A DNA stretch of 64,000 nt, taken from Paramacrobiotus metropolitanus (taxonomy: Eukaryota; Tardigrada; Eutardigrada; Parachela; Macrobiotidae). The notes beneath the pieces are model-generated. The model had not been told where the DNA came from, searched no databases, and was given only the letters and a program-made list of their open reading frames with translations. This document shows, piece by piece, positions 1-64,000 of the stretch (position 1 is the stretch's first letter; every line of letters begins with the position of its first letter). Position numbers and translations under genes: made by a program. Location: the NCBI RefSeq assembly GCF_019649055.1, contig NW_026570228.1:1550001-1614000 (forward strand), in the 5' to 3' direction.

Positions 1-1537
1 AGTGTGTATTATTACACAGTTTGTGTACGAGTAGTTTTAAATGTGCTTTGTGCATTTTTAACTTTCTAAATGTGCAAGATTAAAAAACGAGGAATCCAAC
101 GAGAAAAGTTTAGAGGGGTCTGAAAGATTAAAATTTAACTTATAATTTGCATTTTTAATGGAATTTCTTGACATTTCAAGAGAAAATCGTTCGTCAGCTT
201 CGCGCTTCGCGCGAAAAGGATATTATTTCCATCTAAAAGTTCAACAGCGAGGTCACCGCACGTTAATGACGCCAAGAATAAGCTCACTTCCTCTGTTCAA
301 AATACATGGCTGGCATTCTTAAATTTGAATTTAGAGTAATTGTGAGTAGCTTAGAGCAGTTGTCCATACTTTGGTAATGATTTTTTTTCGCATTAAAACT
401 GTGAAAACAAAAGGAATGGCCTTGAAAAATGAGTTATCTAGCGTTTTCCTAACAAAATGGCTCGTCAGCTTCACGCTTCGCTCGAAAATTTTTTTAACCA
501 TCAATAGTCAAATGCTTTTTTAACATACAAAGCATTTCAGTAAAAAAAATGTCTGTGCCCCTAACCAAGCCCCCTTGGGGGCGCCTGGGGGAGTGTGTAG
601 TTTTAAAACTCCACTATTTTAGGCTCTGTTGTGATCAGCCGCCAATAAAAAAATATAAAAAAAATAGCAGATGTTTCTTCGCCTGGACCTTTTCAAATTC
701 AGCGAATAAAACGGTATTTTACCAGTTAGTAACCCAGGGTCATTATGTTGTCGTAAGGTTTTTATTTTGGGAGAGTTTATTATGCCTGGGTCAGTTGATC
801 CATGTTCGGGTAGAATCGTCTTTGAAATAGGTTCGGTTCTATAGGGCTAACAGCGAGCGTTTCGCAAGCTTTATTCGAATTTTATTTTTCCAAGGCAAAG
901 AGAAAACTAGTAATAATAACCGAGTATTATTGGTAATTATAAAAGAACGCGTACGAACGTTACATGCGTGATGCGCAATTGCACATTGTCTACAAAATTG
1001 GTTAAATATCTGTAGCACGATTCACAACATTTTTTAACTGAAATTGGTGAGAGAATGAATTCATATTTTTCACGTATTTAGTCCTGTGCTTGGCACTGCT
1101 TGCATTTGGGTGGGTCAGTTTAAGGTCGTTTAGCAGTACCCTGCTTGCTTTAAATTTCGGCGTACGTGGGTTCTTATTCTTTACATTATGCATTTATTGT
1201 CCCTTCTCGTGCTAACTGGGACAAATTCTTTATTTGCACGTATTTCGTGAGTGATGCTCGCCTTTAAAATTATTGCAAATAAAGTGTACCAATATTGCAT
1301 TTGCATTATATTATGTCTTTTTGCATAATATTCGTGCTCTCCTTAAAGTACGGTAACAACTAACAACAGTGTACCGTTTGTGTACGGTATCTAGTGTACT
1401 GGTTTTAAGAAAAACTAGCGTCGTTGCAATTCATCGCATTACAATACTTTCTGAAGTTTCGTAATATAAATTTAATATTGCAACATCACAAGTTACTCGT
1501 ACAATATCCTCGTATCATTTTTTGCTTTTGCCTTTAG
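1..1537. other. Gene-free left flank
   Basis: AT-rich sequence with homopolymer runs. The longest open frame (549-830, +) has no recognisable domain and non-coding-like composition. An upstream exon of the F-box gene that follows could be hidden here, because that gene opens directly after an AG at 1536-1537, but none could be identified. Confidence 0.5.
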
Positions 1538-2751
1538 CCCAAGGTTTGGGCAGCTTATTTGGGGACCCATTTTCTAAATCGATCCGGGAAGGTCACTAAT
1601 AAAAATACGGTCGTTTGCTTGCGGTTACTTATACGTGGCGTCACTGGTTGTGTTCTGCAGACCGTCATAGCTAGCCTCCAGTTCCACCTGCTGTGCGGTC
1701 AGCCATTGCCGGATAAACGAGCTGACTACAGTCGGCTTCCGGTAGAATTATGGATGGAAGTGATTTCCCATTTGGACACACTGCAGCAGACGGCGCTGCG
1801 CGCCGTCTCGGCAGCATGGAACGACATCATCGTCTCGCAGAAATATTCGCTAACGGCCACGCTTAGCATAACCAGTCGGAAGGGTGGCACTCGTCGCCCG
1901 CGCTTCCTTCTCTCGGCGGTCATCTACAAATGTCTGCGCCCCCACACCCGAAACCTTCTCGTGGTTGACCGCCATAATTATTTTGATATGGAGGATATTC
2001 TGGCGATGCTGGGCATGATCAACTACATGGCGGAGCTGTATCCTGGGATCCGACTGCCGACGGTGTCTTTGAGGGGTATGACGCTGCGTCTGTGGATCCA
2101 CAGCGAGTCAGATTCCATCAACCGGGGAGTGTGTATGGTGGACCGGAGGAGTGGGTCCATGGCGGAGATTGGCCACCGGTATTGTCGCCTGCAGAATTTT
2201 GTGGGTGTTTGCCGAAGTCTGCCGGGTGACGTGCTCAGCATGACGAACTGCGACGTTGAGTTGTGTAGCCAGGAGATAAACCAGCAGATGTCTGTTTATC
2301 AATGAAATTTCCGGAAGCGCGGATCAGCCTGGAGGGCCGACGTTTCGGCTGCGCTCTGTGGGATGCGCTGGAGGCGGCGCTGGCTGTGCCGCCGGCGGCG
2401 CAGCTTGCCTGGTTGTCGCTGCATGTAGCTGGGCTGTCCCAGCCGCCGATAGAGCCGCCGATAGGTGAAAAAAGGGAGATCCTGTGGGTGTGCCAGGTAG
2501 AAATTTGTTCCAGGGAATTTTGTTCAGTTGTAAATAGTTTCCCGGCTTATAACGTTAACAACCGATGATAACCCTACCGATGAAAGTGAATTGACGTTGC
2601 TTTGCAGATAGTGAGTTCGGTGCAGACGGCAGATCCACGTCCGGGGTCGCATTACCACGGAAAAGAATGGTTCGAGGCTATCCTGGGAGATCTGCAGTTA
2701 GAGAAACTATCGCGCATGTCCCTGCATTTTCTCGCGCAAATTAGATCTTAA
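1538..2751 (+). CDS. F-box-type protein, frame-broken, 5' end unresolved
   Basis: An open frame runs from an acceptor-like AG at 1536-1537 to a TGA at 2303-2305. It contains an F-box-like segment near 1735-1830 (LPVELWMEVISHL, then a conserved tryptophan in SAAWNDI). F-box proteins recruit substrates to SCF ubiquitin ligases through Skp1. The coding signal continues in another frame from 2302 to 2496, then through a GT-AG intron (2497-2607) to a second exon 2608-2751 ending in TAA, in frame across the splice. The two halves overlap at ATGA (2302-2305) and differ by one base in phase. The likely reading is therefore one gene carrying a one-base indel, real or from assembly; two separate overlapping genes are less likely. 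No convincing ATG precedes the F-box, so a 5' exon is missing from this model. It is not closely similar to the F-box array at 17.5-25 kb. Confidence 0.55.
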
Positions 2752-3752
2752 AGCGCGCACACAAGGACGATGACATTGACAACATATGATGAATAAGGTC
2801 ACAACGCTCAACGATCGGTGAACAGTTTCATTTTTGTTGTGATTAACTTTTAACATGAGCTGGTTTGCATCATTTGTTAACAGTATTTATGTTTTTCATT
2901 TCTGAGCTTTGTTATGATAATTAATTATAATCCTGTAGTTACAATTTTAGATATTTCTTTGTACTTAGGAAGGAAGTACAGTAATTTGTAAGCTTCTCAG
3001 CAGCAGCGATCATTGCATTTCACTGGAATTTTCGAAGTTACGTAATTTGGAAATGTACAGTACAGTTGGAATTTTCTTCGTCAGTGACTTTTGTTGGAGG
3101 TACAACGAGAAAACGCGGCATCGGTGGCTGGTACAATGGAAGGAACGAAAAAGTTTAATGAGTGCAATGTTTAGCTTTGGTTTGTCTTCTTTGAGACCGC
3201 ATCGTTTTAAAACGAATAAAAACTAGTACAGTACTTAATGAGAACTCTTCTACAAGGTATTTAACTTCAATAAGTGTACACAGTAGTTCAGAGATGAATG
3301 AACTGGGTAATATCTATATATTAATTTTGCCTGTTGAACCATAATCGATTCCAGCGCATTATGTTCCGTTGTATACAATCAAGCTCCGCTACCAGAAATA
3401 CAAATTTTCGTAAAGCCTGAGTATCGCTTATAAGGCTTGCCTTTCACTAACTTTAATACCTGCTAGTCAGAAACCGAACATCAAAATCATAAAACAAACC
3501 CTTTAAAAACAATTAAACAAACGATTACAGAATATACACATCACGGTACGCGTATACATCACGCCTTAAACAGGAATCATTAAAAATCTGTAAAAACGGC
3601 CTACCAAAATAAAAACACGGAATCTCGACTAGGAAACCACCAGATCTCTCTTTTCCGCTTTAAACATGAACCGGGAAAACATTGCACAGATCTGGGCCGT
3701 TCAACCGGGGAACGAATACACCACAAAAGGAACGCATTCATAGGATACACAT
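2752..3752. other. Gene-free interval
   Basis: About 1 kb of AT-rich intergenic sequence between the convergent F-box gene and the SLC7 transporter, holding both 3' flanks. I see no coding, RNA or repeat signal. Confidence 0.5.
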
Positions 3753-6700
3753 TCACTGGGGCAAGGGACTCGGCTGGCCGGCACCGGGACTCTTCATGCC
3801 GTCAATTTGCGGCCGATGGATGGTGCCGTTGAGGGACAGCGCGTCGTCATCCCCGCTCACCACCATCATCGTGCCGTAGTCCAGGATCTTGTTCTCCTTA
3901 CTGTGCCGGATACCGTAGCCAAAATACACCAACAGACCTGCAATTTCGTACACATAAAATAAAATAACGGAGTTCTTAACTTTCCTTTTCGTATAAAATT
4001 TTTGTATCTACTAGGCACACGCTATCTTATGTACGTCTTCTTCACCATTAAGCATGAGAGTACCACCGAAGCAACACCAAACAGTATTTATTTTTATTAA
4101 AATATGACAGCGGTTAAAATGAAATGATCGCGAGAACATTAATACAACAAACTGTGCAAACTGCGCGTTAAAGAAGGATTATCACAGTGTCCAGAATCCA
4201 GATCGGTAATTCACATCGACAAAAACTTTTCAAAAAGCAGTACTTTGGCTAGAAAATTGCACACATTATGCAGTGAAATTCAACCCGAACACAAGTTTAT
4301 TAAACCTGAGTACGGAAATATACGGCATACAGAAAGTACTGCCAATTTGCCAAATAAAGCATATGCCGATGTACTACAATGCTAACTGGATTACAGTACA
4401 ATCAGAAACGGGACTGCATATACGAGTAGAATGCACTACAATTACTCAGTTCATTGCGTGCGCCCATCCAGCAACCCGGCTTACCAATGACCATCCATAT
4501 AAAAAAGCGAAGCCAGGTCATATTTGTCAGGTTGGTCATGAGTACGACGTTGCAGAAAATGGACAAAGCCGGCGTGAAAGGTACAAAAGGAACCTGTAAA
4601 TGAATAACGAATTGCAGCACGCTTCCCTTATAATCTGCATTCCAAATCTACGCTTCCTACGGAAAATCTTAGCATGTCTCCTTAATAATACTGCGTTCCG
4701 TAACAATAAAATCATGAACTGCCCACACTTAAGAACTCGAAAACCTGCAAATTATCGGCATCAGTTTCCCCTCAGAAGCAGAGGTTTTCCGTGCACTTTT
4801 TAAACCATCAGTCTGACAATCTTTCCTAAGGAAGCACATTTTTAACCAAGTTATACTACATAATTGATTGCACTGAATAATTTATCTGTGTAACAAAACA
4901 GCGGAATGATAAATACAGTAACTGATTTATAATACCTGAAAGCTCAAGTTGAGATCGCTCTGTCGATGGACAATAATCAACCCGAAACTCAGCACCAATC
5001 CAATCCCGAAGACAATGGCCATGATGACCATCCACCACGTCCCGCGCTGCAGCTGTCCCAGCCCGTGCACCAGCGTCGAGCAGAAGGCCCCGGTGAAGAT
5101 GGCCATCAGCACCACGCCCACCACCACCGCCACGCCCGGACGCAATTTGGACAGGAAGGTCATATAGCTAAACGCCGGCTTCAGCGTCCCGGCCATCTTC
5201 TGCTTCTCCTCGGCCACCGTGGACGGCGGCATCCCGGCCTCCTCCGCCGTGGGCGTGATGCTCCCGTAGTTCTTCTCCTCACTGATAAAATCCACTTTGG
5301 GCTGATAGTGCAGGATGATGGTGCTGGCGGCGACGATGGTGAAGGCCAGCAGCGTGCCGACACTGAGGAACTCCACTAGGACGTGCAGTTCCATGAGGAG
5401 GGCGAAGATGGCGCTGATGGTGCCGAAGACGATGACGGCGTTCAGCGGGACCTGGGTGCGAGCGTTCAGACGGGAGAAGAACTCGAAGAGCAGCCCGTCG
5501 CAGGCCATAGCGTAACAGCAGCGTGATAACGCGTATACACTCCCGACCTGTTGCAGGTTCAACGAGAATGGTTAATACACTTAAGCAGAGGACATATCAG
5601 CAGTGTTTAATTATTTAGATCATCTTTTATTAATAAATTTCCCGAGAAAAGCTGCCCAGACACTTTACACTGCGCCGGTATGCGATGATATTTGTAATAA
5701 ACTAAAGCAAATGATTCTACTTTTTCAGTTGTTAGAACAGAAATACTTTCGCACCCTGGCACGCTCATTCCAGAATTCTAGATTCACCAAAATCTACCGC
5801 TAACAAAAAAACGTGAGAAGATGGGCATAATGCAATGCAGTTAAATCAACATATCGTACGACTGTAATCTCGATTAAGTCATTAAGAACCGTATACCACT
5901 ACATGTAACTGCCACTGTACTACGAAATAGTATATACCGGATATGCAGTGGAGTAGGGAACGTGTGTGTCAAGTTGTCAACAACTATCAAGTTTTGGCAG
6001 TTGCAAAGAGTCCTTCCAATTTACTTTACGAGTTTAGCTCCTGTTATGATTTACAATCACACATGATTATGCTGTTCACCTTCATGATTCTTAAGCGCGT
6101 TCCTCGTAATAAAACACACCAGGCAGAAAATTAAATCAGCCGATACATGCCACACGCAAAATTCTGCCGGCATTCTCACCATCTGCTTTTAACAGCGTGC
6201 TCGTCCTTACCAGTGATGTCGTCATGCCGGACAGCGCTCCAATAGCCACCAAGTATTTGGCCCAGGTGAGATCGTGCTGCGCGAACGCATCCGGGAGCGC
6301 GGCATCGGCGTTGATTTTGAAGTAAGGGACCATCAGCGTCAGGGCTGCAATCAACATCAACCATCACACACATACACACGCACGTCATCTGGCGCATGAT
6401 CAACGGAAGTGGGGTTTATACGAGATGGCGCGCAGCTACAGTTGCCGTCCGCGGATCAATGACACAAGTAGAAATGAAGTATCCCAACAACATGCAACAA
6501 GCAGCATCTGTTGGCGACAAAGAACCGGCACCGGGCCGCCACTCACCAGCTGCCACTCCGACGTAAGACAGGGTAACGATGCTCATTGACGCTAGGGTCG
6601 CGATGGGGATCGATCGCTGTGGATCGATGCTTTCTTCGCCTGCGGTTGTACAGCAAATTTAAATAAGCAACTGGATAAGAGCCATGGCAAATAAAAAAAT

Positions 6701-9700
6701 TATGCGAACTACGTACAGGTTGCTTCCACAACTACAACTTGGCTTCACCATAGAATCAAAAACAAATTTTTTATTCTATCAAAACTAATTCTACATCCAC
6801 AAAAATCTACCTCTTAATAAACAGACATCAATGCTAGAAAGTGCACACCTCGTACAATGCAACGGATCTAACAATGCCATACATAAGGCTGTCATAAGCC
6901 ATCATCTACTACATAGCACAGCAGCGGCTACATCAGTCTACATTAATTTTGTTACTTACCATCATTCGCTCATACAACAATCAGAAACAGGTGTTCAAAA
7001 TTATTTTCCTCCAAACTAAAGTAAAACACGTGGAAAAAATGGAATAATTTAAATTATTTAAAAGGAACTTCCCGGTAAAATGAAGGTATTTTTCAAGAAT
7101 AATTTAATGAAGCCTCGCAAAACGCAAAAGCACAAAAAAGACTAATAATACCGCAGTTAAGAGATACAGCCTTCCCAAACACTATGCACATAAATATTCA
7201 TTGTTGACCTTTCCGTACGTCGGTTCCCACCTACCGGCAGTGGCAATAGAATCAAATCCAATAAATGCAAAGAAGCAGATGGCTGCGCCCCGCAGCACTC
7301 CCTACGGAATGGGAGAAAGCAACATTTTAGAGCGTTTTTGATCATGCACCAGAGAATTGATATGCAGCCAACAAGTATGCAAATGTTACCGCGAAGCCCA
7401 TCGGCATGAAGCCATACGCCGTCCAGTTGTTACTGTCAGCTAATGTGAAACCGAACACTGTAAAACACATTAAATAAACACGATTAACCCGGCTATATCA
7501 GTCCCATCGATCCACCTTATATACGTGTGCCACTAACGTCAAACATTTTGACAGGCTGTTATTACATGGCACAATTAAAATGTTTAACCGCTGCAACACC
7601 AACAACAAGCCGATATGTATCCCACCAAGGCCAATAAAAGCAGAGAAGCGTGAATTACACTCCGTTGCAGATACGCTATTGAAATGTGTTTGATACTAAA
7701 TGCTATACTGAAATTTCGCTGCAATCGTTTTGAAAACTACAGCAAAACATAGATAACAAAAAATCCTGGCAATATTTTCCTTCAATCAAAACGAATTCGC
7801 TAAAATGAGTAGACTCTGTTACAAACATAAACAAAAAGCAATCCGACAAAACCTACGCAATCAGAATTTTCTTAAATCACATGACATTAAATTTCCCGTA
7901 AATAGATGCTTCTACAAACTGAAGCGTTTGCATAAAATTATATACGCCCAAAAATGCAGAATAATAAGTTTTAATGCAATTAAATTAGCTTTAAAATTAC
8001 GGAAATTACTGAATTTGTTATTAGTTAATAAGCTCGCACGATATTCACAAAAGGAAATAAAATACACATCGCATATTTTTGACACAAACGATTAACTTCT
8101 ATGGCGAGTACTTCGAAGAAAGAACGTTTTTTCCCTATTTCGCGAAACCGGCAATCGGAAGCGCATTTGACATGTTCTTCCACAATATCGCTTCCGATTC
8201 GCCATGGCCAGTCATTAACAGCTTATGCGCCGCTTCCCCGTTTCGACTCCGCTTGACTGCACGATCTGCCATGCAGACCCGACTTACCGATGACGAAGAG
8301 TATAACCATCAAGTTCACCAGGGTGAAGACATTGTTCAGTCGGGCTGAAAAACATTCCCTAATGAATAATTGATGTTGCCGGATGATAACGGCACAACAT
8401 ATACATCATATCGTCCGTCTGTTACCGGAATGTTTGACGCCGATGGCGACGGCAATACAGGCCACCATGCACACCGCAAAGGCCACAAAGTCGGGATAGA
8501 TCTGGCCGACTAAGGGAACGCGCACCACCCCGACGGTCCGCAGTGTGGAGTTGCGGATGGCGCCGTCCAGCATGGAATCCACGTAGCCGCCCCATGCGCG
8601 CGCTACACTGGCCGCGCCTGTAAATAAAATAAATAAAGCAAAAAATTTATAGATAATTTATTGATTGGTTAACTGCAGATAAATTATAGCGCCATAAAAA
8701 AGCAACAATTTCTCCAAAAATTATTAACCACCCACGTGTAATTCTGGCAAATCTATTACTTATAAGCACGCGCTTAATCAGTCACAGGTTGCGCTAAGTA
8801 ATTCAACTTTTTCAAAATAAGGCGCAGAACAGAGCGATAATTTTTTTAAAATATGCATCCTACATTTTCTGACATAATAATATTTTTTTGCTAAGCTGGC
8901 AAGTTCAGTTCTGTCTTGTTTAGCAAAAACGATTAAAATATTCTCGATGGGAATTTTTTTTCAGCAGATAATTTCCTCTAATTGCCGTCTATTCCCAAGT
9001 GATGCGACTTGACTTACCGATCATATTCTCCAGCACCATCTGCCAGGCAATGACGAAGCCGACGAATTCTCCCATAGTGACCTTCAACGAACAGAATAAC
9101 GTCAGCGGAAATGCTAACCAGACCAAGCGGCAACGGACATACGTAGCCAAATAAATATGCTGATCCGGTTTTCGGTATCCGGGCCGCGAATTCCGCATAG
9201 CACAACGACGACAAGAGCGCCACGAAACCGGCAATCAGCAGCGATATGACGATTGCCGGACCGGCGTTATCCTTGGCCACCGTTCCTGTGCCGATCAACC
9301 TTTTTAATTTTGGTTTTGCAAACCTGTTATTGCATATTATCTCTACTCTTAATATCCCAAAAAATTTCCGTGCGCACGCCAATCGCGCGTTCATAATCTA
9401 TACTTCTAATTCGGTTTATTTCTTTTACTTTCTGTTACCTATGATTTGCAAGTGCAAAGCATGCGTGACGAAAGCACACAATCATAAAGTTTTATAGACC
9501 AATACAAACCACCGTTTTTTTTTATTTGAAGATAATTATGAGCTAGAGTACGTTATTTCTCGTATAATTACTTCACTTCACAATTCAAACAAAAGCAATG
9601 ATCAACGTAACAAATTCTCGCCGATGCTAAAATTAATTCTATTAATTTTGCTAAAAGAGGTTTTTATAACATAGAGGTCCTGCTTATAATTTCTGCCAAA

Positions 9701-10285
9701 TTTAAAATTAAGATTTAAGAATTAAAAAAGTTCCGTTCGCTCTTGCACGCGTACAACACAAATACAAATGCCAAAAAGCTAAAAATAACACCAAGCTATG
9801 TACAGTGTACACGTACAGTTTTTACAATTCGGTTTGTTGCAGGATATGTTTTTTTTGCGATACTGCCCATTGAAAAATAAGCGGAAGACAATTTTGAAAA
9901 AATTTAAATAACCCAATGAACAAACGACAGTATTTTCACAAAACCGAAAGATAGCCTTTGCTCACAACTAGCATTAAATCCGTAATTAATTCTCTCCCTA
10001 ATAAAATCTGATTACAAAAATTTCCATAATTAATTTCCTTTCCCCGTCGCCCACGCCACACCCAGGATAGAAATTCCCTAAAAATAGCCCACTAACGGAC
10101 TTACCACTCAGCACATAAATCCCCCCGCCGATCATCTGGCCCACACCGAACAACATGAGATCCCACGTGCCCAGACAACGCTGCAGCGGGGTCTCCATAA
10201 CATCGCCGCTGATGCGCTTCTTACGCGTCAACTTCCCCGCAAACTCCCCCAGCCAGCGGGCCACCTTCTTCCCCGTCTCCCCCAT
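3753..10285 (-). CDS. Cationic amino acid transporter, SLC7 (CAT) family
   Basis: Twelve exons (minus strand) are 10105-10285, 9143-9285, 9018-9081, 8426-8617, 8288-8344, 7390-7457, 7235-7301, 6547-6639, 6211-6344, 4936-5547, 4485-4593 and 3753-3937. All junctions are GT-AG and phase-compatible, giving 634 residues, close to the ~620-660 usual for CAT proteins. Family signatures read in order: [13 protein letters not shown] and [14 protein letters not shown] at the first membrane span, [63 protein letters not shown], and [11 protein letters not shown] near the C-terminus. About 14 hydrophobic spans are expected. The family carries arginine, lysine and ornithine across the plasma membrane. The start at ATG 10285 is chosen because it immediately precedes the conserved basic N-terminus. 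An upstream in-frame GTG is not used. The shortest intron is 61 bp. It is transcribed divergently from SEC23. Confidence 0.95.
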
Positions 10286-11328
10286 GACGAATCCGCCAAA
10301 CACCGCCGGAATATACTGCACCAGCTGTTAGCCCCCCGAAATGCACACGCCTCAATCACAGATCCACATATACAATCTGCGCATATGTAGCCTGATCTCA
10401 TTAGGCGACTTGTTGTGCCGTCGCGCGTCTACAAGTGTTTCCTCTGACAAATGACAGCCAGCACACAGCGCACACACGTTATGCGCACTCTCTCCCGATG
10501 CAAATGCCAGCGGCTGATCTTATCCCATATCGATCGATCGGAAGGGGTTGGGCCATTCCCTTGTCCGCGGGAGGAAACGCGATCTTTGTCAACCAATCCA
10601 TCCAGTTTTTAAACAATCCATACCAGCCGTTTGGTAAATAAACGTCCTGTTTGTATCAAACGATGGGAAGAAGGATAGAAATCCAATGAATTTGAACGCT
10701 GATTACAAGGTCTGCTGTATGCTAATGTAGACGGTAAAGAAAACGGTAATGTATGCAAGCGCGCATTGGCTCAGCGAGGAAAAAACATCCGCGCGGTGAG
10801 AAACCTGTTGTTTCTGACCTTCATGCTCTGCTTTTCGCGTTGTGAGCGAGCCAGTTGTGAAAAAGAAACAAAGTAATCAGCGATTACCACTCATGCGTCA
10901 CAGCGCGTCGCACTGCAAACCGGAACCGGGGTGATTCATCGCGTCGCAGACAAATTCCCTGTACCGCCGGTTCTTATCAATACAGAAAACAGCGCAGTCC
11001 GTGTTGGCTCCCTGTTTCGTGCGGTCGGTCCGTTCACCGTACATCGGCACAACCGCTGACCAATCACAGCCGCGCATCTGTTTCCGGTACGCACCATACG
11101 AACCGCCCCCTGCCTTCACTGTTCGCATGACGTGGAAGTGCAGAGCATCTTCTGCTGCACGGAAATTCACAGGAATTTCCAGCTTCTTTTCAAAAAAATC
11201 GTTTCCAACATCCCCGGATTTTATTGTGATACTTATACCTTGATACACAAACTACCAACTGTGATTATCATTTTCCGAAGAGCGTGATCCGTGTTGCGGC
11301 CTCCGTGTGCGGACGCATCACTCTCAAA
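10286..11328. promoter_or_regulatory. Divergent intergenic region between SLC7 gene and SEC23
   Basis: The transporter and SEC23 start 1,043 bp apart on opposite strands, so both promoters must lie here. No clear TATA or CCAAT pair is visible. About 350 bp of the region (10898-11248) has a GC-rich, coding-like open frame on the minus strand, listed separately. Confidence 0.4.
10898..11248 (-). CDS. Possible unrecognised small gene or exon
   Basis: An uninterrupted minus-strand frame of 116 codons ends in TGA at 10898. Its codon choice looks coding-like: frequent GAA, AAG, CTG, GAC and TAC, with few rare runs. The visible start is only GTG; the first internal ATG opens [16 protein letters not shown]. 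The C-terminal half has four cysteines (CAVFC, FVCDAM, LQCDAL). An AG precedes the frame and a GTATAAG donor-like site lies nearby, so it could be an internal exon. I do not recognise the family. It lies inside the shared SLC7/SEC23 upstream region, so it may also be a chance frame in a GC-rich promoter. Confidence 0.3.
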
Positions 11329-16839
<5,511 letters not shown>

Positions 16840-17547
16840 CATTGATTTTTTGAAAGGGATAAATTATTTCTGCCTGTGTCGTTAACGTTGAATGTGTTGG
16901 GTAATTCTTTGTCGGTTTGTGTTTTCTGCTTTTCATAACGGTGCGGTTTTACTGTATAGCTGGAAGCTCGTGGCATTTTTTCGTTGACGGTTTTGAAGGT
17001 GCGAGCGCTGATCACGGGATGTTAGAAAATGGTTTATTTTGATGGATTTTAGCCTTCGTTAATCTTAATACGATGAAAAACGGTGTTAATTAAAATATTT
17101 ATTCTCCTGGACGAAAAATGCTTCCTGCTGGTTCCTGCCTACAGAAGAGATTCGCATAAAAACAGGTTTTTCCATTACGCTTCTTTCGTCAAGTTTATTT
17201 CTTTGGTCCCGCAGTTATCATGCAAAATGTCTCCGTGCAAAAAAATACAATACGTAGAGACCAAAAGCAACAAGAGATTAAATTCAACAAGATCCAACAA
17301 CCTGTCTGAACAAGCATAAACGGCAACGAAAAATTCAACAATGAATTTAACAGCGTATAATTACTAATAACTATATCGGCAGTTATTCGTAAATCGTAAT
17401 TTTCTCAGTAAAGATTCACACAGTAATCACTAAAATATCAAGATATGCTGCAGTATTAAAATACTTAATAAAAAATAAAACACTAAAAATAAAATGTCCT
17501 GAACTGGAAATATCCAAAATAAGGAACATCAGCAAGCCGAATTCTTC
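16840..17547. other. Gene-free interval between convergent genes
   Basis: 3' flanks of SEC23 (+) and array copy 1 (-). AT-rich, with no coding or RNA signal seen. Confidence 0.5.
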
Positions 17548-19295
17548 CTAAACAGGATCACCGCACTGTACGAAGTTCTCGTCCGTCTCCCATGACACAC
17601 CCACCACTCCGCTCACCAGCGAACCGTCCATCTTTAAACCCTTGCAATCGAAATACTTCAGCGACGCTCGCAGCCCACCGGCATCCTTCAGCATCACTTT
17701 GTCGCACACTCGTCTAAACGCTTCATTTAAACGCACTCCACGGGATGCCGACCAACGCAGAATATCCTCATCCGCTACGACGAAATTCTTCAAAAAAATA
17801 ACCGAGATTTTCAAATTCATGGCCACGAGCATGGTGGGCAGGGTGCGCAGTGGGGCGGGGGTTGCGTTTCCGGTGACGAAGAGGATGTGCGTGGCACTGC
17901 TGACCATCTTGAGCATTAACTTGGCTAGCTTGATCTCGCCGCCGTCGATGCAGTCGATGACGCGGGACGATGCCGGCTGGGAGGATAAGGTGTCGTTCCA
18001 CAATTTACAGGCGCGACGCGAACGGAGGTTGTCCTCCGCGGTGAGATAATCGTTGAAAATGTAAATGAGGATGTCCGAGGGGATGCCGGTTATGGATAAT
18101 TCGGTGGACATTTCGAGTTTCACTTCCGGAGATTGTGATCTGGCGTTTTTGGACGGGGAAGTTGTCGACAGGAACATCCGGTGGCGAAGCTCGCGATCGG
18201 ATGCATCTATCCATTCCTTGATACGGCGCAGGTGGAGTTCCTAAAACATGGTAGAAAAATTCAATAAAAAATGCTAAACAAAATGCACGGGCGTCTTCTG
18301 TTTGCGGCTCCTGCCACTAATTTTATTTGTACTAAATACACTAAAAACTCTATAATTGACGTACGTAAAGTACCATACAGTAGTACCAGCAATATTACCC
18401 GTAGTACATAAAAACACACATAAAAATTAAGTATGAGTACTGTAATTACGAAAAAATACACCTATTCGCAATAAATCAGATACTAAGTAAAAACGACAAA
18501 GCAAACCATTCTTTTACGGTGTTTTTATCGCATTCCCATTAGTGGTTAGGAATAACTTAGGAAAAGATACAGAGAAAACACTTTCAAAGCAATTACGATT
18601 TTGAATTTTCGCAGAATTATTCTGTAAGTCATTTACGTTAACTTACGCAGTCAGACGTCTCCATAGGCTCATACTGCGCAGGCATATAATATACCAGCCA
18701 CTGATGCTCATCCTCATCGTCAAACCATCCGCCCAACGTCCCACTCTTGCGATTCCACAGCGGCCAGAACTCTTTCCGATACGTCACCACGCGCAAATCC
18801 TCATCGCGCGGCAGCATCACCCAGCATTTCTCAAAGGCTGGGTTCTTCTCCAGGGGGTACGGGGCGCGAAAGTGCGCAGGCGCGCCACACTGATCACCTC
18901 CCGTACCCCTGACCCCCCAAATTGTCCAACTCCACATAGGCGCACACTCGCGGATCGCCAGCCAGTACAGTCGCAGAATGCCAGCACCACGGATCCTGTG
19001 GGGAAGACTGATACAGCATCATGACACGACTGCCCATGGCGAACTGGGTATGGACGCATTCCAGGCAGCGTGCGATGGGGATGACGGTGGCGGGGTAGGG
19101 ATGGCCGCAGTTCAGTACGCACTGCAGACCTTCATCACGGGAGGGGATGACATCGGAGATGGTGGCATGGCGCAGCTGATCGTGGTCATCGATATAGTCA
19201 ACAGACCCGTAGCGCCACGGTCCAAACATGCTGGTGATCGGGCTGTGGGTACAGCGTGGTAAAGCGTGGCTGTCCTCGAGGATAGGCTTGACGCA
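17548..19295 (-). CDS. Tudor-like/F-box array copy 1
   Basis: Two main exons on the minus strand. Exon 18647-19295 encodes a domain of ~190 residues; exon 17548-18240 (231 codons) encodes an F-box (IPSDILIYIFNDYLTAEDNL, then RACKLWN) and a variable C-terminal region. The splice GACTGC|GTAAGT to AG|GAACTC is in phase, giving SDC-ELHLRRIKEW. The upstream domain contains GHPYPATVIPIARCLECVHT, VGSRVMMLYQSSPQDPW, ATVLAG and RKEFWPLWNRKSGTLGGWF; spacing resembles a Tudor/Agenet-type barrel, which is inference. Compared with copy 2, this exon has two extra bases around 18925 and lacks one base around 18857, so its frame is broken although the F-box exon is intact. An acceptor at 19296 implies an upstream exon. 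A short ATG exon at 19491-19514 (MAGDSSSS) would join in phase but is weakly supported. Convergent with SEC23. Confidence 0.6.
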
Positions 19296-19462
19296 CTAAT
19301 TGAAAGTTTTTATAAACGGCAGATGGGCATCATGTATTCATTACATTCCAAAATTAAATATTTTCGTAGAAAATTCAAAATTGTTAATTCAGTAGACAAT
19401 GCAGCATTGCAGCTGCCATAAAAATTTGCAGACACAAGGCATGAACGGATCAAGAATAACGT

Positions 19463-19520
19463 GTTCCTCAGTGCGGTACATACGTGATACGGAAGACGAG
19501 CTGTCGCCCGCCATCGGACC
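19463..19520 (-). repeat. Conserved 5' block of array copy 1
   Basis: A ~50-bp GC-rich block upstream of the Tudor-like exon is shared by all three array copies (also 22322-22372 and 25010-25056). Read on the minus strand it contains CTTCCGTATCACGTATGTAC. It could be a short first exon with its donor, or a core promoter. Only this copy has an ATG in the block (19514). Confidence 0.5.
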
Positions 19521-20207
19521 AATGCAACGTCCAAGTAATTTCCTTCGCCGCGGTATAATCCGCTTAAGCTTTCCACCTTTATTTTACAGTACCAGTACTC
19601 GTACTGTACTTATACGAGTATACGTAGTTTTCTTTCTTACTTTTCTACTAAGTTTTGCATTGGTAGTTCAGGTTTTTAATTTTGTTCCAGTATCCTATGC
19701 TTACTAACTGAAAGTTTCAGTTACTAGTACTTCTTTAAAGCTGGGCGGGATATTTTCTTATCTTCTCGATGAGCGAAAATCTATCTGTTTGTTAATTTCT
19801 AGTACAAGCCTACAAGATACTCTTCATAAGAAATGTTTATAACCGGAAATCGGGAAACTCTTTTTTCATTTCGCTACAGTGTATCAAATTTTTCGCACTG
19901 CGGTTAAGTAATTCATATATACAGTACCACAACAAAACGTTCATGAAAGAACAGAAAAATACGCTATGGACATTCAGAAATTAATGAGATTCAGATTCAA
20001 AGAGATCCAGTAGTCTACCTGCACAAATATCAACCAACAAGACTTGACAAGAAAATAACAAAACTAAATTCACGAAAATAACGAGAAAATAAACGAGAAA
20101 ATTAACCAGAAAACAACTAAAAACCAAATTCACAAAACATTGTGGCGGGATAAGGCACACCACCGAGCCGGGACAGCGGGCTTTCTTCGCAATTAATGTG
20201 CGGCACA
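19521..20207. other. Gene-free spacer between array copies 1 and 2
   Basis: AT-rich, with short repeats of the type ACGAGAAAATAA near 20050-20110 and GTAC-rich palindromes near 19585-19625. I looked for a duplicated SEC23 exon here, like that between copies 2 and 3, and did not find one. Confidence 0.5.
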
Positions 20208-22091
20208 TTACGAACCTGCTGTCTTCCCATCATCCACCACTCCGCTAACCAGCGAATCAACCACCAGTAAATCCTTGGGAATAAAATCACACTTCCAAGC
20301 CACATCCTCGAGGATCAATTTCCCACACACTCCTTTCCACGCTGCACTCAAACACAGCGCATCCGGATGCGAGACGTCCAGGATGTCCTCCGCCGCGACA
20401 CCGACCCGCTTCAACACAATAACCGGGATTTTCATACCCATGGCCGCGAGCATGGTGGGCAGGGTGCCCAGCGGAACGGGCGATCCTTGCCGGTGATCCG
20501 CAGGATGCGCGTGGCACTGGTGACCATCTTGAAGAGCAGCGTGGCCAATTTGAGCTCACCGCAGTCGGTACAGTCGATGTGGACACGGGACGATATTTGC
20601 GGGGAGGTCAGGATGTGGTTCCATAAGCGGCAGACGGGCCGCGAACGCAGATTGTCGTCAGCCGTCAGATAGTTGTGGAAGATGCGGATGAGTATTTCCG
20701 GGGTATGCTGGTTATGGGAGATGCGGAAGACGTTTCGGGAGTGAAGGGAGCGACGTCCGGAGACTGCAGATGGAGTTCGTTTAACGACGAAGACACCGAC
20801 ATGTACATCCGATGACGCAGCGAACGATCGGATACATCCAGCAGTTCCTTGACACAACGCAAGTGGTGTTCCTAAAAGACGGTAAAAAAATATTGCTTTA
20901 TACAGTGACTACAGGACCATAGGTGAATAGATCTAAAACAATCAATCCATTGCACACACAGCCAGTACTGAAGTACATACTATACTTACTTAACCTTGAC
21001 AGGCTTTTGTCAGCATTTTAATGATACAACACATTCAACACTGAATACATTTTTACCAGCTGACAGCAATCCACGATAATACAGTTATGTTTATTGTCCT
21101 TTGCTCGCAGCAGTTGCCCCCAAAGTAAATGATTTCACATAATCCATAATCTACTTATTAAAAGCTGCTACGTGATTATTTGCCGAATTATTTACTTTTG
21201 GTTTTTACAGAAAATAATCTAAAACACAAAAAATCAAGCAACGAAAATGCCGAGTGCGAAATTTTCCCATTTGCTTTGTATTTTTCTACATTGAAAATTT
21301 TTTAGTGCAATGAACGAAGTTTTTACACAGTATTTTTGCACCACGAAAAAGCAGAGAAAACTCACAAAACCTTTCAAAAAAATTTACGGGGTACAAGCCA
21401 CTGCATGGGTGAATACTCCGCTAAGCACAGATAATTTTAGAGTCGATAACTTACACACTCCGCACTTTTCATGCTCATATCCTCATTGTGCGCAGGTATA
21501 TAATAGATCAGCCAGGTATGATTCCCTCAAACCATCCGCCCATGGTCCCACTGGTGCGATTCCACAGCGGCCAGAACTCTTTCCTGTACGTCACATCGCA
21601 CAGATCCCCATCGTGCGGCATCGCCACCCAGCGGCGTACAAAGGCCTGTCGTTTCTCCAGGGGTGTGCGCGCTGCTGTGGTCCGTATACGCGCCACACTC
21701 ACCACCTCCCGCACCCGCTGCCCCGCCACGTCAATCTCCACCAAGGCGTACACCCGCAGATTGCCAGCCAGGACGGTGGCGGGATGCCAGCTCCAGGGAT
21801 CCTGCGGCGAAGACTGGTACAGTGTCATCACGCGACTACCTACGGTGAAATGGGTATGCACGCATTCCAGGCAGCGGGAGATGGAGATGACGGTATCGGG
21901 GTAGGGGTGGCCGAAATTCACTACGCACAGGATATCTGCATCGCGGCATGGGATGATATCGGAGATGAAGCCATGACGCAGCTGATTGTAGCCATCCATA
22001 ACGTCCACGGGCCCGTAGCGCCATAGTCCACACATGCCTGGGCGGCTGGGCCAGACGCAAACGCCTGTCCTAATCGCAGGTCATGGATGCT
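20208..22091 (-). pseudogene. Tudor-like/F-box array copy 2, multiply frame-broken
   Basis: Same architecture as copy 1: Tudor-like exon 21455-22091 and F-box exon 20208-20871. The Tudor-like exon is open for most of its length (GHPYPDTVISISRCLECVHT, VGSRVMTLYQSSPQDPWSW, VEIDVAGQRVREVVSVARIR, RKEFWPLWNRTSGTMGGWF) but loses a base near 21515, after which WLIYYIPAHNEDM continues in another frame to the donor at 21454. In the F-box exon a base is missing near 20702, just before PEILIRIFHNYLTADDN, and another near 20474, before the C-terminal MLAAMGMKIPVIVLK. A TGA also lies between the acceptor and the ATG at 22035 in that frame. Three frame breaks make this the most decayed copy. The splice junctions are still preserved, so loss is recent or the sequence has errors. 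Confidence 0.6.
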
Positions 22092-22321
22092 CTAACAGCA
22101 AAAATAATTTGGTTCCAAAGGTATTAAGTGGCGGTCGGTCGGTCATTCTTAAAGTTAAATCTTCTGCATCTCGTTTAAAAAAATAAATCCATCACACTGA
22201 TTATAGACAGAATACAGCATATTAAATGACAGAATCACAGTGCCAGAGAGAAAGTCTCTCTAACAGTATGTACTATGTACTCTGTAATTTGCGATTATTT
22301 CCAAACAACAGCATGCCTTTC

Positions 22322-22372
22322 AGGGCGGTACATACGTTATACGGGAGACCAGCCGTCACCCGCCCTGCGGAT
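22322..22372 (-). repeat. Conserved 5' block of array copy 2
   Basis: Counterpart of the block at 19463-19520. The minus strand reads CTCCCGTATAACGTATGTAC. The triplet matching copy 1's ATG is AGG here, so if that ATG is the true start, this copy has lost it. Confidence 0.5.
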
Positions 22373-23087
22373 CCACACGGCATGTATTCCTTCCTCCTAA
22401 GTATTCCGTTTTTGAATCCGTTATGCTTGTTATGACTTTTACATCTCAGTTGCCTCTTGTTCTGCATTGAGTACATTTGTTCCGGGTATCTTTTTTGGAA
22501 ATTTTGTCAACGAATTGTCCAATGTGAACAGTTACTTCGCTCACCAAAAATGTTACTTCTTCAAATCAACGAGCAAGACATTGAATATGATGATGTAACT
22601 GATGATGTAACTCACGAAACGGCACCGCGTATTGTGATGGACGATGGTGTGTATCTGCAAATTTTTATGGATCAATATATTCTGTTGGATTTAATCTACA
22701 ATAATATGGTAGCGATGAAAAATAGCTTTTTCAGAAATAAATGACATTTTCTCCTTCGCGGTAGGCGAAAAAAAATCTTTCGGACTTCTAAAAACACAAG
22801 AAATTACAGGAATTGCAATTCATTTCGCGGCATTGTTTCCGGTTCCATATTTTCACAATGCTACACTGCATGAAAAAAAGACTCACCCGAACGCACACCA
22901 GATAACAATAGGAGATCAAATTAACAAGTAAAAAAGACCCAACAATTTATATGTACATTAGCAACTAACAAAACCTGAACATGACCAATCATACTGGAAA
23001 CCATCCGTGACAATTTGCGTGAATCGCACTTTCTCAAATAACGTTCACAAAATCTTGCGGAGGAGTATTAACCGGGTTTTTTCACAA
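22373..23087. other. Spacer between array copies 2 and 3, containing a SEC23 exon relic
   Basis: Apart from the SEC23 relic at 22613-22677, this interval is AT-rich and I see no gene. A plus-strand open frame through the relic (about 22544-22744) is only the relic with flanking sequence. Confidence 0.5.
22613..22677 (+). pseudogene. Relic of the terminal SEC23 exon
   Basis: The plus strand reads ETAPRIVMDDGVYLQIFMD, matching the start of the last SEC23 exon at 16750-16808 ([18 protein letters not shown]). DNA identity is obvious by eye, with GAAACGGCACCG, GACGATG and TATGGATCA shared in order. The conserved C-terminal HLKKLAVS has been replaced, and no other SEC23 exon is nearby. The relic faces array copy 3 just as the intact SEC23 end faces copy 1. 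The duplication that made copy 3 therefore carried the tail of SEC23 with it. Confidence 0.85.
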
Positions 23088-24807
23088 TTAAACGTTACAC
23101 AGGAACGGCACAGTTCGTAACGTACTCACGGTATTCGCATCACCCACCATGCCGCTAACCAGCGAATCCGCCATCTTTACATCCTGGTTCTTCACATTCC
23201 CCTTCCAACCCACACCCACCAGCATCAGTTTGCCGCACACACTCTGCCACAATGAATTTAAATATACCGCATCGGCGTGCGAGCAGTCCAGTATGTCCTC
23301 CATCATGATACAAACATTCTTCACGGAGATAACTGGAAGCTTCACCTTCATGGCGGCGAGCATGGCGGGGAGAGTGCGCAGTGGGGCGGGAAATCCATTT
23401 CCGGTGATATGCACAATGTGCGTGGCACTGGTGACCATCTTGAACAGCAGCGTGGCCAACTCAATCTCTCCGCAGTCGTCGGTACAGGCGATGTGGACAC
23501 GGGACGACGCTTGGCGGGAGGTCAGGACGTGGTTCCAGAATCGACAGACACGACGTGAACGGAGGTTATCGTCAGCCTTCAGATAATCGTTGAAGATGCA
23601 AATTGTTATTTCCGGAAGCACATCGATGATGTGAGGTTCGGATGGTATCCCGGGATGGGTGGGGGCTGGTTCGTCTGGCATACGGAGTGATTTCTGGATG
23701 GATTGCAAGTAGCCTTTCTAAAACACGATATAATGCACGAATAAAAAATGAAATATGTACAAGCCGTGATTACTTGTTGTCATTCTGCCACTCCTTTCGA
23801 AAATTTACTACGCATTTTATACTTCTAAAAGTATAATAACAACACATAATTATTTTACACGTAAGTATTTGACACATATGCATAAATTTATACGAGTACG
23901 AAATATTCGAGTTTGCCCACCATAAAAGAAAAAAGTACAACCCTGCGATTAAAAAAGAAAACATATCTCATAGCGCCGATGTGCTGTACAATAAGGTTCA
24001 TTCGTATACTCGTATTCTTTACTTCGATTCATAATTATCACAGTATTAACCAGACACTTCACAGTATTAATAATTAGCCAGACTGTTCATTTCCTGTTAC
24101 TTCCATGCAAGAAAAGAAGAAATACTTACTATTGTTGTATCTGCACGTACTTACACAACATTGAAAAATTTTTCATTTATTTTCATCGTCATCCCGCGCT
24201 GTTCTATAGTAATCCAGGCAATCACCCTGACACCCTGCACCAAGTGCCCCGCTTCTGCGATTCCACAGCGGCCAGAACTCATCCCTCTGTGTCACACCGC
24301 GCAAATCCCGATCCTCCGGTAACCTCACCCGTCCCTTCCTAAAGGCATGGCGTTCCTCCTGTGTGTGGACTGTCGTGGTCCGTACGCGGCCCGCACTCAC
24401 AACCTCCCGCACCCGCTGCCCAGCCACGTCAATCTCCACAAAGGCGTACACCCACGGATAGCCAGCCAGTACGGTGGCGGGATACCAGCTCCAGGGATCC
24501 TGCGGCGAAGGATGAAATAGCGTCATAACATGACTGCCAACCGTGAAATGGGTATGGATGCATTCCAGACAGCGTGCGATGGGGATAGATTCAGCGGGGT
24601 GGGGATGGCCGAAATTCACTACGCATTCCATCAATGCACCGCGGGCGGGGATGATATGGGAGATGATGGCATGCTGAAGCTGATCAGATTCGTCCAAGAA
24701 GTCCACGCACTCGTAGCGCCACAGTCCAAACAAGTTCGGGCAAAGTTCGAATTGATGGTCAACCTGTCTTGACTTGCACGGCTCTACAGAGTTTGTAAGA
24801 CTGTCAT
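23088..24807 (-). CDS. Tudor-like/F-box array copy 3
   Basis: The F-box exon 23088-23717 is fully open for 210 codons: KGYLQSIQKSLRMPDEP, then VLPEITICIFNDYLKADDN, RVCRFWN, and a C-terminal region ending at TAA. The Tudor-like exon 24155-24807 is open from the acceptor through LFGLWRYECVDFLDESDQ, FGHPHPAESIPIARCLECIH, VGSHVMTLFHPSPQDPWSWY and RDEFWPLWNRRSGALGAG. It then reaches TGA at 24173-24175, 18 bases before the conserved GTAAGT donor at 24154. Either the domain exon now makes its own ~210-residue protein, or the F-box exon is spliced from an alternative donor, or the copy is decaying. An ATG at 24817 lies in frame 10 bases above the acceptor-like AG. XPA starts about 500 bp above on the other strand. 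Confidence 0.6.
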
Positions 24808-25009
24808 CTAATATCATTCAAAAGTGCTTCTGCATCTCAGATGTCAGTAATAAGTACATCTCTGTTAACGTTAGGAAAAAATAAAGCAAAACAATGAACA
24901 TGAAAACAAGCAAAATGTTGCGCAAAGTTGCGAATGTTGCGTTTGAGATTTGTTTTGAAAGTCACCACTACCAGTTTATAACCGTGGGCCACAGGCGCGC
25001 TATCAAGTG

Positions 25010-25056
25010 CGGTACGTGTGTGATACGGAAGCCCTGCTGTCGCCCACCTACCGGTC
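25010..25056 (-). repeat. Conserved 5' block of array copy 3
   Basis: Third copy of the block. The minus strand reads GGGCGACAGCAGGGCTTCCG followed by TATCACACACGTACC. The ATG position is AGG, as in copy 2. Beyond it, GTATTCCTTC is also shared with the copy 2 flank. Confidence 0.5.
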
Positions 25057-25326
25057 CGCAGCAGCCTGTATTCCTTCTTCACTCGCCAGTTTCCATTTTG
25101 ATCTTTTCTAATTTCTCTTCAGTTTTATCACTTTTATTATTTTTGGTTTTTGTTTGCGTGAATTTTTTGCTTTCCTGACTCAAGTTGGAATGTTTGCTCA
25201 TTTGCTGCGTATTTTTCTTACTACTTCTTGATAGTTTCACCAACGGTATAATACCAGCTGTCTGATTCTACTGTATAACACGTCCAGAAACCCTACCCGT
25301 AGAATCTAGATTATCAATCCTCAACC

Positions 25327-27197
25327 ATGTCGAAATCCACTGCCAGCAGTAGCGCTGCGCCGGGTTACAATGATATACCGGATTTTCCCGATTGGGAGGA
25401 AGATGATGCCGATGATTCTGCAACACAGCCAGCGGAACAGGATATTGAACCGCCTCGTGGCTTCACCCCTCCGCCAGCGGAGACGGAAGATGCGGAAGGG
25501 TCGACATCTGAAACACAATGGTGCGCCCTAAATACTCCAGAAGTACTTACTTACTGCTTATGGATCGTATCGTTAGAATACGAAAATTAAAAGGCTTGAT
25601 GGAAAATTCCGCTTTGGAGACAAAAAGCTCTTCGACTGCGTAGCGTGTTATCATGTAGAGAAAGAGCAGAAATCAAACTGGTTAATAAGACTTCTATAGA
25701 AGTACAAATACTCCTTATTATTCGTGTTACGACGTGCTGTGGTCCTGTATGACGAGGGACTGGATTGGTATCATATAGTTTTGGCTTTTAGGAACCCAGT
25801 GGAGGTGGATGGCGGGGGATTTTTCTCGGCCAATGATGATTACAACGTGTGCGATGAGTGTGAACGGCCATTCGTCGATTCCTGGCTGCGAAAGAATTTC
25901 CAGTGTAAAGTCTGCGATGATTGCCGGTGAGAAGTGCATACTGTGGTCGTCTGATATTGATCCGGTTTTTTCTCTGAATGGCTTTTTTCCCTTTCGCTCA
26001 TGACGTCAATGCAGTTTAATTTTTGAATTTAAAGGAATCTGTACTTATATCAATACATAGATGTAATATTATAATTGTATAATTATCGCTTTCTGCTGTC
26101 GTGTGTCGTTTGCGATTATGTACAGCTGTGACTTCTGTATTACAGTTAATTTTCTAACATGTATTATGAATATGTATTATGAATTTTAACATGTGTTATG
26201 AATTGTATCATTCTTTCACAGTGACCGCGACGGCAAGCACTCTCTCGTGACCAAAACTGACGCCAAAAATGAATATTTACTAAAGGATGAAGATTTTGAT
26301 AAACGCGAGCCGCATCTCAAGTGCATTACCAAGAAAAATCCTCACAACGCCAACTGGGGCAATATGAAACTGTTTCTTCGCTGCCAGGTAAATACGTTAA
26401 CGAATTTTAATTGCTTTTGCAAATTCTGCAAAGGGTATTTTCTTTGATGTCTGTGCTGGATCACGTGAACTTAACTCGTACAGAATGACTACAGTATGTT
26501 AATTTTAATTTTAAACTGCCTCATGGCGCTCAGTTTTATTTAACCTTGTATTTGGTTGTTAGTGCAACGTGTTTTGAGTAATCTGCGTACACCTCGGCAA
26601 GTGTTCAATCCTAAATTCGACGGTTCAGTCAGATTTTACCAGTCGTAGTTTTTTCAACTTATATTTTTCTGGCTCAGCTGTAAAATCAAAATAAAATTTG
26701 AGTTTCGCATCTAACAGGTAGAAGAACGAGCTTTAGAAGTATGGGGAACTGAAGAAGCTCTGGATGCTGAGCGGGAAAAACGCCAGAATCGGAAGGAAAA
26801 AAGCAAGAAACGAACATTCGACAAAATGATTAAAGGTAATGCAAATACTGTAATTGTTTTGATACTACGGAATTTTAACAAAACTCACATCTTTCGCGTA
26901 CTGTAAAACGGCAATTTTAGAATGTTTTTTGTAGAACCGACTAGCTGGAAGTTGCTGGTATTTTCTGGCAGATTCACTGGAATGTTTTTCGCACTTGAGA
27001 GTTAACCAGTTTGCTTACACCTTGCTCCTTTGCGCTGTTTTGTAGAACTGCGAATGAATGCCAGGAGTTCGCTGGGAAAGAATATTCATTCCAATCACGA
27101 GCATGTTTTCGGCGAAGAAGACTACGATGAAGAGAACGACGTGTACCGGAAGAAGTGCAAAAAATGTGATCATATTACCGAGTATGAAAAGATGTGA
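25327..27197 (+). CDS. XPA: DNA damage recognition protein XPA
   Basis: Five exons: 25327-25520, 25792-25926, 26222-26387, 26718-26835 and 27046-27197, giving 254 residues against ~273 in human. XPA is the scaffold of nucleotide excision repair; it binds damaged DNA, RPA, TFIIH and ERCC1-XPF in the nucleus. After an acidic, proline-containing N-terminus comes the C4 zinc finger (VCDECERPF ... CKVCDDCR), preceded by GGGFF, the short glycine motif that binds ERCC1. Next is the DNA-binding region ([58 protein letters not shown]), and a C-terminus with CKKCDH and EYEKM. The first donor (GTGCGC at 25521) is weak but is the only one found with the right phase. The other junctions are clear. It is convergent with EMC5. 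Confidence 0.95.
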
Positions 27198-27828
27198 ATT
27201 GTGAAGTTTGGAAGCCGTTTGTAAATATTGTGCAGATGTAACGTTTTTCTGTCTCTTATTTAAAACTGAGTTTTACAGATTCTTATGATCTTATCAATTT
27301 CCGTTAATTGTGTTACTAGTATTCATGTACCTTTGGCTAAAATCAGTGAATCAGATTTGTATTCCGAAACCAATCGGAAAAATGAGAAAATGCAATAGAA
27401 ATGGATCGATAAACGGAACGTTTTTCAATCTCTTCTTCGACATTTCCCGTTAACAACGCAACAAAAACGGAATCAACAGCAGCAAAGCAAACAAGCGCTA
27501 TTAACTTAATTAATCTTAAGAATACTCATGTAAAAAAGGCAGATAACGCACAGATACTAAGTACTTACAATAACAACACCGTCAAATCACTGAAAAGCAA
27601 AACGAAAACAAAATTCTTGTTTCATTTTGGTATGATCTAGCGAAAACTGAACAAACGATTCGGTTCCTAACTTCCTAGTAACTTCCTACTAGCTCAATAC
27701 GGAAAAAGAGAAATAAGAAATAATTAAGAAATTATCATAGATTGTCGGCGTATCTCGGAAACACAAGCGAAAGAGACGAAATAAAAATCAACAAACAAAA
27801 AATCCGGTCCACTCACTGTGCCACTGCA
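27198..27828. other. Gene-free interval between convergent XPA and EMC5
   Basis: AT-rich 3' flanks of both genes. I see nothing else. Confidence 0.5.
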
Positions 27829-28302
27829 CTACATTTCTTCCAGCGGTGGCATATCGTCTTCCACATCCGCGACACTGACTTCTTCCACGGACGGCACCGG
27901 GGTGGAGGGAGGACGCTGCCGCAGTCCACTATCCACCGCGCTACTCTGATCCATCAGACGGAGTTTATACAGGGATTCCCGCTGCCCAAACACCATAAAG
28001 GACGGCCGGAAATCCAGGGCTTCCTGCGATTTGGCCTCGTATTCCGCTTCGGGACGGATGTTCTTCAGCTTGAACGTCATGTGCACGAAGGCCCAGAGGA
28101 CGATGCACATACTGATTAATGTCTCCAGGACAATGTCCAGGGGGAGCTTGGGCTCCTCGCTGCTGGAGTCCACACTGCCCGCTTCGCGGACCTGACGGTT
28201 GATGCGCTGGAAGGAGCGATGCTGGGCGGCGGAGATGGCGGAGTGCAGCAGCACGACGGAGCCGCTGATGAAGATAACACGCAGGACCCACTGTGGGAGC
28301 AT
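27829..28302 (-). CDS. EMC5: ER membrane protein complex subunit 5 (MMGT1 family)
   Basis: A single open exon of 157 codons starting ATG at 28302. EMC5 is a core subunit of the ER membrane insertase complex and was first described as a membrane magnesium transporter. Two membrane spans are visible: residues ~5-27 (VLRVIFISGSVVLLHSAISA) and ~55-75 (LPLDIVLETLISMCIVLWAF). The family signature SAAQHRSFQRI lies just after the first span, and ALDFRPSFMVFGQR matches the family's conserved tail block. The protein is somewhat longer than the ~131 residues of the human protein because of a loop insert (EAGSVDSSSEEPK) and an acidic C-terminal tail rich in S, V, E and D. It lies downstream of PEX12 on the same strand. 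Confidence 0.9.
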   Translation of the reverse strand: MLPQWVLRVIFISGSVVLLHSAISAAQHRSFQRINRQVREAGSVDSSSEEPKLPLDIVLETLISMCIVLWAFVHMTFKLKNIRPEAEYEAKSQEALDFRPSFMVFGQRESLYKLRLMDQSSAVDSGLRQRPPSTPVPSVEEVSVADVEDDMPPLEEM

Positions 28303-29008
28303 CCTGGGGTGTTAAATAAATATGGCGACTTGCTTAAGAACCGAACAAAAATCGCAATTAAAATGGGCAAATCAAAAATGTGACAGAGTCACAGATATAA
28401 CCTAATATTTCAACATTCAAAGGAAACTGCAGTCTCTAAATATTTCTGACGCGAATTTTAGGAAAGTCTTTTATCATTTATGGTTAGAACTGGAAATGGA
28501 AAGTCGATGGCTGCAGCAAACAAGTGCTGATGCTTACCGAAGGCGGTTGCCATTTCGACCGGTATATAACTACCGGAACCGGAAGCGGCGAATTTTGCGA
28601 ATTTGTCATTTGTGTTTCATTTTTTTCGCGTTATTTTTTGATTTTTTTATAGAACTAAGCATTGTGAATATGAAACGAACATTTTTTAGTAATGAGCATG
28701 ACACAGTTCTACATTTCACTCGTATAATAAGCAGCAATCAAACGTTTTATGTGAATAATGTTCTGAAGTGAAGCATAAGCAATTCTGTGTGTAGCGGCAA
28801 TACATTGTATTCATTGCCATAAATACAGTACCGTAATTTACTCGTATTTTGTACGTTAACAATCTCTTTTATTTCTTTGTGAATAATTTACTCAAGGGCA
28901 GGCAGCCAGAACGAATACTTATTCCAAAATGATCCGATATCGACCAGTCATCACACTATTCCGCAAAAAGTTTAAAATCAATAACACTCCCTTACAAAAT
29001 CCACATTT
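28303..29008. other. Gene-free interval between PEX12 and EMC5
   Basis: Holds the EMC5 promoter and the 3' flank of PEX12. The open frame at 28496-28771 (+) lacks any recognisable domain and is AT-rich. Confidence 0.5.
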
Positions 29009-30085
29009 TCACAGATAAAGCGGAACTAATGCATTCACATCCAGCGAGCATCTCGTCAGCGGGCATTTCCCCGTCGCCTCCACAATCGGCAATACACACA
29101 TCCGGCAGAACACTATCCCGGTCGCCGGCACCGCCACCGGTTGCCGCCATCCTTGTCCACACACCGGACACCTCCCCGGACGCAACACAACGCAGCTGTC
29201 CGGCAGCCGCGGCGGCGACGGCACACCGACCATCGCATCCCGCACTTCCTCGCCATACTGCCGCCAGAACTGCGCCAAACCCCCTCCCACCGTCAACAGC
29301 GCGGAAAACGCCCGAAATCCACCATGGAGAAGGCGCTCCCCAAGGGAAGACTGGAGGGATACTTCAGGAATGTCGGCGAGTGAGCGCCGCTGCAACCGGA
29401 TATCCAGGAGGAACAGGAGCAATCCCGGATGCGGGATTTTACGGAGCAGATAGCGGAGGAGGATGTACACGTTGAGGAAGGCGGCTACGTAGCGGACGTA
29501 GGGATAACAGGCTACGAAGCGGGATTGTACGCCACTGGATGAGCGGCAGCGATCACGAAGACGAAGATAGAGTTTTTCCCACTTGCGGAAAATATAAGGG
29601 ACGATGGCGAGATCCAAAAGGGATTTGGCGATGACGAAACGGCCAGGCGTCCGCCGAATTAATCCGGCGTATTTCTCCGCCCATGAAGCGTGGAAATACC
29701 GCAAATGATAGAGATTCAGCAGGAGATCGAGGGCAAAAACAATCTCGTCATGGAGGGCTTCGATCAGGTTTCGTAATTTGACGGGGAGATAATCCTTGGA
29801 TAAGAGCTTCAGCACGTATGCCACCGCGTTCCGGAAGGTGTCGGATAGGTTGCGCGCAGCGAACACTTCGGGATATCCAGCCACATCCATCATTAATAAT
29901 GCTGTATTTCGTAACTGTATAAATTCTGCCAGGAACACTGGAGCAGTGAGGAACGGGAAGCATTACGAACACCAGTAACTGTAACGACTAATGATACTTG
30001 CACCGAAGAACGGATCTGGGATTGCACTCCGCAATCGCTCTCTTATTTTCTCATACGACTTTCTGTCACTTTCAGAAAGAGACAT
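29009..30085 (-). CDS. PEX12: Peroxisome assembly protein 12
   Basis: Two exons: 30004-30085 (starts MSLSESDRKSYEKIRERLRS) and 29009-29937, joined G|TG in phase, for 336 residues (human 359). PEX12 is one of the three RING peroxins (with PEX2 and PEX10) that form the peroxisomal membrane ubiquitin ligase channel recycling the import receptor PEX5. Visible features are a long helical N-terminal and membrane region with LDLLLNLYHLRYFHASWAEK, YPYVRYVAAFLNVYILLRYL and an aromatic-rich stretch. The C-terminal degenerate RING is CPVCGQ ... GIVFCRMC ... GKCPLTRC, lacking several zinc ligands as PEX12 usually does. The first exon is short and less conserved, so its start is less certain than the rest. 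Confidence 0.92.
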
Positions 30086-30980
30086 GTTCTACAATTCATG
30101 ATTCGTGAAAATAAGATAAATAAATTAGTAAAAATACATAAACGGTCAAATTCGCCAAATATTCATATTTACGAATTACGATTATGAATTTTGTTCGGTC
30201 AGAATGTATTCGCTCATACCGTAATGTATTCGGCATTACAGTACTGTAATCAAACTGGTTCGGTTAAAAAATTTACTACAGGGAACACTCGGAACAGGCT
30301 AAATAAGTCACTCGGTCGTATTCAACCGGAAGTTATGGGAAAAATCGTTTTTTCAACCACATTGATCAGTTGTTTTACCAAGAGAAATGGCAAATTTGTA
30401 GTAAACAAAATTTTTATTATCATGATATTAATATATTATCAATGATAATTAATATTACTGAATCAGGCTGGCTGAATCATTGAGTGATTTCCTAGAACGC
30501 GATTGAATGTAAATTAGCCGCCGCTTTAGTGGCATTTATTTCGGCAAAGTTGAATATGCTTTTTAGATAATATGCTGTTCGTTTCCTTTCAACTTTTTTT
30601 TTATCGTGCATTACTAACGGTAATAATTTTAATAAATTCTGAATGACTTACAAATGCTTTCAGCACGTGTATGATCGTACCGTATTTTCAGTTTTTCTAT
30701 TAACTTTTAACATGTTATAATATCTGATTTTGTGAACTGAAAGGCCAAACGTGGTAACGAAACGAAATCACTGCTTCTTTTTAATTCATCATGGAATACT
30801 TTCGCACGCTGGAAACCATTAAAACTGAGATTCTGTAAACGGTCGAAAAAAACATAATTCCATTCTAAAGATGCCAACGTCACAAATCCGACGTACACAG
30901 GCTGAGACGCACTACAGTACAATACTGACTGAATGTTAAAGACAGTAGCACGCCAAACAACTCCGCATGTGCAAACACGT
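30086..30980. other. Gene-free interval
   Basis: 5' flank of PEX12 and 3' flank of H4. Contains a perfect 14-bp palindrome TTACAGTACTGTAA at 30236-30249. No histone 3' stem-loop follows H4. Confidence 0.5.
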
Positions 30981-33073
<2,093 letters not shown>

Positions 33074-33252
33074 TTGTTGAAACTGTTGTTTGTTGAGGCG
33101 GTGTACAGTTGAGGCGAAGATCAGATTGTAGAGGTTTGTCATGGCAGATTATTAGAATCTCTGGGTTGTTGTAACTTAACTTGTTGAATAGAATATCTGA
33201 CTTTCATGTGCCGACGCTCCGAAAAATGGCACTGTTTGTAGAAAAGATCAGA

Positions 33253-33258
33253 AATAAA
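33253..33258 (+). other. Poly(A) signal for H3
   Basis: AATAAA 180 bp after the H3 stop. No canonical histone stem-loop was found between the stop and this site. Confidence 0.45.
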
Positions 33259-34040
33259 AACATCCGTGAAATTTTGCCGTTCTCATTTCGCTGTGATCGT
33301 TTTGTATTCCATTAATCACTCATCAGTAATCTAAACAATAATTGCAGACTTTACATTTAACATCATTGATTATTTGATATATGTAAAATTACGAATGTAA
33401 CGATAAATAGCGCAGTTTATATGGACTGAAGACCGTGACTTTCAGTGTCCAAAATATTAAATCAACAATCTGCAGATTTTAATTGAAGTTTAAAAACCTT
33501 TGCTGCGCCATTCACTCACGTTTTCTAAATTAGAAAGGTGGATTTCCGGTTTTCTAGTTTCTACTGATCACAATACTACACGCCTCAGCCGACAATGGCC
33601 AGGCGGCCAGATGTTAAAACTTAAAATGTAGACATACAATGTATTGTAGTTGAATGAACATGTGCAGTATAGTTATTTAATACGATTAAGTAAAACGTAC
33701 AGTAAATAATTTGAATCAGAACGGGTAGCGAAGTAGCATGTACAGTGAGGTTAAAACCATTTCCGGCTTGAACTTAGTGAGTAATAATTAAATTGATAAC
33801 AAATGCAACTTTAAAAATACAAAATATAACAAGTTTCTAGTTCCTAGAGTAGTGGCTACTGTAGTACGAGTAGTGTGTACTTCGTATAATGTCGAGTACA
33901 CTGTAGTACGAGAACCGGAGAATGCATTTTATATATGTTCTTTTAATTCATTAATTGTGAATATAATATTCCCGTAAAAACCGCATGAGCCTTAAATCAA
34001 AAACCGTATGAATTTATTTTTTATCCAGAGTCCTGACTGA

Positions 34041-34761
34041 CCAGGGCAGTATTTCCGCCTCCAAATTCAAGAAATCTCATTTTTTGTAAAAAGGTAGTAG
34101 ACTACAGTGGTATATTTAAAAAAAATATTTTCATCTGCAAAGGTCGATTGGGCGTGGTCTAAATAAATTAAATGGAGTACATAGTACTGCATACTATTAT
34201 TATGCAGTACTGGCATTTACCATAATAATATTATACTAATTTTGCGGCCACTGGACCAGCCGTGGACCCTTCCAGGTTTTAAGCACCCGCATAACTCTAA
34301 AAACGCTTCCGGTAGTCCCATCTTATCTGGCAGGTGCTACATCGCACATTTTAAAAATTTCCTACCTAAATGCTTCCTAACATGGTGTTCGTGAGCATAT
34401 GGGCATACAATACAAACAGCTTGAAAATTAGCGAAGTTATTGAATTTCTGAAATTTAATAATTTTGCTGTGATGGTCACCGCACACGCGCTGTAGTACGT
34501 ACATACGTCGACGCTCGGCATGTAGAAGGATTCACGGGACGTGCAGTGCGCGCGATATTGCGGCATAAAATGCAATTACGATTACTTAATTCCACAATCT
34601 AATAGTATGTGTACTCTGCATGTACTCATTTAATTTATGTTAGACCACACCCAAGTGACCTTTGCAGATGAAAATATTTTTTTAAATATTCCACGGTAGT
34701 CTACTAAATTTTTACAAAAAACGAGATTTTTTTTAATTTGGAGGCGGAAATACTGCCCTGG
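34041..34761. mobile_element. Foldback/MITE-like DNA element
   Basis: The left arm 34041-34196 is closely matched by the reverse complement of the right arm 34603-34761. Both ends read CCAGGGCAGTATTTCCGCCT inward, and further shared blocks are GTAGTAGACTAC / TAGTAGACTACC, ATATTTTCATCTGCAAAGGT and TAAATTAAAT. The arms are about 155 bp with a few indels; the ~400-bp centre has no open frame resembling a transposase. TGA flanks both ends (34038-34040 and 34762-34764), a possible 3-bp target duplication. This is a non-autonomous element; the superfamily cannot be named from the ends alone. Confidence 0.85.
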
Positions 34762-34764
34762 TGA

Positions 34765-35707
34765 GATTTCTTTAAAGTTTAAACTGTAAACTGATTTTCC
34801 AGGTTGCAGATGCCGGATTGTACAAAAATTAATAATATGAAATGCGACGAAGTGCTGCTAAACGCTAATTGTAGGAAATTAATGGCTATAATAAATTCTA
34901 ATTCGAACGATAGTTTAATATGTGGCATTTATAATTTATTCCCTAAATCCGCTTAATTCTACTTAGCAGTTTTTTGCTCTGCTATACGTAATACGAATAT
35001 AGATATAGTTATAATAAATTATATTGCACACGCCAGTCGTATTGAAATTAAAAATAAAATACAACACTACAACAACACGCGTACAAGTAAAACACTAATA
35101 AAAGTTTACAGTACTTAATTAATTTTGTACATTACTCAGTAAACGATAGTAATCTAAAAATTTAATCAGTACGGGTAATAATTTTATTTTTAGGTACATA
35201 CATAGGTACTGTATACTTCTTGTACCGTACGAACGTTTTTCCGGCAATAATGTATGGTTTTGTATGGCATGGGTACATCTATATCAATGTCCCGTCTATT
35301 TTGCTTATGAAGTTATGTTAAATTGTTGGAAGATGAAGCCTAAAACTTCAAAGGTACTGGTACTTCAAAAGGTAAAACTGCGTATGCTGTTTTGTTTGCA
35401 ACACCAATTGTTTTCTACAGGTTTATACGGCAGTGAGCACAAATGACAAGACCAAACTTCAGCAATTTTTAATTTCTCTTGCGAATACCAGCTTTGGCAC
35501 TGCATGTCTCAACCAATGCTGACAAAAACAACGAAAAATACTGTCTTCCAGTTTATTCAACAGAAATCGATGCTTAAAAGATTCAACTGAAGACGAGAAA
35601 ACTTCAAAAGTATGTACAATACGTCCAACAAGAATGACTAAGCTTTCATGGAGTCATAGGCAAACAACTTTACACCATTATGAGATCAGGAGATGGAACA
35701 GCCGAAT
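34765..35707. other. Gene-free stretch between the H3 and H2B ends
   Basis: AT-rich 3' flank, with several GTAC-containing palindromes near 35100-35240. I see no gene and no histone stem-loop after H2B. Confidence 0.5.
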
Positions 35708-36518
<811 letters not shown>

Positions 36519-37009
36519 GGTGCTGTGACTGCGAAACGAGAATCTTAACTCAAAAAGGGCAAAAAATCAAAACTTCAAAATCCACACCAAAAGTTTCAAA
36601 CACTTCCAACTGCATGAACCAACATGCGGATAAAATGGCTTTTATAGCCTGGTTTCGCAAAGCACTGCAGAGCCGCTCGATGATTTACTCCGCCCACTTA
36701 ATAATTTCAGCGCGTGGATTGGATGTTATGGGGAGTAATTTTAGGCCAATCGCTAAGCACCGCAGAATTGTGACGTCATGGATTTGAAGTTCGGCTTAGC
36801 GCCGCCTTATCGGCAGGTACGCTTTCTGATTGGAGAGTGATTACGGTTAGGCGGTACTGAGGCTGGCAACGTTTAGATCAGCTGGCTATAAAAGCCGTAA
36901 CAGCGGCAACACAAAAATCCATTGCCTGCTTTTGGAGAAATATTCGCTGAAGCTACAGCAAGTTGCTTGTTTTTATTTTTTGAGTGTCAGTTAAGCATTC
37001 CCCAGCATC
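36519..37009. promoter_or_regulatory. H2B/H2A divergent promoter
   Basis: TATAAAAG occurs at 36887-36894 for H2A (+) and, inverted, at 36639-36646 for H2B (-), each about 115-125 bp from its ATG. CCAAT-type motifs lie between them: inverted ATTGG near 36716 and 36826, and CCAAT near 36744. The layout mirrors the H4/H3 pair. Confidence 0.75.
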
Positions 37010-37741
37010 ATGACCGGACGTGGTAAAGGAGGCAAAGTCAAGGGAAAGGCCAAGTCCCGTTCCAGCCGTGCTGGCCTGCAGTTTCCCGTCGGCCGTATTC
37101 ATCGTATGCTGCGCAAGGGCAACTACGGTGAGCGCATCGGTGCTGGAGCTCCGGTTTACCTGGCCGCTGTCCTCGAGTACCTGGCCGCCGAAGTCCTGGA
37201 GTTGGCTGGCAATGCTGCGCGTGACAACAAGAAGACCCGCATCATCCCCCGTCATCTCCAGCTGGCTATCCGTAACGACGAAGAGGTAAATAAAAGATCG
37301 ACTAAATTTCCTCTAAAGTCTAAATTTACTTGTCTTCCATTTAAAGTGACCAAATTATCGAACATTTGTGACAAGCTTTCTCATGGTTCTTCTAAATTTT
37401 TTGTAAATATGAATAAATTTTGTTCAAATTGTTATTGCGTGGGATGTGTAATCTCAAAATTACTGGGGTTTGCGACTTCCAAATTATTTTCAGTGTATTT
37501 GAAAGTATTTGATTTAATGAGCCATTTTATGATTTCTGGTGTTGATTTTCTGTTTTATTTGTAGTTGAACAAGCTGTTGTCGGGTGTGACGATCGCGCAG
37601 GGTGGTGTGTTGCCCAACATTGCTCCGACGCTGCTGCCCAAGAAGACTTCCGGTGGACCGCAGGAGAGCACCCACGAAGCCAAACCGAAGGCCACCAAGA
37701 AGGCCATGCAGGCTGAGACCTCCGCGTCGCAGGAAGTTTAG
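37010..37741 (+). CDS. H2A: Histone H2A, H2A.X-type tail, intron-containing
   Basis: Two exons: 37010-37285 and 37565-37741, spliced after codon 92 (RNDEE|LNKLL), 150 residues. The histone fold is standard ([40 protein letters not shown]). The docking region reads [13 protein letters not shown], where the usual sequence has IQAVLLPKK. The C-terminal tail is extended (~25 residues, lysine- and alanine-rich) and ends SASQEV, matching the SQ(E/D)-hydrophobic motif whose serine is phosphorylated by ATM-class kinases at double-strand breaks. It is therefore an H2A.X-type protein placed in the core histone cluster. Confidence 0.95.
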
Positions 37742-38685
37742 AATTTATTGTCCGTGTTATTGACGTAATACGTGTCATGTTGTCGGAAAAGATCTCGTAA
37801 ATGTCATTGTTGAAATTCCCGCAGTTATGTCTAACGTCTCCCACTTTCCTGCGCTCCATGTTATGCATACGATTTTTCCACGGATTTTTTTGGTAGTCTG
37901 AAGAGTGAAATGGCGGCCTTTTAACTTGTACGATAGTATTAATCGTTGATCTGCTTTTTCTCGCTGTTTAAAAACGAATCGATCAGGATTAAAAAAAGAA
38001 CGAAATCTTGAAATTTGCGAAAGCTGACTTACTGTAATTTTATTGGATCGAACAAGTATTTCACACGTAAAACGAGAACACAAGTTACACAGCTGAATAA
38101 GTAGATCTTACGATAATTAAAATAGGCATTAAAAACATTCACTCGATAAATAAAACAGGCATTAAAATTATTAGTTAATTCTTGATATCCCACTTTAATT
38201 AACGTAATTATTGGTTATTAATTTATTGCTTAAAATTATTGCTTTCATTCATTTTTAAAAAGCGGAAACAATCTTGGACTCGAGACTGCATATCAGACTG
38301 AAGGGGCGTATGCAACAAAGCCGTCCTGTACTACTTCACTAATATTCTGCTGTATTTCGTGACGTGGCTCAAATTGTGGATTTTTAAAAGCAAAGTAAAC
38401 CTTTTTTGATAATTCTTAAATTCTCATTAGTTAAGAAATTTTAGCTTGGATATTATCTCGAATCTGTGATGCGTTTGTACAATTGAGTTTGTTCTGATTC
38501 ATCCTGAATCCCAAAAATTCCACAACATTGCGTTGATGAGGAGCCAGTGACTTATATCAGGGAGATCTCTTTCCGTGTGAAAAGTGTGGCTCACTTTTCT
38601 TGAATTGCGGGTGTGTTGCGTGTTCACCGTGCTGTGGACAATTTGCCGTGTTTGATCTTTACCATCATTCAGTTTCCACACGAAA
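37742..38685. other. Gene-free interval before delta-COP
   Basis: 3' flank of H2A and 5' flank of delta-COP. AT-rich, with no histone stem-loop and no coding signal. Confidence 0.5.
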
Positions 38686-41600
38686 ATGGTTAGTAATTGA
38701 GCCATCATGATTAAACCATGAAATACGTTATAAAATAATTTTGAATGCAAATGTTATCCAGGTCCTGTTGGCTGCAGCAGTATGCAACAAAACGGGGAAA
38801 GGTAAGATGTTCGCCGCGAACCACAGTCATCTGTTCTTCGTGTGCCAAAGTGAAAGTTTGCTGTTTCTGCAGCGCTGCTATCCCGTCAGTTTGTGGATAT
38901 GACACGGTCACGTGTCGAGGGATTACTGGCATCTTTTCCCAAATTGATGACCACGGGGAAGCAGCACACTTTCGTGGAGACCGAGTCCGTCCGCTACGTG
39001 TACCAGCCCATTGATAAGATTTACATGGTCCTTCTCACCACGCGCAATAGCAATATTCTCGAGGATCTGGAGACGCTCCGCTTGTTCGCCCGTGTGGTGA
39101 GTATTGTTTTGATGCACTTCGAAATTTGCTCGGTGCATAGTGACACTGCATACTGCAATTTTCTCCTTCTGGAGTTATGGGAAAACGTTTACTTTTTAAT
39201 ATTTTACTGTCGTTTTTTATTTTCAGTTTTTAAATTTAAAAATTCGAAATATTTTTTAAAATTGATTTTAATTGATTTTTCATTGTTAAATCTTACTTCT
39301 TTTGCGGCTGGCTGTTCAGAAAAAATGATTTTTTTATTTGGGTTGTGACGCAGTCACGCAGAAAAGTGCAAATATTGATAATTTTCAGATTCCGGAATAT
39401 TGCAAGGTTCTGGATGAGGCCGACGTGATAAAGAATGCGTTTTCGCTGATTTTTGCATTTGATGAAATTGTGGCGTTGGGCTATCGGGAGAATGTCAGCT
39501 TGGCACAGATTCGCACTTTCACGGAAATGGATTCTCAAGAAGAACGCATTCAAATGGCTTTACGACAGGTACTGAATAATATGGCTGGTTTGACTTTATT
39601 TGTTTTGCCTCTTTTCTTAAAAACTTTTAGAATTTTACCGCTGAAATATTGTACGAGTGCTGCTTGTTTTACCATGCTGATAACATGCCCAACAATTTTG
39701 TAAGTAATACTGTTATGGATAGATCAGTCTCTGTCTGCTTATAGTCCATTTACACATATTTATATTTGTAAATTGTAATGCATGATTCTGATACGTAGTC
39801 GGGATGTTTGCATTGTAGTTACAGACTTACAGTTATATTTTTCCACTGCTGTATGGGAAAGTTTTGATGGTGATACGGTAGTTAAATTTTTAATGGTAAT
39901 AAATTTTTTTAAGTACAGTTGAAGTACAATGTTTTTTAAGATTTGTGAATGTGGAAACGGTGAAACTCTCTGAGATCCGTTTGCAAAACAGCTTTGTTCA
40001 ATTCATTAGACCCAAGAGCGTGAAGCGAAAGAGGCGTCCAAGCGCAAGGCCAAGGAACTGACGCAGCTGCGGAAAGATGCGGCGAAAACCGGCCGCGGAA
40101 TGCCGGCCGGAATGGGCGGTATGGGTGGCGGTGGTCACGGCATCTCCGCGTCCAGCCCAGTCAGCACACCCATCGTGGAGAGTCGGGTGGATGAAAAGCC
40201 AGCGTATACGTCCAGGTAATACTCTCTTTGTGGCTGGAACTAGCGGTATAAGACATATAAATTATCACATCAATTCTGCAGATTAAAAATTAATATTTTG
40301 CAGTTGTAAACACTGAACAGTAGAAACTAATACAATTGTTACAATATTTTGTGTATCTTCATGAAAAAATATTCTGTAATTATAGAGTGTTTCCTCACTT
40401 TTAATGCTGCAACTTGATCTGTTTCTGGGTTACCGATTGCATATTGTATGCTAAAGTATGACAAAATGCAGTTGAAATCACGTATGGTACTTCGTATATA
40501 AAGTTTTGTCCGTACACAAAAAAATTGTTTCAGTTTCGTGCTCAATTAGTTTTTGCTTTTTCGTGCAGTCGGCAGGTTACATCCGGTAAAGCCATGAAAC
40601 TGGGAACGAAAGGCAAGGATGTGGATCAGTTTGTGGATAAATTGCAATCCGAAGGAGAACGTAAGTAAATCAGTCTTTGAGATGCGTTTTTATTTGCCTA
40701 AAAATTGCATCAGATTAGCAGTGTAATATCCGGGTGTTTTTATGGGAATTGTTTGTTGTACTAGGCGTCATGTCGTCGACATCTACGCAAGTGCGAAGTG
40801 CAGCAGAAACACCGGCACAGTCTGCAGCATCTGCTGGAAAAGAAAGGTTTGTTAATTCAATTTAATGGTAGAAGGTGGTTGTTTTTGTGATAATAGCTTT
40901 TGCGTATTTTAACCAAAGCTGTAATGCAACGAGTTTGCATGAGGACTATTTGTTTTTGCCAGCGTGCACATTGAATCTAAGGAAGACATCAAACTGAGCG
41001 CCGGTCGTGACGGCGGCCTGGAGAACATGGAAATCACCGGTGTCCTCTCCTTCCGCGTATCAGATGAGCGGATGGCCCGTTTGGCCTTGAAGATTGATCT
41101 GGGCAATGAACGCACTCAAATTCAGGTGGGAGTTTTGCTATAAACCAACTTGACTGTTGTATTTATTAATGATTTCATAATATTGGAATCGATGATGTTT
41201 GTTCGGCAGCAGCGTACAAATAACCGATAATGTAGTGTAACGGCATTACAAGTACTTGTCAAAGTGTTGGGTGCTCTGTTTAGTTGATCAACCAAAGTTG
41301 ATTTTGATCAACCAAATTTTAATTACAATTTGCACGCCATAAGAACGCAGGGCCAAATTACTTTTTGAAACAAATTTTTTGCAGAGTTCCTACATTCGAT
41401 TCCGATTTTAACGGAAAATGTAGACGAAATTAAATAATCGCGCTACAGAGAGCAGAGAAAATACGGACTGTAATTAAGAATTTCGCTACAAAATTTACCG
41501 CTTTCGTAGTAATGCAAGTTCCTTGATCTGGGAATTTTATTTTCTGACAGCTTCATCCGAAATTCGATAAGGAAAAATGGCGAGCGGAAGGTATTGCCGC

Positions 41601-43234
41601 GTTGAAAAATCCCGAGGAGGCATTCCCACTGAACAACGAGATCAGCATCCTCAAGTGGCGCCTGCAAACGACGGAGGAAAGTGAAATTCCACTGGCCAGT
41701 GAGTGTTCTGGGATTAGTGCACAGCAATGAAAGCTGATTATAGTACAGTGCGCATTTCTGATGTAAAAATTTACTGTGTTGATTTTTACCATATCCGTTC
41801 GTGTAATCGTTTGTTTGTATTGCGTAGTCAATTGTTGGCCGTCGGAAGCTGGGAAAGGTTGCTCGGTGAATATCGAATACACACTGAACAACGAGGATGT
41901 GGAATTGCGCGATGTGGTTATAACCATTCCCATACCGTGAGTAACTGATGAGTTAATGAATGAAATTGATTTGCGGCAGTATTCTGTCGTTTTTTGTTTA
42001 AATATGAATTGAGTCTTGCCAGCTTGGTCCAATCATGACTTCGGCTCTGATTTTTTGATGCTTTCAGTTAGCTAAAAAATAGCTGGAACTCATTTTGAGA
42101 AAATCTGCAGTAAAATGAAAAATATTTAATTATTTTAACGGGGTGGAAGTTTCGCAAATATTATTGAACCTTTATTTAGCGGTTGATACGTCGCAGTAAC
42201 CACTGTCCACGCCTAGGCCCTTGCACTACAAAACTAACGTTGTAATTTATTACATATCTGTATTCTTCTGGCAATAAATGATACCACGTGTCTTGTCAAT
42301 ACGTTTTCTTTCAAATCTCGCTGCTACGGTAATCCATAGAGTTTACAGCTTAAGAAAGCAAAAGTAGAGAAGAGAGATACGTAGATAAAAGTATAAAACT
42401 GACACAACCTGACTGTATTGTAGACCGGGCACCGGCAGTCCCGTTGTGGGCAGCTGCGACGGCGCCTACTCGTATGAGCGCAGTGCCCTGCACTGGCAGA
42501 TTCCCCTGGTTGATGCCAGCAACAATAGCGGTACAATGGAATTCAGCACCCCCGGCGGCAAGCCCAGCGGATTCTTCCCGGTTAAAGTTGATTTCACCAG
42601 TTCCACGAGTTTACTGGGCGTCACGGTGAGTTGCCGGATGTGTACGAAGTACCGTTATATCCAGGGCACTTTTACATTGCGGAAATTTTATTTTACTGAA
42701 CTTTCTATTCTCCGTTCGATCTTATATTTAAGATTATGTACGTGAATATGTTTACTGTCCGGTGTGTCTGGCTGATGCTTAGTGATGGCGTTCGCGTGGT
42801 ACATTTTTCATTATTTATCGTAGCTTAAGAAAGTAGTTTATTCAGTAGTAGTCCTTATTGTAGCTTAAGAATTATTATTTTCTTGTGAATTTCCAGCATT
42901 TTTAAATTACTTTTTATTTTTTAATTTATTTTTTTTGTTTCTGTTTATGATAAAAATGGTATTTTTAATAAGTATCTAATTACTGATTGTCGGCGTTTCA
43001 TTACAGATATGTATGATCAATTCGAGTATTAATTGCTAGGCAGGCTTTCATGTTGAAAATGTAGATACAAAGTTGTGATCGTTGCTGCTTTTTGGTTTGC
43101 GGCTTTTTGGTTCATTGTCGCTGATCGTTTCTATTTTTTTGCAGATTGACGAAATTGTCACGGCCACCACCGATGAACCCGTCAAATTTTCCACGGATCA
43201 TAAATTAAATGTGTCGAAATATGAAATTGTTTGA
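38686..43234 (+). CDS. ARCN1: Coatomer subunit delta (COPI)
   Basis: Twelve exons: 38686-38688, 38762-38801, 38873-39096, 39389-39568, 40010-40215, 40569-40660, 40765-40846, 40963-41125, 41551-41698, 41828-41936, 42424-42625 and 43145-43234; 512 residues, matching the usual ~511. Delta-COP is part of the COPI coat F-subcomplex for Golgi-to-ER transport. The N-terminal longin domain is evident ([63 protein letters not shown]). It is followed by a charged linker ([17 protein letters not shown]), [20 protein letters not shown], and the C-terminal mu-homology domain ([53 protein letters not shown]), ending SKYEIV. Only the start codon is in the first coding exon. Confidence 0.97.
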
Positions 43235-43420
43235 TGCGAGAACTGAGAGAAATTGCTGGTTTTTTAAAACTTGTATTTTTTGTAATCTGTTTTATCACAT
43301 TTCGGCACGCTATTTATTCCACATTTTACACGTCGTTAAAGGAGAACTGGGTTAGTTGGATGTAATGAAAATGTCGAGTGTTTATTCAGAGAGAATCGTT
43401 GCAAACGGATCTAGAATGAA

Positions 43421-43426
43421 AATAAA
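43421..43426 (+). other. Poly(A) signal for delta-COP
   Basis: AATAAA about 190 bp after the stop codon, in the 3' flank. Confidence 0.5.
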
Positions 43427-43707
43427 GCCATTAAGGGAAAGTGACTCCAGCAGGTCGGAGTGTGCAGACGACAGGTAAATGATTTCGCACCGCATTTTTC
43501 CAACAACAGTAATCGGTTATCTTATCCGTTGATTGCACAGCCAACAATGTTGGAACCGTTTTTAAATAATAAAAACCGTGAATCAACATGGGTTATCAGG
43601 TGCAGCACTGCACCTGCACAACTGACGCACTGTCAATAATCAATGTTATCATTCCGGGGAAATATTCGCAGCGACGTGCTCAGTATTAGACGCGTCAACG
43701 GCGTGGA

Positions 43708-45508
43708 ATGCTGAGCATTTCATTTTTCACCGGAAAATTGTTCACTAATTCTTTGTGTTTCCGTAAACCAGTTACAGGCATTTTTTCCCGGCGTTTTTGT
43801 TTACGATTTCTTTTGGAAAAATATTATTCTGGTTCAGCAATATTATTAACGCGGGAAGACGTAGACCGCGGACTGGAATTAATGTTTCTGGAGAGAAAAA
43901 TGCCGAAAAAGACGGTGCAGACGACGTCCATCCTGAAACCGGTGGGAACGTATTATCGCGGTCAGTTAGCCACATTACACGTAGCGGATTACACATCCAA
44001 CGGGCAGAAGATGCACGTGATCGCCAAACAGAGCAAGTACACGGAGGAATTTGATCTCGGTGTGGCCAAGATGTTCTGCGATATCCGGGAGGAGAAATGG
44101 CAGCCACTGTACGCACTCAAACATTCCAATGTGGTGCGGTATTTCGATGGCTTCTTCAAACATATGCTCGTACCGGAAGACTCCGCACCGCAGGCGCTAC
44201 TCATTATGGAATTCTTTCCCGGTAATTAAACAACCTGAAGCGACGAAGAAATATTATAACAGTACAGAAAAATGTTAGTACAATATGAAGAAGAAAGGAG
44301 ATAAAATAATCAGATTGATTCAAAATGACACTACAATTGTTTTTGGAGACAGTAGGTAGTATACTCTTATAGGTATCTGTATGTCCTTACTGGGTACTTT
44401 TATATTTTTAACTTTTTTTTGTAAGTTACAGTACGTAGAAGTATCCGAAAAGCTACTGTATATAAATGTGTATAAGAAAAGTATATCATTTATATACAGT
44501 ATTTATGTAATACATAAGCCAGAAATTGCGAGTCTGTAGCATCTGTCCTTACAATGCGTAGACGTATATTTAGCGGTTGGCAACTTCGGCTTTGACGAAA
44601 TGTGTGTTGAACGTAGAGCAGTGGCGAGCATAAATCTTGTGAGAGCATCGCCAGCAGAGATAATTCCTATTACAGCAGATAAGTACTGTGTATACTTTAT
44701 ACTATACATTTCCGAAGTGAATTTTCAGGTTCATTTTGCCGTTGTACTTCATGGCAGTTCATGCAACATTTTCCCTACATTTTTTTACCGAACATTGTCA
44801 CATGCATTTGGCTCATAAAATTCACTGCCCACAGGTGGTGACTTGCACCGGTTGTTGCACACGGCCGATCTGCCGCGCACCCTCTGCCTGGACTATCTCA
44901 AACAGATCCTCCTCGGCCTGGAATACCTCCACGCCAACCGTCTCAAACACCTGCATATCCAGCCGCGCAAACTCCTCCTGGATGACGCCGACTCCGTGGG
45001 CACCTACCGGACCATCAAAATCGCCGGCCTCGACGAGTCCGTCATGCTTGATACCCAGCACCCCCAGAGCCTAGCCACCCTGCGGGAAGCGGTCCGCTAC
45101 ATGTCACCGGAAGTAGCGCAGTTTCTATCTTCAACAGACAGTCAAAACGCCGCAACCGACGAGTTTCCGGTACAGGGTGTATCCACCCGCAGTGATGTGT
45201 ACAGTGTCGGTGTGATCTTCCTGGATATGGCGTTCTACACCGGGAAAACCGTGTTGGTGCGGAATAAAACACGACCGCTGCAAAAACGGCAGCTGGCGGT
45301 GGACGATGAGACGGACGCGGAGACGGTGGTGAAATTTCTCGTGGAAGGCGGATATCCCGAAGTGCACTACACGGCGTCAGCGGTGTACAGGGATTTCGCG
45401 GAGCGGTGTTGTATGCGCAGTGCTAAACAGCGACCAACGGCCGCTGATTTATTAGCGCATCCGATATTCGCGGCGGCTGCACGCCGCGTCAATGAATATC
45501 TCATTTAA
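43708..45508 (+). CDS. Protein-kinase-fold pseudokinase
   Basis: Two exons: 43708-44221 and 44835-45508, joined G|GT in phase to read MEFFPGGDLHRLL. The kinase fold is recognisable: N-lobe with a candidate lysine in HVIAKQSK, hinge LLIMEFFPGGD, LKQILLGLEYLHANRLKHL, YMSPEVAQFL in place of the APE region, RSDVYSVGVIFLDMAFYTGK, and a final RPTAADLLAHPIF. The catalytic loop HRDxKxxN is replaced by HLHIQPRK and the metal-binding DFG by AGL, so phosphotransfer is very unlikely. The glycine loop is also absent (VGTYYRGQLATLHVAD). The likely role is scaffolding or regulation. The start may be the ATG at 43708 or the internal ATG at 43900 (MPKKTVQT), which sits closer to the fold. I do not assign a subfamily. 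Confidence 0.8.
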
Positions 45509-45646
45509 AGTTTTCGCTCGGAACGGTCTTCAATGTTTTTTTTAGCAAAATCTTGGCTGTAGCATTTGATCAAAGGTCAAATTTCAATAAGGAGAAACTG
45601 AATTTTGCATTTGCTGGTTGGTATAAATAGCTGATACAAGTACCCT

Positions 45647-45652
45647 AATAAA
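45647..45652 (+). other. Poly(A) signal for the pseudokinase gene
   Basis: AATAAA about 140 bp after the stop codon. Confidence 0.45.
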
Positions 45653-46798
45653 AAGCGATCGTAATATTAATACTTACCATTAGCACACTGCGAAATTGTA
45701 CATAGGATAGTCAAGTACTTACTGCTAAATGGGATATGCTTTATATCGTTAATAAAATACAGGACTACGTACTAATAATCATGAATCCACAAATATGAGG
45801 GAAAAATGCGCATGGACGTGTTCTGCTTATGCAGACTTTGCAATAAAGTGACGGACAGGGTTTGAGATGAATGCCCAGACGAAATGGAGCCCAGCGAACT
45901 TTGCGCAGAATAGTAAAAGGTCATACTATGGCTATCAGCGCGTATATGCCCGCCACTTTAGTTTCATTTGACTGCCTTTGAACGGAAAATAAGTAACGTA
46001 CTTATTTAGAGAAGAGAGATACATAAACTGTCCGAATTTCGGCTGACTTTTCTCTCTCATTTTCGGGATGTTCGTCCGTGAATCAGGATTTTCGGATGTC
46101 ATTCTGTCCACTGTGTGCCCATCCACACCTTAACCAAAACGTCCGCTGCATATTTTACCCTCTACCTTTTTTTTACCCTGTAGTGTACAAATCATTTTCG
46201 CAAACGGAAGTTTTTTCATGAAAATTATTTCGTGCCGGACGCTGCCGCATCGGAATTATTACGCGGCAGGACCGGAATACCAATATTGCTTGCTATTGGC
46301 AGTCGGGCGTTTTCGGCGTGAACTTACTGTACGTACTTCGTAGTTCGTACCGGACATTCCTGCTGCATAGTGGTTGTCAAGCTATACTTCTACAGCAAGA
46401 GATTTATTGTCGAACTAACATTAATTTTTTTGTACCGACATTTGTCAAAAACTTAATGCTAACATACAGTAATGTATGAATTAGAGTGGACCCTGCACCT
46501 ACTTGTACAGCGTGGCTTAAAGATAATAAGTACAGTACTGTAATAATATTGTAATAATATACACCGTATGGTGGTGTACTAAAGGTCAGTCTAGCACATG
46601 CTTATACACAATCAACGCAATTTTGTACGTACTTATTCAGTATGAAATTACTAAGGTTAAGTACTTAACTGTAAATTTGTACGAAATAGATGCAGTACAT
46701 AGAGCTGTGTAGGTCGTAAACCGAGTGTTCGAATTTTATAAAGGTCATCTCTGTACACGCTTTACACAATAATATATTGTAGTACGGAGTTAAACGTC
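45653..46798. other. Gene-free, GTAC-rich interval
   Basis: Rich in GTAC palindromes, including the perfect TACAGTACTGTA at 46531-46542. A TATA-like TTTATAAAGG near 46734 lies about 65 bp before the next gene. No coding signal. Confidence 0.5.
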
Positions 46799-47404
46799 AT
46801 GTACAAACAGCAGCCCCGCGATGTGCGGAAACTCTACTTTCAGGAAGCCCAAATTGAACATGACCGGATCATCAGTCGTGCCTGGCAGAGTAAATACGGC
46901 CGCCTACTGGACGAGCAAACCGAGCGTATCGGCACGGTGAACGTGGTGAAACCCGGATGGTGGAAGGAAGCTGACTACAATATCTCCGACAGCGCCAAGA
47001 TCGCCCGCGACATTACCGTTCTCCTCCCGCGTATCAACTACCCGCCCCGGGTGCGCCGCTTCCCGCCGCACCAGCCCCCGGGACCGGAGGTCACGGAGCA
47101 TATCCCGCCGTTGTCCCTGCAGTACCCGGTGCCGGCGACGGAAAAAGCGCCACTGACTGAATACCACGGCCGATTTCAATATTTGAAAAATCGCTGGGCG
47201 TTGCCGATGAATCAGCGTTTTATCGTTCCACCCAACGTCAACGGGGAATATGGTTGGGAGAATGCCGGGCAGGCCGGGAAGTCACATGAGGAGACTCCCA
47301 AGAATTTCGGTGTGCGGCCGGTGCTCGCCAGGGAGTTCTACCGGCAGACGGGTGTTGTTAATCATAAAGAAAGCAAAGTCAAACTTGACCTTAGTGCACG
47401 ATAA
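46799..47404 (+). CDS. Unidentified 201-residue protein
   Basis: A single open exon with strong coding character: MYKQQPRDVRKLYFQEAQIE, then a proline-rich centre (RINYPPRVRRFPPHQPPGP), GRFQYLKNRWALPMNQRF and a C-terminal NFGVRPVLAREFYRQTGV. The protein is rich in Pro, Arg and Tyr, with no signal peptide, membrane span or coiled coil. Short, aromatic, low-complexity proteins of this kind occur among axonemal microtubule inner proteins, and the C-terminal block is reminiscent of them; that is a weak inference. I cannot name a family with confidence. Confidence 0.75.
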   Translation: MYKQQPRDVRKLYFQEAQIEHDRIISRAWQSKYGRLLDEQTERIGTVNVVKPGWWKEADYNISDSAKIARDITVLLPRINYPPRVRRFPPHQPPGPEVTEHIPPLSLQYPVPATEKAPLTEYHGRFQYLKNRWALPMNQRFIVPPNVNGEYGWENAGQAGKSHEETPKNFGVRPVLAREFYRQTGVVNHKESKVKLDLSAR

Positions 47405-47526
47405 CCGTTGCTAGTAAACCGCTTCTGAACGTATACTTATATATTCAGTTTTTGATGCTCTAGCAGCTTATGACTATGTACATAACATCCAGTATCCGGT
47501 TATGTGCAGCGTTACGTTAAATCTCC

Positions 47527-47992
47527 CGTTACGTGTAGCGCTCACAAACCACACTGAAACTGAAATCCGTAATGCGCTCGTAAAAGGCAACAGCTGCACA
47601 ATGCTCTAATCCGGCAATGGGTCGTGTGCGGCATATATGTAATCTTATCGCTCAGGAAAAAAACAATACAAAGTAAAAAGGTCAGCTCAAAAAATGCACA
47701 ACGAAAGCAGATTCCCCAGTGTCCGTCGTAAAACAAATCGCCAGTAGCCAGATCCAGAGGTACACAGAATGCTCCGATGCCAGTGACCGACAAAAAAATG
47801 GAAAAATACAAGCGCTAAACGGAACATATCGTCCTTTTTTGATTTGCGAAGCCTCCCGACCCTAGTTCTCATTCATTCATATATCAAGAGCAGACAACCC
47901 GGTTAACGGGACTTCAACGTCTGGTCGCCTGCAAATATCACGGCGTTAAAAACACCGATTTTCAACCAGCCTTTCTTATTATCACCACATAA
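47527..47992. repeat. Segmental repeat, copy A
   Basis: Matches copy B at 48916-49382. Shared segments include ACCACACTGAAACTGAAATC, CAACGAAAGCAGATTC, CAGAGGTACACAGAATGCT, CCAGTGACCGACAAAAAAA and CGCCTGCAAATATCAC, in the same order. This copy has a ~45-bp insertion near 47875-47925 and a frame break relative to B. No terminal repeats are visible. Confidence 0.85.
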
Positions 47993-48915
47993 AAACTACA
48001 ATTCAACAAAATTATAAAATCACAATTATAAAACTAATATAAATTCAATTCAATTTAATTACTGGGTTAATATATTCAATTCAGTGAATAATATACGAGA
48101 AAAAGTTCAGTAAGTAATATAAAATAAATGATAATATAGTAATAAACAATAATATAATAACAATATAATATGGATTTTCCTAGTATGGATTACGTATACA
48201 CTCACCACGTGAGATGGGGAAACTCATTGTCAGCCGGAGCTGTTATTGTTGTGCTTTATTTTGCATAATAAAATTAATATATGTTCCAAAATAAAACAAT
48301 CATTTGCACTAACTATAAATATTTATCAAATTTTTCTAAACATTTCCTTTGTTTACGAAAATCAACAACTCCCATTACGTTTAAGCTGATGGCTTATTAT
48401 TTTTACGAGCACTTAGTGTAACAGCCAGTGCACTACAAAACACCATGAACATACCAGCCGTTTTACACCTAGCTTCACAGAGCGTGATATGCATCATACG
48501 CTTCAGTGGTAACGAGGAAATGTGTGACATAAAATTGACATAAAATATAATTGTCATAAAAAATTGTCTAATTACCTGCTCACCAAGTTTACGGAAATAA
48601 GAACGTTTAATACAGCAAAATCATTATGCATCGATTCTGATCGTTAATGTGCATGTAAGTATTACTTATGGAAACGAAACAGCCAGTACAGAATGCAATT
48701 ATCGGATTATTACAACTGCCAAACTGATTACTGTCATTTTATTTCCCTGGTACAATCGGAATGAGGTTTTTTCATTTTTATATATAATTTTCTGTATAAC
48801 AAATGCTGTCAAAATACTAAACAGGAAAATACCGGTATCGTACAACAGCTGGCGCATACAAATTCCCTGTAACGGGAACCATCCCCGCATTCCCAAGCCT
48901 TAACTCCAACAAGCA
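47993..48915. other. Unique sequence between repeat copies
   Basis: Very AT-rich, with runs of AATATAAT near 48050-48170. No gene seen. Confidence 0.5.
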
Positions 48916-49382
48916 CACCCGCAACGTGCAGCGCTCACACAACCACACTGAAACTGAAATCCGTAACAAAACGCGAGTAACAGCCACAATGGTCTATCCC
49001 GCAATGGGACGTGTGCGCGCGCACACAACCCTGCCGTTCAGGAAAAAAAACAATGTACAAAGTAAAAAGGTCAGAACAAAAAATGTACAACGAAAGCAGA
49101 TTCGCCGGTGTCCGCCGTAAAAACAAATCGCCAGTGGTTCAGTCCAGAGGTACACAGAATGCTTCGATGCCAGTGACCGACAAAAAAAATGGAAAAATAC
49201 AAGCGATGATGAAGCGTCTGCTAAACGGGACATATTGTCCTTCTGATTTGATTTACGAAGCCTCCCGACGCCAGTTCTCATCGGTATTCTTCCGCCTGCA
49301 AATATCACAGGGTCAGAAAAAACCGGTTTTCAACAACTGAGCAATTTCAACCAGTCTAGTCCTTTGCTGTCACTACGTGAAA
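48916..49382. repeat. Segmental repeat, copy B
   Basis: Copy of 47527-47992 about 1.39 kb away. Here a plus-strand frame stays open from ATG 49053 to TGA 49338 (MYKVKRSEQKMYNESRFAGV and onward to QISQGQKKPVFNN). In copy A the same frame is broken by a one-base loss and a TAG. B could therefore be a small gene with A its pseudogene, or both could be members of an interspersed repeat family. Confidence 0.8.
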
Positions 49383-49704
49383 ATCTAAATCTGACATTGT
49401 TCAATTCAAAAAATAATATATTGTTGAACAATATTAACGTTATTGCCGAACTTTATAGAAAAAATCAGTTTAATGCCGGGAACTGCAAACCGAATCATTA
49501 TGCGCTAAAAGCATGATTCCATAAAAAGCCCTCAAGAAATTAAAAAAATCGGGAATTTGTTACGTACGCAAAACCAGCGTATAATTATAATTTCATACCT
49601 ACTGCAAAAGTTAAAAAAAATTTACAAAACGCGTAAATTACCAGGAACATACAAGCGTCACAATGTATACATTACGAAAATATTAAATTCAATAATATTC
49701 ACGC

Positions 49705-52700
49705 TTACTGCGACGTCAGCGGCTTCAGCGACCCGCTACCACGCGCCCACGTCCGCTCGCCTGGACCCAGCGTCACCGGCGGAGATTCCGGTCCCGCATC
49801 GCTGTCCCGCTCCACCTAGACACAAATAAAACTTAAAACTTATGAAAATTTTTTAAAAAATTTTTAATATCACGTAGTAAGACCGCGTACGCATTGTGCG
49901 TTATTCATTCAAGGATTGCTTTTAAAACAAGCATTTTCTATCTCATTTCACGTTGCATTTACCAGCATCCAACTTACACTAAGTGCAGTGAGGAACTTTT
50001 TGGTCTTGGCATTGGCGGCTGGCTGCTGGCGCATGCGATGTCCATCCCCGGCCGCGGCCGCCGTCGGCTCCGATACGGAGTAGGACGAGCGGAAATGCGG
50101 CTGCCGGATAAATCCCGGCTGGCCCTGGCCGGCGGGATGTTGAGGATGGAAATGCGGACGTGTGTTCTCGTTAACCGGCCCGTTGCGCGGTATGTCGAAA
50201 CGCTGGAAGGGATGTCCGAGGTAGTCGCGAGCGGCGTGCTTACTGGGCGACTGCGCGAGATGCTGCGACGAATCACCGGCGTCGGTACGCGATGGGAGGA
50301 TGATGTGTCGGGGCGCCGGAGCGAATTTCTGTTTAACAATAATACAAAAACTTAATAATACAAAAACTTAAAAACCTTATTCTGAACTATGTAGATGTAA
50401 GAGAACTAGATGTAACAGCACCAAAATAACAACGTTAATTACTGGAATTGAATGCCCACACACTACGATTTCGCCATATTTCCACTTTCATGACCACTAG
50501 AGCAGCCAAGCATGTGAACGAAGCGTACGTAGTCCATTGCACGACATGATAACCAAAAACATTTTCGTATAACAGAATTTCAACGCCAACAATTTCTGTC
50601 TTCCAAATTTTTCAAAATAGATTTGCACGATTACAGAACAAACAGCATTACAACGAAATAAAGGCCAAATTTCAAGCAATTCCTTTGAAAATTTTCCAGG
50701 TGCCGTGCATAAAGACAAGAATTTTTAAATAATTCTCACGCAAAAACAAAAACCATGAACACAATAACGACCGCCACTGACCTCGAAATGGGACCGCCCA
50801 TGACCTTCCCCGATAATCATGGGCAGCACGGGACTAGTGCTCTCCAGCAGGCGTTTCGCGCCCATCTCACTCCCCACCGCCGACTCCGAGACATACCGCG
50901 GCCGCTTTCCGCCGCCCTCCCGTTCCTCCTTCCGGACACCCTCCTTCTTAATCACGTCACTCAGCAGCGCCACCAGGCGGGGCTGGGCGCCGTGCGCGCG
51001 CACCCGCTGCTCAATGGCCAGCAGCACCTCTCGGGTGTACGTGACACGCCGCGGGGCCTTCTCGCTGTCCACCTGCGAAAGCGGGCGGATCAGACGATCC
51101 CGGACGGTCTCCGCCGGCCGCACAAAGGCTGGTGGACGGGCGTGGAGGTCACCGGGGGTCAGGGATTTGCGCGGGAGGGGCGCACTGCCGTCGGCCGGCA
51201 GATGGCAGAACCGGTGGAAGCCGTCCAGGAATTTGGCGGCGTGCGGCTCCCCGGCTTTCCCCAGGATGGTCTCCAGGCCGCGAAGGGTCTCCGTGGACTT
51301 GTCGATCATTTCCAGGCAAGTGTAGATCAGGAAGGTCGCACAGTCGTAGATGTTCGGCCAGTCGACCGTCAACTGCGCGATATCCGCGGTGATTTTCTTC
51401 GCACTACAAAAACAAACTCAGTAACTACCGACAAAATGTACGGTATATATAAAACATCTTCTATGTGTTTGTTCTATTTTCGGAATTATTCCTTAAAATT
51501 ATTCTAGATTCATTTCACTGAAAATTATCAATAATAATTTTCATCTTGTTCGATTTATTTTCTTATAACGACGGTATTCTACCAAAAATGACCTTATAAA
51601 ATCATGAACAAACTGCACGAATCTTCGCCTCTCGTTAATCTCTTTCTGAGTAAGAAGCTTTGCCTCCCAACTTCAACTAATTTCTGATCGTGGTAGTGAT
51701 TAATTTCCTATTCAAAATATAATGATGTACAATAGCTAAGTTTCTAAGAACGTAGCCCCGTGATTTTGCGCAGTGGCTAAATGTGGCTTTCATGCGAGGA
51801 ATTCAAACGATAATAAAAGTTCAACAGCAACACCGCTCATAAATCGACAAGCATACCTCAGAAAAGTAGGTTAGCGGTTTAACGAGCAGTCAACTATCCC
51901 GTAAATAGTAGCAGTTGAATAACGAGCAATTAAAATTTATCTGTTTATGTCGCCAGCAACAACCACCGACACCAGCACACACTGCACAGTCAAACCATTT
52001 CACTAATATTGTAAATTTTTTAATAGCTTAATGGGAAAATTATCAATGTCATTGCAAAAGCCGGCGCATTCCTTGAAATATCTTGCAATAAAAGTAGCAG
52101 ATTACTTATTAAATGTTGATCCCGCAGGCTGTACCGGAGAACGTTTGTGCCGCTCAAGGGAACATTTATCATTCATTGGTAACTTGTTATCATGCGGTAT
52201 CGGCTATGAAGGTCAAATTTGTATCAAATTATATTGCAACACCGTCACCTTTCCATCAATTTTTAATAATGACAATATAAAGAAATAAAATTAATGACAC
52301 AATTCTCAACTTTATTTTAACATTTATTTTAGCATCTGAAAAGTTATTTTGAACTATGCAGTTTCTTTTAATTAGTCAGTAACAGTTGAACAGAATTAAC
52401 AACAACTATAATTATTTCCAAACCGCAAAAACTAGAATAAGCTTTCAACAATTTACAAATCCTCAACTGTAAAAAAGACGATCAAGTCGGAATCAAAGGC
52501 GAATAGTCAACGTTCTATTTAAATTACAACGTTACAAGTTACAACTTAAAATATTCAAAACGAATACAAGTAAAACGTTTTAAATTTTTCTGCAGTATTA
52601 TTCGTTATTCTTTATACCAATTTACATCTTATTTTTGTTTACAAATTTTTTTCTTAATCACGAAACCGCGCTTGCAATTTTATTAAGTATTTGTTTCGAT

Positions 52701-53245
52701 GGCTGTTGTCTACAAAAGTGCCTTACTAAAATTCTTAAATAACCAGATGTGTTCAAGAAAATTGAAAAGTCACATAAGCATACCTTTGGAAAAAGTGTGT
52801 CTTGGCCAGGACATTCTTCTTGGACAGCTCCTTAATCAGCAGAATGATCTTGGGCTGATCCTCACGGCGGGCCTCACAGTACATAATGATCAGGTGCGTA
52901 ATGAATTCCGCCCGCTCCGCAGCGGTAAAGGTCGACATGGCCCGTGCCACATGCTGCACGGCATCCTGCACAAGCGAGGAATTGAATCGATATGTTGATT
53001 CGATAAAACGAACCATCATACTCCACAACGCCTACACAGTTACACAAGCCGCAGCTTACCGCAATCTCCGAGCCATCGGAATTGGTCAGGACGCCGACGA
53101 GTTTTTCCACTTGCCGGCCGAAGGCGTCTGGGTCAGGACTAGGAGTGGTGTCGGGTTTGGGCGACGTGGCAGCCGGCGGACTGGGTGACGGTTTATCCAC
53201 CAGCATCGTATCCGAGGTAGGAGATTCCGGGGCGATATTCTCCAT
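49705..53245 (-). CDS. eIF4G-like protein with MA3-like region then eIF4E-binding motif
   Basis: Five exons: 53060-53245, 52784-52965, 50782-51403, 49978-50328 and 49705-49815; all phases agree, 483 residues, ending PLTSQ-TAA. The N-terminus (MENIAPESPTSD) is Ser/Pro-rich. Residues ~40-190 form a helical region resembling MA3 (FITHLIIMYCEARREDQPKI, LLIKELSKKNVLAKTHFF, then DIAQLTVDWPNIYDCATFL). Residues ~243-280 (TYTREVLLAIEQR ... LLSDVIKK) align with the eIF4E-binding segment of the neighbouring eIF4G (TYSRDMLLSLEQR ... KLSEIIKQ), with the Y-x4-L-L motif at 51019-51039. The C-terminal third is low-complexity (His, Pro, Gln, Ser). No MIF4G domain is seen. It probably binds eIF4E at the cap and competes with or modulates eIF4G. 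The last exon pair is supported by open frame and splice sites only. An AG before the start ATG leaves a 5' exon possible. Confidence 0.8.
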
Positions 53246-56200
53246 GTCCTGACCGGCTACATATACACAAAGTCATCATTAACAAATGACAGTATTTATC
53301 GGAAATTATTCATGCCGTTGAACTGAACCTTTATCCCGATGTAAACTAACTACCCACCGAAATTTTACAGAAAAACAATAATTTCCTGTATCTCTTATAA
53401 AAAATCAACCAAGGGACCGCGAATACCGGTTCCTTAAAATTTACTGTAGGCACAACACCGACAATGATAATACATAGGTATAAAATTATAAGACCGTAAG
53501 CAATCACTTAACGAAACATTACGGTATTCTCAATTTTCAATTAATGCAGCCATAAATTATTACAAAACATTTTCTAATCACATTCAATTACATGAAAATG
53601 TGTTCCAGTTGGACAGTACCGAACGCCGAATTAAATCGATAAAATTTATCTCGAATTTATCCCGTATACTGCAGTCCTAGATGGCGCTTTGGTGAATGTG
53701 AGAAAAATCGAAAAATGTTTAAACTCTTCCGAAAAAAATTCTCACTTCAGGATTACTCTACTATCCACACTACATATACGAATTACCAAACGTACCTTGC
53801 AAGAATAAAGCAAAAGCGTATTTTAAATGTAAAGCGGTAAAAAAATTCAACCGAAAAATTCAGGAAGAAAATCGGAAATTTAAATTTGAGCTGTTGAAAT
53901 AAAACCCTGGAAAGGCCAACACACAGTTCACAGAAGACAGATACTGCCGAATGTTATTGCCAACTAACTACCAAACGGATATCGCCGATAACATTGGCGG
54001 ATGTATAATTATTCCAGCAAGCGTACGAGGTATCAGCGATAATAGTAATCCAGGGACACATTTTCACCAAACTGCCTGCATACTACGAAGCACAATAGCC
54101 CTGCACTGACCTCACCTGATCGCTGTTATTACCAGTAATAATAATCCGATAACCGGATAATGCCGATACAAATGAACACCAGCTAAAAATGAGCAATACG
54201 TTGCGGGCGGGTATTTATACGCTTTGCAACAACTGTATGGTCACGTTTTTCCTGATCCAAAAATTCCACTGGCAGAATTATATTTCCTAACCAGTACAAA
54301 TCGCGTGACAGCGTATGAAATGCGCCGCGATTGTTTTCCGGATAAAAACGTTTTGGAACGCGACCAACATTTGATAAACAAGCCAAATTTCGACAAACAT
54401 CCGTTAGGCAATTACGCTATCACTTTTGCATCAGCCACGTCTAACCACTCCGGTAATGCATTTTTTTTTGTTTCAATATTCTTAAAATTTTAAAAAAAAC
54501 CTTTAACAGTTACATTTGTAAAACCGATATTGCATTCTAATCGAACTAAATCAAGAATTTCGAATGAAAACGACCGTGAAAACTAAATACCGCGATTATG
54601 AGGAATACCCTGTACAGGCACCCTTAACACTGCATTATATTACAGGCTTTGTAGAGTATGAGCGTTATTTTATTCTTACCTAGGACGCCGTTCGCGTCCA
54701 TGGAGCAGCGCCGACAAATTCCTTCCTGCAAAGATCATTTTTGAATTGCAAGCATCCCACACACTAAATCCTTGAAAAAAATCATTTACGGCAGTCATAT
54801 CGCGCAGGGGATGTCCGCAGGTCTGCAGCATGAAGGGCATTGTGTGGCTTTGGATTGGGTTACAACGTGGAAGCACCGTTCAAAAATCCGCACTGTTTCC
54901 CTCTGGCAAAGGCAGGACTGCCAAACCGTCGAGCACCACACTGTTTTCTTTGGAGATAAAGAAAGAAAGACTAGGTTTTGTTTGATGGAGGGGAGCTGAC
55001 CTAGAATCCAGGAGATTTCTGGAGACTGCACTCTTTATGCGCTGTCAGCAACATGCATTCAGATCACAGATGCCTCAGACTGGTTTTGCAGTGTTTTGGT
55101 TAGAATATTATGCAGGCAGGCACCAGGCAGGCAGGGCTTTTTGATGAGTCTGTCTGCTGCTCTTACTCGAGTAGGCCTTCCTTTTCTTCTCGCTTGCCAG
55201 TCTGTGCTAATGCACGGCTCTGTCTGTTTCCTATCCGATGTCGATCAGTCACACAAAGAATCGATTTACGAGTCAGGCTCAGTCAGCTGACAGAAAGTCA
55301 TCACAAGGTGAAGTCGAGGTGACGCCACGTCCCAAGCGGGCATCAGAACTGGCGTAACCGATTTCGTTACGTGACTTGTGAATGGCTCAATAGTGCCATA
55401 TGGAACTTATAAATTCTTAATCAATATTAATGTGCTTTGTATTTGTTCTTTGTATTAGTAATAGCATAAAACACAGTAGTTAAAACAATTTTTCAATCCC
55501 TTCCCCGCTATAAATACAAAAGAACCATTTACTTACTAAAAATTTTAGTGGGTTTAGAATAATTTTTCGTCATAATTATATTGACCAGAAACCTGATAGA
55601 ACATTGGTGGAAATGGTGTGTTTCTCGCCACTACACCACAGAACTCATACGTGAATGTCATATGAACCATGATACTACGATAAAAACCCACAAATTTTGG
55701 TTGAAAAATTATGGAAAGAAATAATGTGCTTCTTACCTTTTTGATGTTTATGTTACATAAATATTTATATCGAATTATACGAGTATTATAATTCCTATTT
55801 GTGAAGAAACTGGCAAGACAACAGGATCGAACTAAACCACTTCATTCATAAACGCACAAAATTATATCCGCAAGAAACAAAGAGTGAACATCCATCCAAG
55901 AAGCCAAAAGCAACACGAAGTGTTTTCGTTCATTTTTTCGTTAATTTAATTTCCCGGGCAGAGAAGAGGAAAAAAAGGGACAACGCGACATCAACCACAC
56001 GAAAAAAAGAAAACACAGAGAGAGACATCCGCCGCAACAAACCAGCACAACCCCCGACACCAAACCACAAACGGAGCCATCCATCAGCTCATCCCGGGAA
56101 GACGAAAACAGCACAATCGGGCCGTGTGGGTGCCAAGATGATGGGCGACTCTCAATCCTCCAATCATATTGCCGGCATCCAGACGCGCGGTCCATCCCGT

Positions 56201-57091
56201 ATAAATTAATATCAAAAATTGGGTGAAATATAGACGCAGATAAATTCTGTCCCCGCAAATTTTCTGTGTTCTCGGACTCTGGATTAAAAAAATGGATGAT
56301 GATGGCCGTCGTACGCGTTTGCACCACACACACACGCAGGGGGATAATTATGGATGGACTGTCCAAGGGATAAAGATCAATCTTGAAAAATATAAACGAT
56401 CCAAATTCCACCACACCGCCCAACCAAAATCAATCATCAATCTCTCTCTCACTCTCTTTCCATCCGGGACAAAAGTAGAGAAAAAAAGCAAAAAATAATT
56501 AAACATGTGTCAATCAAATAAAACAAATTTCTTTCCCAGTAGGTGAGGATATTGTCCGGTTAAATTAGCATTAGAGCGTATTATAAATATGCACGTAAGA
56601 AAAAAAACGTATCCCCCCATAAGCACAATGTAAGGAGGGTACCGTATTTAAATTTATCAATTTAGCCAAATTATTATGCCACTTTTGCACAGTCACCGTC
56701 AGAGAAACCAAACAAAAAAGAACATCGGACAGACAGCAATCTCGGGATTGAAAAAGCCACCATCGACATATCATTCGGCGTCTGGTCCGACAGAACACAT
56801 TGAGCAATTTCTCTTTAACCTAAAAAAATGAAAAGTTCAAGCGTTTCAAATAATTTAGAGAATTAAAATAATATCTGAAAATAATGTTACTGTAGCTAAA
56901 TTCTTAAGCTTTTCAAGAACACTTTAAAAGCGGACGTACACTTCAAAATCACGATAATGTAGTACAGTAGTAGTGAGGAATCCCGAGAATATGTTAAAAC
57001 TTAATTCTAACAGTTAACTGTCACACAAATAAAATATTCAAACTATATCCTAAATTTTGAACAATTTCCAAATTTTTATGATTTGATTTAC
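53246..57091. other. Gene-poor interval between the two eIF4G-like genes
   Basis: 3.8 kb, mostly AT-rich. It should hold the promoter of the lower gene and the 3' UTR of eIF4G. A GCAGGCAGGCACCAGGCAGG microrepeat lies at about 55111-55138. Open frames at 54224-54493 (+) and 55941-56423 (-) have no recognisable domains and look non-coding. Confidence 0.45.
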
Positions 57092-60000
57092 CTATGAAGA
57101 GCCCAGAATTTTCTGGCCAACAACCGGGTCCCGGTTAATCATTTCTTCCTTCTGCTCTGGTGACAGGCGCGCATCGAGCCATTTGCGGAAAGCACCGTGG
57201 TATTTGGGGATATGAGCGGGAGATTTACTCAGGACACTGTCCAAGGCCGCCAAACTGAGGAGGTTGTCCGCCAGCAGCGGCCCAATCAGGTCCGCAGTAT
57301 AGGCGTACATTTCCGGCACATCCACCGCGATGTCATCCGCTGCCTCCACAATTTGGCCCATGCTACAAACAAAACATCCATGATGTCAGTGCTGTATCGC
57401 CAGCGATTCAGTTTGAATTAAATGAATCGTCTTCGATTATCAACACTATTCAACAGTAAGATAACTTTCACAAAACGCTCACCAACTGCGAACTGCTCAA
57501 CAAATCAAATTTTCATCCCTGAATAAAGTCAATAAACCAACTTCCACAGCTATAATTTTAAAACACTTTTAAATACTTTTTGATTTTCTAACATTTTTCT
57601 AACGAAGAAATTAAGAAAACTATGTAATTGTTCTCAAATCTATCACCACAGAAATATAACTTACCCATCTGTCAGGACATCTTGCGAAAAGAGTCCTTCC
57701 CGCGCCATCCCCGATAAAAACTCCACATACTTCTCCCGATCGCGTGACTTGGCTTCAAATGACTTCTCCATAACGCTTTTTATAAACGACGCCTTCGTCG
57801 GACCCGTCCAGCGTCGTAGAATTCTCACAGAATCTAAAATCACCTCCTACAACAACACAAACGTCAATCCCCATTAACAACAACCGCTCAAACTAAACAG
57901 TCCCAGACAAACTTCGATTTTACCCGACTCTCTTCGCCATCCAAATTCGTGGCCTGCGTCAGCATCACATTGGCCTTCTCGGTCACGGCGTCCGCGTCCA
58001 GCTCCTGGTCTTCCTGCACCGGTGAGCCACGGGACGGAGTGCCGGCCATCTGGCTGGGTGTGGCCGTACCCGATGCCAGCGGGGTGGCGGAGCGCTCCAC
58101 GGAGGTATCCTCCGGGAACGTCGGGGTGTGAGTCAGGGAACCGCGCGGATTCATGCGGTTCACGCTCGACTCGCGACTGGAAGAGGCCGATTTATTCTCG
58201 GGCAACCTGCCACAGATATAGACATAAACAACTTGCAAATAATTAATTTCCCTATTTATTTATGTTCACCCAACGTTACTTGTAGAAATATTACAGAAAT
58301 AATATGATACATACGAAAATCGAATTCAGTAACGTAGTGCAGTAATAAAAGTACTGCAGTATCGCAGTAAACAGTGACTTTCATGAAATTCACCTAAAAC
58401 CGATTTGAAATGAAATTTACCCTATTAAAATATATTCTATCCCACGGTGGGATTCCTACCGGTAAATACGATAAAATAATATTATTAACAGCAAAAGAAA
58501 TAAGACAGCGGATTGCAATGGAATGATACTAAAATAAAGAAGCTCACGAAAAAACGACTAAGTTACCCACAAAATAGAGAAAATAACATCAGCATATCAG
58601 AACCAACCTGGCCGTGCTGGCGCTGCCTCTCATGCCCAAACCGCCTCCGCTTCCGGCGCCCCAGGAAGGCCGCCCAGTACCCAGCCCACCCTGGGGGCCC
58701 AGCATGGTCGTGTGGCCATGTGATGGATCGGCCTAAGAGAAAAAAATCGGTAACTCAAATGAAATATATGCTTTAACAATATGTACACTCAACAGCAACG
58801 ATACAGAATCCATATGCAGAGACTCTCAAAATTCCATCACACTACGGAAATTGTTCCATGTCATGTTGTCACACTGACCAAGTGATTTAACTACCTGTAT
58901 GATCCATTCACTTACCAATAATCCCAACACTTTCCGCTTCCCACCGTCCATCATGGGCTGCACCGCGGGACGTCCACCATGGCGCGGCGGCTGCCCGCCG
59001 CCCATGGAGGACAGCGCATGCGGCACCGAGCTGGGCTTGGTCAAGCCGCGTCCGCTCTGCGGCATCAGACCGCCGCGGCCCATGGCCATCCCGCCGCGGG
59101 TAGGCATCTGCTGACGGGGCGGCATCAGAATCGCCGCATCCGCCACCGCCTGCTTAATCTCCTGTTCTTCCTTCTGTTTGGCGGCGTGCACCTCCTTAAT
59201 GGTGGTCGGTTTGGCCGTGGTGGTCTTGCGCGGAACGTAATTGTTGTTCTTCAAGTCAATGGTGTCTTCCATCAGGAAGCGGATACGCGATGAGGTGACT
59301 TTGGCGTCGATCATCTTGCGCAGCTGCTGGAAAAACACATCCACCGTATTCTGCAAAGTGCAAACACACCGGTCAACCAGCAAATATGGTTACATACGTT
59401 TTAGTGTCAACGTTTACCTGTTCCTTAATTTTAACTGCGCAAGTCTGTAGTAGCTTGCACAGACATTCCACTTTATCTTCATCGACATCTTCGAACGTTT
59501 TGCTCTTGGGAAGCAGCTTTTGGAAGCAGCTAAGGATTACTCTGTCGGTCAACATCTCCACCTTGTACAGCTCGGATATAAACCTTCAAACACACGTGAA
59601 ATACATTATCCCCTGTCAAAATCTATAATTAATAATAAAATATATGAAATAATTAAACCAATTAATTATTAATTAATGAATTAATTTAATTTTTAATGAA
59701 TTAACCTAACTAATTAAACTAAAAAAAATATTTATTCGTTAGCAAAGACATACCGAATGTTGCCGAGGTAATGGCGTTTGGCCCGGCCGCGTTTCTCCTG
59801 CAGTGCTTCCGGATCATCCTCGCTCTTATCCTCCTCTGCTTCATTCTCTTCCCTTTCCGTCTTCTCAAAATAGTTCTGCGACTGTCGCAATACCACGGTA
59901 CGGAATTTCACCGGCTGACCGGAGGCATCTTTAGCTTCCACGTGGATCAGATCGCGGCACATCATGGCGTAGAATTCCGCGTAGGTAATTTCTTCCAGCG

Positions 60001-63000
60001 CCTAAACATCATCAACAAACTCTCCTATTACTTATTGTCACAAACTTTCCATACTTCAAGTATTGTAGGGTTGCAATTCAAACGGTTTTCGGGCCGTTTT
60101 CGAAATTATTTAAAATAAAACAAAATGTGAAAATAAAAAAATTAATATGCATTTTTAAAGCTTATTCTAGAATATTTTTCGGTTGTGAACAAAGATGCGA
60201 GTACTGAGTGACAGATCAAATGTTACGTTATTTTCAACAGCCATTTCCTTGTGCTTTATCGAATTTGTCTATTTCTTCCATCTAAGATTACTTAAAGAAA
60301 TAAACAATTACGTTTTCATTTCAAATCTTTGAAACCTCGCTTGATTTAAAAAAGATTTGATTGAAATATGAAATGTGACACGTTTGTAACTAACCCCAAT
60401 ATTACTAAACACCATTCATAACCACTGATGGTTCATATCGTACTTTATCAAAAATCAGTCCCACGGTGGAACCCAGTCGTTCCGCTGTTTCATTGAACGG
60501 CATTCGCTTCATATCTTCGATCAATTTCCCATAATTACTCGGTGTAATTTTGTTAAGGAGAGCGCGCACATCCAGGAGGACTTTCTGGAATACCATGACA
60601 CTGTATAAAATTCCCGGTTAAAAAAAAAGCTGGAAGACCTAGCGCACCTCATTTTCGTCGAGGTTCTCCTTCTTCTTATTCATCGGCTTCCAAGCGTTTT
60701 CGTTGGTAGGAATGATCGCTTCGGTCTGCAGCTGCAGATGGATGACTTGCTGCCCCCCTCGCGGTGTCGACGTGCCCGGTATCCGCTGCTGATGACCACC
60801 TCCGCCGCCTGGACCACCACGCGAAGGCTGTCGGCCATACATTTCCGGCTGCAAACAAAAACAGACACTGCAATACAATCAAGAATAATACAGACACATA
60901 AACGTGCCGATTTGCAGTTAGCCATGACAGCGATTTTCAGTGTATCATCGTATCATCCTGAATTTCGAAAAATCCTACCTTCACACTAAAATTTCTAAAA
61001 ATAAACCTATATGAGCTTTAAAAAATCATTTAATCCAACAAACATATAAATAGCGGGATCTGTATAAATCAAAAAAAGATTTATTAAACATAATAAATAA
61101 ATTGATGCATAACAGACTATTAAGAACTATAACAATTAAACAGATAAACAAATAAATAAGTAGGTAAACAACAAATAAATAAAGACCAACAAATAAATAA
61201 GTAATAAATGGACAACTCATAAATACATGCAATGAATTTGCAAACCAAACATTCATTACACAAAATGGCGAAAGTACTTACGCGATTGCCGCCACCGGGT
61301 GTGCCCTGCTTAATGATCTCACTGAGCTTCAGCGCCACTTCCTGGGAGAAGGTATGGTGGCCGCGCTGTTCCAGCGACAGGAGCATATCGCGGCTGTAGG
61401 TCTTGCGCACCGCCGACGGATCATTGACGGAATGTCGGCGCTGATGCTCCTCCTTGGTCCCGTTCTCCGTCGGCGACTGGGCACCATCCTGGAAGCGATC
61501 ATCCGGCTCCTCCACAATCTTCACCTCCTCGACGGCGGCGGGGGCCGGCGGTTGCGGCGGCTGGGGGGAGGTCTGGGAAGGCACGACGGGCGGGGAAGCG
61601 GCAGCTGCGGGTGAGGCCTCCCGCAGGGTGGCCGGGCTGGTGATGCGCATCTCCATCTTCTCGGGAGGAGGAGGGAGTTGAGTGGCAACCGGGCGGACCG
61701 GGGCGACGACCTCCATCTCCATCTTGTCGCTCTTCTCGGGTGAGGAGCGCACTTCGGTCTTCGTCTCCACGGGTATGCTGGGCTTACGCTCACCTACAAA
61801 TCCAACTTTGCAATCAAGTCATTATAAAAAACGCTATCCCTATAATTATTATTGTGATTTTTTAATACTGTTCATCTTATGAATTTGACAGTTATTACAT
61901 GCATGTTTTTTATGGTGCCTTTTGTATCATCCCACAGTTCAAACATTAGAATAAAAAACTATTAATATTTCACATTTTTAGTTGCTTCTATCGTTCACCG
62001 ATAGTTTCAATGCTAGAACGAAGTAATACTAAAAGAATATCTAAATATTCTGAGCGCACTCAGCGCAGTAGAAGTAATGAAAAGCAATTATTTTAAAACA
62101 AGCGTTTAAGTGTGTTCGATTGCATGGGTAAAAATGCTCCGTGCTCACGCAGTTTCAAGAAAAGTATTCTGAAGTGAGCATTAAAAATCTGAATGTTTAC
62201 CGAGCACGGCTTCACCGGGTGCCGCTTGGCTGCTCAACTTTCGGCTTCCTTCCGTAGGAACTCCATTCTGGCCACCTGCAAAATGATCAACATGAACACA
62301 CAGTGTTTAATGGACATCCATACACATCCAGCGGGATGTTCATACCAATTTCGGACGACACGGACAAGGCCGGCGACGCTCTACTGGACGTTGTGGACAC
62401 CTCCTTGGACGTTCCGGCGGTGTGCCGAGTGAGTTCGGCCACCTTCCTCTGAAACTCATTCTTAACTTCCTCCGCGGCCGCCGTACTTTCCGATTCCGAC
62501 AACTACAACCGACACACTTACGAATAACATCCCTGAACCACAGAAGTCCTTAATTTGGACGTACCCTCGGCCCGGAACTGTCCCGCGACACAGTGGACGC
62601 CGGAGGCGCGGCAGCCGCTGGCACCACCGGCGCGACCGCTTTAGCCTTGGCCTCGGCTTCGGTTTTCTGCGGGATGTCCACCGTCTGATTCGTATCGGGA
62701 TTAACAAAGACCAGGACGTTCTTCTTGCGTTCCGTGGGGGCGGGGACGGGGACCGCCTTGGGCTGATGGGCCGTCTGGGCGGCGTACTCCTCCGCGGTCA
62801 GCAGCCGGTCATTGTAATAGCGTCTCTGCTCCGCGCCGCTGGCATCTGCCGGCTTCGGCCCGGCCGGAGCGGCCACCATCCCCCCGGGAGCGGGTCCGGC
62901 GTGGGCGGGGTTCGGTGGGGGCGCCCCTTGGGGTCCGGGACCGGGTTGCTGTTGGAAGGACGCTGGACAAGAAGAAATACATCAATTTTACAAAAACCAA

Positions 63001-63121
63001 ACAATTAAATAAAATTCCTACCGTTCGGCACGCCCACATTCTGCGGAACCATCCCGGGCATCACCTGCTGATTGGCGCCCTGCGGCATCATCATCGGCTG
63101 GTTTCCGGGGTAGAAGGCCGG
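57092..63121 (-). CDS. EIF4G: Translation initiation factor eIF4G, 5' end unresolved
   Basis: Fourteen exons read, 63022-63121, 62565-62962, 62346-62502, 62201-62275, 61282-61793, 60648-60848, 60411-60584, 59754-60001, 59418-59583, 58916-59350, 58608-58732, 57924-58206, 57665-57846 and 57092-57362, giving at least 1,108 residues in one frame. eIF4G is the scaffold of the eIF4F cap-binding complex. In order: a Pro/Gln/Met-rich N-terminus; RKKNVLVFVNPDTNQTVD; a long Pro/Ala linker; the eIF4E-binding motif Y-x4-L-L in TYSRDMLLSLEQR (about 61378-61398); ENAWKP before the MIF4G domain (KVLLDVRALLNKITPSNYGK, KRHYLGNIRFISELYKVEML, KVTSSRIRFLMEDTIDLKNN), which binds eIF4A; Arg/Gly-rich spacers; and an MA3 domain (KANVMLTQATNLDGEESR onward to RKWLDARLSPEQKEEM). 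It ends at TAG right after MA3, with no W2 domain. N-terminal exons upstream were not found. Confidence 0.93.
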
Positions 63122-64000
63122 CTGGAAAACAACAATAACCCATCATTCAAGCTCATGGGTGTCTATGAAATCATCGAAAGCTCGTGTGCGCTCGAAAACG
63201 CGACACACACAGCAGCCGGTCAACGAGCAGTACACTGTCCGCGTCAAAGTTCATGAACAACATTCACACCGGTGTACACTGTCTCTGCACGGCGGATTAT
63301 CGACGCCATGCATTTTCCCTCCTCTAGTCTATCACACTTGAGAGATACTGCAATCTCCCGATTGTCAACATCTCACTAAACGCAAAATAATCCAAATTTT
63401 TTCCATAATCAAATACTCTAACCCAGTAAAATCGTTGTTTTACAAGGATAAGAGATGCTCGACTCCCCGCTGCTACCGGCGGCAACATCAATTCGGCCTA
63501 CATATTTAATTATTGACGCTGACATCGGCGGCCCCCCGTTCACGTTATGCAACACACACATCTACACCACACTGACGTGACAGACACACTGATCTGTCGC
63601 GCAAATTCCCCGCATCCGCCACAGACTGCGCTCGTACATCAGGGATTACAACTTGTCACTTGTGTGTCAGTGAGCATGTGCCAGACACTGTGTGAATGCA
63701 ACGTATCGCTCGTTCAACATTATCACTCTACTCTAATATGCACAACGGGTCTGTTTCATTCGCCGGGAAGAGAGAGGAGGAAAAAAGATGACCGAAAAAC
63801 CATCAAAATGGGGTTCGCGACGGAGTCTAAACAAAGCTGACAGGGACGGTGAAATTCTACGCCTTTCATTCACAGACATTAACATTCCTCTCGCGATATC
63901 TTATCAGAAAACGTTATTCACAAAAGTGAGGAAATCATCGCCGGAAGGATGCATGCAGCCGCGATAAAGACCCGACAACATAATAATTTAACCAAGTTCG
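63122..64000. other. Right flank, probable 5' region of eIF4G
   Basis: The acceptor at 63122 shows that at least one more upstream eIF4G exon exists, here or beyond the window. No minus-strand ATG with a matching donor could be assigned. Pu/Py-rich and CACA-rich segments occur at 63540-63680. Confidence 0.45.

Follow-up and report, generated by a model that had tools for sequence, protein, structure and literature searches.

The window, by which we mean the whole 64,000-nucleotide stretch of DNA analysed here, carries beside its eIF4G gene a second gene that appears to encode eIF4G-type elements in permuted order. We hold with moderate confidence, for the reading taken as a whole, that this permuted gene is a separate and intact-looking protein-coding gene, that it is an old relative of eIF4G, that it codes for an MA3 domain followed by an eIF4E-binding segment with MIF4G missing, and that its product acts as a competitor or decoy.

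A six-exon gene beside eIF4G

The permuted gene occupies positions 49705-54701 on the minus strand of the window and starts 2.4 kb downstream of the eIF4G stop codon on the same strand (Table 1). Its six exons form a single frame of 494 codons; every intron is of the GT-AG type, the joins are in frame and a stop codon closes the frame. The initial annotation had proposed a protein of 483 residues from five exons. This protein matches the frame as read from the second ATG, in exon 2, and all five exons do join in frame; however, a small 5' exon (54701-54680) that was absent from that model joins too and adds 11 residues to the front of the protein. For this exon of 22 nucleotides the true frame is not the best of the six, and since neither homology nor codon bias was found in its support, a start at the exon 2 ATG is possible.

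Codon usage in the permuted gene fits a coding gene. The codon score of the true frame is 0.177, as compared to 0.049 +/- 0.025 for a null that keeps the same protein and matches third-position bases. When the exons are scored singly, the true frame ranks first among the six in exons 2, 3, 4 and 6 and is about level with one antisense frame in exon 5 (0.084 and 0.096, respectively). The GC content is 0.54-0.70 in the exons and 0.30-0.45 in the introns.

Table 1. Positions of the permuted gene, its predicted elements and the neighbouring eIF4G gene in the window
Feature	Position	Strand	Remarks
Permuted gene, exon 1	54680..54701	-	22 nt; MDANGVLA; ATG; donor gtaag; joins exon 2 in frame
Permuted gene, exon 2	53060..53256	-	Low-complexity N-terminus and MA3 start; GT-AG; phase 1 in, 0 out
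Permuted gene, exon 3	52784..52965	-	182 nt; MA3 first half; phase 0 in, 2 out
Permuted gene, exon 4	50782..51403	-	MA3 second half, linker, eIF4E-binding segment
Permuted gene, exon 5	49978..50328	-	Low-complexity tail; no homology shown
Permuted gene, exon 6 and stop codon	49705..49815	-	In-frame join
MA3 domain	51202..53134	-	Residues 49-201, spliced over exons 2-4; profile 28.3 bits
Predicted canonical eIF4E-binding motif YTREVLL	51019..51039	-	Residues 256-262
Putative non-canonical eIF4E-binding part PRLVALLSDVIKKEGV	50935..50982	-	Residues 275-290; aligns with eIF4G VALKLSEIIKQG
eIF4G gene	57092..63121	-	Codes for 4E site, MIF4G and MA3; 14 modelled exons within the window
eIF4G 4E site YSRDMLL	61398-61378	-	Neighbouring eIF4G gene
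eIF4G exon 13	57846-57665	-	182 nt; phase 0 in, 2 out

The likely first exon of the neighbouring eIF4G gene lies beyond the window, where an open frame with an ATG was recognized by eye at positions 213-773 of locus L034 (C8:1614001-1620000). At its other end the eIF4G model stops directly after MA3 and leaves no room for a W2 domain. A direct repeat of roughly 400 bp is found downstream of the permuted gene's stop codon, its two copies (47547-47952 and 48941-49319) being 84-100% alike in blocks and 1.37-1.41 kb apart. Several further open frames of the window (1538-2302, 17551-18240, 20435-20908 and 23091-23717) look F-box-like by eye.

MA3 domain, eIF4E-binding segment and missing MIF4G

Judged by its sequence, the MA3 domain of the permuted protein is real, and it is old and divergent. 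When five eIF4G-type MA3 domains of the same genome, the permuted one excluded, are combined into a profile, this scores 28.3 bits on residues 49-201 as compared to 2.4 bits for the best of 1000 shuffles, and a profile of the two MA3 domains of the genome's PDCD4 scores 22.0 bits as compared to 2.8 bits in shuffles. The CWC22 and NOM1 rows used in the MA3 profile work are rough hand joins with gaps and were left out of the tree discussed below. Pfam MA3 matches residues 91-152 with an E value of 2.4e-4 and 21.5 bits, just missing the curated cut-off of 23.2. BLAST aligns the domain with that of the neighbouring eIF4G at E 2e-8 when uncorrected and unmasked and at 2.7e-5 with composition correction and masking, and the score of the alignment to eIF4G was reached by none of 1000 shuffles. 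Both Pfam and the profile find one MA3 in the protein. Structure prediction for exon 4 alone was uninformative (mean pLDDT 38.9), and a sequence search of solved structures with the whole permuted protein returned two matches, neither of them relevant (best E 0.22).

The segment which follows contains the canonical YxxxxL-phi motif in the form of YTREVLL, and the stretch RVTYTREVLLAIEQR...LLSDVIKKEG aligns with RKTYSRDMLLSLEQR...KLSEIIKQG of the neighbouring eIF4G, the part that pairs LLSDVIKK with KLSEIIKQ being a short alignment. The loose motif alone is weak evidence, as 561 of 5000 shuffles contain it; none of the 5000 has the stricter pattern Y[ST]R[DE]xL-phi. A profile of two eIF4G-type segments of the genome (from C8, the contig of the window, and C161) gives the permuted segment 13.7 bits (E 0.013 within the set searched) as compared to 7.1 bits for the best of 5000 shuffles. 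In BLAST the region matches eIF4G at E 4e-5 uncorrected and unmasked and at 0.004 with composition correction and masking, and none of 1000 shuffles attained the score of the segment's alignment to eIF4G. The Pfam families of eIF4E-binding proteins have no match in the permuted protein at E up to 1. A genome search with the 4E segment of the neighbour found C8 eIF4G and C161 only and missed the permuted gene, and a sequence search of solved structures with the same segment gave two matches, none relevant (best E 0.37). On C7 there is a weak 4E-like match (L023, E 0.80).

MIF4G was found by neither approach. Pfam reports MA3 as the sole domain of the permuted protein at E up to 1, and when the neighbour's eIF4G is run by tblastn on positions 47400-55600, no match to MIF4G falls below E 0.76. 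The eIF4E site stands after MA3 (residues 256-262 and 49-201, respectively) and not before it. On these points the initial annotation holds: it had placed an MA3-like region first, had aligned the eIF4E-binding segment with the neighbour as quoted above, and had described the order as reversed relative to eIF4G and MIF4G as absent.

The remaining parts of the protein were compared with eIF4G in the same manner. The linker (residues 202-248) and the N-terminus are unrelated to eIF4G, their scores being reached by 633 and 222 of 1000 shuffles, respectively, and the kinship of residues 291-341 is doubtful (26 of 1000). The score of the tail encoded by exons 5 and 6 was reached by 17 of 1000 shuffles against all of eIF4G and by 4 of 2000 against eIF4G residues 700-860, a region picked after the match had been seen, and the tail and the eIF4G linker share a same-phase intron within one codon. 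Homology of the tail to the eIF4G linker was nevertheless rejected, as a five-member linker profile at default settings ranks the tail behind 640 of 2949 listed sequences and, without composition correction, behind 813, the sequences ahead all being the tail's own shuffles.

Proposed function and known eIF4E and eIF4A regulators

Because an eIF4E site is present and MIF4G is missing, so that translation would not be started, the permuted protein is most likely an eIF4E competitor or decoy which may also hold eIF4A. Its binding segment would dock on eIF4E as that of eIF4G does and hence exclude eIF4G, and the cap complex so bound would, lacking MIF4G, be unable to recruit the ribosome. Competition with eIF4G by means of canonical and non-canonical motifs is described for the 4E-BPs in PMC8558276 and PMC4164784, the former of which also states that non-canonical motifs are in general poorly conserved. 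The genome has its own 4E-BP-like gene (C34) and 4E-T-like gene (C48), and therefore the permuted gene is no stand-in for a missing brake; it also has eIF4E genes, with 10 exon matches that all exceed the cut-off and are spread over five contigs.

The MA3 domain would serve as a second handle, most simply for eIF4A, if weakened, or else for another initiation factor. According to PMC3850090, eIF4G holds eIF4A at two sites, the required one in MIF4G and a second, regulatory one in MA3, while PDCD4 blocks eIF4A through its MA3 domains, its eIF4A-binding part. Alanine at E249, D253, D414 and D418 of PDCD4 abolishes eIF4A binding, as reported in PMC4176178. We placed these residues, an acidic pair before a conserved proline in each domain, by alignments to solved PDCD4. 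The counterpart of D253/D418 is kept in the permuted protein (D148), whereas that of E249/D414 is a glutamine (Q144) and the acid is lost; the neighbouring eIF4G has D at both positions. Since MA3 itself binds eIF4A and one of the two key acids is retained, the suggestion of the initial annotation that the protein would act without recruiting eIF4A is unsupported. Binding of eIF4A is possible and, with the other key acid lost, perhaps weakened.

A further step, which we put forward tentatively and consider doubtful as it stands, would be a bivalent translation brake that unites 4E-BP and PDCD4 in one chain, with eIF4E taken from eIF4G and eIF4A held by MA3; such a protein would derive from a permuted eIF4G duplicate and would be one of several regulators from an expanded eIF4G family. 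If eIF4E and eIF4A were indeed both bound, two brakes which are separate proteins in other animals would be joined.

What appears to be new in the permuted protein is its domain order; the kind of protein is already known. It resembles eIF4G in that its MA3 has the introns of the neighbour and its eIF4E-binding segment is of the eIF4G type, yet its order is reversed and it lacks MIF4G as well as the long N-terminus. With the 4E-BPs and other eIF4E-interacting proteins (Thor, CUP and 4E-T) it shares an eIF4E site without MIF4G, so that competition is expected, but differs from them by its MA3 and the eIF4G type of its motif. Like PDCD4 it has an MA3 in principle able to take eIF4A, the middle of which resembles the C-terminal MA3 of PDCD4; PDCD4 however has two such domains as opposed to the one found here, and the permuted protein adds an eIF4E site and has Q in place of one acid. 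Mextli, too, carries a HEAT-type domain ahead of its 4E site, in an architecture of MIF4G and KH. The permuted protein differs from it in having MA3 and, by Pfam at E up to 1, neither MIF4G nor KH. The small Arabidopsis gene MAT4 (At4g30680), which consists largely of an eIFiso4G-like MA3, has this domain in common with the permuted gene, but no eIF4E site is described for it in the available part of PMC3850090. In titles and abstract openings of the open-access literature we found no protein that combines MA3 and an eIF4E site without MIF4G.

The presence of both predicted binding modules would also suit a positive scaffold, that is, a reduced, MIF4G-free eIF4F-like platform which would link eIF4E to eIF4A for selected mRNAs, much as Mextli, itself no eIF4G, promotes translation in flies. 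Mextli is listed in PMC8558276 among the eIF4E-binding proteins of flies and worms, and a title cited in PMC7358283 names it as an eIF4E-binding protein that promotes translation. We nevertheless regard such a scaffold as rather unlikely, given that neither Pfam nor tblastn finds MIF4G and that one eIF4A contact residue is lost. Should the protein instead be a competitor or decoy, as we prefer, it would show how, right next to the parent gene, an initiation scaffold gives rise to its own competitor through the loss of its core and the permutation of its docking sites.

Origin of the gene and its genomic setting

The permuted gene is probably related to eIF4G through an old local duplication. 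Its two MA3 introns agree in place and phase with those of the neighbouring eIF4G, and its exon 3 equals eIF4G exon 13 in length and in both intron phases, with 9 of 60 residues identical. Anchored at the introns, the two proteins align without gaps over 85 residues, 25 of them from exon 2, with 17 identities and a score of 71 as compared to 18 for the best of 20000 shuffles. Over the MA3 stretch 49-206 the local z is 16.4 for the neighbour (eIF4G_C8), 13.1 for the C7b copy and 9.5 for the C-terminal MA3 of PDCD4 (PDCD4c), and in the N-terminal half of the domain eIF4G reaches 4.9 (eIF4G_C8) and 3.9 as opposed to 1.7, and at most 1.8, for PDCD4.

Then again, a PDCD4-like MA3 might have been fused to an eIF4G-type eIF4E site without duplication of a whole eIF4G. 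In the second half of the domain PDCD4c and PDCD4m (z 3.6 and 3.4) precede the neighbour (2.6), and over an 82-residue core the genome's own PDCD4c scores 65 (z 10.6) and human PDCD4c has a z of 8.4, whereas the neighbour scores 38 (z 6.5) and human eIF4G1, whose MA3 core barely resembles the permuted one, scores 16 (z 1.5). An eight-row MA3 tree groups the permuted MA3 with PDCD4 (88/95), on long branches and with no fork at starred support. The evidence on the source of the domain is therefore two-sided: the tree and the domain middle lean towards PDCD4, while the introns, the N-terminal part and the domain taken as a whole point to eIF4G. We consider the fusion unlikely: eIF4G_C8 is ahead over the whole stretch and in the N-terminal half, and both MA3 domains of the genome's PDCD4 lie within one 349-codon open frame without the introns common to the permuted gene and eIF4G, even though PDCD4 may have lost introns. 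Because the MA3 middle is nearer to PDCD4c, an eIF4G source is likely but not certain. The evidence fits best with an old eIF4G duplicate which predates the copies on C7 and C72 and has kept ancestral features of MA3. Of the proposal of the initial annotation that the gene arose by duplication and shuffling of its neighbour, the kinship with eIF4G thus stands, on the shared introns and the whole-stretch score, with the MA3 core and the tree leaning the other way.

Could the permuted exons instead be alternative 3' exons of eIF4G? Splicing from eIF4G exon 12 to permuted exon 3 would give eIF4G an isoform that has a different MA3 and gains an additional eIF4E site at its C-terminus; the phases match (exon 12 phase 0 out, exon 3 phase 0 in), and the two are on the same strand with about 5 kb between them. 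Such a phase match is however already expected from duplication alone, and the permuted gene has an exon 2 of its own with the MA3 start, an in-frame ATG and coding bias, which makes this arrangement quite improbable. Least of all do we expect a functionless, decaying remnant of the eIF4G expansion: eIF4G-like pieces abound in the genome, but at 9/60 identity to eIF4G exon 13 the frame of 494 codons is still free of stops and frameshifts and has kept its coding bias.

The genome searches cover one eukaryote genome, the 169.8-Mb one that holds the window. A query of 767 residues from the neighbouring eIF4G protein gave 65 exon matches at E up to 1 (on C8 itself, in a C7 cluster at 933-977 kb, and on C72, C73, C161, C234, C353, C35 and C46), including a weak PDCD4 match (E 0.04) and a further C8 match around 1620 kb (E 0.24). 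The MA3 family search missed both C8 genes and the 4E-segment search missed the permuted gene, so that all genome counts are lower bounds. In this expansion MIF4G and MA3 exons recur both in tandem and at scattered sites, and some of the C7 pieces (C7:933000-976600; L023-L026 read to 968000) share 90-95% identity with the eIF4G of the window. Here and there an eIF4G-like MIF4G comes after a diverged one, which would suggest proteins with two MIF4G domains. Given the many other eIF4G-like pieces, the permuted gene is one peculiarity within a wide expansion of the family, which makes the genome a good place for studying the diversification of translation factors.

A genome search found no second copy of the permuted gene, only five self matches and two weak ones. 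The C14 match (E 0.006, residues 9-101) contains an internal stop and was rejected as a copy, being by eye another kind of protein; against eIF4G this locus gives nothing better than E 0.22. The other weak match (E 3.2) is PDCD4. A lipocalin search of the genome, aimed at the SAHS proteins of tardigrades, gave 4 matches, one of them under the cut-off, and none was accepted as SAHS. Finally, locus L037 (C35:165500-171500), which has no eIF4G MIF4G match within the 6 kb read, carries at 2861-3440 a strongly diverged eIF4G-type MA3 in two open frames, with R at the position of PDCD4 D418.
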